Source of the DNA: Candidatus Pacearchaeota archaeon
GTDB lineage: Archaea > Nanobdellota > Nanobdellia > Pacearchaeales > GW2011-AR1
Assembly: GCA_018304145.1 (NCBI GenBank)
Contig: JAGVWU010000002.1
Coordinates: 1-47,408 of the forward strand
Length of the DNA: 47,408 nucleotides
Direction: 5' to 3'
The translations under genes were made by a program, and so were the position numbers. Below are positions 1 to 47,408 of the stretch, in pieces. Under the pieces are notes generated by a model, which was given only the letters and a program-made list of their open reading frames with translations, searched no databases and had not been told where the DNA came from. Numbering within the stretch: the first letter of the stretch is position 1; every line of letters begins with the position of its first letter.

Positions 1-115
1 TATATTAAGGGCTACATATTTATAAAGCTTTCGTTGATAAAATAGAATATAGCACTTAAGAAGTTAATAGTTATTATTTAAGACGTAGTGTAGTTAAGCT
101 ATTCTATATACATTT

Positions 116-199
116 GCAGGGATGCTAGAGCGGTCAAATAGAACACGTTAAGGCCGTGTTGGCTTAGTGCCTTCGAAGGTTCGAATCCTTCTCCCTGCA
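116..199 (+). tRNA. tRNA-Leu (type II, long variable arm); apparent anticodon AAG
   Basis: Acceptor GCAGGGA/TCCCTGC, anticodon stem ACACG/CGTGT around loop TTAAGGC, variable arm GGC/GCC, T-arm GAAGG-TTCGAAT-CCTTC, discriminator A, no encoded CCA. Confidence 0.93.
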
Positions 200-214
200 T
201 GAACAGATAATAAA

Positions 215-361
215 ATGGAAGATAAAAATCAAGAATTCAATAAAAAGGCAGACATATCAGAAACCTTTGGAACATTAAAAAGAAAAATGAGTGGTCAAGA
301 ATTTAAAGATTTAGTAAGAAATATTGAACCAATTATCCAAGAAGATGATAAAGAAAACTGA
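215..361 (+). CDS. small hypothetical protein (48 aa)
   Basis: ATG..TGA reading MEDKNQEFNKKADISETFGTLKRKMSGQEFKDLVRNIEPIIQEDDKEN; below the length cutoff of the supplied ORF track. Confidence 0.5.
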   Translation: MEDKNQEFNKKADISETFGTLKRKMSGQEFKDLVRNIEPIIQEDDKEN

Positions 362-411
362 AAAAAGAGTTTCCAAAATCTTTATAAACCTTCAATCTAT
401 GAAACTTTATC

Positions 412-453
412 CTGCGAGTTAGAGTAAATACTCATCGCGTTTAGCGGGAAAGA
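412..453 (+). promoter_or_regulatory. possible structured leader upstream of the L18e-L13-S9 operon
   Basis: CCTGCGAGTTAGAGTAAATACTCATCGCGTTTAGCGGG can form CCTGC/GCGGG plus an inner GAGT/ACTC hairpin; about 50 nt upstream of rpl18e. Confidence 0.3.
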
Positions 454-500
454 ATTTTTCTGCTATAATTAATGGATTCAAAAACTTATAAAACAATAAC

Positions 501-857
501 ATGATAAGTCAAACATTAATCAAACAAAGGGAAAAAAGAAAAACAAATCCTGCTTTAGTTGAAATCATAGAATTTGCAAGAAAAAAAGAATTATTAGAAC
601 TAGCTAAAAGATTATCAGGACCAACCAGAAAACAAACTAAAATCAATGTTGGGGAAATTGATAGATTAAAAGAAAAAAATATCTTGGTTATTGGAAAGGT
701 TTTAGGCGAAGGGGAAATTGAACATAAAATTAATATATCTGCTTTGAGTTTTTCAAAGCAGGCAAAAGAAAAATTAAAAAAAGCAGGATGTGAAATTAGA
801 ACTATAAAAGAAGAAATTGAAAAAAATCATAAATTAGAAGGTGTTAAAATAATTTAA
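501..857 (+). CDS. rpl18e: 50S ribosomal protein L18e
   Basis: Recognisable L18e sequence; followed by L13 and S9 as in the archaeal operon. Confidence 0.93.
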   Translation: MISQTLIKQREKRKTNPALVEIIEFARKKELLELAKRLSGPTRKQTKINVGEIDRLKEKNILVIGKVLGEGEIEHKINISALSFSKQAKEKLKKAGCEIRTIKEEIEKNHKLEGVKII

Positions 858-895
858 AACTTTTAGGAAAAGTTTTAACAAAAACTAAAATCAAA

Positions 896-1306
896 ATGGA
901 AAATAAAAAACTAATAATTAATGGAGAAAATGCAGTATTCGGAAGACTATGCAGCTATGCTGCAAAACAAGCTTTGCAGGGAAATGAAGTGATAATTATT
1001 AATTCTGAAAAAACAATTATAACCGGAAATAAAAAAAATGTTTTGAATAAATATAAACAAAGAAAAATCAGGGGTGGGGCTTCTCAAAAAGGACCTAATT
1101 ATCCAAGAACCCCTCATATGATGCTTAAAAGAGGGATAAGGGGGATGCTTCCAGATTACAGGTGGGGGGAAGGAAGAGATGCATTGGAAAGAATTAAATG
1201 CTATGATGGAATACCTTCAGAATTTAAAAACAAAGAGATGATAAAAATTGAAGAATTAAATAAAACAAAATTTATTAAACTAAAGGAAATTTCAGAAAAA
1301 ATCTAA
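896..1306 (+). CDS. rpl13: 50S ribosomal protein L13
   Basis: L13 family features (GENAVFGRLCSYAAKQALQG, ..KGPNYPRTPHMMLKRGIRGMLP). Confidence 0.95.
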   Translation: MENKKLIINGENAVFGRLCSYAAKQALQGNEVIIINSEKTIITGNKKNVLNKYKQRKIRGGASQKGPNYPRTPHMMLKRGIRGMLPDYRWGEGRDALERIKCYDGIPSEFKNKEMIKIEELNKTKFIKLKEISEKI

Positions 1307-1317
1307 TGAAACAAAAA

Positions 1318-1342
1318 TTTCTGAGATTAAAAATCTCAGAAA
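1318..1342. repeat. perfect 11-bp stem hairpin between L13 and S9
   Basis: TTTCTGAGATT-AAA-AATCTCAGAAA. Confidence 0.8.
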
Positions 1343-1379
1343 CATTCAAATAATAAGATTTGAATTTTTATCAAAGACT

Positions 1380-1790
1380 ATGGATATTAAAAAATCTATA
1401 ATGATCGGTGGAAAAAGAAAAACTGCAATAGCTAAGGCTTTAATTACAGAGGGTAATGGAAAAATTTTAATTAACAAAATACCTTATGAAAATCTTGATT
1501 TTTTTAAAAAATTAATAATACAAGAGCCTATTGAAATAACGAAAAAGATTTTGGGGCATTTTAATTTTAATATATCTGTAAATGCAAAGGGTGGTGGAAC
1601 AGGTGCCCAAGCAGAAGTGTCCAGATTATCTATTGCGAGGGCATTAGTTAAGTTCACCAAATCTGAAGAATTGAAAAAGGCTTTTATGAAGTATGACAAA
1701 AATCTGCTTATTGCAGATACAAGAAGAAAAGAGGCTTATAAACCAGGCGATTCAAAAGCAAGAAGAAAAAGACAAAAAAGCTTTAGATAA
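1380..1790 (+). CDS. rps9: 30S ribosomal protein S9
   Basis: S9 signature GGGTGAQAEVSRLSIARALVKF and C-terminal KARRKRQKSFR. Confidence 0.95.
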   Translation: MDIKKSIMIGGKRKTAIAKALITEGNGKILINKIPYENLDFFKKLIIQEPIEITKKILGHFNFNISVNAKGGGTGAQAEVSRLSIARALVKFTKSEELKKAFMKYDKNLLIADTRRKEAYKPGDSKARRKRQKSFR

Positions 1791-1860
1791 AGTTTATTAA
1801 TCGAGCTCTCTTTTAGAAAAAGAAACTTCAGAGAGAAATTATTATTATAAAGAGGTTAAA

Positions 1861-2538
1861 ATGTTAGAAAATATTTTAGGTATGTTCAATAGCTTAGCAA
1901 ATTATATATCAAATACTTTGAATCAGTCGAGTTTGTTAATAGGAATCATTGTCTATGCTGCATTTATTTTAATATATTCTGGATTTTTTTGGAATTTTAA
2001 TAAGATTGTTTCAAAAAAGGATTTTTATGCAAGCTTTATTCAGAATTATTTTGATGAGAAAAATGAAGGTTTTAAAAAATTAATAGGGGGAATTTTAAAA
2101 CTTATAAAATATATAATAGTATTTCCCGCAGTAATATTGTTCTGGTTTTTGGTATTTGCATTATTTCTTTTGTTTCTTTCAAAAAACAATGAAATTTCAA
2201 AGGTTCTTTTGATAAGTGCTTCGATGATTATTGCAATAAGAATTTTGGCATTTTCAGAAGAAAATTTGTCTAGAAATGTTGCAAAGATAATACCTCTTAC
2301 ACTTTTAGCAATTTTTATAATTAACCCCAGTTTTTCAGACTTAGCTGGTTTTTTGGATAAACTGTCTTTAGTAAAAGATTTGATTAATAGTTCTTTGAAC
2401 CTGATGATTTTTATTTTTATAACTGAAGTGGTTTTAAGAATACTGAATCAAACTTCAAAAACCTTAAGAAATTTTAGTGAAAAAAGAAGTGAAAAGATTT
2501 TGATAAAGAGACCTGTCAAGAAGATTAAGAGAAATTAA
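1861..2538 (+). CDS. hypothetical multi-pass membrane protein
   Basis: Several hydrophobic segments; basic C-terminus. Confidence 0.75.
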   Translation: MLENILGMFNSLANYISNTLNQSSLLIGIIVYAAFILIYSGFFWNFNKIVSKKDFYASFIQNYFDEKNEGFKKLIGGILKLIKYIIVFPAVILFWFLVFALFLLFLSKNNEISKVLLISASMIIAIRILAFSEENLSRNVAKIIPLTLLAIFIINPSFSDLAGFLDKLSLVKDLINSSLNLMIFIFITEVVLRILNQTSKTLRNFSEKRSEKILIKRPVKKIKRN

Positions 2539-4454
2539 AACTTAAAATTATGCACCCTTATATCTGGAGACAACAGATAAACCCTGTCTGTTTTGCCCCT
2601 CAATCCCCTATAAACTCTTTGCAATAATTCTCTTTTTGCCTTATCCATATAAAAGCTCATAAAATAAGAGGGCTTATTTTTTTTAAATATCTTCCAAAAA
2701 ATTTCAGATATGTTGGGGTAAGGAAATCTTGTTATAACAATGCTATTGCACAGGTCTCCTGGAAAATCTATCCCCCTGTTGCATTTTGTTGTGAATAAAA
2801 CATTTATTTTTTTATCTTTAAAATCTTTTATTCTTTTTCCAAATGGATCATTGGTTTGTTCGTTGATAAGCTGTTCTTGTGTTGGAAGATTTTCTAAATT
2901 CAAACTTATTTTTTCACTTTCATTGGGCAAATCTGAAAAACTATTTACATGAACCAAAACCGGTTTCTTTGCACAGGATAAACATTTTGAAAGTGAGTTA
3001 AGATACTGCTCTCTGGTTGTCAAGCCTTTTTTAAAACTTTCATAACTGCAATCAAGCTCATATCCATACCTGCAATTTATTAACTCTCCCTGATGGCTTG
3101 TCTCTGCTTCAATTATTTTAAATTTTTCCAAGCCAAAAATATTTTTTAAAACATTTTCAGAATGAATTGTTCCGGACATTAAAATAAAAACTTTATTTTT
3201 TTCAACTAACTCCTTGAATCTTTTTTCAAGATTAGTGGTTACAAGATTTATTATTAAATCATTTTCTTTTTTACTCATTGAAAAAAATGTTTCGTCAATA
3301 AAATCTTCAAATATTTTGGCAACTTTGTAAAGATGATTGATGTAATTTAATTCTTCATCTAATTCATCTACAATTTCTGGATTATTTAGCATTATCTGCA
3401 ATAATTCTTCAATTAAAGTATTTTTAAGTTCAAATATTTCATTTGAATCTTTTAATTTATTTGAAACCTTAATCGCATTGACTGTGTCTGTTAATTCTTG
3501 AACTGAATTGATAACCTGGGGGTTTTTTGAGTAGATATTATTCAATGAAAACAGCAGTCTGTTAAGATTTATCTGCTCTTCATTTGAAAAATTGTCTAAA
3601 AAATCATCACATTCATCAATTATTTCTAGTTCAGTGCTGGGCTTTCTGTTTAAAATAGATTCAACAATATATTTTGCGCTGTTGAATATTATTACATCTG
3701 CATCTGCATAAGACTCATATTGTTCATAATAAGGGCAGCCTTTTGTTCTTAGATATAAGGAAAATCTCCTGTTATTTAGTCCGGAATAATTTATTTTTTT
3801 AGAGTCTTTAAATTTTCTAAGCTCTATTTCTTCGGGAAATAAAGGAGACCAATATGGGCAGACCGGAGCTATCGTCATTCTTTTTATGTCGGTTATAGAA
3901 TCAAAATCCCTAAAATCTACTGAAGGATTCTGCCTAATATAATCTTTTAGTATATTAATATTTTTTTCCTTAATCTCTATTTTGCATGGAATAAAATGGT
4001 TATCGCAGGAAATTTCATTTTTTGCTGCAAAATTTTTTCTATGAACCTGATTCGGTTCAAAAATCTCGGTCAATATTGCATTGGTTTCTTTTATTTTTGG
4101 TTCTAGAATTTTGGAATTTTCCTCTAAAAATTTGCATTTAAAATTTTTTCTTCCAACTATTGAAGAAATTTTAAGTTTTTTTCCATTATGAAGGATATAT
4201 TTTTTGCTTGTATAATCGTTTTTATACTGCTCCTGAAGATTTTTTATTGGAACAACTATAGAAGTTTTTCCAAGATGCCTTGCGAGATTCAGTGCAATGG
4301 CACTTTTGCCTGTTCCACACTGCCCTTTAATAAAAATTATCTTATATCCTTCTTTTATAGAATCTAAAACCTCTTTAACAACATCTGCCTGAGTTTTTCC
4401 ATTTGAAAAAACCAAAGGTTTAAGCTCTTTTTCATCTTCAAATAATGACCACAT
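2535..4454 (-). CDS. XPD/DinG-like superfamily 2 helicase
   Basis: Walker A GQCGTGKSA, DECD box (IIDECDDFLD), C-terminal TTKCNRGIDFPG and RVYRGLRG motifs. Confidence 0.8.
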   Translation of the reverse strand: MWSLFEDEKELKPLVFSNGKTQADVVKEVLDSIKEGYKIIFIKGQCGTGKSAIALNLARHLGKTSIVVPIKNLQEQYKNDYTSKKYILHNGKKLKISSIVGRKNFKCKFLEENSKILEPKIKETNAILTEIFEPNQVHRKNFAAKNEISCDNHFIPCKIEIKEKNINILKDYIRQNPSVDFRDFDSITDIKRMTIAPVCPYWSPLFPEEIELRKFKDSKKINYSGLNNRRFSLYLRTKGCPYYEQYESYADADVIIFNSAKYIVESILNRKPSTELEIIDECDDFLDNFSNEEQINLNRLLFSLNNIYSKNPQVINSVQELTDTVNAIKVSNKLKDSNEIFELKNTLIEELLQIMLNNPEIVDELDEELNYINHLYKVAKIFEDFIDETFFSMSKKENDLIINLVTTNLEKRFKELVEKNKVFILMSGTIHSENVLKNIFGLEKFKIIEAETSHQGELINCRYGYELDCSYESFKKGLTTREQYLNSLSKCLSCAKKPVLVHVNSFSDLPNESEKISLNLENLPTQEQLINEQTNDPFGKRIKDFKDKKINVLFTTKCNRGIDFPGDLCNSIVITRFPYPNISEIFWKIFKKNKPSYFMSFYMDKAKRELLQRVYRGLRGKTDRVYLLSPDIRVHNFKF

Positions 4455-4467
4455 TTTAAAATAGAGG

Positions 4468-5472
4468 TTAAAGAGAGTTTATAACAATTCTTGTTGTTAA
4501 TTTATAGGTATCTGCCCATTTTGCGTAGGCATTCCAGCCATTAAAACTTTTGATAAATTTTTCATAAGAAATTTTTTTATTTTTAAACAAATCAATTTTT
4601 TTCCTAATTTTTTTAATATTTCTTTTTCTTAATAAACTAAAATAATAAAAATTCCTAAAACCTACAAAATCTATGCCTTTTGATAATAAAATAATTTTAG
4701 ATTTGTCTGGATGTAGTTCGAGTTTTAGCTTTTCTTTTAAAAATTCATTAATTTGCTGCTTCCAAATTTCTAGTTGTAATTTTGATTTATGCAAAATTAC
4801 AAAATCATCTACATACCTTATATAATATTTTGCTTTTAATTTATACTTAACAAAATAATCCAGTTCATTTAAATAAACATTAGCAAAAAATTGAGATGTT
4901 AAATTTCCAAGAGGCATGCCTTTTCCATTAATTTTAGAATCAAAGTTATTTAATATTTTCTCAATAAGCCAAATTACTTTTTCATCTTGAATTTTTCTTT
5001 TTAGAAGATTAACTAAAATCTCCTGACTGACTTCATCAAAATAATGTTTAATATCTGCTTTTAGACAATAAGCATTTTTACTATGATTCTTAGTAACTTT
5101 TCTTAAAAAATAATAAAATCGTTTAATAGCAAATAAATTTCCCTTGCCTTTTCTATTTGCACAAGAATCGTAAATAAACAATCTTTCAAAAACAGGTTCA
5201 ATTATATTAATAATTGCATGATGCACTATTCTGTCTCTAAATGCAGATTTAGAAATTTTTCTTGTCTTTGGATCTCTTAAAATAAAGGTTACAAGAGGTT
5301 TTGGTTGATAAGTCTCAGTTATTAATTCCTTTTGCAATTGAAATAAATTTCCAATAACGTCCTTTTCAAATTCAATTACATATGACATTTTTGTTTTCCC
5401 TTTTCTTGCTTTACGCCAGGCAAGAAGAAGGTTGCTCATATTGTAAATCTCCGAATATAAGTTCTCTTTCAT
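4468..5472 (-). CDS. DGR-type reverse transcriptase
   Basis: RT motifs including YVDD (IRYVDDFVIL) and GMPLGNLTSQFFANVYLNELD, the DGR-associated GNxxSQ motif; TR lies directly upstream. Confidence 0.96.
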   Translation of the reverse strand: MKENLYSEIYNMSNLLLAWRKARKGKTKMSYVIEFEKDVIGNLFQLQKELITETYQPKPLVTFILRDPKTRKISKSAFRDRIVHHAIINIIEPVFERLFIYDSCANRKGKGNLFAIKRFYYFLRKVTKNHSKNAYCLKADIKHYFDEVSQEILVNLLKRKIQDEKVIWLIEKILNNFDSKINGKGMPLGNLTSQFFANVYLNELDYFVKYKLKAKYYIRYVDDFVILHKSKLQLEIWKQQINEFLKEKLKLELHPDKSKIILLSKGIDFVGFRNFYYFSLLRKRNIKKIRKKIDLFKNKKISYEKFIKSFNGWNAYAKWADTYKLTTRIVINSL

Positions 5473-5496
5473 TATTAAAATTCTGGTAGCGAGAAC

Positions 5497-5587
5497 TATT
5501 CTGAAAAGAGAGCCATCATCATTGTTGAGGTTCCTGTTGTTGCAATTGAAGTTGGACCTGTTGCCATGCCCAATGCTATTGAGCCAA
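5497..5587 (-). repeat. DGR template repeat (TR)
   Basis: 91 bp matching 5990-6080 at a constant offset of 493 bp; sense strand is rich in AAY codons (..AACTTCAATTGCAACAACAGGAACCTCAACAAT..). Confidence 0.95.
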
Positions 5588-5690
5588 CATTAGTAGCACT
5601 TTTGCCTTTACATCACTGAAGCTTCTCGCAAGAACCTTCTGTATTTTATAGCTTAAATTCAAGTAAAATATGCGCTGACAAAAGAGCATG

Positions 5691-5714
5691 TAGTTCTGGT
5701 AGCTACCAGAACTA
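5691..5714. repeat. perfect 24-bp palindrome between DGR target gene and TR
   Basis: TAGTTCTGGTAGCTACCAGAACTA. Confidence 0.9.
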
Positions 5715-5737
5715 ATAATTAAAAGAAATGAAGTTTA

Positions 5738-5761
5738 AAAATTCTTGTAAAAGAATTTTTA
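5738..5761. terminator. hairpin downstream of the DGR target gene
   Basis: AAAAATTCTT-GTAA-AAGAATTTTT, followed by TTCAAATT-TTAC-AATTTGAA. Confidence 0.5.
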
Positions 5762-5797
5762 ATCCCATTCAAATTTTACAATTTGAAGTTTTAAAAA

Positions 5798-6634
5798 TTA
5801 TTGTTTTGCAAATTGCATTAATCCTAAGATAAGTTCTTCAAGTTTTCCTGCTTGCAAAGTTCCTAATTTTCCTTCTTTTATTCCTTGGGCAGTTTCTAAA
5901 AAAGAATTTAATTGTTCTTGAGTATAAGGCAAAGCCCGCATTTCTTTTGGAGAAATTTTTTGCGCGCCTTCGGCGCTTTTCTTACCACGTACCCTGAAAA
6001 GAGAGCCAAGATCATAGTAGAGGTCCCAGTAGTCGCAATAGAAGTTGGACCTGCCGCCATGCCCAATGCAATCGAGCCAAAAACTCCTTGCATAATCTTT
6101 TGATTGAATTGGAAGAAGGTAAAAAGTTACTTCCCGAATTCCTGTTTTATTTTTTAAGAACAAACCAGATTCTTTTGCAAGTTTTTTGCTTCTTGCTAAA
6201 AATACTATTCCATTATCATCTGCAAATGAATCTGTTGGAACATTATGTGTTTTGGTTTTTCCTAAATTTATTACTCTTTTTTTATAAGTAGGTCTTGCTG
6301 TATCTTGCTCGGCTATTTCTAAAATCACTTCTGTTGCAGCTCTTCCATTTAAAAGAATATCTGGAGTTAAATAAAATTCTCTATTATTTTTATGAGCATC
6401 AACTGCTGTTTGAGCATAAGGAATCAAAGGATTAAATTCAGCCAAAGCTCCATAAATATTTCCCTGGATGCAACTAAAGCTTTCAGTTGTCCAAGCTCCT
6501 GGATAACAAACATCTGAATCAACTCCTTGCTTAATTCTTTCTTTTAATAAATCTCTTGCTGTTGCAGGTTTTCCTTCTGAACTTGCTTTTTCATAAGCAA
6601 CTGCAAAATTTCCTGTTTGTCGTTCTAGTGCCAT
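5798..6634 (-). CDS. DGR target (variable) protein, C-type-lectin-like variable region
   Basis: Contains the VR in frame: SFWLDCIGHGGRSNFYCDYWDLYYDLGSLFRVRG; same-frame TR reads CWLNSIGHGNRSNFNCNNRNLNNDDGSLFRI. Confidence 0.93.
   Translation of the reverse strand: MALERQTGNFAVAYEKASSEGKPATARDLLKERIKQGVDSDVCYPGAWTTESFSCIQGNIYGALAEFNPLIPYAQTAVDAHKNNREFYLTPDILLNGRAATEVILEIAEQDTARPTYKKRVINLGKTKTHNVPTDSFADDNGIVFLARSKKLAKESGLFLKNKTGIREVTFYLLPIQSKDYARSFWLDCIGHGGRSNFYCDYWDLYYDLGSLFRVRGKKSAEGAQKISPKEMRALPYTQEQLNSFLETAQGIKEGKLGTLQAGKLEELILGLMQFAKQ
5990..6080 (-). repeat. DGR variable repeat (VR) inside the target gene
   Basis: 91 bp aligned without gaps to TR; 15 substitutions, 14 at TR adenines (sense), one G-to-C. 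Confidence 0.95.
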
Positions 6635-6733
6635 GATTTTATTATGAAAAAGGGATTTAAAAAGGTTTCTAATGTTACTACTTTTTAATTAATATCGTTT
6701 AAACCAAACAAAAGCATTTATCGGTATATAATT

Positions 6734-7501
6734 TTAATTTGTAAATGCTTTTGTTTGCTCGCAGTATTTTCCAAACTCACACCATTTGCATAAAGGGCTT
6801 GGAGAAGCAGGATAAATTGTTGTAGATTCTATTTTATTTATCAGGTTTATAATATCCTGCTTCAGGCTTTCCAGCTGCTCTTCTGTTCTTTTTGAAATCA
6901 TTTTTTGATTAAAATCAAGAAAATGCCAGATTAAATGAACATCTGATGCATTAAATTCTTTTCTTATTCCTATAGAATACAAGGCTAACTGCCGGTCTTT
7001 GTTTAATTCCTCTTGAGTTTTTATTGAACCGGTTTTATAGTCATGAATCTCAAAAATATTAGATTCATTATTATGAACAAGCCTGTCAATATAACCCTGA
7101 AGCATATATTTTCCATCATTATTTAGGTCTATTGTCACCTGATGCTCTATTGCTATTGTATTATCCAAAAAAGGATAATTTTTAATAAAGTAATCTATTA
7201 AAAACTTGATTCCTTTGTCAAAATAATATTCAAAAGTCAGATTAGTGTTGACAATTTTTATTTCTTCTTTAAAATCTCTTTTCCAAGATTTTGCATAGTA
7301 TTCTATTGCATCTTCTAGCTGCAGATTTCGCTTTTCAAGAATTTTTAAATATAACCATTCTAAAGTTTCATGCACTTTTTCTCCCAAATATGCCTCTATT
7401 GTACATTCTATTTCAGGAGTCAATTTATCAATGTATCTGAATTTAAATTTTAATGGGCATTGTTCAAAAGCAGAGATTCTTGAATGTGAATAGATTGTCA
7501 T
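6734..7501 (-). CDS. PD-(D/E)XK nuclease, RecB/Cas4-like family
   Basis: SHSRISAFEQCPLKFKFRY N-terminus, IHDYKTG motif, C-terminal Cys cluster CKWCEFGKYC. Confidence 0.85.
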   Translation of the reverse strand: MTIYSHSRISAFEQCPLKFKFRYIDKLTPEIECTIEAYLGEKVHETLEWLYLKILEKRNLQLEDAIEYYAKSWKRDFKEEIKIVNTNLTFEYYFDKGIKFLIDYFIKNYPFLDNTIAIEHQVTIDLNNDGKYMLQGYIDRLVHNNESNIFEIHDYKTGSIKTQEELNKDRQLALYSIGIRKEFNASDVHLIWHFLDFNQKMISKRTEEQLESLKQDIINLINKIESTTIYPASPSPLCKWCEFGKYCEQTKAFTN

Positions 7502-7825
7502 TTTCTTTTTGGGATTAATTATTTTAATAAAGAGAATATAAAAGGGTTTCTATTTTGAAGATTATGTATTAGTCCTGTATTTTACTGAAATTATTTAATG
7601 GTAGCCATAGGGTTGCTTTTATGAAATTAAAAGGAGCAATTTATTAAGCAAAAAAACTGATAAATAAAAGGTCTATCCTGTAAGTTTAGATAAAACAGGA
7701 TTAAGACAAATATTCTGTTTAAAGAAATCTAGAAAAATTTATAAATTGCTTTTATCTGATGATTATACTTCAATTATATTTGAAGTTAAGAATAAGTTTA
7801 AAAAGGAGAGTAAATTAAAAAATAT

Positions 7826-8752
7826 ATGAAAAAAATAATTTTTGGAATAATGATATTATTTTTGTTGCCAGGATTTGTTAGTTCTGCATCTGCATTAGAA
7901 ACAAATACTTATAGCAAGAGCTTTCTTGGAAAAACAATTCCTGAAGAAGTTCAGTATCAAAATTGCGATGCAGCAAAATCTTGTCTAGATGGATTAGAGT
8001 GTTATATTCTACCTGGCATGGGAAGCCCAAAATGTGTTAATCCAAATCCTTGCTCTTATTATCAATGCACAGGAAATACCGAATGTTCAGTTTTAGAAAC
8101 TTATCCTCCAAAAGTTATGTGCAGTTGCAAAGGAGGCACATGTTTATCTTCTTCAATTCAATCTGGCTGTGTTATTTCTAAAAATCTTGAAACTAGAAAA
8201 GAATCAATAGTATGTCCAACAGAACAACCTATTGAAACTTCAGTAACTTTTTCTGGAGAAACAACAGGATTTCAAGGTACAATAAGCGGTGGTGAAGAAG
8301 GTACTTATGCCAATGGAACATCTGTGATCATAGCTAAAGAAGAAAATGTAGAAAATGGAGTGATGATAAAAATAGGTCCAATTGAATTTGAAACTTTTGA
8401 AGAAGTAACTGTTCAGAATTCAAAATTATACATGAAAACTTCTAATGGAAAAAATACAGAAATAAAAATAGCTCCTGAAACTGCATCAGAAAAAGCATTG
8501 GAAAGGCTTAATTTAAAAGTTTGCTCTGTTGAAAATAATTGCACTATTGTCCTGAAAGAAGTTGGAAAACAAGAGGAAATAAAAACTGCTTATGAATTTC
8601 AAGCAGAAAAAATAGGAAAGATTTTGGGATTGTTTAATGCTAGAATGGAATTAATGACTCAGGTTGATGCTGAATCAGGTGAAGTTATTAAAGATGAAAA
8701 GCCATGGTGGGTGGGAATGTTTTCTGAAAGCAAAGAAGAAAGTTCAGAATAA
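7826..8752 (+). CDS. secreted Cys-rich hypothetical protein
   Basis: N-terminal signal peptide (MKKIIFGIMILFLLPGFVSSASA); many paired cysteines. Confidence 0.75.
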   Translation: MKKIIFGIMILFLLPGFVSSASALETNTYSKSFLGKTIPEEVQYQNCDAAKSCLDGLECYILPGMGSPKCVNPNPCSYYQCTGNTECSVLETYPPKVMCSCKGGTCLSSSIQSGCVISKNLETRKESIVCPTEQPIETSVTFSGETTGFQGTISGGEEGTYANGTSVIIAKEENVENGVMIKIGPIEFETFEEVTVQNSKLYMKTSNGKNTEIKIAPETASEKALERLNLKVCSVENNCTIVLKEVGKQEEIKTAYEFQAEKIGKILGLFNARMELMTQVDAESGEVIKDEKPWWVGMFSESKEESSE

Positions 8753-8900
8753 TTATTTAATTTTGATTACCACTTAAAAATTACTTTTATTTTTGGTGTA
8801 ACTACTTTCAAGATTTTCTGTATTTAAATATAATTAAACTAAAAAACATATTTTTCTATGCAAGATTGTATATAAAGAAAAATAACTTTGCTAATCTATA

Positions 8901-9077
8901 ATGGAGGATAATATGATATTGGAATTATCTTTTGGTGTTGTTGGGGGGGCAAATTTAGGTTTGGAGAAATCTTGGGGATTAATTCAAAACCTAATGATAA
9001 AATACCCTCATGCAACTTGGAAGAAAATAATCAATTGGAAAAAAGGCAGAGGAAAATATATTATTGAAATTGATTAA
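8901..9077 (+). CDS. small hypothetical protein (58 aa)
   Basis: ATG..TAA reading MEDNMILELSFGVVGGANLGLEKSWGLIQNLMIKYPHATWKKIINWKKGRGKYIIEID; not in the supplied track. Confidence 0.45.
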   Translation: MEDNMILELSFGVVGGANLGLEKSWGLIQNLMIKYPHATWKKIINWKKGRGKYIIEID

Positions 9078-9130
9078 CTTGTTTTTTATCCATTTCTAAT
9101 TCTACTTAGAGGGTTCTATAACGATTTTGT

Positions 9131-9520
9131 TTAATTACTGGACTTCCACAACCCATGCAGATTGCAGTGCTCTCTGGCAAATAAAACATTATCAAACGGA
9201 AGGCAGAATTCTGCTTCAGGTTTTTCACCTGGATTTAAGAATTTCTTATCAGATTTATTATCTTGGGTTATGACTTCTATCCATTCTATGTAATGCTCTT
9301 CTACCATCGGATGAGGAACGCTTCCGATTTTTACAATTATACCTTTATTTGTTCTTTCTATAACTGGAACATGTTTTTCTTTTGAAGCATCAACTGTATT
9401 TTCTTTAAGAAGAATCATTAGCTGTCCGCAACAGAAAAGAGAATTATCATGACCTTCATGTAAAATCTCAACTATATTTCCGCAAATTTCGCATTTGTAG
9501 ATTTGATTTTTTTCGGTCAT
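9131..9520 (-). CDS. desulfoferrodoxin / superoxide reductase
   Basis: N-terminal [20 protein letters not shown] rubredoxin-like site; C-terminal [16 protein letters not shown] and [12 protein letters not shown]. Confidence 0.94.
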
Positions 9521-9558
9521 ATTGATAATAATTGTTCTTTGTTTAAATAGGTTATGAA

Positions 9559-9738
9559 TTATTTAACATCCTCTAAATCCGCTTCTGCCTGTTCTAAATT
9601 AAAGGCAGCTTTTCCTAAAGATTTTTGCTTTTCTCCTTTGTGATTTTTTGCTTCTTCTAAAACCAAACTTTCTGCAAGAGTTATATGCTCTTCGGCTAAT
9701 TCGAGATTTTCTTTTGATTTGTTTCTCTTTTTTCGCAT
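9559..9738 (-). CDS. small charged hypothetical protein (59 aa)
   Basis: ATG..TAA reading [59 protein letters not shown]. Confidence 0.5.
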
Positions 9739-9780
9739 AGAACTAAGAAAGGATTGAGGATTATAAAGTTTGTTGTGAAA

Positions 9781-10155
9781 TTAACCAAGGCTGATTTTGG
9801 TTGTTCTTGTTAAAGGAACAATTCCAGAAATCATTCCATTGTGATATAATGTCAAAGCAGGTTTTCCTACTAAACTATCAGGATCAAAAACTTCCGGCAC
9901 AAAGAATATGTTATAGGCTTTAGCTAATGTTTCAAAATCTTTTTTAGAATAACTTATCGCGGAGCCCCCAGAACAGTCTTTTCCTGCTTCATTATTTATT
10001 TCTATCAAGACTTTTTCAGATTCATTAAAATTAACTCTATTGCATCGAGCTCCACCTACATAAGGATAAACACCAGTAATAATTGCAATAAATCCTACTT
10101 TATCATCTAAGCTTTGTTTCGGTATTGGTTGTCTTGTTGTTAAAGTTATTTTCAT
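9781..10155 (-). CDS. hypothetical protein
   Basis: 124-aa ORF, no family recognised. Confidence 0.65.
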   Translation of the reverse strand: MKITLTTRQPIPKQSLDDKVGFIAIITGVYPYVGGARCNRVNFNESEKVLIEINNEAGKDCSGGSAISYSKKDFETLAKAYNIFFVPEVFDPDSLVGKPALTLYHNGMISGIVPLTRTTKISLG

Positions 10156-10246
10156 TTAATTAAAGAAAAAAAGAGATTAATAAAGATTTCTATAAATTTT
10201 CACTACTGGATACTCTTACAATTCATCTAGAGAACTTTTTCTAATT

Positions 10247-10645
10247 CTAAGATAATCTTATTTTTATTTTATTATTTAATTCTTTATCAAGTCTTGGATA
10301 AAATGTTTCTGTTTCAAATCTAGAATGATTAATGAATACTATTTTTAGATTATCTATTTTAGGAGAAAGATTAAAATCAATGTCCTTTTCAATTTTGTCT
10401 ATTAATTCATTGATTTCTTTATGCTCTTTTATTAGCCTAATTAAATCTTTTTTTCCTCTCACCTTGATTACCCTTTCAAAAATAATTGTTTCTTCTTGAA
10501 AAAAATGTCTTTGAACTGCTTCTCTAAATTTATTTAAAAGAGTTTTGGTTATAAAAAAATCAGTTTGTTGTTTTTCACCTATTTCGCTTAATAATCTTAA
10601 AAGTTTTATATGTTCCTGAATCATTAATTCATTTATTGTCACCAT
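10247..10645 (-). CDS. hemerythrin HHE-like domain protein
   Basis: EHIKLLRLL, HFFQEETIIFERV, KEHKEINELID, NHSRFETETFYPRL pattern of metal-ligand His/Glu in a helical bundle. Confidence 0.75.
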   Translation of the reverse strand: MVTINELMIQEHIKLLRLLSEIGEKQQTDFFITKTLLNKFREAVQRHFFQEETIIFERVIKVRGKKDLIRLIKEHKEINELIDKIEKDIDFNLSPKIDNLKIVFINHSRFETETFYPRLDKELNNKIKIRLS

Positions 10646-10964
10646 ATTTTAAATAATAATCTACAGTATTCTTCCCCAATTTCATTATTTTTGCTATTTC
10701 TCTTATTGATTTTTTATCTTGCAGGTATAATTTCTTGAAAGTTTCCTTAGGAAAATCTAATAAATATTTTTTACGAGATTTACAATAAAAATCATAATCT
10801 TTTTTTAATTTTAATTTAGAAACCATATAATTAATACCTCCTTCATCCCTACTTAAGGCTACAACTAAATCTTTATTTAGAATGTTTTCATAATTTTCTT
10901 TTAGAAAATTAATCTCTTTTTGTGTCCAATTCTTTTTGAAGATATTGTTAGGACATTTGAACAT
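10629..10964 (-). CDS. HTH DNA-binding protein
   Basis: SANT/Myb-like WTQKEINFLKENY and HTH segment KSIREIAKIMKLGKNTVDYYL. Confidence 0.7.
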   Translation of the reverse strand: MFKCPNNIFKKNWTQKEINFLKENYENILNKDLVVALSRDEGGINYMVSKLKLKKDYDFYCKSRKKYLLDFPKETFKKLYLQDKKSIREIAKIMKLGKNTVDYYLKYGDNK

Positions 10965-10974
10965 ATAAACTTAA

Positions 10975-11793
10975 CTACAAGCTATCAAAAGGGCTAGAAA
11001 TCTTCTTCAATTCCGTCGATGAAACATGAGTATACCGCTCAGTCGTGGTGAGCGAACTATGTCCGAGTAAGAGTTGTATCTTTCTAATATCCGTTCCATT
11101 TTCCAATAAATGGGTAGCGTATGAATGTCTTAATGTGTGGCAGTGCACATGTTTATTTATTCCGGCTTTGATTGCTGCTTTCTGAATTATTTTTTGAATA
11201 TTGCGTGTTGTTAGAGGTTTTACCTCTGAAAAAACATATTTCCAATTTTTTCTTTTTTCCAGATACTTTTTTAATTTGCTGGACAATTTTTTTGCTAATA
11301 TAATCATCCTGTCTTTCTTTCCTTTACCACTTCTTACCCAACCAGTGTTTTCATTGAGATCTAAATCACCTGGTTTTAGGTTCACTAATTCTGATACTCG
11401 AAGTCCTGAAGAATAGAGCATCTGCATTATTAATCTAGATTTTTTTGTGAAGGCAGTATCAATTAATTTAATCACTTCTTCTTTTGTTAAAACTGTTGGA
11501 ATTTTTTTTTCGTTTTTTGGGCGTTTGACTCCAGAGGTAGGATCTTTTCCAAGCAAATTAGTATATGCAAATTTAATAGATGATAAAAATAAAATGTTTG
11601 AAATAGGTGCTTTATCTGACATCTTGTCAGCTAAAAACAACTTCACATCCGGTTGTTCAATTTCCTCAGGTTGTTTGTTTAAATGTTCCAACAGCTGTTT
11701 GTTAAACAACAGATAGTTCCTTAAAGTATAGGGTGATAATTTAGATATTTTTATTTCTGTTTCAAGGCGCTTGAGAAATTCTTGAGGAGTCAT
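10975..11793 (-). CDS. xerA: tyrosine recombinase, XerA/XerC-D-like
   Basis: SGLRVSELVNLK, HTLRHSYATHLLENGTDIRKIQLLLGHSSLTTTERYTHVS catalytic motifs. Confidence 0.93.
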   Translation of the reverse strand: MTPQEFLKRLETEIKISKLSPYTLRNYLLFNKQLLEHLNKQPEEIEQPDVKLFLADKMSDKAPISNILFLSSIKFAYTNLLGKDPTSGVKRPKNEKKIPTVLTKEEVIKLIDTAFTKKSRLIMQMLYSSGLRVSELVNLKPGDLDLNENTGWVRSGKGKKDRMIILAKKLSSKLKKYLEKRKNWKYVFSEVKPLTTRNIQKIIQKAAIKAGINKHVHCHTLRHSYATHLLENGTDIRKIQLLLGHSSLTTTERYTHVSSTELKKISSPFDSL

Positions 11794-12305
11794 TTTAGAT
11801 AGAAATTTTTTATTTTTTTAATAGAATCATCATTATTTAAAGTTAACAACGATATTTTATTAACTTTAAATTTAATTTGTATGGGTTGTTTTTTTAATTC
11901 TTTAATCACAGAATCAATTTGTTTTTTATTTTTAAAAATACCAAGAGAAATATGAGGAATATAAACAGGAAGTTTTGGATTTTTGAGCCCCTCTAATATA
12001 CCTAAATTTAATTTCCTGTATAAATCCATTATTTTCTTTTTATTTTTATTAATTAATAAATAAAGATAATATTCATGTTTTGATTTTTTTAATCCTTTTA
12101 ATAAAATATTAAATTTTTTTGTAATTTCAATAGAATTTTTTATATGTGTCTCTAAGGATTTTTCATCATTTACAGAGAAGGTATAAACTAAAGTAATATG
12201 TGGTTTGTATTTTTTATAATCTGGATGATACTTCTTCAAAATTGTCCTTATTTTCCTGTTGTCTATAAAGACTACAAGAGCCCTTTTTTCCTTTTTCATA
12301 CACAA
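11790..12305 (-). CDS. 2'-5' RNA ligase family (2H phosphoesterase)
   Basis: Two HxT/S motifs: KPHITLVYTF and IPHISLGIF. Confidence 0.8.
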   Translation of the reverse strand: MCMKKEKRALVVFIDNRKIRTILKKYHPDYKKYKPHITLVYTFSVNDEKSLETHIKNSIEITKKFNILLKGLKKSKHEYYLYLLINKNKKKIMDLYRKLNLGILEGLKNPKLPVYIPHISLGIFKNKKQIDSVIKELKKQPIQIKFKVNKISLLTLNNDDSIKKIKNFYLK

Positions 12306-12457
12306 AAATGTGCGAACTTCTTTATAAAACTACTGCTTTTTGATAGATTTACTAATAAATGTCAAAGAAAAAACAAACAAAACAAATTGGAAAAAGGATT
12401 ACCAAAAAATAAAAAATTTTAAAAAATAAAAAATAAAATGAATATGTTTTATCTCAC

Positions 12458-12787
12458 TTAGAATTCTTCCTGATTTTGAGATTTTTTGTTTCTGAAACAA
12501 TCTCTGCACAGAACTGGTTTTCCTTCAACTGGCTTGAAAGGAACTTCGCATTCTTGCTTGCATTCTGCGCAAACAGCTTTATGCATTTCTCTCTCTCGTC
12601 TTCTAAATTGAGGTCTTCCAAAAGATCTTCTTGGTCTTGATTTTTTAAAACAATCATTACATCTGACAGGCCTTCCTTCTTTAGGTTCAAAAGGAACTTC
12701 ACATTCCTGGCCACAATCAGAACAAATTGCTTTATAGCTTACTCGACTTAAAGAATCTTCAGAACTATCGTCTTGAAATCTTCCCAT
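12458..12787 (-). CDS. CxxC..CxxC zinc-ribbon repeat protein
   Basis: Two copies of KAxCxxCxQECEVPFxPxEGxPVxCxDCF. Confidence 0.85.
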   Translation of the reverse strand: MGRFQDDSSEDSLSRVSYKAICSDCGQECEVPFEPKEGRPVRCNDCFKKSRPRRSFGRPQFRRREREMHKAVCAECKQECEVPFKPVEGKPVLCRDCFRNKKSQNQEEF

Positions 12788-13020
12788 TTAATTTCCTCCA
12801 TTATACTAAAACTAATTGGATTAGAATTAAAGGGTTTAAAAACATTTGGGTGATTTAAAAATCAATTATTATAGTGAAGAATTTCTTGCCCATAGTTCAA
12901 AGAAATTCTCTTTTTCTTATTATTAGTGTTATAAAATCAAAAATTAGAGAAAGTTATAGCAATAGTTAAATGGTAAGCAAAATCTTGTTAAGCATCCTGT
13001 AAGTAACAGAAATAGTAAGG

Positions 13021-13061
13021 TTTTTATATGCATGAAGTTCTTGCTTTTGCTTAAAAGTTTT
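13021..13061. repeat. dispersed ~43-bp element, copy A
   Basis: TTTTTATATGCATGAAGTTCTTGCTTTTGCTTAAAAGTTTT; matches 14708-14750 and 15193-15235. Confidence 0.75.
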
Positions 13062-13099
13062 AATTTAGGAGAAAGCTTTAAAAACTATTTTGAATTCTA

Positions 13100-13294
13100 T
13101 TGTTTATGACTATAATAAGTTTAGAACTCTTATTTACTTTCCTTGTTTTATTCTGTATAGGAGCATACTACATTGGAAAGAAGAAAAACATTCTCTTACT
13201 TAAAAGTCTAGGACAAAGAGGATTCTTTATATCCTTGTTTCTATTAGTTTTTGAAACACTCATAATGATTAAGAGAGGGGTTAGGTTTGACTGA
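13100..13294 (+). CDS. small membrane protein
   Basis: 64-aa ORF with two hydrophobic segments. Confidence 0.45.
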   Translation: MFMTIISLELLFTFLVLFCIGAYYIGKKKNILLLKSLGQRGFFISLFLLVFETLIMIKRGVRFD

Positions 13295-13424
13295 TTAAAA
13301 GATAAGGATTGATTTTTTATCACTACATTTATTAATTTTCTTAAATTTTTCTTAGTTTTATATACTACAATTACTTAGCTAAAGGTTCTTAGAGATGATT
13401 AAAAGTTGTTGCATGAGGAAAAAT

Positions 13425-13456
13425 GAATTTTAGGAAGCTTTGCTAACCTAAAATTC
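13425..13456. repeat. 10-bp stem inverted repeat
   Basis: GAATTTTAGG-(12 nt)-CCTAAAATTC. Confidence 0.7.
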
Positions 13457-13653
13457 TGACATAGGTTGTTAATGTTAATTCTCAATTAGATGGGGCTTCA
13501 GAGGGTTGTTATGGAGAGTAATAAAATATAAATAGAGGAGATTATTGTTGGATAAGTATAGAAAATGATGCTTATAATGATTTAATTAATGCATTTCATG
13601 GCAAGGTTTACAGAAATAAAGATGGAACTCTTACTTATGAATTTGATGAATCT

Positions 13654-13917
13654 ATGACACATCAGAGGTTTGGAAGAGATGGTAATGTTGGACCAACATT
13701 TTTAGTTTTTAAAGAAACTAATAGAGTTACAGGACAAGAAACATATTTAGATATTCAGTCACTTTGGACTTTGCAAGGACTTGAACTTGTAGCAGATGAA
13801 TCAGAGCTTGCAAAACTTGATCCAGTTGCAGCTGAAGAAGCAAGAACTCATTATTTAAGAGTTGATGGAACTTACATGATTAGAAAATTGGAAATTTTAG
13901 CAAGGCATGGGCGCTAA
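13654..13917 (+). CDS. hypothetical protein, possibly 5'-truncated
   Basis: 87-aa ORF; the frame stays open back to 13525 without a standard start codon. Confidence 0.5.
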   Translation: MTHQRFGRDGNVGPTFLVFKETNRVTGQETYLDIQSLWTLQGLELVADESELAKLDPVAAEEARTHYLRVDGTYMIRKLEILARHGR

Positions 13918-14257
13918 AAACCTCCTGCAAAACCTCATTTTTAACCGAGTGCCGACAATATACATTGTGCGAAGTTCTCACGAATAAATACTGATTTTAT
14001 TGAAAAAATGATTTAAAAGCGAAAAATAGAGGGTTTTTATTGATTTTGAATTATATTGTCCAAAAGTTTTGGAATAAATATAACTTCGCAAAACTCATTA
14101 TTGTTTAATTCTTATTTTTAATCTTTAGAGGTTTTATTGAAAAAAGCTCTTGTTTGATTTCTTAAATTTAGATTCTGAATTAAAAAAAGATGTTTTAAAA
14201 TATTTGTTAATTTTGAGCATCTTTGAAAATAATGTTTTGTTAATAGTTTATATATGC

Positions 14258-14566
14258 CTAATCTGTTTTAGGTGTGCTTATTCCATAATCAGTTTTAGGT
14301 GTGCTTATTCCATAATCAGTTTTAGGTGTGCTTATTCCATAATCAGTTCTAGGATCTTCCCATTGATAATGAATATCTTTTATATGTGCAATACTTCCTG
14401 GGATGATTTTACCTGAACTATCTCTTAATTGATAAAAACCTTCTTGAATCAGTTCACCTTCATGATCATATTTTGGATAATCTTCTGAGACAAAGTCTTT
14501 TGGTGCATCAATTATATCACCAAGACTATAATTTCCACCAATTATTGCAGGTTCTCTTTCATTCAT
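14258..14566 (-). CDS. hypothetical protein with C-terminal TDYGISTPK repeats
   Basis: 102-aa ORF ending in three perfect 9-aa repeats. Confidence 0.6.
   Translation of the reverse strand: MNEREPAIIGGNYSLGDIIDAPKDFVSEDYPKYDHEGELIQEGFYQLRDSSGKIIPGSIAHIKDIHYQWEDPRTDYGISTPKTDYGISTPKTDYGISTPKTD
14265..14345. repeat. 27-bp tandem repeat, 3 perfect copies
   Basis: (GTTTTAGGTGTGCTTATTCCATAATCA)x3. Confidence 0.95.
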
Positions 14567-14707
14567 TTAAGTAATAAATATATAGAATATTTAAAGATGA
14601 TTATATTAATAAAATAAGTTCTATAAAAAACATTTTTATTTATTTTACTAATTTTGTTTTTTATGAATTTTCCTGGTTTTTTCTGTATTTTTCCTTGATT
14701 TTACATG

Positions 14708-14750
14708 TTTTTATTCATGCAAAAACTTTTAGTTTTTGCTTAAAAGATTT
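14708..14750. repeat. dispersed ~43-bp element, copy B
   Basis: TTTTTATTCATGCAAAAACTTTTAGTTTTTGCTTAAAAGATTT. Confidence 0.8.
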
Positions 14751-14768
14751 AGCTTAGTTGTTTTTGAT

Positions 14769-15017
14769 TTAAGAACTTAAAATGATTTCAATAAAAGGGC
14801 TTATTGTTTGATAGATGTCTGTAATTTTATTGTATAAATGATTTGTTGTTTCAGGGATTGATTCAATTGTCTTTATAGTCATATAGGTTATTGTTGTTCC
14901 ATAGACTAATGCCACTCCTCCAAAATCTAAGCCATTATTAAACCATCTTGTCCATTTAGGTAAATCTTTGTTTGGATCAAATATATGTGATTTTGATGCT
15001 TTTTGTTCTAAGGTCAT
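14769..15017 (-). CDS. hypothetical small membrane protein
   Basis: 82-aa ORF with a central hydrophobic segment. Confidence 0.5.
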   Translation of the reverse strand: MTLEQKASKSHIFDPNKDLPKWTRWFNNGLDFGGVALVYGTTITYMTIKTIESIPETTNHLYNKITDIYQTISPFIEIILSS

Positions 15018-15192
15018 AAAAGAAATTAGGATTCCTGTTATTTAAAGCTTTTTAAAAAACATGAAATAGTATTGATATCTTGCATTAAAATTTATCTTTT
15101 GATATTATTTTTGACTTTTGAAATTTTTTGATAAAACTTTTTCAAATTTGAAAAAAATGTTAAAAATGTTGATTTTTCCGGAGTTTTTTGAA

Positions 15193-15235
15193 TTTTTATT
15201 CATGCAGGAAGTTCTTACTTTTGCTTAAAAGATTT
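15193..15235. repeat. dispersed ~43-bp element, copy C
   Basis: TTTTTATTCATGCAGGAAGTTCTTACTTTTGCTTAAAAGATTT. Confidence 0.8.
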
Positions 15236-15247
15236 GACATTAAATAT

Positions 15248-15520
15248 TTATGGTTCTATTTCAGTTTTATCTTCAAAATTTGAATCTAAGCTTCTTGCAA
15301 AGTATCTTGCTACTCCTTGAGCAGCTGTTATTGCTAATTTTTTATCTTGTCCATGATAAATTAATACTGGTTTTTTAAAAGCATGATTTCTTAAATCTGA
15401 AAGATAAGCTTGGTAATGAGAATTTGTAGATTTAACAGAAACAATTGCTATTGTTGCATTATCTGGAGCTTGCAAGGTAAAAGTTATTTCTCCATCTCTG
15501 TATAATTTATAATTAGCCAT
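15248..15520 (-). CDS. hypothetical protein
   Basis: 90-aa ORF, coding-like composition. Confidence 0.6.
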   Translation of the reverse strand: MANYKLYRDGEITFTLQAPDNATIAIVSVKSTNSHYQAYLSDLRNHAFKKPVLIYHGQDKKLAITAAQGVARYFARSLDSNFEDKTEIEP

Positions 15521-15670
15521 ATTTATATTAATCTAAGTGTATTTTTAAGAATTATGGTGTTGTTGATTGAATTTCTATAGAAATTTAAGAAATTTATATA
15601 AATTTGAATAAAAATCATATGATAAGTATGGTTAGGATTTTAGGATTCTATAATTTTATACTGTTTAGAC

Positions 15671-15979
15671 TCAAATGCTCTTTTTTGTGAAATCAATTAC
15701 TTTCTTTTGTCTGACTTTTGAAAAAAGCAGAACTATGTATATCAACACAAATGGAACTAAAAATTGTATAATTATTGCTAAAATTGGGTTGGTTGAAAGA
15801 TTATAATATTTGGGGAGAGGTTCGACTAGATCCAAAAAAGGGCTTGGAATCTGGCACAGGCTAAGTTTGGACTCTTTAAAGCAAGGAGTTAGCTTTAAGA
15901 AAAAAGATGCTAAGCTAACTATCACTGCTGCTAGCAAACTTACTTTCAAATTTTTTACTGCTTTTTGCATCAGTTTCAT
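15671..15979 (-). CDS. hypothetical membrane protein
   Basis: 102-aa ORF with two hydrophobic segments. Confidence 0.5.
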   Translation of the reverse strand: MKLMQKAVKNLKVSLLAAVIVSLASFFLKLTPCFKESKLSLCQIPSPFLDLVEPLPKYYNLSTNPILAIIIQFLVPFVLIYIVLLFSKVRQKKVIDFTKKSI

Positions 15980-16527
15980 AATAGAGCTGATTTTTTGGAA
16001 AGTTATCTATGCTAATCAAAAACTTAACTTTCACCTTATTTTTAGTTAAATGTGTTCAAATTAGAAGTTTTTTAATTATTTAAATGTTATTATTTGGTTA
16101 ATTTTTTGAGATTAATTCTTGATTTAAAATTAGTTAAATTTAATTAAAAGCATAAAATTAAGCTATTTTTGATTAATTTTTAACTAATTTTACATTAATT
16201 ATGTAGTGTAATACTTAATCTATTTTTGATTAATTTTTAGGTTTTCCAAAGGTATTTGGTTTTCTTGAAATAATGCTCAAAAATTAGGTTTTTTTATTAA
16301 AAATAAGAAATTTTTGGGTGTTTGAACAGCGCTTTTTGACTGTTTTTCATCTGTTGCAATGTTTACAACAGATAAAATTTTATCTTTTTGCTAAAAAATC
16401 TTAGAAATATTGGGAGGTTTATTTGTTAATCAAAGACTCTATTTATCGACGCTATATTATAAGCTTTCTAAAATCTGTTCTTTTTATAAACGCAAGATTT
16501 ATAAATAAAGAGTTTCTTTATATTCTT

Positions 16528-17142
16528 ATGTTTGGATTTTTTAGCAAAAAGATTGAAAAAAGAGAATTTGAGCAATTAAAACAGGCTGTTCAAACAGGCT
16601 TCAACAGCGCAAAACAAGATACAAACAGTCTAAACACTTGGGTTAGGCATTTAAAAGAGGAAGAAACTGGCTTAAAAAACAAGATGCTGAATATTTCTGA
16701 AGAAATTACGTCTATTAGAGAAGAGCTAGAAAGTTTGAAAAATGTGATGGCAATTGTTGGAGAGAGACCTGTGTTTAAACAGAAACAAACAGTGTTTGGA
16801 AAACAAACAGCGTTTAAAGGTGTTTTAAACAGTGTTCAAACAGCTGTTCAAACAGCATTTTTGGATAATTTAACAGCTACTGAAAGAGCTATTATTTTTG
16901 TTTTATTAAATTCAGATATGAAATTGAGTTATGAAGATCTGGCTGCGATGCTTGGAAAAGACAAAGCTACAATAAGAGGGCAAGTTAATGCAATAAGGCA
17001 GAAAAGTGAAGGTTTAATAGAAGAAATGGTTGGGGAAAACAACAAAAAAAGAGTTTTTATTCCTGAGAAAACAAAGGATATTTTATTAAAAACAAGAAAA
17101 GTCAGAATTAGGAAAAATCCTGAAGAAAAACAAGAATTGTAG
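16528..17142 (+). CDS. coiled-coil + HTH DNA-binding protein
   Basis: C-terminal HTH (LSYEDLAAMLGKDKATIRGQVNAIR); ATG at 16528 preferred over the track's TTG at 16423. Confidence 0.75.
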   Translation: MFGFFSKKIEKREFEQLKQAVQTGFNSAKQDTNSLNTWVRHLKEEETGLKNKMLNISEEITSIREELESLKNVMAIVGERPVFKQKQTVFGKQTAFKGVLNSVQTAVQTAFLDNLTATERAIIFVLLNSDMKLSYEDLAAMLGKDKATIRGQVNAIRQKSEGLIEEMVGENNKKRVFIPEKTKDILLKTRKVRIRKNPEEKQEL

Positions 17143-17631
17143 TAGTTAAAAAACTAAAAAACAGGAAAAGTGAGTATTGTAGTGTATAAAAATACTTAAA
17201 AATAAGTGAAAAACAGGAAAAGTGAGAGTTAAATTATAATAAAAATAAGACTAAATATTAAATTTAAATAAAATAGTGAGAAAAAATAATGAAAAGTATT
17301 AAAATAAAGATAAAAAGTGAGAGAAAGCAAGTTCATCTTTTGATGAGAATTGAATATTTACAAAAAAATAGAGGATTGATCCTTAGGTTTTAATTGGCTT
17401 AATTTTTGGTTTTTTAAGCCTTAATCTTTTATTTTTAAAGAAGAATTAAATCTTAGTTTAAACTAAGATTTAATTATAATCGTTACAACGAATATCTATT
17501 AACATAAATATGAGGAGTTTTAGAGATAAAAACTCTGATGTGGTTTAATAAGCTCTAAAGGGCTTAAAATAAGGTATATTAAGAACTTTAAGCTCTTAAA
17601 TTTTCAGAATCTTTATTAAAAATTCTGAGGT

Positions 17632-18348
17632 TTATAGCTCTCTTAATTGAAGAATAGTTGAAAGAGTTGCAATTTTTTTAAGTTCTTGAGATACAGACAG
17701 AAGAATTTTTTTGTTATTAATTTTCTGTTTTTTAATAGGAATCCCTTTTTTAATTATTTTTTGGGTATAATCTCGAATAGAACTTTCGCTTAACCCCAGT
17801 ATAGAAGCTATCTGAGGATAAGTTGTATTTTGAGGATCTTTTTCCTCCAGCTGATATATCGTCGAGAAAACAGTCATTTCTTGAGAAGTTAATTGTTTAA
17901 ATTTAAATCTTATTTCTTTTTTTAAATGATCAAGAGACTGAAGTATTTCAGAAGCTTTTATAAGGTCATTTTCAACATTTAAAGAGGTATTTTGTGTCTG
18001 TTGGATTGTTTGTTGGTTTGTCTGTCTGTCTGTTGGAACCCCTTTACTTCCTGTGGAAGTGTTTAAAATTGGGTTTTTTAACCCCTTTACTTCCTGTGGA
18101 ACTGTTGGATTGTCTGTTGGATATCTGTCTATTGTTGGATTTATCTGTTGGATTGTTGAACTATCTATTGGGTAATTATTGCTTTTAAAATTAAGCAAAT
18201 AGGTATAAAGTTCTTTTATAGAATTATTAATCTCATTTATATCGAGTTTTATTTTTGATATTTCTGTTTCAAGAACAAATATATCCTGCTTAACCTTAGA
18301 GAAAGCTATGCGAATTTGATCATTTTCCATTTGAGAGTATATAAACAA
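17632..18348 (-). CDS. coiled-coil + HTH DNA-binding protein with repeat-rich linker
   Basis: N-terminal coiled coil, Q/T/P-rich linker, C-terminal HTH (YPQIASILGLSESSIRDYTQKIIKKG). Confidence 0.75.
   Translation of the reverse strand: MFIYSQMENDQIRIAFSKVKQDIFVLETEISKIKLDINEINNSIKELYTYLLNFKSNNYPIDSSTIQQINPTIDRYPTDNPTVPQEVKGLKNPILNTSTGSKGVPTDRQTNQQTIQQTQNTSLNVENDLIKASEILQSLDHLKKEIRFKFKQLTSQEMTVFSTIYQLEEKDPQNTTYPQIASILGLSESSIRDYTQKIIKKGIPIKKQKINNKKILLSVSQELKKIATLSTILQLREL
18037..18058 (-). repeat. ORB-like box, copy 1
   Basis: Minus strand TTCCACAGGAAGTAAAGGGGTT. Confidence 0.6.
18080..18101 (-). repeat. ORB-like box, copy 2
   Basis: Identical 22-mer, 43 bp from copy 1, hence in a different reading frame. 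Confidence 0.6.
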
Positions 18349-18374
18349 ATCTTAAAAGATTTATTCAAGAGATT

Positions 18375-18397
18375 ATTAATGAATTGAATTCATTAAT
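18375..18397. repeat. 11-bp stem inverted repeat upstream of HTH gene
   Basis: ATTAATGAATT-G-AATTCATTAAT. Confidence 0.75.
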
Positions 18398-18484
18398 TAT
18401 TTCATTCCTTTTATCTAAGTGATAAATGTTAAAGATTTATCTCAATTATTCAAGAAAAATTATTATATAAAGATTTATATGAAA

Positions 18485-18751
18485 TCATTGTTTAGATTTA
18501 TAAATCTCATAAACTTTATTGGACAAACGCCATTTAAGCCTTCTAGAAAAAGGCTGACCTTTTGGATTAGTTTTGATAGGGATAATAATGTTTTTTTCCT
18601 TGAGTTCAAAAAGAATTTTCTTAATGAATTCTTCGTCCCTTGCAATTTCCTTTGCTATTTCAGCTGTAAAAGGCTGTTTTGGAAATATTTGAAAAAGAAA
18701 GGAAAGAATCTGCTCTGCAATCTTGTCTTTTTTATCTTGGCTGATTTTCAT
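18485..18751 (-). CDS. small winged-helix/HTH-like protein
   Basis: MKISQDKKDKIAEQILSFLFQIFPKQPFTAEIAKEIARDEEFIKKILFELKEKNII. Confidence 0.7.
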   Translation of the reverse strand: MKISQDKKDKIAEQILSFLFQIFPKQPFTAEIAKEIARDEEFIKKILFELKEKNIIIPIKTNPKGQPFSRRLKWRLSNKVYEIYKSKQ

Positions 18752-18950
18752 TTTTGTATAGTATATAGATAAAAGATAGTATATAAATAAATCTTAGTGA
18801 TTTATTCAAGCGATAAATATTGATGATAAATCCTCAATTATTTTATTTCTTTTATCCAAGATATATTTGCTGAGAATTAAAATTCATCAGCAGTTTAATA
18901 TTTAATTTGAATCTAAATAAGTTTTTAAAGTTGTTGATATTACCTAATAA

Positions 18951-21011
18951 ATGAAAAGAGGCAGGATTAGAACCAGAGTAAAGGAAAAAAAATCCATTAA
19001 AAAAGAGTTTCTTTTAGGATTATTCATCTTTTTATTTCTTATAACTGTTATTGGACTTAAAATTTTGGAAAAACCTGGAAAGGCTCCTGAAAGGTTTAAA
19101 GAAACTGGTGAATTAGGAAGTTTTGGAATTTCAAGATTAGAGCCTTATGATATAAGTAATTTAAAAATAATCAGGTATAATTGCAGTGATGAGAATTTAA
19201 GAGATATCTGGCATTCAATATTTGATTATGGGTCTGATGATATGATCATTATTTCAGATAAAGACAGTAGTGAAAACTGCAATAATTCTTTAATGCATAA
19301 AATACTTCCAAACAATTTAACATATTTTATTTATTTAAGGTATAATGAAGGGAAAAGCAGCATTAGCAGTGAAAGTTATAATTATTTTGGAAATTTTACA
19401 GAGGATTTTTTGAATTTGTTGGATAGTGTTGACTCATCAAACCTCTCAACATTTTATAACCTTATAAATGACAAGGCGAATATAATCTATGTTAAATCAA
19501 AAATGCAGGGAGAAAAAAATATAATTGATGATACTTCTGCTAATAACGAGTATAATTCTATCTTTAAAATACCAAATCAAACCTGGAGTTTTGTTAGTGA
19601 TAATGCTAACATTAACGGATATGAATTAACAGGCCCAATTTTTTATTATTTAAACATTAGTTCTGATAATACAAAGATAAATAAGTTTTCTTCTATAAGT
19701 TCAAATCAGACTTTGGATTATTTATACTATAGAGAATATTTCATTAAAAATATAAGCATTGTCAAAACTGCAAATATTCCAGATATAATTCTCAGGGGCA
19801 GCAAAAGACATTATGAAGCCATAAAATTAGAGAATTATTTCATAAATTTACCCTTAACTGATGAAAATTTGACTTTTGATTATGCTATTTCAATACCAGG
19901 GGCATTTAATATTTTAAAAAACAATTATTTCAGCATTAATCATAGTTTAGATTTTAATGCAGATTCTTCTTTAGGGGGGAGTTACTCTGTTAATATAACT
20001 CTAATCTACTTTGACTCGATTGCAACCAGCAATAATTTTAATGTAAGTATCTATGGATGTTTAGATAGTGAGGGAGTTTATGATATTTTTATGGGGGGAT
20101 ATTCTCAAAATTTAACAAACTCTGTTGCAGATAAATGTGAAAATAACAGCAATACAACTATAATAGAGTATTATTGTGGGATAAATGGAGAAATATTAAG
20201 AAATTCTACTCTATGCCCTTCAGATTATGTTTGTTATGAAGGTGCATGTATTGAAAATGGAAGCATTAATCATGCTCCTGTTTTTCTTGCTGATTCTTGC
20301 GATGGAATTGTTACAACAAAGAATACTAATTTTAAAATTGATATGAAGGGTTGTTTTAGAGACTCTGATAATGATAGCTTAACTTTCAGGCATGAGGTTT
20401 TAGAAAATGGAAGCTGGGTTATTGTAAGAAATCTAACATCTATAACTCTTATCCCCAATCAAAATTGGGTTGGAAAGGGAAGATTTAATATATATGCAAA
20501 AGATTCATTTAAAGAAACAAAAGGTATTGTTAATTTTGAGGTTATTGCTACAGGAACTCTTTCAACACAAAATGAACCTCTAATTATTATACCTGAAGAA
20601 TCAGAGGAATTTAAAATTACTGACCCTTATCCACTTTCTGAAAATTTAACTATTTCTGCAAATCAAAGCCTGAGTTTTTCAATTGGGAATACAGAATATG
20701 ACAGTATTGAATGGTATTTAGATGGATTGTTTGTTAAATCAAACTCTAATTCGCTTGATATTGATAGTTTTAATTCTGGAACTCATACTGTAAATGTAGA
20801 AGTTAAAAAAGGAGAATCAGTTGTTTCAAGAACTTGGACATTAGTTGTAAGAACACCTGAAGAACAAAAAAAATACCTTATAGGCAGAATAATATTCTGG
20901 TTAATAATCATGATTTTAAGTGTTTTAATAATATTTATTGTGCTGTTAATAATAAAAGAGATAAAAAAATTAAAATTTCAAAAGTTAAAGCAGGGATTGT
21001 TCTTATTATAA
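18951..21011 (+). CDS. large membrane-anchored surface protein, Ig-like segments
   Basis: N- and C-terminal hydrophobic segments; Asn/Ser-rich ectodomain. Confidence 0.75.
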   Translation: MKRGRIRTRVKEKKSIKKEFLLGLFIFLFLITVIGLKILEKPGKAPERFKETGELGSFGISRLEPYDISNLKIIRYNCSDENLRDIWHSIFDYGSDDMIIISDKDSSENCNNSLMHKILPNNLTYFIYLRYNEGKSSISSESYNYFGNFTEDFLNLLDSVDSSNLSTFYNLINDKANIIYVKSKMQGEKNIIDDTSANNEYNSIFKIPNQTWSFVSDNANINGYELTGPIFYYLNISSDNTKINKFSSISSNQTLDYLYYREYFIKNISIVKTANIPDIILRGSKRHYEAIKLENYFINLPLTDENLTFDYAISIPGAFNILKNNYFSINHSLDFNADSSLGGSYSVNITLIYFDSIATSNNFNVSIYGCLDSEGVYDIFMGGYSQNLTNSVADKCENNSNTTIIEYYCGINGEILRNSTLCPSDYVCYEGACIENGSINHAPVFLADSCDGIVTTKNTNFKIDMKGCFRDSDNDSLTFRHEVLENGSWVIVRNLTSITLIPNQNWVGKGRFNIYAKDSFKETKGIVNFEVIATGTLSTQNEPLIIIPEESEEFKITDPYPLSENLTISANQSLSFSIGNTEYDSIEWYLDGLFVKSNSNSLDIDSFNSGTHTVNVEVKKGESVVSRTWTLVVRTPEEQKKYLIGRIIFWLIIMILSVLIIFIVLLIIKEIKKLKFQKLKQGLFLL

Positions 21012-21142
21012 AGTTTAAAGCGGTTTAGATAATTTTATAAAAGAAGCTTAAATGGCTTAATAGTTCTTTTTATGTCTGGAATGTTTGTTGCATTCCAGAG
21101 CATCCTAAAAACCCGAATATTGATAAACTAAGAGGGGTTTTT

Positions 21143-23743
21143 ATGACTATGAAAACTGTTACCTATGTTAAGGCTGAATTAAGAAAACCTGCGGAAATAA
21201 TTAGTATTTTGGACGAATTGGTAAAAGAATGGTTTTTTAATAAATTTAAAGAATTTTCAGACAGCCAGTTGTATGGAGTAATGCCTGTTTATGAAAGAAA
21301 AAATATATTGATAAGCGCCCCTACTGGAAGCGGAAAGACCCTGACTAGCTTTCTTTCAATATTAAGTTATTTGGTAAGTTTGGCTAGGAAAAAAGAGCTG
21401 GAAAACAAGGTTTATTGCATTTATAGTTCTCCATTGAAAGCATTAAACAATGATATTTATGTTAATTTAATTAATCCTTTAAAGGAAATTTATGAGTTAG
21501 CTGAAAAAAGAGGAACTGAATTGCAAAAAATAAGAGTAGGAATAAGAACAGGGGATACTGAAACAAGTGAAAAAACCAAGATGTTAAAAAATCCTCCACA
21601 TATATTAATTACAACCCCTGAAAGTTTGGCTATTGTCCTGACTTCAAAAAAATTGATAGAAAGTTTTTATGGTGTTGAATTCCTGATAGTAGATGAAATA
21701 CACTCTTTAGGAAATAAAAGAGGGGTTTATCAGAGCTTGAGCTTGGAAAGATTAGAGGAAATAAGCAAAATAAATCCTGTGAGAATAGGGCTTTCAGCTA
21801 CAATTGCTCCTTTGGAAGAAGTGGCTAATTTTTTGGTTGGAATGAACAGGCATTGTTTAATTGCAGAAATTGAAACAAAAAAGAAAATGGATATTGAAGT
21901 ATTAACAGGGGTTAAGGATTTAATTGAAGTTGATGGAAAAGAAATGTTTTCTTCTTTATATGAAAAAATAGATAAATTAGTGCAGGAACATAAAACAACA
22001 ATAATATTCACAAATACTAGAAGCTCTACGGAAAGAGTTGTTCATTATCTAAGAGAAAGATTTCCCAATAATTATAGTGAAAATATAGGGGCACATCACT
22101 CTTCTTTATCAAAAGAGCACAGGTTTGATATAGAAGACAGATTGAGAAAAGGAGAGTTAAAAGTCGTTGTAACATCTACTTCTTTAGAACTGGGCATTGA
22201 TATTGGTTATATTGACTTAGTCATATTACTTGGAAGTCCAAAAAGTGCAGCAAGAGCCTTGCAAAGAATAGGAAGAGCTGGACACAAGCTTCATGATGTT
22301 GCAAAAGGGAGATTTTTAGTTTTAGACAGAGATGATTTAGTTGAATGCTCTGTATTAAATAAAGAATGCAAAGAAAGAAAAATTGATAAAATGCATATTC
22401 CTAAAAATTGTTTGGATGTTTTATCGCAGCAGATATTTGGAATGGCTATTCAAAAAATATGGGGTTTGGAAGAGCTGTTTAATGTGATAAAGAGAAGCTA
22501 TTGTTATTCAGATTTATCAAGGGAAGATTTCATGAGTGTTATAAGTTATTTGGCAGGAGAATATGCCCTTGAACATAGAAACGTTTATGCAAAAATATGG
22601 TATGATGAAAAAACAAAACAAATTGGGAAAAAAGGAAAATTAGCAAGAGTTATTTACATGACTAATATTGGGACTATTCCAGAAGAGAGTTTTATTACAG
22701 TTGTTGCTCAAAAAGATGGGAATGAACAAAAAATAGGGGTTATTGATGAAGGTTTTTTGGAAAAAATGAAATATGGAGATGTTTTTGTTTTAGGAGGAAA
22801 AAAATATAAATATATTCATACCAGAGGAATGAAAGTTTATGTTAAAAGTGAGATTAAGAAAAATCCAACGATTCCTTCCTGGTTTTCTGAAATGCTGCCA
22901 TTAAGCTTTGATTCTGCATTGGAAATAAATAGGATGAGGAGACTTTTAAATGAAAAATTTGAGAAAAAACAATCTCCAGACAAAATCAAGGAGTTCCTAA
23001 GAGAGCATTGCTATGTTAATAAAAATGTATCTGAAGAGATTTATACTTATTTTTACGAACAATTCAGATATTCAAAGATTCCTCATGAACATAGATTAAT
23101 AATTGAAACTTATAAAGGAGAGAAAAATTATATTGTTTTTCATTCGTTGTATGGAAGAAGGATAAATGATGCCCTGTCAAGGGCAATTGGATATTTAATT
23201 GGTCAAAAGGTTGGGAGAGATATTGAAATAGGAATAAGTGATAATGGATTTTATTTTGCTGGAGAAAAACTGCCTATTGATGAGGCATTAAAATTAATGA
23301 AAACTGAAAATCTAAGAGAAATTTTAGAAGAAGCTATTGCTAAAACAGAAATTTTAAAAAGAAGATTCAGGCATTGTGCTGCTCGTTCATTGATGATTTT
23401 AAGAAATTACAAGGGAAGGACAAAAAGTGTTGGAAAACAGCAAATGAAGTCATTTTTCCTTCTTTCTGCTATAAATAAAATAAGCAAAGATTTTCCAATT
23501 TTAAAAGAAGCCAGGAGAGAAGTTCTTGAAGATTTAATGGATATTAAAAATGCTGAAATGGTATTAAAATGGATTAATGAAGGAAGGGTCAAAATAGAAA
23601 AAACTGAAAGTAATCTGCCAAGTCCTTTTGCAATGAATCTTGTGCTGCAGGGATATAGTGATTTATTAAAAATGGAAGACCGAATAGAATTCATGAAGAG
23701 AATACATAAAGAGATTGTGAAGGAGATTGGAGAGAAAGATTAA
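21143..23743 (+). CDS. lhr: Lhr-like DEAD/H helicase
   Basis: APTGSGKT, VDEIHSL, GLSATIAPLEEVANFL, TSTSLELGIDIG, QRIGRAGH motifs. Confidence 0.92.
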   Translation: MTMKTVTYVKAELRKPAEIISILDELVKEWFFNKFKEFSDSQLYGVMPVYERKNILISAPTGSGKTLTSFLSILSYLVSLARKKELENKVYCIYSSPLKALNNDIYVNLINPLKEIYELAEKRGTELQKIRVGIRTGDTETSEKTKMLKNPPHILITTPESLAIVLTSKKLIESFYGVEFLIVDEIHSLGNKRGVYQSLSLERLEEISKINPVRIGLSATIAPLEEVANFLVGMNRHCLIAEIETKKKMDIEVLTGVKDLIEVDGKEMFSSLYEKIDKLVQEHKTTIIFTNTRSSTERVVHYLRERFPNNYSENIGAHHSSLSKEHRFDIEDRLRKGELKVVVTSTSLELGIDIGYIDLVILLGSPKSAARALQRIGRAGHKLHDVAKGRFLVLDRDDLVECSVLNKECKERKIDKMHIPKNCLDVLSQQIFGMAIQKIWGLEELFNVIKRSYCYSDLSREDFMSVISYLAGEYALEHRNVYAKIWYDEKTKQIGKKGKLARVIYMTNIGTIPEESFITVVAQKDGNEQKIGVIDEGFLEKMKYGDVFVLGGKKYKYIHTRGMKVYVKSEIKKNPTIPSWFSEMLPLSFDSALEINRMRRLLNEKFEKKQSPDKIKEFLREHCYVNKNVSEEIYTYFYEQFRYSKIPHEHRLIIETYKGEKNYIVFHSLYGRRINDALSRAIGYLIGQKVGRDIEIGISDNGFYFAGEKLPIDEALKLMKTENLREILEEAIAKTEILKRRFRHCAARSLMILRNYKGRTKSVGKQQMKSFFLLSAINKISKDFPILKEARREVLEDLMDIKNAEMVLKWINEGRVKIEKTESNLPSPFAMNLVLQGYSDLLKMEDRIEFMKRIHKEIVKEIGEKD

Positions 23744-24282
23744 ACTCTTGTTTGCCCTGGAAGAGTTATATGTAGATGAAGAGGATGATAGAGAGGAATA
23801 TTTTTTCCTCTAAGAGTTAGAGATTTAGGTGTATAAGAATAAATTGACAAGGATCTTCCACTAACATCCTGCAGTTCTAGTTCCATTTGATACTCTCCTG
23901 ATTCAAAGGCATCTGCTATATCAAACATTTTTTTACAACCTGCTAAAACTCTTTCTCGTTGTTTAGGTGATGAAAAACTTTCTATTCTTCTCCAAAGGGT
24001 TCCTTCAACTTCCTGATGAATATATCTGCCTTCTACTAATCTAAATAAAAGGTAAAGAGGTGTAGGGACCATAGAGGGAGATAATAACATTAATTCTCCT
24101 TCAAGACCAGTTATCTGAGGATTTAAAATATCAAACCAAAAACCACCTAACTCTAAATTTAAATGTCTTTCTTCATAAGCTGTTCCTATAATATCTCTCA
24201 TAAAATAATCTGTTAAAGCCTCTGGTGTTTGCATATCTTGTGGTTTTAAACTATGAAAGGCTGGTGAAACTCTCATTGTCAT
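23740..24282 (-). CDS. hypothetical protein
   Basis: 180-aa ORF overlapping the lhr stop by 4 bp. Confidence 0.65.
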   Translation of the reverse strand: MTMRVSPAFHSLKPQDMQTPEALTDYFMRDIIGTAYEERHLNLELGGFWFDILNPQITGLEGELMLLSPSMVPTPLYLLFRLVEGRYIHQEVEGTLWRRIESFSSPKQRERVLAGCKKMFDIADAFESGEYQMELELQDVSGRSLSIYSYTPKSLTLRGKNIPLYHPLHLHITLPGQTRV

Positions 24283-24414
24283 TTTAGAAATATGATTATT
24301 GATTTTATAAAGATTTATTTTATTAAAAACATATATCTAAAATTGTGCAAGAGAACATCAATAATTTATATAGGAATAAAGAAGGGTGAAGAGAGATAAC
24401 TTTCTGTCAAATAC

Positions 24415-24490
24415 CTGTTTAAACAGTTGTTTGTCTGTTTGTTGGAAAACAGCAGACAGACAAACAGACAGTAAACAGACTGACAAACAA
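24415..24490. promoter_or_regulatory. CTGTTT/AAACAG motif cluster with inverted repeat
   Basis: CTGTTTAAACAG palindrome plus TGTCTGTTTGT (24432-24442) / ACAAACAGACA (24460-24470) inverted repeat; upstream of the 24553 ORF. Confidence 0.6.
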
Positions 24491-24552
24491 ATATACGATA
24501 AGAATATAAAATAAATATAAATCTTTTTAAATGATTCTTAATTATATTTAAT

Positions 24553-24909
24553 ATGATTGATTATAAAATAAAGGAAAGTTATAGAAACACAGGTTTAAGA
24601 TGTTTTAAAGTTAGTTTTTTTGATTTCTTGGAAAATTTGGGAGAAAGATTTGAAGATAGGGGGCAAGAAGACAGAAGAGGCATAGTTTCTTGGGGATATT
24701 ATAATGATGATACAAGATTAAGGATTTTTCATTCTCGAAAAGTCCTTCATGGAGTTCATTTTTTATATGAAGGGAATAATCCTGAAATAGATTTAAAAGA
24801 ATTAAGAGGTTATCTTGAGGAAATTGGTTTGAAAAAAACCAAAGTAATAACCGAAAAATTGGAAAAAGAAGTTGAAATTCATTTTCAAGAAATAGAAACA
24901 ATTCCTTAA
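24553..24909 (+). CDS. hypothetical protein
   Basis: 118-aa ORF convergent with DP2. Confidence 0.65.
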   Translation: MIDYKIKESYRNTGLRCFKVSFFDFLENLGERFEDRGQEDRRGIVSWGYYNDDTRLRIFHSRKVLHGVHFLYEGNNPEIDLKELRGYLEEIGLKKTKVITEKLEKEVEIHFQEIETIP

Positions 24910-27900
24910 AACCACTTTTCAATAGACTCCTGCTTCTCAGTTTCTTTGCCAAAAATGCTTTCAATGTATCTTTTTGTTAACTCCAAATCCTGCTTAATAT
25001 ACGGAGGAACATTGAAATTTTTTGTCAAATCCAGAGCAGGTTCCAAATATTTGATTATGCTTCCATAGGAGATTGTAAAAATCAATTTAGGATTTCCACA
25101 ATTAGTGCATTTTCCATTTAAAGGAGGTCTTCGAAAAATTTCATTGCATTTTCCGCATCTAAAATTCTGCTGAGTAAATTTTCTCAGATTACCTTTCAAA
25201 TCTTTCATAAAATGCCTCTCTATTATTAATCTTGCAACATCTGACTGGTCAACGCTTCTTAATTTTGTGCATAATAACATTTGAGAAAAAACTTTTTCTT
25301 TCATTGTTGGAAGAGTTTTATAAGAAGAGCAGGTTGCTCCTTGATTAAAATTATCAGTATCATGTGTAAAGCCTGTATTAATATAAGGATCTTCCCCTCT
25401 TCCTATTCTTTGTTTGACCATCTCAATCTTGATTTCACTTGAATGAAATTTTTGCTCTGCCTTTTCATATAAATCCAGAGGATAATTATTCACTAATTCA
25501 AAATCAAGAATCTGGTCATCGACTTCCCTTGCATAAATCTTTCCGTTTAAAACCAAAGGAGCATCTTGAGTTCCCCCCCTATGAGAAGGAAGAAAAGCCC
25601 GTGAAAAATTTATTAAAACATCCAGTAAAAGCATCATTGCTGCTTCATCTCCATCACAGTCGCGGCGCATTGCAGCATGCATATAAGGGCTTGCTAATAA
25701 TCCTTGAACTTTAGAAAAACCAATTATTCTGCAAATGACTCCTGCACAATTATGGGGCGCCATGCAAACACCTAATTGCCCTACTAAATCCTCTCTTTTT
25801 TTAATGTTATAAAAAGATGGGAGATTATAGAGTTTGATTAAAAGCTCATCTAAAAATTTTGCAACATTAATAAAAACATTATCTGCTTTTTCATCTCCGC
25901 ATTCAGAATTACAGGGTATTATAATATCATGAGGCTTTAATTCCAAAATTTGTTCATCATTTATTAATTCTTCCCTTAGACAATCTTGGGTATAACCAAG
26001 TTCTCTTAATTTTTCAACAGAAACTTCGATTTCTTTTGGTTTAAAATGAGAAATAGGAAGCTCTGTCATGTCATATCTTATTGTCCCGTCTTTATTAACA
26101 CAAAGATGATATTTGGCTCTTAAAATTCCTTTAATTAAATCTTCTATATTATGGTTTTCAGAACTAGTGCCCCTAATGCCCTTAATTAATTCCGGGATAT
26201 CTGTTTTGAGATAATTTAATTTTTGTCTTGATTTATCTAAATAATGTTTAATGTCTATTTTTGTATTTTTAAATTTGTTTTGTTTTTGATGAATCTGACA
26301 GATTCCATCCATTTCTCTTTTGCAGAGATTGCAAAAATGTTTTTCGCTTGTTCTTTGACTGCAGATTTCACAAACCCTGTAGATAGTTTCTTTTTTGCAA
26401 CTATCACAGTAATAAAATGGAAAATCTCCATGAACATAGCCTATTTCCAAGGCAGCATTAACGCTCCTTAATTTTCCTCCTTCTTTTCCAACTGGAAAAA
26501 GAACGTTTGGACTGCCGGTTAATTTTCTTAATTTGGCTTTTTCAGGCCTACCCATTCTGGAACCGATAAACTCTCCTGCCTTGTCTTTTATTTTAAATTT
26601 AGAAAGTTTGTTTATAACTTCCAAAGCCTGAGTTTCTGACTTAAAGTCAAAATCAAGATTTAATTCACAGGAATATTTATCAAATCCAAGATTAATTAGA
26701 AGTGCTTTGGTATCAATTTCATTTAAAATAACATTTTCTATATGAATTTCATGAGGAATACCTAAAAGCTCCAAAGCTCTTTTTCCTAATTGAAATCTTT
26801 GTTTTTCAGAAGAATTAAATGGAAAGAGGAGTTTTTCATCACTGATTCTTGAATGATTGAACCAGTCCGCAAACCCTAAAAACTCTTCATAATTTATCTG
26901 GGTCCAATAAAAAATATAAGAAGGGTGCAGGGGAATGGAATATTTTTGAGATAGTTCTATTGATTCTTCCAGAGTCACATTATAATAATCTTTAATTTTT
27001 CCTCCTGCTTTTTCCAACTCCAGATTCCACCATTCTTCAACATAACCTGGCTTGATTAAAACAGAGTTTCGGTTCATTACATCTCCCAAAGGAAATAAAA
27101 TATCTCCCAGATAAATAATTTCTTTTATATCTTTGTAAAGTTTTTTTGCTTCTTCATAAGAACTAAGTTTTTTAACAGAATCGTTTTCAAGTTTAACAAT
27201 AGGGCCATCAATTAAATCACAAGGAGTAATGCAACATCCTTTTGTTGGTTTTTCTATTTTTAACTGAGTTCCTGTTGCAATAAAATTGTCTGTAATTGCC
27301 ATTGTTGCTGGATGAATAGATGCTGCTGAGAATCCTGCAACTCTGCTTCTTCCATATCTAAAACGAAAACCTTTTCCAGGATGTCCAAAAACAGGACGTC
27401 CTGCAACTAAATCTTTTATATAAGTTGGACTTGAATCTGTTTTTCCAGTGTCTCTTTTTTCATGCAATTCAACATATTCCTCAAGCCATTCCCAGTCTTT
27501 GATTTGAAATCCATTTTTTTGAGCTCCTTTTAATAATCTTAAAATTTTCTTTGCTTTTTGAGCCAAGCCTTCCCCTATAATAAGGCAAAAACCCCCTCTA
27601 ATAAAATCAGTCTCAATTCTTGAAAGATTCTTAAAATTAGAAACTTCTCTTTTTTCAGTAGGCTCTCCTGTAATCTGAATTGGCATATTTTTTCCAATAA
27701 AAAAAGCTTCTTGTTCTGTTGGAAGGTATTGAAGATTGTTTATTCTTTCATGATAATCATAAAGTTCTGTCACTGTTCTTTTGGCTTCTTGTTCTGTTGG
27801 GTCATATCGTGCAAAACCAAATAATTGCCTGATATAATCTATAATTAAAACTCCGATTCCCGCGGCAGTTGTCCCTGCACTTCTTATTGGCCCTGAAAAA

Positions 27901-28346
27901 TAAGCTTTAATGTAAGTTTCTCCTTTTTGAGTTTTTTCAGTTTTAATTCCAGTATAACCTTCAATTGGAGAACTTACCACCCCCAGAGTTGTATATGCAA
28001 AGCCTACTCTAATTCCTGCATCCATTGCTTGCATTTGATTTTCAAATTTGCAATATTTTTCCTGCGCTATTTCTTCGGCAATTTTTAAACTCACAGAGGT
28101 TTCTAATGCCCCATATTGTTTTTCAAGCTCCAATATCCTATTGATAATATCCTCTCTATCTAACTGGGAATAAATTGTAGCGATAAGACGAACTACCTTT
28201 GCAGCCATTGTTAAAGCAAGAGGCACTTCAACTTCATCTTTTGGGTCGAGACCTTTAGCTCTTGCTAATCTTGCTATTGAATAATTTTTTTCAATTTCCT
28301 TTCCTAGACTTTCAAAGTATAGCTCAGTTTCAGGTGCGAGGGACAT
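24906..28346 (-). CDS. polC: DNA polymerase II (PolD) large subunit DP2
   Basis: Full-length DP2 features ([52 protein letters not shown], C-terminal zinc sites). Confidence 0.96.
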   Translation of the reverse strand: [1146 protein letters not shown]

Positions 28347-28399
28347 TTTTGTCTCGTGATTCCAAATTTTTATTTAATTTTTCAGGTTCTAATTTGAAA

Positions 28400-29077
28400 T
28401 CACTCGTAACCTCCTTTAATATGTTCTAAGAGTTCCTGCCAACTTTCAACAGGAGTAATATGATTTTGAGGATTATTTTGATTTTGATTATCTCCATTTA
28501 ATTTTCTTAATCTACTCCAATCTCTTTCATTCCAAGGTTTTCTTAATAGCAAAACATTTACTCTTCTTTGAGCAATAGTTTCTGCATAAGCAAGACAATC
28601 TTCAACAAAATAATCTAAGCCTAATTCCTGACAAATAGTTGCTTTTGAAAAACTTGCTCCTTCTCCATCATGAAAATCATTGGAATGATGAACTGTTGAA
28701 GGAGTAGCTGGAAATCTTGTTCTAAGTAATCCAATGGTTTTTACTCTAAACATTAAAGGCCTTGAGGTAACGATTTCTAAACATCCATCTGATAAAGATG
28801 CTAATTCTAAAACTCCTTGTTGTGCTCCTGGAACTAAAGGCATTTCGTCAAATTCAGGGGAAGCATAATATTCTTGAAATAATCTCATAGCCTCTGGTTT
28901 ATCTTTTCCAATTCCCAGTTCCCATAGCCAATAAGATTTAATGTCTTCAAATCTAAGTCTGGTTCCATATCTCTGATTATGAAAATTAACAAAACTTGGG
29001 ATGGTATCTGGAATAACATCATCATAATCAAGACCTATTTTTAATTTTTTTTTGTTCATTTTATTTTTTATCCTCAC
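28400..29077 (-). CDS. HAD-like 5'-nucleotidase family protein
   Basis: KIGLDYDDVI motif I; later GLDYFVEDC. Confidence 0.7.
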   Translation of the reverse strand: MRIKNKMNKKKLKIGLDYDDVIPDTIPSFVNFHNQRYGTRLRFEDIKSYWLWELGIGKDKPEAMRLFQEYYASPEFDEMPLVPGAQQGVLELASLSDGCLEIVTSRPLMFRVKTIGLLRTRFPATPSTVHHSNDFHDGEGASFSKATICQELGLDYFVEDCLAYAETIAQRRVNVLLLRKPWNERDWSRLRKLNGDNQNQNNPQNHITPVESWQELLEHIKGGYE

Positions 29078-29604
29078 AATTTCAAATCCTCATTTAATTT
29101 TTCAGATTCTGATTTGGAATTGCTCGTCCATTCATTTTGTTTAGTTCCTTTAAATAAATTTTCAAGCATTTCAAGCTCTTCATAAATTCCTTCGATTAAG
29201 TCATAATCCTTTGCTTCTTCCAAAGAAACCCAGGCATGAGAAGTCATATCATTGCTTAAATTAACATCCCCTGATAAATAATCTGCATATAAGCTAATAA
29301 CTAAAACAGGAATATTGTCAGGGCGTATGAATGTCATGCTTGTCAAGTATTTTATATTTTCAATCTCCAAACTTGTTTCTTCTTTTATTTCTCTTTTTAA
29401 TAAAACCTCTAAAATATTATACCAATGCTCTTTTGTATCTTTAGGTTTATTAACATAATCATTAATATCTAATTTTCCTCCTGGAACTGTCCATTTTCCT
29501 GGAAAGGCTTTTTCCCAATCTGCTCTCTTTGTTATTAAATATTTTCTATCTTTGATTATAATTCCAGTTGCAACAACATAATGAAATTTATTTGAATCAG
29601 GCAT
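29074..29604 (-). CDS. NUDIX hydrolase
   Basis: NUDIX box GGKLDINDY...LLKREIKEETSLEI. Confidence 0.85.
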   Translation of the reverse strand: MPDSNKFHYVVATGIIIKDRKYLITKRADWEKAFPGKWTVPGGKLDINDYVNKPKDTKEHWYNILEVLLKREIKEETSLEIENIKYLTSMTFIRPDNIPVLVISLYADYLSGDVNLSNDMTSHAWVSLEEAKDYDLIEGIYEELEMLENLFKGTKQNEWTSNSKSESEKLNEDLKL

Positions 29605-31222
29605 TTTTCACCTCTTTGCCTTGCTGACAATTAATCTCTTTATTATCCTCTAAACCTTCTGGTTCAGTAAAATCCAGGATTTTTATTTCCCTAGTTTTAA
29701 GATTCAATATTGGAACTTTGCAAGGATCTGGAATGTTCCCAACTTTTTCTTCAAATGCTGTTATTGACTGCCAGCAGGAATTGCAAATTATTATTATTCC
29801 ATGGTAATTATCAATATCTGTTCTGTGCAAATCTGCTGTTGTAATTATATCTGGAACTTCTTTAATCAAAAGAGGATCATCAATTGCATGAGGAATATAA
29901 GTCATATCTCCATGAGAAGGAGCCAAATGCCTCCTTAATAATAAATGTTTGACAACTTTTGCCGGATAATGATGTCCATTAATTAACCTTAATTCTTCTA
30001 TTTCTCCCATTATTGGATGCATGCTTGCGCCATGATACATCAAAATTTTAATTCCAGATTTTTCATTTTGAGACTCAATCTCAATCAAGCTTGGATTGCT
30101 TACTAAAAATAGATTTGGAATTTGATGAAGTGCATAACCAAAATCAGTTCCTATTGGTGGCTGAGGCTCTGCAACCCTGACTGCATCATGCTGTCCTGCA
30201 CAATGAATAATTGATATATGTTGAGGTATTTGCTTATAGAAATCTGCGAGCTTTTCATATTGCTGAGTTATGTCTTTTATTGCAAGGTCTTTTTCCTGCC
30301 CTGGATAAACTCCGACTCCGTCTATGGTATCTCCCACAACAAAAATATATTTTATTTTTTTAAGCAGCTGTTTTTGAGGTTCTGTACAGTTTTCTCCATT
30401 AAGCCAGTTTATGAAATTCTGAAAACTTGTTTCTAAAAAGTTTTTTGAACCTATGTGTATATCTGAAATAAAAAGAGAATAAATTTCATTTTCTGTCTTG
30501 TGTTTTTCAGTTAAAAAAGAGTCTGGATAAAAAAAATCATTGACATAAAGAAAATCCTTGGTTCCTGAACATTTAAATCCTATAACATCATCCAAAAGAA
30601 TTTCCTTTGTTTTTTCATAAATCTCTGGCTTGTTTTGAGTAATCAGGAGCTTGGTTCTGTCAGTTAAATCTTCCACTTCCAAAATAACATTTTTATTTTT
30701 TGTCAGGTTTTTACTTGTAACAATTCCTATTATTGAGAAATTTCTGCTGTTTCCTATTATCTTATCAATAGAGATTAAATTTTCAAGTTCTGGCTTTTGC
30801 TGAAGAAGGGATTTTATGAAAAGAAAACGATTTCTAAAATGCTTGACAAAATCTTTGACTTCTAATTTTTGCGAGGCTAAAACCGGGGAAGAGAGAATTT
30901 TTATAAGAGGTTTGTTCTCTAAAATTCCCTTAGAATCTATAATAGATTCTTTTTTAACTTCAACCAAAATAGAAATATTTACAAAAAATTTTTCAACTAA
31001 TTTCTTTTTTTCATTATTTAGCTCAAATAAAATAGGTTTTATTTTTTCCAGATTCTCATTAACCAAAGTCTTTGTTATTAATTTCTTCTTGGAAATGCTA
31101 GCTATTTTGTCTATTATCTCGTTCGCTATTTCCTCATTTCCAAGTTCATTTAGAAAATTAAACATTTCCTGGTCTAAAAGAAAACCTTTTTCTATAAATA
31201 GCTTCAAAATATTTTGTGACAT
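29597..31222 (-). CDS. polB: DNA polymerase II (PolD) small subunit DP1
   Basis: Calcineurin-like exonuclease motifs SDIHIGS, VGDTIDGVGVYPGQE, CAGQHDAVR, YHGASM. Confidence 0.95.
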   Translation of the reverse strand: MSQNILKLFIEKGFLLDQEMFNFLNELGNEEIANEIIDKIASISKKKLITKTLVNENLEKIKPILFELNNEKKKLVEKFFVNISILVEVKKESIIDSKGILENKPLIKILSSPVLASQKLEVKDFVKHFRNRFLFIKSLLQQKPELENLISIDKIIGNSRNFSIIGIVTSKNLTKNKNVILEVEDLTDRTKLLITQNKPEIYEKTKEILLDDVIGFKCSGTKDFLYVNDFFYPDSFLTEKHKTENEIYSLFISDIHIGSKNFLETSFQNFINWLNGENCTEPQKQLLKKIKYIFVVGDTIDGVGVYPGQEKDLAIKDITQQYEKLADFYKQIPQHISIIHCAGQHDAVRVAEPQPPIGTDFGYALHQIPNLFLVSNPSLIEIESQNEKSGIKILMYHGASMHPIMGEIEELRLINGHHYPAKVVKHLLLRRHLAPSHGDMTYIPHAIDDPLLIKEVPDIITTADLHRTDIDNYHGIIIICNSCWQSITAFEEKVGNIPDPCKVPILNLKTREIKILDFTEPEGLEDNKEINCQQGKEVKNA

Positions 31223-31235
31223 TTTTCATTTTGAA

Positions 31236-32438
31236 TTAATTTAAATCAAGAGAGCTTATTAAAATATCTCTAGATTTCGTAACGAGATTTTCCGGAATAG
31301 CCAATTTTATCTCTCTCATTCTTCCTTGCCTGCCTTTGCTTATTACTCTTGCACTTATCAATCCAATCATATCAAATTCTGCTAAAATATCGCTCACTCT
31401 CCTTTGAGTCAGGGCTTCGTTATTGGTTTTTTTGCATAAATCGTAGTAAAAATCAAAAACATCTCCTGTAAAAATACCTTCTTTGAATTTATCAGTCAAA
31501 TCAAATATGGAAAACAAAACTAACTGGAATTGTTTTGGAGCATTTTCTATTATATTCAAAATTTTATCCCTTTCAATTTTATCATTAGCTTCGTCTATAT
31601 GTTTTATTTCAATTTTTGAATTTGATATTCTTTCAGCTATTTCTCCTGCTACTCTCAATAAATCCAAAGCTCTTCTGGCATCTCCATGCTCTCTGGCTGC
31701 ATAAGCTGCACATTTGGCTATGACTCCATCTGAAACAACTCCTGATTTAAAAGCTTCTTCAGCTCTTTTTCTTAGAATGTCCTGCAGTTGAAGTGCATTA
31801 TAAGGAGGAAAAACAATTTCCTCTTCTGAAAGAGAACTTTTTACTCTTGGATCTATCATTTCTAAAAATTTTACATCATTGCTTATGCCTATTATAGAAA
31901 TCTGGGTTTTTCCAAGCTCAGAATTTAGTCTCATTAAATTGTATAAAAAATCATCAGAAATTTTTTTAACAGCCTGGTCTATTTCATCTAAGATAATGAT
32001 AAATAGCTTTTCTTTGTTTTTTTCAATCATATCTATAAATTTTTTATAAACTTCATCGGTTGGAAGCCCTGTTTTTGGAACTTCCCCCCCGAGTTTGTTT
32101 ATTAATTCAGCAAAAATACGATATTCTGTGTCTGCGACTTTTTTAAGTTTGCAATTTATATATTCTATTCTTAAACTATCAGTATCTTCAGAACGTTTAG
32201 TTAATTCATTTGCAACATGCCTGACAGAAATAGTTTTTCCAGTTCCAGTGAGTCCATATACAAATAAATTGCTGGTTTTTTGTCCAAGCAAACTTGGAGC
32301 CAAGATAGAAGCTATGTGTTCTATTTCTTTATCTCTATGTGGAATGGTTTCTGGAGAATAATTAGCTTGAAGGACCTGTTTATTTTTAAACAAGCTTCTA
32401 TCACCTACTGAATTAAAAATTTTATCTAGATTAACCAT
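31236..32438 (-). CDS. cdc6: Orc1/Cdc6 replication initiator
   Basis: YGLTGTGKT Walker A, IILDEID Walker B, ARRALDLLRVAGE, C-terminal winged helix. Confidence 0.95.
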   Translation of the reverse strand: MVNLDKIFNSVGDRSLFKNKQVLQANYSPETIPHRDKEIEHIASILAPSLLGQKTSNLFVYGLTGTGKTISVRHVANELTKRSEDTDSLRIEYINCKLKKVADTEYRIFAELINKLGGEVPKTGLPTDEVYKKFIDMIEKNKEKLFIIILDEIDQAVKKISDDFLYNLMRLNSELGKTQISIIGISNDVKFLEMIDPRVKSSLSEEEIVFPPYNALQLQDILRKRAEEAFKSGVVSDGVIAKCAAYAAREHGDARRALDLLRVAGEIAERISNSKIEIKHIDEANDKIERDKILNIIENAPKQFQLVLFSIFDLTDKFKEGIFTGDVFDFYYDLCKKTNNEALTQRRVSDILAEFDMIGLISARVISKGRQGRMREIKLAIPENLVTKSRDILISSLDLN

Positions 32439-32608
32439 TTTTCACCTTTTTTATTTGAGTAATAATTAAAAATATTTATGGTTTATAAATATGATTGTAT
32501 TTTAAAGATTGACCTTGATTTCTTATAAAAAAATACTATAAAAATTGGAAAAACCTCAATAAAACAAGAAAATTATAAAAAATAATAGAAGTTATGAAAT
32601 TTAACACC

Positions 32609-32630
32609 AACACCATTATTTCCTGTGGAA
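32609..32630 (-). repeat. ORB-like box upstream of cdc6
   Basis: Minus strand TTCCACAGGAAATAATGGTGTT; 19/22 identical to the 18.0-18.1 kb boxes. Confidence 0.6.
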
Positions 32631-32650
32631 AACTATAAGAATATGTTAGA

Positions 32651-32683
32651 AGAATGAATTAAGAATGAATTAAGAATGAATTA
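32651..32683. repeat. 11-bp tandem repeat x3
   Basis: (AGAATGAATTA)x3. Confidence 0.9.
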
Positions 32684-32970
32684 AAAGAAATTCAAAAAAG
32701 ATAAATAAATAAGCTATAAAATATAATATATATTATAAAATATATATCTCAATATATATTTAAATATAGATTATTAAAAATATTTATTAAATTATTAATT
32801 TTTATAAAAAAACTGGTTTTATCGAATGAAATTAATATATACTATAAATTAATATATACTATATAATATAATAAAGTTTATAAATAAAAATAAAAAAAAG
32901 AAACCTTTATTTTAGTTTATAAAGGTTTCTATAAGAAAAGAAGGGGTGGGTGGTTAAAGGAGGATAAATG

Positions 32971-33027
32971 AAATTAAGGAAAAACTGAAGTAAATTAAGG
33001 AAAAACTGAAGTAAATTAAGGAAAAAC
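32971..33027. repeat. 21-bp tandem repeat x2.7
   Basis: (AAATTAAGGAAAAACTGAAGT)x2 + AAATTAAGGAAAAAC. Confidence 0.9.
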
Positions 33028-33178
33028 CTCTTGAAAACAACAGAAAAAACCAGGAAAAAATTAATAAAAACAAGAAAAAAATGTATAAACTCGGGTTAAG
33101 TTTTGCTTAAATATGTTGTTATTAATTATGAGAACAAATCACAGAAAACTTTATAAAGAAATTTTTTATAACTAATCT

Positions 33179-33439
33179 ATGGCTATTGATAAAAGACCAC
33201 ATAAAGAAGTATTAAATAAACCTGTTGTTACAAAAGAAGGTAAAAAGTTAGGTATTGTAAAGGACATGACTTTTGAGACTAGGACTGGGGAATTGATACA
33301 CATTGTTTTAAGAGATTCAACACCTTATGCAGTTCAATTGAGTCTTGAAAAATCCCAGCAAGGTGAAACTCTTATACCTTACAACTCTATAATAGCAATC
33401 GGCGATTTTGTTGTTGTTTCTGAAGAAGATTTGGTTTAA
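33179..33439 (+). CDS. PRC-barrel domain protein
   Basis: KPVVTKEGKKLGIVKDMTFETRTGEL PRC-barrel pattern. Confidence 0.85.
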   Translation: MAIDKRPHKEVLNKPVVTKEGKKLGIVKDMTFETRTGELIHIVLRDSTPYAVQLSLEKSQQGETLIPYNSIIAIGDFVVVSEEDLV

Positions 33440-33517
33440 GAGTATTATTCATACAAAAGGTATTTTTATTAGTTATAGGAATGTTTAGACAAGGTATTAT
33501 AAGAAATTTACTAAAAA

Positions 33518-33783
33518 TTATTTTAATTTACTTTTTTTCAAATTGCCAATAAAGGCATTGATAGTTGTTAGAGTCTTGGTTATTTTTAATATATCTTTTT
33601 TTGATAAAGAATCATCAAAAAAATAACTCATCTCAGAATTACCAATATTTCCTGCAAAACCATAACTAAGCAACATATCTTATAATATCCTCATCTTTCG
33701 AGAATCCAACCCCTGAACTTTTAATTGATATTTTTGTTCCATTTAAAGATATATTTTTTTCATTTATAAAATAAATTACAACT
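33518..33783 (-). pseudogene. frameshifted hypothetical gene remnant
   Basis: VVIYFINEKNISLNGTKISIKSSGVGFSKDEDIIRYVA, then +1 frame, SYGFAGNIGNSEMSYFFDDSLSKKDILKITKTLTTINAFIGNLKKSKLK; no start codon. Confidence 0.55.
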
Positions 33784-33790
33784 TATAGTG

Positions 33791-33826
33791 AAAGACATAA
33801 ATATTTCACTTATTTTTTATGTCTTT
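33791..33826. repeat. 11-bp stem inverted repeat
   Basis: AAAGACATAAA-(14 nt)-TTTATGTCTTT. Confidence 0.8.
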
Positions 33827-33933
33827 CCCTTGATATCAAAGGCGCAACTGAGAAAATATCAGCGTCCTTTGCTATAAAAGATATTTTGCACTTTACAATA
33901 ATATTTAAAAACCTCTTCTAATATAGATATTTT

Positions 33934-34350
33934 ATGAAAATAGTTGGGTTTAATCTTTTGAAAATCAATGTTGAAAGAAAGGAAAAACTGGAAGATGAAA
34001 AACTTAGTGTCAATCAAAATATAAACATAAAGGATATTACTGGTGATAGAATAATAATCGGAAAAGAAGAAGCCATAAAAGTGAGATTTAATTTTATAAT
34101 TGATTATTCCAATAATTCTGCTAAAATAGATTTTGAAGGATTGGTTATTATTCTTCCTGAAAAAGATGAAGCAAGACAATTTTTAAAATCCTGGAAAGAC
34201 AGAAAGATTCCTGATGAATTCAAAATTCCTATTTTTAATTTTATAGTTGGAAAGTGCACTATAAAAGCCTTAAGTTTAGAGGATGAATTTGCCCTGCCAC
34301 TGCATTTTCCAATGCCAAGATTGCAACCTGAGAATCAGGAAAATAATTGA
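33934..34350 (+). CDS. conserved-looking hypothetical protein
   Basis: 138-aa ORF with regular beta-rich pattern. Confidence 0.7.
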   Translation: MKIVGFNLLKINVERKEKLEDEKLSVNQNINIKDITGDRIIIGKEEAIKVRFNFIIDYSNNSAKIDFEGLVIILPEKDEARQFLKSWKDRKIPDEFKIPIFNFIVGKCTIKALSLEDEFALPLHFPMPRLQPENQENN

Positions 34351-34401
34351 TAAAAACCTTTTGGAAATAGAGTTCTGATAGATTAAAAATTAAAATTAAA
34401 A

Positions 34402-34764
34402 ATGGGAAAAATAAGAGAAATTGGACGACTGAGAGGGTATGTTAATGAAGGAGATTTAATAAGACTGGTTTGCCGAGGTATGCCAGATATGGTTGGTTAT
34501 TATCAGAATTGCATTCCTTTTAATATTCCTGTTGCAGTTTTTTGCAGATCAGAACAATATTATACAGGAAAAATGTGCGATAGGTTTAATGTTAATCTTG
34601 AAGATGGTTTGGCTTGGGATTGTGAAGGACCTTATGAAACAAAAAAATATAAATTAGTAAAGAGAAATGCAAGTGGAAAATCTGAGATAAGAACCTTTGT
34701 TTTCCGAAGAAGAGATAAAAAAGTTACTCATTTTGAGATTATTAGAAAAGTTAAACCCAAGTAA
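34402..34764 (+). CDS. hypothetical protein
   Basis: 120-aa ORF. Confidence 0.65.
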   Translation: MGKIREIGRLRGYVNEGDLIRLVCRGMPDMVGYYQNCIPFNIPVAVFCRSEQYYTGKMCDRFNVNLEDGLAWDCEGPYETKKYKLVKRNASGKSEIRTFVFRRRDKKVTHFEIIRKVKPK

Positions 34765-34773
34765 CTTTTAATT

Positions 34774-34821
34774 ATAGGATAAGAAATTAATTTCCGGACA
34801 ATTTACACTTTCTTATCCTAT
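34774..34821. terminator. 13-bp stem inverted repeat between convergent genes
   Basis: ATAGGATAAGAAA...TTTCTTATCCTAT. Confidence 0.65.
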
Positions 34822-34883
34822 CTATCAAGGAAAAAATTTTCTGAAAATTTATTTCCGTTGATATAATTATTTTTCTCAGCCAT

Positions 34884-34923
34884 AAAAAATACTTTTTTAT
34901 ATTCAAATTAAAAAGTATTTTTT
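34884..34923. terminator. 14-bp stem inverted repeat at the 3' end of the phosphoesterase gene
   Basis: AAAAAATACTTTTT...AAAAAGTATTTTTT. Confidence 0.65.
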
Positions 34924-34929
34924 GGGTGA

Positions 34930-35745
34930 TCAAGAATCATGCTTAACAGAATTTAAAAGATTCTTGACATTTCCAAAATCATATTCTTTATTTTCTTTGT
35001 TATTATAGATTATAACATTAAAACCATTCAATTGTTTTGGAGGAATGATTAAAAATCCATGATTATGCTTCTCTTCATTTAATAACTGCAAATCATAACC
35101 AAAAGTTGTCTCAGAAAAGCTTGGAAGGATGTAAACTAAGAAGTTTTTCCATTTCCCCCTTAAAAAACACTTATATTTTTCCCTTTTATATTCATCTGAG
35201 AGAGTTATTGAAGGATGAAGATGCCCAAGGATTAAAATTTTTGAATCCTTTAAACAATCTTTGTATAATTTATCCCCGTGAATGAAACAAATATCTTTAA
35301 ATTTATAATAATTCTTTAATTTAATCTCTCTTTTTCTTGCAATAGGACCCAGTATATTATCATGATTGCCTTTGATTAAAATTATTTTTTCTCTATTATC
35401 TTTTGATTTAATTTTTGCCAATAAATAATCCAATAAATTTATGGTTTCTCTCCATTCTGCATCTGAAATTTCTCCAAATTCATGCTTTAAATCTCCAAGA
35501 ATAACAATTTTTTTTATTGTTATCTTTCTGCTATTTAAAAAATCAAAGATTCGGTTTAATTTATTTAAAATATCTTTTAATTGCATTCTTTGAAAAAGAG
35601 ATTCTCTATAAAGATATTCTTCATAGCCAATATGCAGGTCAGATAAAACCAGAATTTTTTTGTCTATTAACAAGGAATCTTCTAAAAATTGGATTTTATT
35701 TGTGGGTAGTAAGCTCATTTGCTGATGAGGATTGCTTGATTTCAT
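34930..35745 (-). CDS. metallophosphoesterase
   Basis: VLSDLHIGYEE, LGDLKHEFG, KGNHDN, GHLHPS motifs. Confidence 0.88.
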   Translation of the reverse strand: MKSSNPHQQMSLLPTNKIQFLEDSLLIDKKILVLSDLHIGYEEYLYRESLFQRMQLKDILNKLNRIFDFLNSRKITIKKIVILGDLKHEFGEISDAEWRETINLLDYLLAKIKSKDNREKIILIKGNHDNILGPIARKREIKLKNYYKFKDICFIHGDKLYKDCLKDSKILILGHLHPSITLSDEYKREKYKCFLRGKWKNFLVYILPSFSETTFGYDLQLLNEEKHNHGFLIIPPKQLNGFNVIIYNNKENKEYDFGNVKNLLNSVKHDS

Positions 35746-35840
35746 AAACTTATGAAAAGAATAGGGATTAAAAATTTATGGTTTTTTATTATATTCTAGA
35801 TACGCTATGTGTTTAAAAAGCAGGATTTTTTCCTTAGGAT

Positions 35841-37385
35841 ATGGGTGATAATTTAAAAGAAGAGTGTGGAATTTGCGGTATTTATTTAAAAAATCCCATT
35901 AAAAATAGTGAATTGATTTCTTATAATCTGGACTTAATGCTGAATCGAATGCAGAGAAGAGGGCAGACTGGATCTGGTATTAGTATTTTTAAAATTAGAG
36001 AAGGTAAGTATGGTAAAGTTCTTAAAACCTTAAAAAAACCCGGGCTTGTTAGCAATCTTTTTGGCGGAGAGAATTTAGATTTAAGAAAAAAAATAATCAA
36101 AGAGAATAATGGGATTGCTGGAATTGGTCATGTAAGATACGGAACATCAGGTAATCGTGGAAATACCTTGGATTTATTACAACCATTTTTAAGAAGACAT
36201 GGAAAAAAGTGGAAAAAGTTTTCAATTTGCTTTAATGGGAATCTAGCAAATTACCCTGAACTCGAGGAAGAATTAAGAAAAAGAGATTATGATTTGGAAA
36301 CTGATGTGGATACTGAGGTAATTATGCATTTATTTTCTCTGGGAATTAAAAAATTTTCTGATGAAAATAATGAGGTTAAACCAGACTTTTTTGATTTATC
36401 AAATTTTGTTATGCAACAAATAGATGGAGCATTTAATATTCTTTTATTGTTTGGAGATGGAAACCTTATTGCAATAAGAGATTCCTATGGATTTAAGCCT
36501 CTTGTTTGGGGGGAGAATCAGGATTTTTATGCAATAGCTTCAGAGAGTGTTGCATTAGAAAGAATAGGAATTAGAGATATTCAAGTTGTGCCTCCTGGAA
36601 GCGTGATTATTTTTAATGCAAATGGTGTTTTTTTAAAACAATTATTTTTTAATCAAAAAAAAGCATTTTGTCAATTTGAAGCTATTTATTTTTCAGATAG
36701 TGGTTCATTGTTTGAAGGAAAATCTATTTATGAAATAAGAAGAAATTTAGGTAAAGAGCTTGCAAAAGCCGAACCTTTAAAAGAGTTTATTAAAAAAAAT
36801 AAAAAAAATTATGTTGTTGTTCCTGTTCCTGAAACTTCGAACGCCGCTGCAGAAGGATTTGCAGAAATCTTAGGGTTATCCTTTAGGCCGCTTGGACTAA
36901 GAAAGCTTGATAAAACCCGCGGATTCATCAACGAGTATGAAAAAAGAGAGGATATTATGAATAGAATTTATGATGTTATTAAAGAAATTTTTCAAGACAA
37001 AGAGGTCTTTTTAATTGAGGATAGTATAATCCGAGGAGAAACCTTAGGCAAAACTATAAATTTGATTAAAAATACTAATCCAAAAGCGATTCATGTTAGA
37101 GTAACTGAACCTAAAGTTTGTCATCCTTGCTTTTATGGGGTTGATATGTCAACTTATGGAGAGTTTATTGCAAATGTTTGTGATTCTTTAAATCTAGAAG
37201 AGGAAATAGCAAAAAAAATTGGTGCAGATACTTTTTTTTATCAAAAATTTGAAGGATTGATAAATTCTTTAGGATTTGATAAAAATGAAATTTGTCATGC
37301 TTGTTTAACTGGAGATTACCCTACTGAATTTGGAAAAAAAAGAGCAGAAGAAGCATTAAAGAAATTCAAAGATCAAAAAATATAA
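35841..37385 (+). CDS. purF: amidophosphoribosyltransferase
   Basis: CGICGIY Ntn/GATase II N-terminus; PRPP-binding VFLIEDSIIRGETL. Confidence 0.93.
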   Translation: MGDNLKEECGICGIYLKNPIKNSELISYNLDLMLNRMQRRGQTGSGISIFKIREGKYGKVLKTLKKPGLVSNLFGGENLDLRKKIIKENNGIAGIGHVRYGTSGNRGNTLDLLQPFLRRHGKKWKKFSICFNGNLANYPELEEELRKRDYDLETDVDTEVIMHLFSLGIKKFSDENNEVKPDFFDLSNFVMQQIDGAFNILLLFGDGNLIAIRDSYGFKPLVWGENQDFYAIASESVALERIGIRDIQVVPPGSVIIFNANGVFLKQLFFNQKKAFCQFEAIYFSDSGSLFEGKSIYEIRRNLGKELAKAEPLKEFIKKNKKNYVVVPVPETSNAAAEGFAEILGLSFRPLGLRKLDKTRGFINEYEKREDIMNRIYDVIKEIFQDKEVFLIEDSIIRGETLGKTINLIKNTNPKAIHVRVTEPKVCHPCFYGVDMSTYGEFIANVCDSLNLEEEIAKKIGADTFFYQKFEGLINSLGFDKNEICHACLTGDYPTEFGKKRAEEALKKFKDQKI

Positions 37386-38590
37386 AATAATATTGTAGGC
37401 ATCATCAAACATCCCATTAACATTATTTTTTTAACTTCTGTTAAAATTGCAAAAATTCCCAAGCTTGTTGAACTTATTAAAACCAATAATCCTAACCAAC
37501 CTGAAAATAAAAAAGAAACACCTGTTAATATTATCAAAATACCCGTTGAAATTTTTGAATAATTCATTTTATGAAGATATTTTGCAAAAAGTTTGGATAT
37601 TTTTATTGAAAGAAAAAATACTAAAATTCCAGTTATTGTTATTGCAGTTAATATTAATAATAAATCCTTAAAGGAAAGAGCTGGAAGGAGTTTGGAAATT
37701 GCTGCTGCTGAACCTGTCCTTGTTTTATTTATTGTATAGAGAGTTATAAATGAAAAAGCCATTACAACTACATTAATTGAACTGATTAGAAATAAAAATT
37801 CTTTTTCATTGGACTTGCCTTGAATTTCTGTTCCAATCAATGCTGCTTGAGAGGAGCCCATTCCTGGAAGAAAAGATGGCAATGGAGAAGCTATTATTGA
37901 TGCAAACATGGTTTTTAAAAAAGAAATTTTTGAAAACCCTAAATTTTTTAGATTATCTATTTGCTGACTAGGAATAATTGTTTTTTGTTTTATACTTATT
38001 ATTAAACTGCTTGCTCCAAATAATCCTGTTAATAATGGAAGAAGAGGCTCTTTTATTATGGGATTATTTAATACTGCGATTCCTAGAAATCCTGATAATA
38101 TAAATACAAAAAATGCCAGCACTTTTTTGTATATTCCTTTTTCTCTTGTTATTAAGAATAAAGAAGCAAGAATTAAAATTATGTGCATTATTCTTTGAAT
38201 ATAAGGATAGATAATTGGAAGAGTTATGATAAATAAAGGAGCTAAAATCAAAAAAATTAAAATTCCAGATAAACAGCCCAGAGAAGTTATTATCACTGCT
38301 TTGTGCCCCTGTCCTCGAAGCAGGAGTTTGTGTCCTGGAAGAACTGACAAAAAAGAATCTTCATTTGGAGCCCCTAGATAAATAGATGGAATGAAATCAA
38401 TAAAAGTATGGGTTATTGATAAACTTGCTATAAAAATTACTAAGGAGAGAGGAGTTGTTATTGTCAATAAAAAAGTAGAAACTGAAAGAAGAAATGCTGA
38501 AACAAGATTAATGTGGATGCCGGGGAAGAGGCCTGTGAAGGTGCCGATGAGCACACCGACGGCAAGCGCCAAGATTAGTTCAATTAACAT
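37373..38590 (-). CDS. TctA/DUF112-like integral membrane protein
   Basis: GTFTGLFPGIHINLVSAF N-terminus, LPSFLPGMGSSQAALIG, many TM segments. Confidence 0.7.
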   Translation of the reverse strand: MLIELILALAVGVLIGTFTGLFPGIHINLVSAFLLSVSTFLLTITTPLSLVIFIASLSITHTFIDFIPSIYLGAPNEDSFLSVLPGHKLLLRGQGHKAVIITSLGCLSGILIFLILAPLFIITLPIIYPYIQRIMHIILILASLFLITREKGIYKKVLAFFVFILSGFLGIAVLNNPIIKEPLLPLLTGLFGASSLIISIKQKTIIPSQQIDNLKNLGFSKISFLKTMFASIIASPLPSFLPGMGSSQAALIGTEIQGKSNEKEFLFLISSINVVVMAFSFITLYTINKTRTGSAAAISKLLPALSFKDLLLILTAITITGILVFFLSIKISKLFAKYLHKMNYSKISTGILIILTGVSFLFSGWLGLLVLISSTSLGIFAILTEVKKIMLMGCLMMPTILFYIF

Positions 38591-38697
38591 TTAATTAAAA
38601 AATTATTTTTATTTTTAATTATACAAGAGATAAGAAACCTATTTTGAAAAGATTAGATTTATATAATACTGATTCTATTATTTATTATAAAAAGAGC

Positions 38698-40911
38698 ATG
38701 AAAAACATATTTTTATTTTTTACAATAAGTTTAATTTTATTTTCTTTAATTAATATTGGTTTTATTATTTCAGAAGATCCTGGTATAGCTGCGACTGAAA
38801 CAACAGATTCTCCTGTAACAAATTCTATAGAAACTACAACTTCAGAAACCAGTCCTGGCGAAACTCAAGAGAATTTGCCACAGCAAAACAGCGAAGATTC
38901 TGAGGAATCAACTTCTTCTGCAGTTTCGAGAGAAACTGGTCTATCAGATAAATTGATAGAAAGCCCGGAAACTTCTATTTCTGATGAGACAGAAAGTTCT
39001 GCAGAGGATTTGGATAAATTAGAAAAAGAATTTAAGGAAGAAGAACTTAACATAGATACTGGGATAACTCCAGACAGTAATTTTTATTTTATTGAAGATC
39101 AAATTTTAAGCAGATTCAGAGATGATTTAGGAAATAGAGAGAGAAAAGTAGGTGAAATAAGAGAAATGATTAAAAAGGGAGATATGGAATCCGCTAGAAT
39201 ATCCCTGAGAAAATATAAAGAATATGCTGAGAATCTTGAAAAAGAAGTTGATCCTGAAAAGAGAGAAGAAGCGCGAAGAAGTGCAGCTGCTATTTATAAC
39301 ACTTTAAAAGATATTGAGAACGAACTTTCAAAAGAGGATAAGAAGGAATTTATAGATGAAATTCTTGATAATGAGAAGACAATTGTGACTGCTGCTGAAA
39401 TTTCAAATAAAATCAAATTATTATGCGAGCAATTAGCTGGATTAGACCCTATAGAATATTCAAAAATGTGCGGAATCAAAGATGATGCTCCGGATTGGCA
39501 GAAAAAATTAGACAAAAAATTAACAAAAGAGCAGGAAAAAGAAGCAAAAGAATTTGGCGAAATAATGTCTGAATGTTTTAAAAGTTCTGGAAGAGAGTGC
39601 AGATGTAAAGATATTTCTTTTTATGATTTTTCAATAACCTGCAGTAAAATAGCACCTCTTGCTATTAATTGTGATAAGGGCGATGAAAACGCATGCGAGG
39701 AAATGGAAAATATAGAAATGCCTAACCTGCCCCCTCATTTAGAGGATATTTTTGAGGATATAGAAAGAAAATATAAAGGAGGGCAGATGGACTTATTTTT
39801 TCCAAAAGAATGCATAAAAGCCGGTGTTAAAGATAAAGAAGGATGCATGCTGGTAATGTTTGAGCTTAATGCTCCCGAAGAATGCGTTGAAGCATTAAAG
39901 GAGGGGAAAATTAATCCTAAAAATGAAAAAGAAGCACGTGAGGCATGCGATAAAATAATGTTCAATGAAAATGCTCCTGAAGAATGTATTGAAGCAGGCA
40001 TAACAAATCCTAAAGAATGCGGAAAATATATGTTCAATGAAAATGCTCCTGAAGAATGTATTGAAGCAGGATTAACAGGAAAAAGAGGGGATGATAAAAA
40101 ATGCAAAGAAATTATGGACAAGATAAATAATGAAGAAGGGCGTGATTATAAAGAAAGCCGTGATTATAAAGAAAGCCGAGGGAGTTCAAGAGGGTCTCCT
40201 GGTGCAGGATGCATGAAAATACAAAATTCAGAGGATAGATTAATTTGTTTTGAAGAAGCTGTTGGCAAAATGGGGGAAGAATATGGAGTAGGAGAATTTG
40301 AGAAATATTCCGGCGAAATAACTCTGGAATGCAAAGAGAATCGAATCCATGAGCCTAGGGAGTGTGAAAGATTTATGAGAGAAGAATTTCCTCAAATAAA
40401 AGAACAAAGGCAAAGAAATAGGGAAAATCAAGATAAGGAAATGGAATTAAGAGGAAGAGATTTTGCTTCTAAAATGGGTGCTGCAAATCCAGACAAACCC
40501 TGTCCTGATGGTGTTTGTGATGATTTTGAGAGAAATAATTATGCCTGCCCTGAAGATTGTGGGGGCAAAAGAGGAGAAGGAGATTTAGGAAGCTATAAAT
40601 CTGAAAATTATGAATATAGTGAGTGTAAAGATGGATGCAATCAAGAATGTCCTGGTGCTTCAAGAACAGATTGCGTTGATAATGGCAGAAGATGCCAATG
40701 TTTTTATGAAGAAAAGGAATCGCCACCTCAAGAACCAGCTCCAACCCCTTCACCTGAACCAACACCCTCTCCTGAACCAACCCCTTCACCTGAACCAACA
40801 CCCTCTCCTGAACCAACCCCTTCACCTGAACCAACCTCTGAACCTGCTCCTGTAACAGGAGGAGTGATAAATATTGATAATAAGTTTTTAGATTATTGGT
40901 TTGAGAGATGA
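38698..40911 (+). CDS. large secreted Cys-containing protein with PSPEPT repeats
   Basis: Signal peptide MKNIFLFFTISLILFSLINIGF; NAPEECIEAG repeats; C-terminal (PTPSPE)n. ATG at 38698 preferred over TTG at 38644. Confidence 0.8.
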   Translation: MKNIFLFFTISLILFSLINIGFIISEDPGIAATETTDSPVTNSIETTTSETSPGETQENLPQQNSEDSEESTSSAVSRETGLSDKLIESPETSISDETESSAEDLDKLEKEFKEEELNIDTGITPDSNFYFIEDQILSRFRDDLGNRERKVGEIREMIKKGDMESARISLRKYKEYAENLEKEVDPEKREEARRSAAAIYNTLKDIENELSKEDKKEFIDEILDNEKTIVTAAEISNKIKLLCEQLAGLDPIEYSKMCGIKDDAPDWQKKLDKKLTKEQEKEAKEFGEIMSECFKSSGRECRCKDISFYDFSITCSKIAPLAINCDKGDENACEEMENIEMPNLPPHLEDIFEDIERKYKGGQMDLFFPKECIKAGVKDKEGCMLVMFELNAPEECVEALKEGKINPKNEKEAREACDKIMFNENAPEECIEAGITNPKECGKYMFNENAPEECIEAGLTGKRGDDKKCKEIMDKINNEEGRDYKESRDYKESRGSSRGSPGAGCMKIQNSEDRLICFEEAVGKMGEEYGVGEFEKYSGEITLECKENRIHEPRECERFMREEFPQIKEQRQRNRENQDKEMELRGRDFASKMGAANPDKPCPDGVCDDFERNNYACPEDCGGKRGEGDLGSYKSENYEYSECKDGCNQECPGASRTDCVDNGRRCQCFYEEKESPPQEPAPTPSPEPTPSPEPTPSPEPTPSPEPTPSPEPTSEPAPVTGGVINIDNKFLDYWFER
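39958..40070. repeat. 41-bp direct repeat x2
   Basis: ATGTTCAATGAAAATGCTCCTGAAGAATGTATTGAAGCAGG at 39958 and 40030. Confidence 0.9.
40741..40836. repeat. 36-bp tandem repeat encoding (PTPSPE)n
   Basis: CCAACCCCTTCACCTGAACCAACACCCTCTCCTGAA repeated. Confidence 0.9.
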
Positions 40912-41012
40912 AAAAATTAAAAATCCAAAGATTTTCATTTCATATATCTCTAAATGCGATTTTGTTTGTGTAAACCTTAGTCTGTCAAAATCTCTTATAG
41001 ATTTTTGATACT

Positions 41013-41441
41013 TTAGCAAAATGGATTAATTATGTTTAATAATGGGATTTTAAAATCCCTTGAATTTTCTGTGTAAATGTTTAAAATTCCATTTTCAATC
41101 ATTGTTGCAGCAATTAATGAATCCCAAAAAGACATTTGATATTCTTTTGAGAAGTCAATTGCAGAAAGAATAGTTTTCCTTTTATAACTTATTTTTTTAA
41201 ATCCCTCAAAATCTGAAATATCTCTAATAATATTTTTGACTATGTTTGCATTTAATTTTAATTTTTTGAGTGAAACAACAGAGAATTCTGCTAAATTTTG
41301 ATTGGAAATAGCAAGAGCTATTTCTTTTTTATAACATTTTTCTAAGATTTCAAGAGATTTCTTTTTTCTTAAACTATCTTCATTTTCATAAGCATAAACA
41401 ATTATATTTGTATCAACAAGAAATATTTCCTCTTTTTTCAT
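41013..41441 (-). CDS. vapC: PIN-domain (VapC-like) toxin
   Basis: LVDTNIIVYAYEN, later SFWDSLIAATMIENG; overlaps upstream antitoxin-size ORF. Confidence 0.85.
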   Translation of the reverse strand: MKKEEIFLVDTNIIVYAYENEDSLRKKKSLEILEKCYKKEIALAISNQNLAEFSVVSLKKLKLNANIVKNIIRDISDFEGFKKISYKRKTILSAIDFSKEYQMSFWDSLIAATMIENGILNIYTENSRDFKIPLLNIINPFC

Positions 41442-41670
41442 AGATTTCTCCCCTGTTAAATTTATAATTTTTTAAAGACCAAACTCCCTGTTTCATTGTT
41501 TTAATCTGCCTTTCAGTTATTTCTTTTTGTTTTTGTTCAAATATCCATTCTTTTATTGCTTGTTCTATTGCTTTTCCAAGTATACCTTTACCCTCTCCAA
41601 ATTTTAATTTTACAATATTCCTAAATTCCTTATTTATTTCATCATTTACATTTAAGGTGATTGTTGCCAT
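41413..41670 (-). CDS. putative VapB-like antitoxin
   Basis: 85-aa ORF overlapping the PIN gene start; MATITLNVNDEINKEFRNIVKLKFG. Confidence 0.75.
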   Translation of the reverse strand: MATITLNVNDEINKEFRNIVKLKFGEGKGILGKAIEQAIKEWIFEQKQKEITERQIKTMKQGVWSLKNYKFNRGEIYEKRGNISC

Positions 41671-41816
41671 AATATATTTATATTTATTATATATTTAAAT
41701 GTTTGTTTTTATTAAATATTTGGAATTCGAGAAAGATTTAAAAGGTAAAGATTTATTGAGTTTTGTAGAGGTGAATTCTAGAGGTGTTAGGAAAATTAAA
41801 TTATTAATAATATAAA

Positions 41817-42053
41817 ATGACAGCCGAGAGTTATAATGTAAGTGATTATGCAGAATTTTTAGGATTATATGACAGAGCTTATTCTGGAGAGTCTTTAAGG
41901 ATAGTTACAGATTCTGAATTAGGCAAAAGAATAGTTTTGGAGTTACCAAGATTAAGAGGAGCCTCTGAATTAGAATTTTCTCTTGTGCATTTTATGCGTG
42001 GAACTGTTATTGATTTTAAAGGAAAAAAATCTAGAGGACAAAATGCCCATTGA
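41817..42053 (+). CDS. hypothetical protein
   Basis: 78-aa ORF upstream of the aminopeptidase gene, overlapping its start. Confidence 0.5.
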   Translation: MTAESYNVSDYAEFLGLYDRAYSGESLRIVTDSELGKRIVLELPRLRGASELEFSLVHFMRGTVIDFKGKKSRGQNAH

Positions 42054-43119
42054 TTTAAGAACTCGAAAATTAGCACAACTTGCTGTAAGATATTCTGTTG
42101 CAGTCAAGCCAGGAGAAAAAGTAATTATTAGCGGAGGTTATGAATCTGTGCCCTTTCTTATGGAACTTTATAAAGAGATTATATTGAGAAAAGCTATACC
42201 TATTGTTAAAATTGGCTTGCCAAATATAGCTGATTTTTTTTATAAATATGCAAATGAGGAACAGCTTAAATTTTTTCCTGATTACTGGTTTAATACTGTA
42301 AAAGAAGCACAGGCTTATATTGGAGTAAGTTCCAATGAGAATACAAGAGAACTAACAAATTCTAATTCTAAAAAAATAGCCCTTAGGCAGGGAATTATGC
42401 ATCCTATTTCAGATTATATTGTAAATACTTCTGATAAAATAAGAAGAGTCAGTGTTGCGTTTCCATGTGTTTCATTAGCACAAGAAGCTGAAATGAGTTT
42501 AAATGAATATGAAAATTTTGTTTATAATGCCTGTTTAATTAATTGGAAGTTGTTTGGAAAAAGATTGGATGAGCTTGCGAGAATTTTTGAAAGAGGGAAA
42601 AATGTTTGGTTGAAAGGTGAGAATGTGGATTTAAAATTTTTAATTAAAGGAAAAAATTGTGTTGCTGACAAAGGAGAGGAAAATATGCCTGGAGGAGAGC
42701 TTTTCATGGCTCCTGTAAGAGAAAGTCTGAATGGAGGGATTAAATTTGAATATCCTGCAATAAGAGATGGAAAAGAAGTTACAGATATTAGACTTGTTTT
42801 TAAAGAAGGTAAGGTTATTGAATCTGATGCTTCTAAAAACAAGGATTTTTTAAAAGAAATGCTGAATGTTGATGAAAATGCAAGCTATGTTGGAGAGTTT
42901 GGTATTGGGTGCAATCCAAAAATAAACAGATTTACAAAAGACCTGCTGTTTGATGAAAAAATAAATGGAACAATACACCTGGCTTTAGGAATGGCTTACA
43001 AACAGAATGGTGGAGGAAACGACAGCAAAATTCATTGGGACATTGTTAAAGATATGCACAAAGCTAAAATAATTTTAGATGGAAAGGTTGTGCAAGAGAA
43101 TGGAAAGTGGAAAGTGTAA
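42043..43119 (+). CDS. aminopeptidase, M29 family
   Basis: KLAQLAVRYSVAVKPGEKVIISG; GEFGIGCNPKINRFTKDLLFDEKINGTIHLALG; HWDIVKDM. Start at MPIDLRTRK preferred. Confidence 0.9.
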   Translation: MPIDLRTRKLAQLAVRYSVAVKPGEKVIISGGYESVPFLMELYKEIILRKAIPIVKIGLPNIADFFYKYANEEQLKFFPDYWFNTVKEAQAYIGVSSNENTRELTNSNSKKIALRQGIMHPISDYIVNTSDKIRRVSVAFPCVSLAQEAEMSLNEYENFVYNACLINWKLFGKRLDELARIFERGKNVWLKGENVDLKFLIKGKNCVADKGEENMPGGELFMAPVRESLNGGIKFEYPAIRDGKEVTDIRLVFKEGKVIESDASKNKDFLKEMLNVDENASYVGEFGIGCNPKINRFTKDLLFDEKINGTIHLALGMAYKQNGGGNDSKIHWDIVKDMHKAKIILDGKVVQENGKWKV

Positions 43120-43279
43120 TGATAATAAAGACTTTTATGATGAATTGATAAATCTCAGGATAGATAGAAAAGCAAAAAACTTGTATATTCTTAGTGAAAA
43201 AGATAGATTAAAAGAAATTAGAGTAACTATGCTTGATTTAGAAATTGGAGTTTTAAGAGAATACAGATGTAGAAATTAA
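43100..43279 (+). CDS. small hypothetical protein
   Basis: Short charged ORF overlapping the aminopeptidase 3' end. Confidence 0.4.
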   Translation: MESGKCNDNKDFYDELINLRIDRKAKNLYILSEKDRLKEIRVTMLDLEIGVLREYRCRN

Positions 43280-43355
43280 AAGTGGATTGGAAAAAATTTA
43301 AAAATAATTTTAAAAAACAAAGTTTTTAAGCTTGAAATTTCTTATATAATAAAAA

Positions 43356-44324
43356 ATGGTGAATCAAGTAATTTTAGACTATTTAAGCAGGTATTCTGGA
43401 ATGTATAAACTGGAAGATTTAAAGAATAAAATAATTGCTACAGGTTATTCTCCTCAAGAGGTTGACGAAGCTTCAGGAGTTCTTGGATTAGAAGGAGGGG
43501 TTGAAAAAAATGATTTACAATTTCAAGCATTAGAAGAAAAATTTGCTGTAAAAACTTTTAAATGGATGAAGTTTGGAGGAATAATTGGAATTATTTTTTT
43601 GACTTTGGGAATTATAGGTTCTATTGCCTCAATTATTCTACCCATTTTATATACTCAGAGCTTTGATGGTTCAACAATAGAAAAGCTTTCTTCTTTTTTT
43701 GTCCCTCTTATTATAATAATAACTATTTTATTTTTATTATTTTCTTTAGTTTCTATTGTTTTTTGCAAAGGTTTTGCTAAGATGGGTGAATTTTGTGAAT
43801 CTAAATTACTAAAATATTCTTCCTTGGCATTTATCTTTTTGATAATCTTATTCATAATTTTGGGTTTAATTTTTATTGTTTTTTTGATGATTTTTGGTAA
43901 TGAGATTGCAAACTCATTATTAGAAACAGGTAATACTGGAAGAGGGTTAAGTGTTGGAATACCTACAGGTTCTGCAATAAATGTTACAGGGGCATATTTT
44001 GGTATTTTTGGATTTGTTTTAATCACAGGAGTTTTTTTATTGTTCTTTATTGTTTTTATAAATATGGTTTTATTTTTTATTGGATTAGTTCAAGCAGGAA
44101 AGAAAGCAAGATTTGCAAAAATTGCAGGCATTTCAGGATTAATGTTATTTTTAGTTTTTATAGGATTTGGCAGCCTGTTCTTAAATCCTCTTCTGCTAAT
44201 TGCAATAAGTGCATCTAAATTTGGAGTTTTTTTTATTGGAAGTATTTTCTTAAGTTTAGGATGTTTGGTTTTATTATTTATGAGCTTATCTTTATTTGAT
44301 GTTTCCAGAAAGTTTGAGGGTTAA
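43356..44324 (+). CDS. hypothetical multi-pass membrane protein
   Basis: N-terminal soluble helix pair then multiple TM segments. Confidence 0.75.
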   Translation: MVNQVILDYLSRYSGMYKLEDLKNKIIATGYSPQEVDEASGVLGLEGGVEKNDLQFQALEEKFAVKTFKWMKFGGIIGIIFLTLGIIGSIASIILPILYTQSFDGSTIEKLSSFFVPLIIIITILFLLFSLVSIVFCKGFAKMGEFCESKLLKYSSLAFIFLIILFIILGLIFIVFLMIFGNEIANSLLETGNTGRGLSVGIPTGSAINVTGAYFGIFGFVLITGVFLLFFIVFINMVLFFIGLVQAGKKARFAKIAGISGLMLFLVFIGFGSLFLNPLLLIAISASKFGVFFIGSIFLSLGCLVLLFMSLSLFDVSRKFEG

Positions 44325-44660
44325 GATTTTATCCGCCTGAACCTGTAATCTTTTGTTATATTCAGTCAGTCTTCCTATTATTGTTATTTCCTGATTCAGC
44401 TTTATATGTAATTTATTATATTTATTAATTAAAACTGGAATTTCTCCGGTTTTATCCTGGATTGTTAAAATTTGAAAGGTATTATATTCTTTAATACCTG
44501 TTGTATTTCCTTTAATTTGAATTTTTTGATTTAATAAATCTTTATTAATTGTTTTAATTTCTATTAATTCCGGCTGAGAAATATCAGACAATAGAAGAAG
44601 AATTAAAATTCCTGCCAAAGATATTATAAACGAAATCTTTAATAACATTGAATTTTGCAT
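44292..44660 (-). CDS. OB-fold nucleic-acid-binding protein with N-terminal membrane anchor
   Basis: QKIQIKGNTTGIKEYNTFQILTIQDKTGEIPVLINKYN...ITIIGRLTEYNKRLQVQADKI. Confidence 0.75.
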   Translation of the reverse strand: MQNSMLLKISFIISLAGILILLLLSDISQPELIEIKTINKDLLNQKIQIKGNTTGIKEYNTFQILTIQDKTGEIPVLINKYNKLHIKLNQEITIIGRLTEYNKRLQVQADKILTLKLSGNIK

Positions 44661-44773
44661 TTATTATTTCAGATTAGAGAATTAATAAAAATATAGATAC
44701 TTCTTAAAGGGTTTTTGATAAAAATAAACAGATTTACAGAAAGATTTAATAACATTCTTTTTATTGTTTTTTT

Positions 44774-45787
44774 ATGGAATCAAGTATTGATGAAAGGTTT
44801 AAATTAATCAAAAGAAACACACAAGAAATTGTAACAGAAGATGAATTAAAGGAGCTTTTAAAGAAAAAGAAAAATCCTGTTGTTTATTGGGGAACTGCTG
44901 TTACAGGAAAACCCTCTTTGGCATATTTTTTTCCATTATTGAAGCTTTCGGATTTTTCTAAAGCAGGATTTAGAGTTAAGATACTTCTTGCAGATTTGCA
45001 TGGAGCCTTGGATGGAACTTCTTGGGCTATTCTGGAAAATAGATATGATTATTACAAAGAGGCAATAAGCCAGATTTTGAAAGCATTAGGAACTGATTTG
45101 AAAAAAATAGAATTTGTTCAGGGAAGTGCATTTCAACTAGGGCATGAGTATATGTATGATGTCTTAAAAATAGCAAGTTTGGCTTCTGTTCATGACTGCA
45201 AGAAAGCTGCATCAGAGGTTGTTAAATTAGGAGATAATCCTATGCTAGGAGGATTGATTTATCCTATAATGCAGGCTTTGGATGAGCAATATTTAGAAGT
45301 TGATGTTCAGTTCGGAGGAGTGGACCAAAGAAAAATTTTAATGTTTGCAAGAGAAAACCTTCCCAAAATAAATTATGACAGGAGAGTGGAGGTAATGAAT
45401 CCAATGATACAGGGGTTAATTGGAAAGAAAATGAGTTCTTCAGATATAAAATCCAAGATTGATTTGACTGATGACGAGAAGACAGTGAGAGATAAAATAA
45501 ATTCTGCTTATTGCATGGAAGGAGATCCTGACTGCGGAATAATGGATTTTTTAAAATATGTCATAATGACTGTAAAAGAGGATGAAAGAAAAAAGTTTAT
45601 TATTGAAAGGTCTCCAAAGTTTGGAGGAAATGTTTCATATTCAAGCTATGCTGAAATTGAACAGGCATTTATTAAAAAAGAGCTCCATCCCATGGATTTA
45701 AAAAATGCTTTAGTTAAAGAAATTGTTAAATTGCTTTCTGTAATTGATAAAAAGAAATTGAATGAGCTGGCGAAAAAGGCATATTGA
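44774..45787 (+). CDS. tyrS: tyrosyl-tRNA synthetase
   Basis: VYWGTAVTGKPSLAYF, QFGGVDQRKI, GKKMSSSDIKSKIDL (KMSSS). Confidence 0.94.
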   Translation: MESSIDERFKLIKRNTQEIVTEDELKELLKKKKNPVVYWGTAVTGKPSLAYFFPLLKLSDFSKAGFRVKILLADLHGALDGTSWAILENRYDYYKEAISQILKALGTDLKKIEFVQGSAFQLGHEYMYDVLKIASLASVHDCKKAASEVVKLGDNPMLGGLIYPIMQALDEQYLEVDVQFGGVDQRKILMFARENLPKINYDRRVEVMNPMIQGLIGKKMSSSDIKSKIDLTDDEKTVRDKINSAYCMEGDPDCGIMDFLKYVIMTVKEDERKKFIIERSPKFGGNVSYSSYAEIEQAFIKKELHPMDLKNALVKEIVKLLSVIDKKKLNELAKKAY

Positions 45788-45834
45788 AATATTTCTTCTT
45801 GATAAGAATTTTTGCTAAAATAAAAATAGGTATT

Positions 45835-45872
45835 TTAGAAAATTAATCGCTTTCAGCAGCTTAATTTTCTAA
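45835..45872. terminator. 12-bp stem inverted repeat downstream of tyrS
   Basis: TTAGAAAATTAA-(14 nt)-TTAATTTTCTAA. Confidence 0.6.
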
Positions 45873-45995
45873 CTTTATTAATAAAACCTAAAAAGAATAT
45901 AATTATGTTATCAATGTTAAAAACATCTTTTAACAAAATTGTAATATATTATCTTCTACAATTAACCTTTTAAATATTCAAGAGATAACTTGACA

Positions 45996-46304
45996 ATGAG
46001 TCAAAATCCTGTTTTATAGGAAGATAGCGATATAAGAATAGAACATTATCCAACAAGTCCTGAAGACTATTTGCTTTTTCTTTTAAGGGGGAAGAATTAC
46101 AATATATTATTCCCGAGGATGTTTAAGAGAATTTGCAACAACTTCCAGGGATAGAATGGGTTTAGCAATGAAATGCATGATAGAGATATGACTGATGAAG
46201 CTCTTAGAATAGGATTGAGTGTTGATTCTTTAGGTTTGGGAATGGCCAAAGCTTATATTGAAAATGAAAGGAGATATCAAGATTTGAGAGATGAACAAAG
46301 ATAA
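45996..46304 (+). pseudogene. decayed ~100-aa gene (in-frame TAG plus two frameshifts)
   Basis: MSQNPVL*EDSDIRIEHYPTSPEDYLLFLLRGKNYN / YYSRGCLREFATTSRDRMGLAMKC / MHDRDMTDEALRIGLSVDSLGLGMAKAYIENERRYQDLRDEQR*. Confidence 0.55.
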
Positions 46305-46320
46305 TTTTTGGGATATATTT

Positions 46321-47226
46321 TTACTTAGTATAAAATTCTGCAATATCCTTGTCTTTTAGAACATGTTTTAAGCCGACTTTTTGGCCTAAGAATTTTGCAC
46401 TTGGGCCGAAGATTTTAGCATATTTAACTTTCTTGCTGTAACCATTAAGGATTTTTTCAGCAAGTTGTTCAAGAGTTGATCCTGGCTTCATTACCATAGG
46501 AACATTATCTTCTTTTTTTCCAGGCTGTCTTGTATAAATTCTTATTATACAAAAGGACTTGAAAATTTTTTCTTTTAATTCTTTTATTCCTTCATCTGTT
46601 AGTGTTGAAGTTAAAACAAAATTATATTTTTTTGTTTTTAAAGTCTCTCCAATCTTCCTTTTTGTCTGTTCGTCATACAAGTCTATTTTATTAAAAATTA
46701 TTATTTTTTTTGCCATTTTATTTTTTATTATATCCAAAATTGAATCTATTTCATGAATTTTTTCAATTACTATCAATAGAAGATCAGCATTATTTACAAT
46801 TCCATGGTCAAAACTTTCGCTTGCTATTGGAGGCAAATCAATTATTTGAATATTGCAACCTTCATAGTTTAGAGTTCCTATTTCAGGCTCTGTTGTTGTA
46901 AAGCCATAACTGGCTATTTTTGGGTTAGCATTTGTAAGGGATTTTAGAATAGAAGATTTTCCAGAATTAGTCAGCCCGATTATTATTGCCTGCATATCTT
47001 CTTTTTTAATCCCTTTTTTTCCTTTGTTTCTTTTTTTTGATTTTGTTATAGACTCTTTTAATTTCTTAATTTTTAATCTCATATCTCCCCTGAATTTTTC
47101 ACTCCCTTTATGAGAAGGTGCTGTTCTTAGCATTTCTTCCAGTGCAGCAAGCTCTTCTTCATCAGTTTTGGCTTCTCTGTACTTTTGCTCAGCTTTTCCA
47201 AATTTAAATCCAGCATTAATTGGCAT
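46321..47226 (-). CDS. DRG/Obg-type GTPase with TGS domain
   Basis: IIGLTNSGKSSIL, DLPP, NKIDL; C-terminal TGS IRIYTRQPGKKE..PMVMKPGSTLEQLAEKI. Confidence 0.93.
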   Translation of the reverse strand: MPINAGFKFGKAEQKYREAKTDEEELAALEEMLRTAPSHKGSEKFRGDMRLKIKKLKESITKSKKRNKGKKGIKKEDMQAIIIGLTNSGKSSILKSLTNANPKIASYGFTTTEPEIGTLNYEGCNIQIIDLPPIASESFDHGIVNNADLLLIVIEKIHEIDSILDIIKNKMAKKIIIFNKIDLYDEQTKRKIGETLKTKKYNFVLTSTLTDEGIKELKEKIFKSFCIIRIYTRQPGKKEDNVPMVMKPGSTLEQLAEKILNGYSKKVKYAKIFGPSAKFLGQKVGLKHVLKDKDIAEFYTK

Positions 47227-47408
47227 AAATAAATTAGTTAAAATGATTTTAAAAATTTATGGAGTTAGAAGATTTTATATATTCTTATTATTTTTGTATT
47301 AAATGAAAAATTCCAAAAAAAGAAGTTATAAAAAATCTTCTAACTCCATAAATTTTTAAAATCATTTTAACAAATTTATTTATGCCAATTAATGCTGGAT
47401 TTAAATTT
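47200..47408. repeat. 77-bp inverted repeat at the window end, 55-nt spacer
   Basis: 47200-47276 is the reverse complement of 47332-47408 with one mismatch (47236/47372). Confidence 0.97.

Follow-up and report, generated by a model that had tools for sequence, protein, structure and literature searches.

Diversity-generating retroelements (DGRs) of archaea, DPANN archaea among them, have already been published, together with AvpA-like targets and possible remote targets (PMC4372165, PMC5006420, PMC8144416). In the crystal structure of the target protein AvpA (PMC5006420), the variable region (VR) is internal and the protein carries a disordered extension, and a hairpin lies within its own coding DNA. 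The DNA analyzed here, henceforth referred to as the window, is a 47,408-nucleotide stretch from a Candidatus Pacearchaeota archaeon. The initial annotation of the window had described a complete DGR and had remarked that DPANN DGRs were already reported. The latter remark was confirmed by the three papers cited above and, since DPANN DGRs have been published, the window element is of a known kind. The description as a complete DGR was supported by the placement of the reverse transcriptase (RT), by adenine bias and by a second VR derived from the same template repeat (TR). It is nearly certain that the window contains a chromosomal DGR from a DPANN archaeon of the Pacearchaeota type, and that the TR of this DGR is copied into the VR of its target and, in trans, into the VR of a paralogue. 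If confirmed, the clade-level RT switch described below would be new.

Template repeat, variable regions and target proteins

The element is arranged on the minus strand in the order target, TR, RT, and a recheck of the open reading frames (ORFs) and of the repeat showed the coordinates and order given in the initial annotation to be correct. The target gene (5798..6634, minus strand) is an ORF with homologues in eight related genomes and one paralogue within the same genome. It encodes 278 aa, with the VR internal and followed by 63 residues. The VR, referred to as VR1 (5990..6080, minus strand; core 5994-6080), encodes target residues 186-215 and was defined by its ungapped alignment to the TR (5497..5587, minus strand; templated core 5501-5587), with which it forms an 87-bp direct repeat. 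As is typical of a DGR, the VR is located in the C-terminal part of the target ORF and the TR is located near the RT, outside the target.

The TR and VR1 differ at 15 of 91 positions, and 14 of these differences occur at TR adenines. This count had been reported previously and was reproduced; with adenine at 29 of the 91 TR positions, the corresponding hypergeometric p value is 8.9e-8. The adenine changes from TR to VR1 consist of seven A>G, seven A>T and no A>C substitutions. Eight of the nine AAY codons are altered, in addition to AGC>TGC and AGG>TGG, exactly as described before. Under adenine mutagenesis, AAY codons cannot turn into stops. The previously proposed 91-bp TR/VR alignment is real and ungapped, but its full length is probably not templated. 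The final two A>G changes in VR1 (AGA ATA > AGG GTA) are identical in the remote second target and are probably native target sequence; because they are common to both VRs, the templated core was set at 87 bp (5501-5587 and 5994-6080), within which 12 of 13 differences occur at adenines.

A search of the whole genome with the TR returned one further strong match (contig C12, 4173-4259, E = 3e-21). The other matches in the genome were weak (E = 0.017 and above, 14-34 bases) and were dismissed as chance. The second VR (VR2) sits in a paralogous target of 237 aa, with 78% identity to the first, on a contig that carries SecY-like and other housekeeping-type genes, named by inspection of their translations. 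VR2 differs from the TR at 16 positions, 15 of which are adenines (13 of 14 within the core). When VR1 and VR2 were compared with each other, differences were found at 15 of 26 template-adenine sites, 2 of 61 other VR sites and 60 of 554 upstream sites. Relative to the flanks, divergence is higher at the adenine sites (p = 3e-8) and, if anything, lower at the non-adenine sites (p = 0.07), and the low non-adenine divergence is consistent with both regions having been rewritten from one template. Furthermore, VR1 and VR2 each depart from the TR at just one non-adenine position while their flanks differ by 11%, which indicates that TR-to-VR transfer took place later than most of the target divergence. 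With a single template that evidently fed two genes, the window provides a further clean archaeal DGR.

Both VRs (window 5990-6080; L013 4173-4259) contain A>G and A>T substitutions only, with no A>C in 29 adenine changes over 91 bp. Additionally, the C-terminus of the paralogue is replaced after the VR, directly beside an IS200-like transposase gene (PF01797); the transposase gene and the remote target lie at L013 3615-4085 and 4100-4813.

A GC hairpin, GCGCC-GAA-GGCGC, is located just 3' of VR1 in the target coding sequence (5964..5976, minus strand; GCGCCGAAGGCGC) and was included in a family-wide hairpin test. Across 69 related DGRs, hairpins 3' of the VRs were far stronger than those in random stretches (p = 3e-23), and the hairpin sequence of the window recurs in L016, L021 and L027. 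Judged by sequence, an IMH-type VR 3' end with a downstream hairpin is present in the window element.

No family match for the target was found in Pfam, PHROG, NCBIfam or PADLOC, and no solved-structure match was found when PDB sequences were searched with the target, with its profile and with four further targets from archaea. No viral relatives of the target were found, and its single-sequence AlphaFold2 model displayed a pLDDT of 34. Based on the AvpA-like layout, in which the VR is internal and the hairpin lies in coding DNA, the target likely adopts an AvpA-like fold with a C-type-lectin surface.

In the proposed mechanism, the TR would be transcribed and the resulting RNA copied to cDNA by the RT, with errors at template adenines. 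The homologous VR of the target (5798-6634) would then be replaced by this cDNA, as would, in trans, that of the paralogous target elsewhere in the genome, with the acceptor site marked by the VR 3' end and the hairpin beyond it. Exposed binding residues, for the most part encoded by AAY codons, would be re-randomised in this manner and the remainder of the target protein would stay constant. We infer these retrohoming steps, as well as present-day activity of the window DGR, from the features described above.

The reverse transcriptase of the window

The RT gene (4468..5472, minus strand) is an intact single frame of 334 aa that matches PF00078 (E = 1.8e-23) and phrog_1423 (E = 1e-117). All catalytic motifs are present, including GMPLGNLTSQFFANVYLNELD and YVDD. 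A profile search of the whole genome identified the window RT as its sole PF00078 (RVT_1) protein. No ORF of at least 50 aa is located between the target and the RT, and no match to bAvd (PF22296) was detected in the genome, which is 86.6% complete. Avd is found with many DGRs and is commonly associated with them, but it is not a defining component. On its two sides (window 2535-4454 and 6734-7501), the DGR is bordered by genes for a DinG/XPD-type helicase and for a PD-(D/E)XK nuclease that weakly matches Cas4.

The failure to find Avd in a genome of this completeness, together with a remote target whose C-terminal end is altered beside an IS200-like transposase gene, would fit a fossil DGR, in which the RT or its RNA is defunct and both VRs are relics of past diversification. 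A fossil is nevertheless improbable, given that the RT is intact with its catalytic motifs in place and that the transfer from TR to VR postdates most of the divergence between the targets, as shown by the single non-adenine mismatch per VR. A DGR with a functional RT is the preferred reading.

The identity of the RT was assessed by sequence, structure and phylogeny. Among PDB sequences, the best match to the window RT was the Bordetella DGR RT 8ub7 (E = 1e-45), compared to 2e-21 for group II intron RTs. An AlphaFold2 model of the window RT, generated with 42 relatives in the alignment, displayed a pLDDT of 93.3, and the structural matches ranked 1-5 were all RTs of DGR RNPs, with TM scores up to 0.87. 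The closest phage or virus RT, at 42% identity, belongs to the archaeal virus ANMV-1 and is annotated as part of a DGR. In a FastTree analysis, the window RT was placed within a 99%-supported DPANN clade among DGR RTs, apart from group II introns, with deep placement approximate due to long branches. Placement of the RT had been set as a test in the initial annotation, and by PDB match, fold and tree the protein falls among DGR RTs; the window RT belongs to the DGR RT clade. The suggestion that it is a group II intron RT or another RT, accompanied by an unrelated duplication, can draw on matches to RVT_1 and to an NCBIfam group II intron model (the latter far under its cut-off) but has virtually no probability against the five top folds and best sequence match, all DGR RTs, the tree placement and the adenine bias seen on two VRs, and a non-DGR identity was refuted on the PDB sequence match, the tree and the structural matches.

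Slippage tracts in the RT genes of relatives

Relatives of the window RT were identified in 67 of 181 genomes of the family. The order target, TR, RT is conserved in these relatives, with the TR lying approximately 30 nt ahead of the RT reading frame and the VR approximately 400 nt before the TR. In one subgroup (L036, L039 and L041) the RT carries a C-terminal extension of approximately 150 aa, which in L039 contains a helix-turn-helix domain (PF14493).

Many of the relatives' RT matches consist of two pieces in different frames, with the break just before motif 4 (GMPLGNLTSQ). The sequence at the break consists of 8-13 consecutive G, of 11 consecutive C, or of a (GA)n tract of 14-26 nt. A set of 97 RT genes was classified; the set is near-complete, in that some loci were chosen for looking split but nearly all RT matches of the family are covered. 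A tract was accompanied by a broken frame in 37 genes and by an intact frame in 14, while genes lacking a tract were in frame in 42 cases and out of frame in 4 (Fisher p = 6e-11). In total, 51 of the 97 genes contain a G-, C- or (GA)n run, which is located in either of two linkers and in most cases immediately ahead of motif 4. The in-frame share of tract-bearing genes (14/51) fits one third (p = 0.46), and is lower when long tracts alone are considered (6/40, p = 0.01).

The two linkers, at about residues 170-190 and about residues 230-242, hold 51 of 56 tracts. In the AlphaFold2 model of the window RT, the first linker is predicted to form the loop between helices 164-175 and 191-211, and the second the start of helix 231-249. 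Tracts at RT residues 174-184 were observed as out-of-frame and in-frame alleles in Pacearchaeota-type loci (L058-L077 and L100-L137). A second tract site is found in L100, L101, L102 and L105, where G10-G12 runs occur at residues 234-237, after YVDD, and the frame is broken. Along the RT tree, tracts were gained or lost 25 times and differed in type 34 times, indicating that they come and go at one site. An initial view that the switch is confined to one family was corrected when tracts of G9-G27 were found at the same position in L261, L262, L263 and L265, four genomes that belong to other orders of the class. A G6 tract with a frame break was also present in L250, from another family of the order. 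The surroundings of the G-run are alike in the distant RT genes L066, L071, L072, L073 and L261, reading G(n)CGAACG, as if from a common seed. No such tract was observed in an 80-locus sample of bacterial RTs that favours intact genes.

The relatives' RT genes display the properties of a slippage phase-variable gene, namely a tract within coding sequence, in-frame and out-of-frame alleles, and a frame that can be restored by a change of tract length. All 33 testable out-of-frame genes would be open as a full-length RT at another tract length, compared to alternative frames that are closed in 29 of 66 cases (p = 8e-7). G-runs, C-runs and (GA)n tracts are suited to slippage switching because they contain no stop codon in any frame. 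It is likely that the DGR RT of these DPANN archaea is phase-variable in the family of the window and, in scattered cases, among other orders of the class. Slippage of a tract in a tolerant loop before motif 4, or at the site after YVDD, would switch the mutator on or off, with hypermutation off in most cells and on stochastically, and the window RT would be a switch-free protein among switch-bearing members.

Homopolymers are error-prone and some contigs end in or beside a tract (L130), so the repeats might instead be assembly or sequencing artefacts, or mark the neutral decay of dying RT genes. This explanation is quite improbable. The (GA)n tracts are nearly as common as the G-runs, and a single RT linker accounts for 10 of the 22 distinct (GA)8 sites of the 181 genomes, as counted from the list of sites (Poisson test, based on an estimated total of 140 Mb). 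Only 4 of the 97 genes have a broken frame but no listed repeat, and the linked TR/VR pairs of out-of-frame loci retain an adenine specificity of 96% (475/495), the same as intact loci.

A slightly lower probability is assigned to a split RT, in which the broken genes encode two polypeptides from two overlapping ORFs. The second ORF could begin at the Met of GMPLGNLTSQ, and both halves of the out-of-frame genes are conserved, with pN/pS values of 0.09-0.33 like those of intact genes (dS near saturation). However, in each of the 33 genes described above, the downstream frame can be followed back across the linker and the repeat without a stop, which counts against a split enzyme since an open linker is unneeded if translation begins at motif 4. 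Moreover, a slippage tract coincides with 34 of 40 frame breaks, frame relations are mixed, and 14 of the 51 genes with a repeat are in frame. The two-chain enzyme was the first reading of the relatives and was dropped in favor of slippage after the tracts were recognized and the open-linker test was performed.

Slippage-driven phase variation is the preferred reading for the relatives. Comparison of RT loci showed that their G-run or (GA)n tract is located where the window RT has the linker between motif 3 and motif 4 (4921..4956, minus strand; residues 173-184). In the window this linker is 36 nt long, in frame and repeat-free. No slippage tract was found in the window RT, and neither G10 nor (GA)8 was found genome-wide. 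Its nearest relatives, L106 (C11), L073 (G11) and L108 (G12), are all out of frame. The window RT is a tract-free, in-frame member nested among tract-bearing RTs.

The relatives suggest that a targeted mutator can come under the control of a stochastic genetic switch, and can do so repeatedly, through repeats of different types in one and the same codon region. If true, this would tie two diversity mechanisms together, hint at a way in which cells keep down the cost of a standing mutator, and account for the many archaeal DGR RTs that would be annotated as broken or missed. Separately, (GA)n or G-run tracts were observed near the starts of long ORFs resembling exported or membrane proteins in L144, L145, L149 and L150, which suggests wider use of slippage switching in these archaea.

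Comparison with known systems

The window element resembles the Nanoarchaeota (DUSEL4) DGRs with AvpA (PMC4372165, PMC5006420) in its DPANN host and in a short VR that lies close to the C-terminus without reaching it. The hairpin in the target coding sequence is a further similarity, and VR-bearing targets distant from the RT were reported there too. The window differs in that no solved structure could be matched to its target by sequence and in that a second target, on a different contig, demonstrably matches its TR. An RT slippage tract was not found in the two Nanoarchaeota DGR papers (PMC4372165, PMC5006420), and no earlier report of a switched DGR RT was found in the literature on DGR phase variation, split RTs and slippage, which was covered in part.

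The DGR of Bordetella phage BPP-1 (8UB7) shares with the window the RT fold (TM 0.87, 31% identity), adenine-specific transfer from TR to VR and a hairpin after the VR. Unlike the BPP-1 DGR, the window element is chromosomal, has no detected Avd, contains a TR of 91 rather than 134 bp and is paired with a different target. The DGR of the archaeal virus ANMV-1 (KP703175) provides the nearest RT in the virus collection, as noted above; its target, AdtA, is viral, whereas the window copy is chromosomal and lies next to ribosomal-protein-like genes.

The closest parallel to the RT genes of the relatives, and of the relatives only, is with bacterial phase-variable (contingency) genes that contain simple sequence repeats. 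In both, G-run or dinucleotide tracts are located within coding sequence, the in-frame share is near one third and a change in length alone restores the frame. The systems differ in that the tract is absent from the window copy and in that the putatively switched gene of the relatives is itself a mutator, a DGR RT, in archaea.
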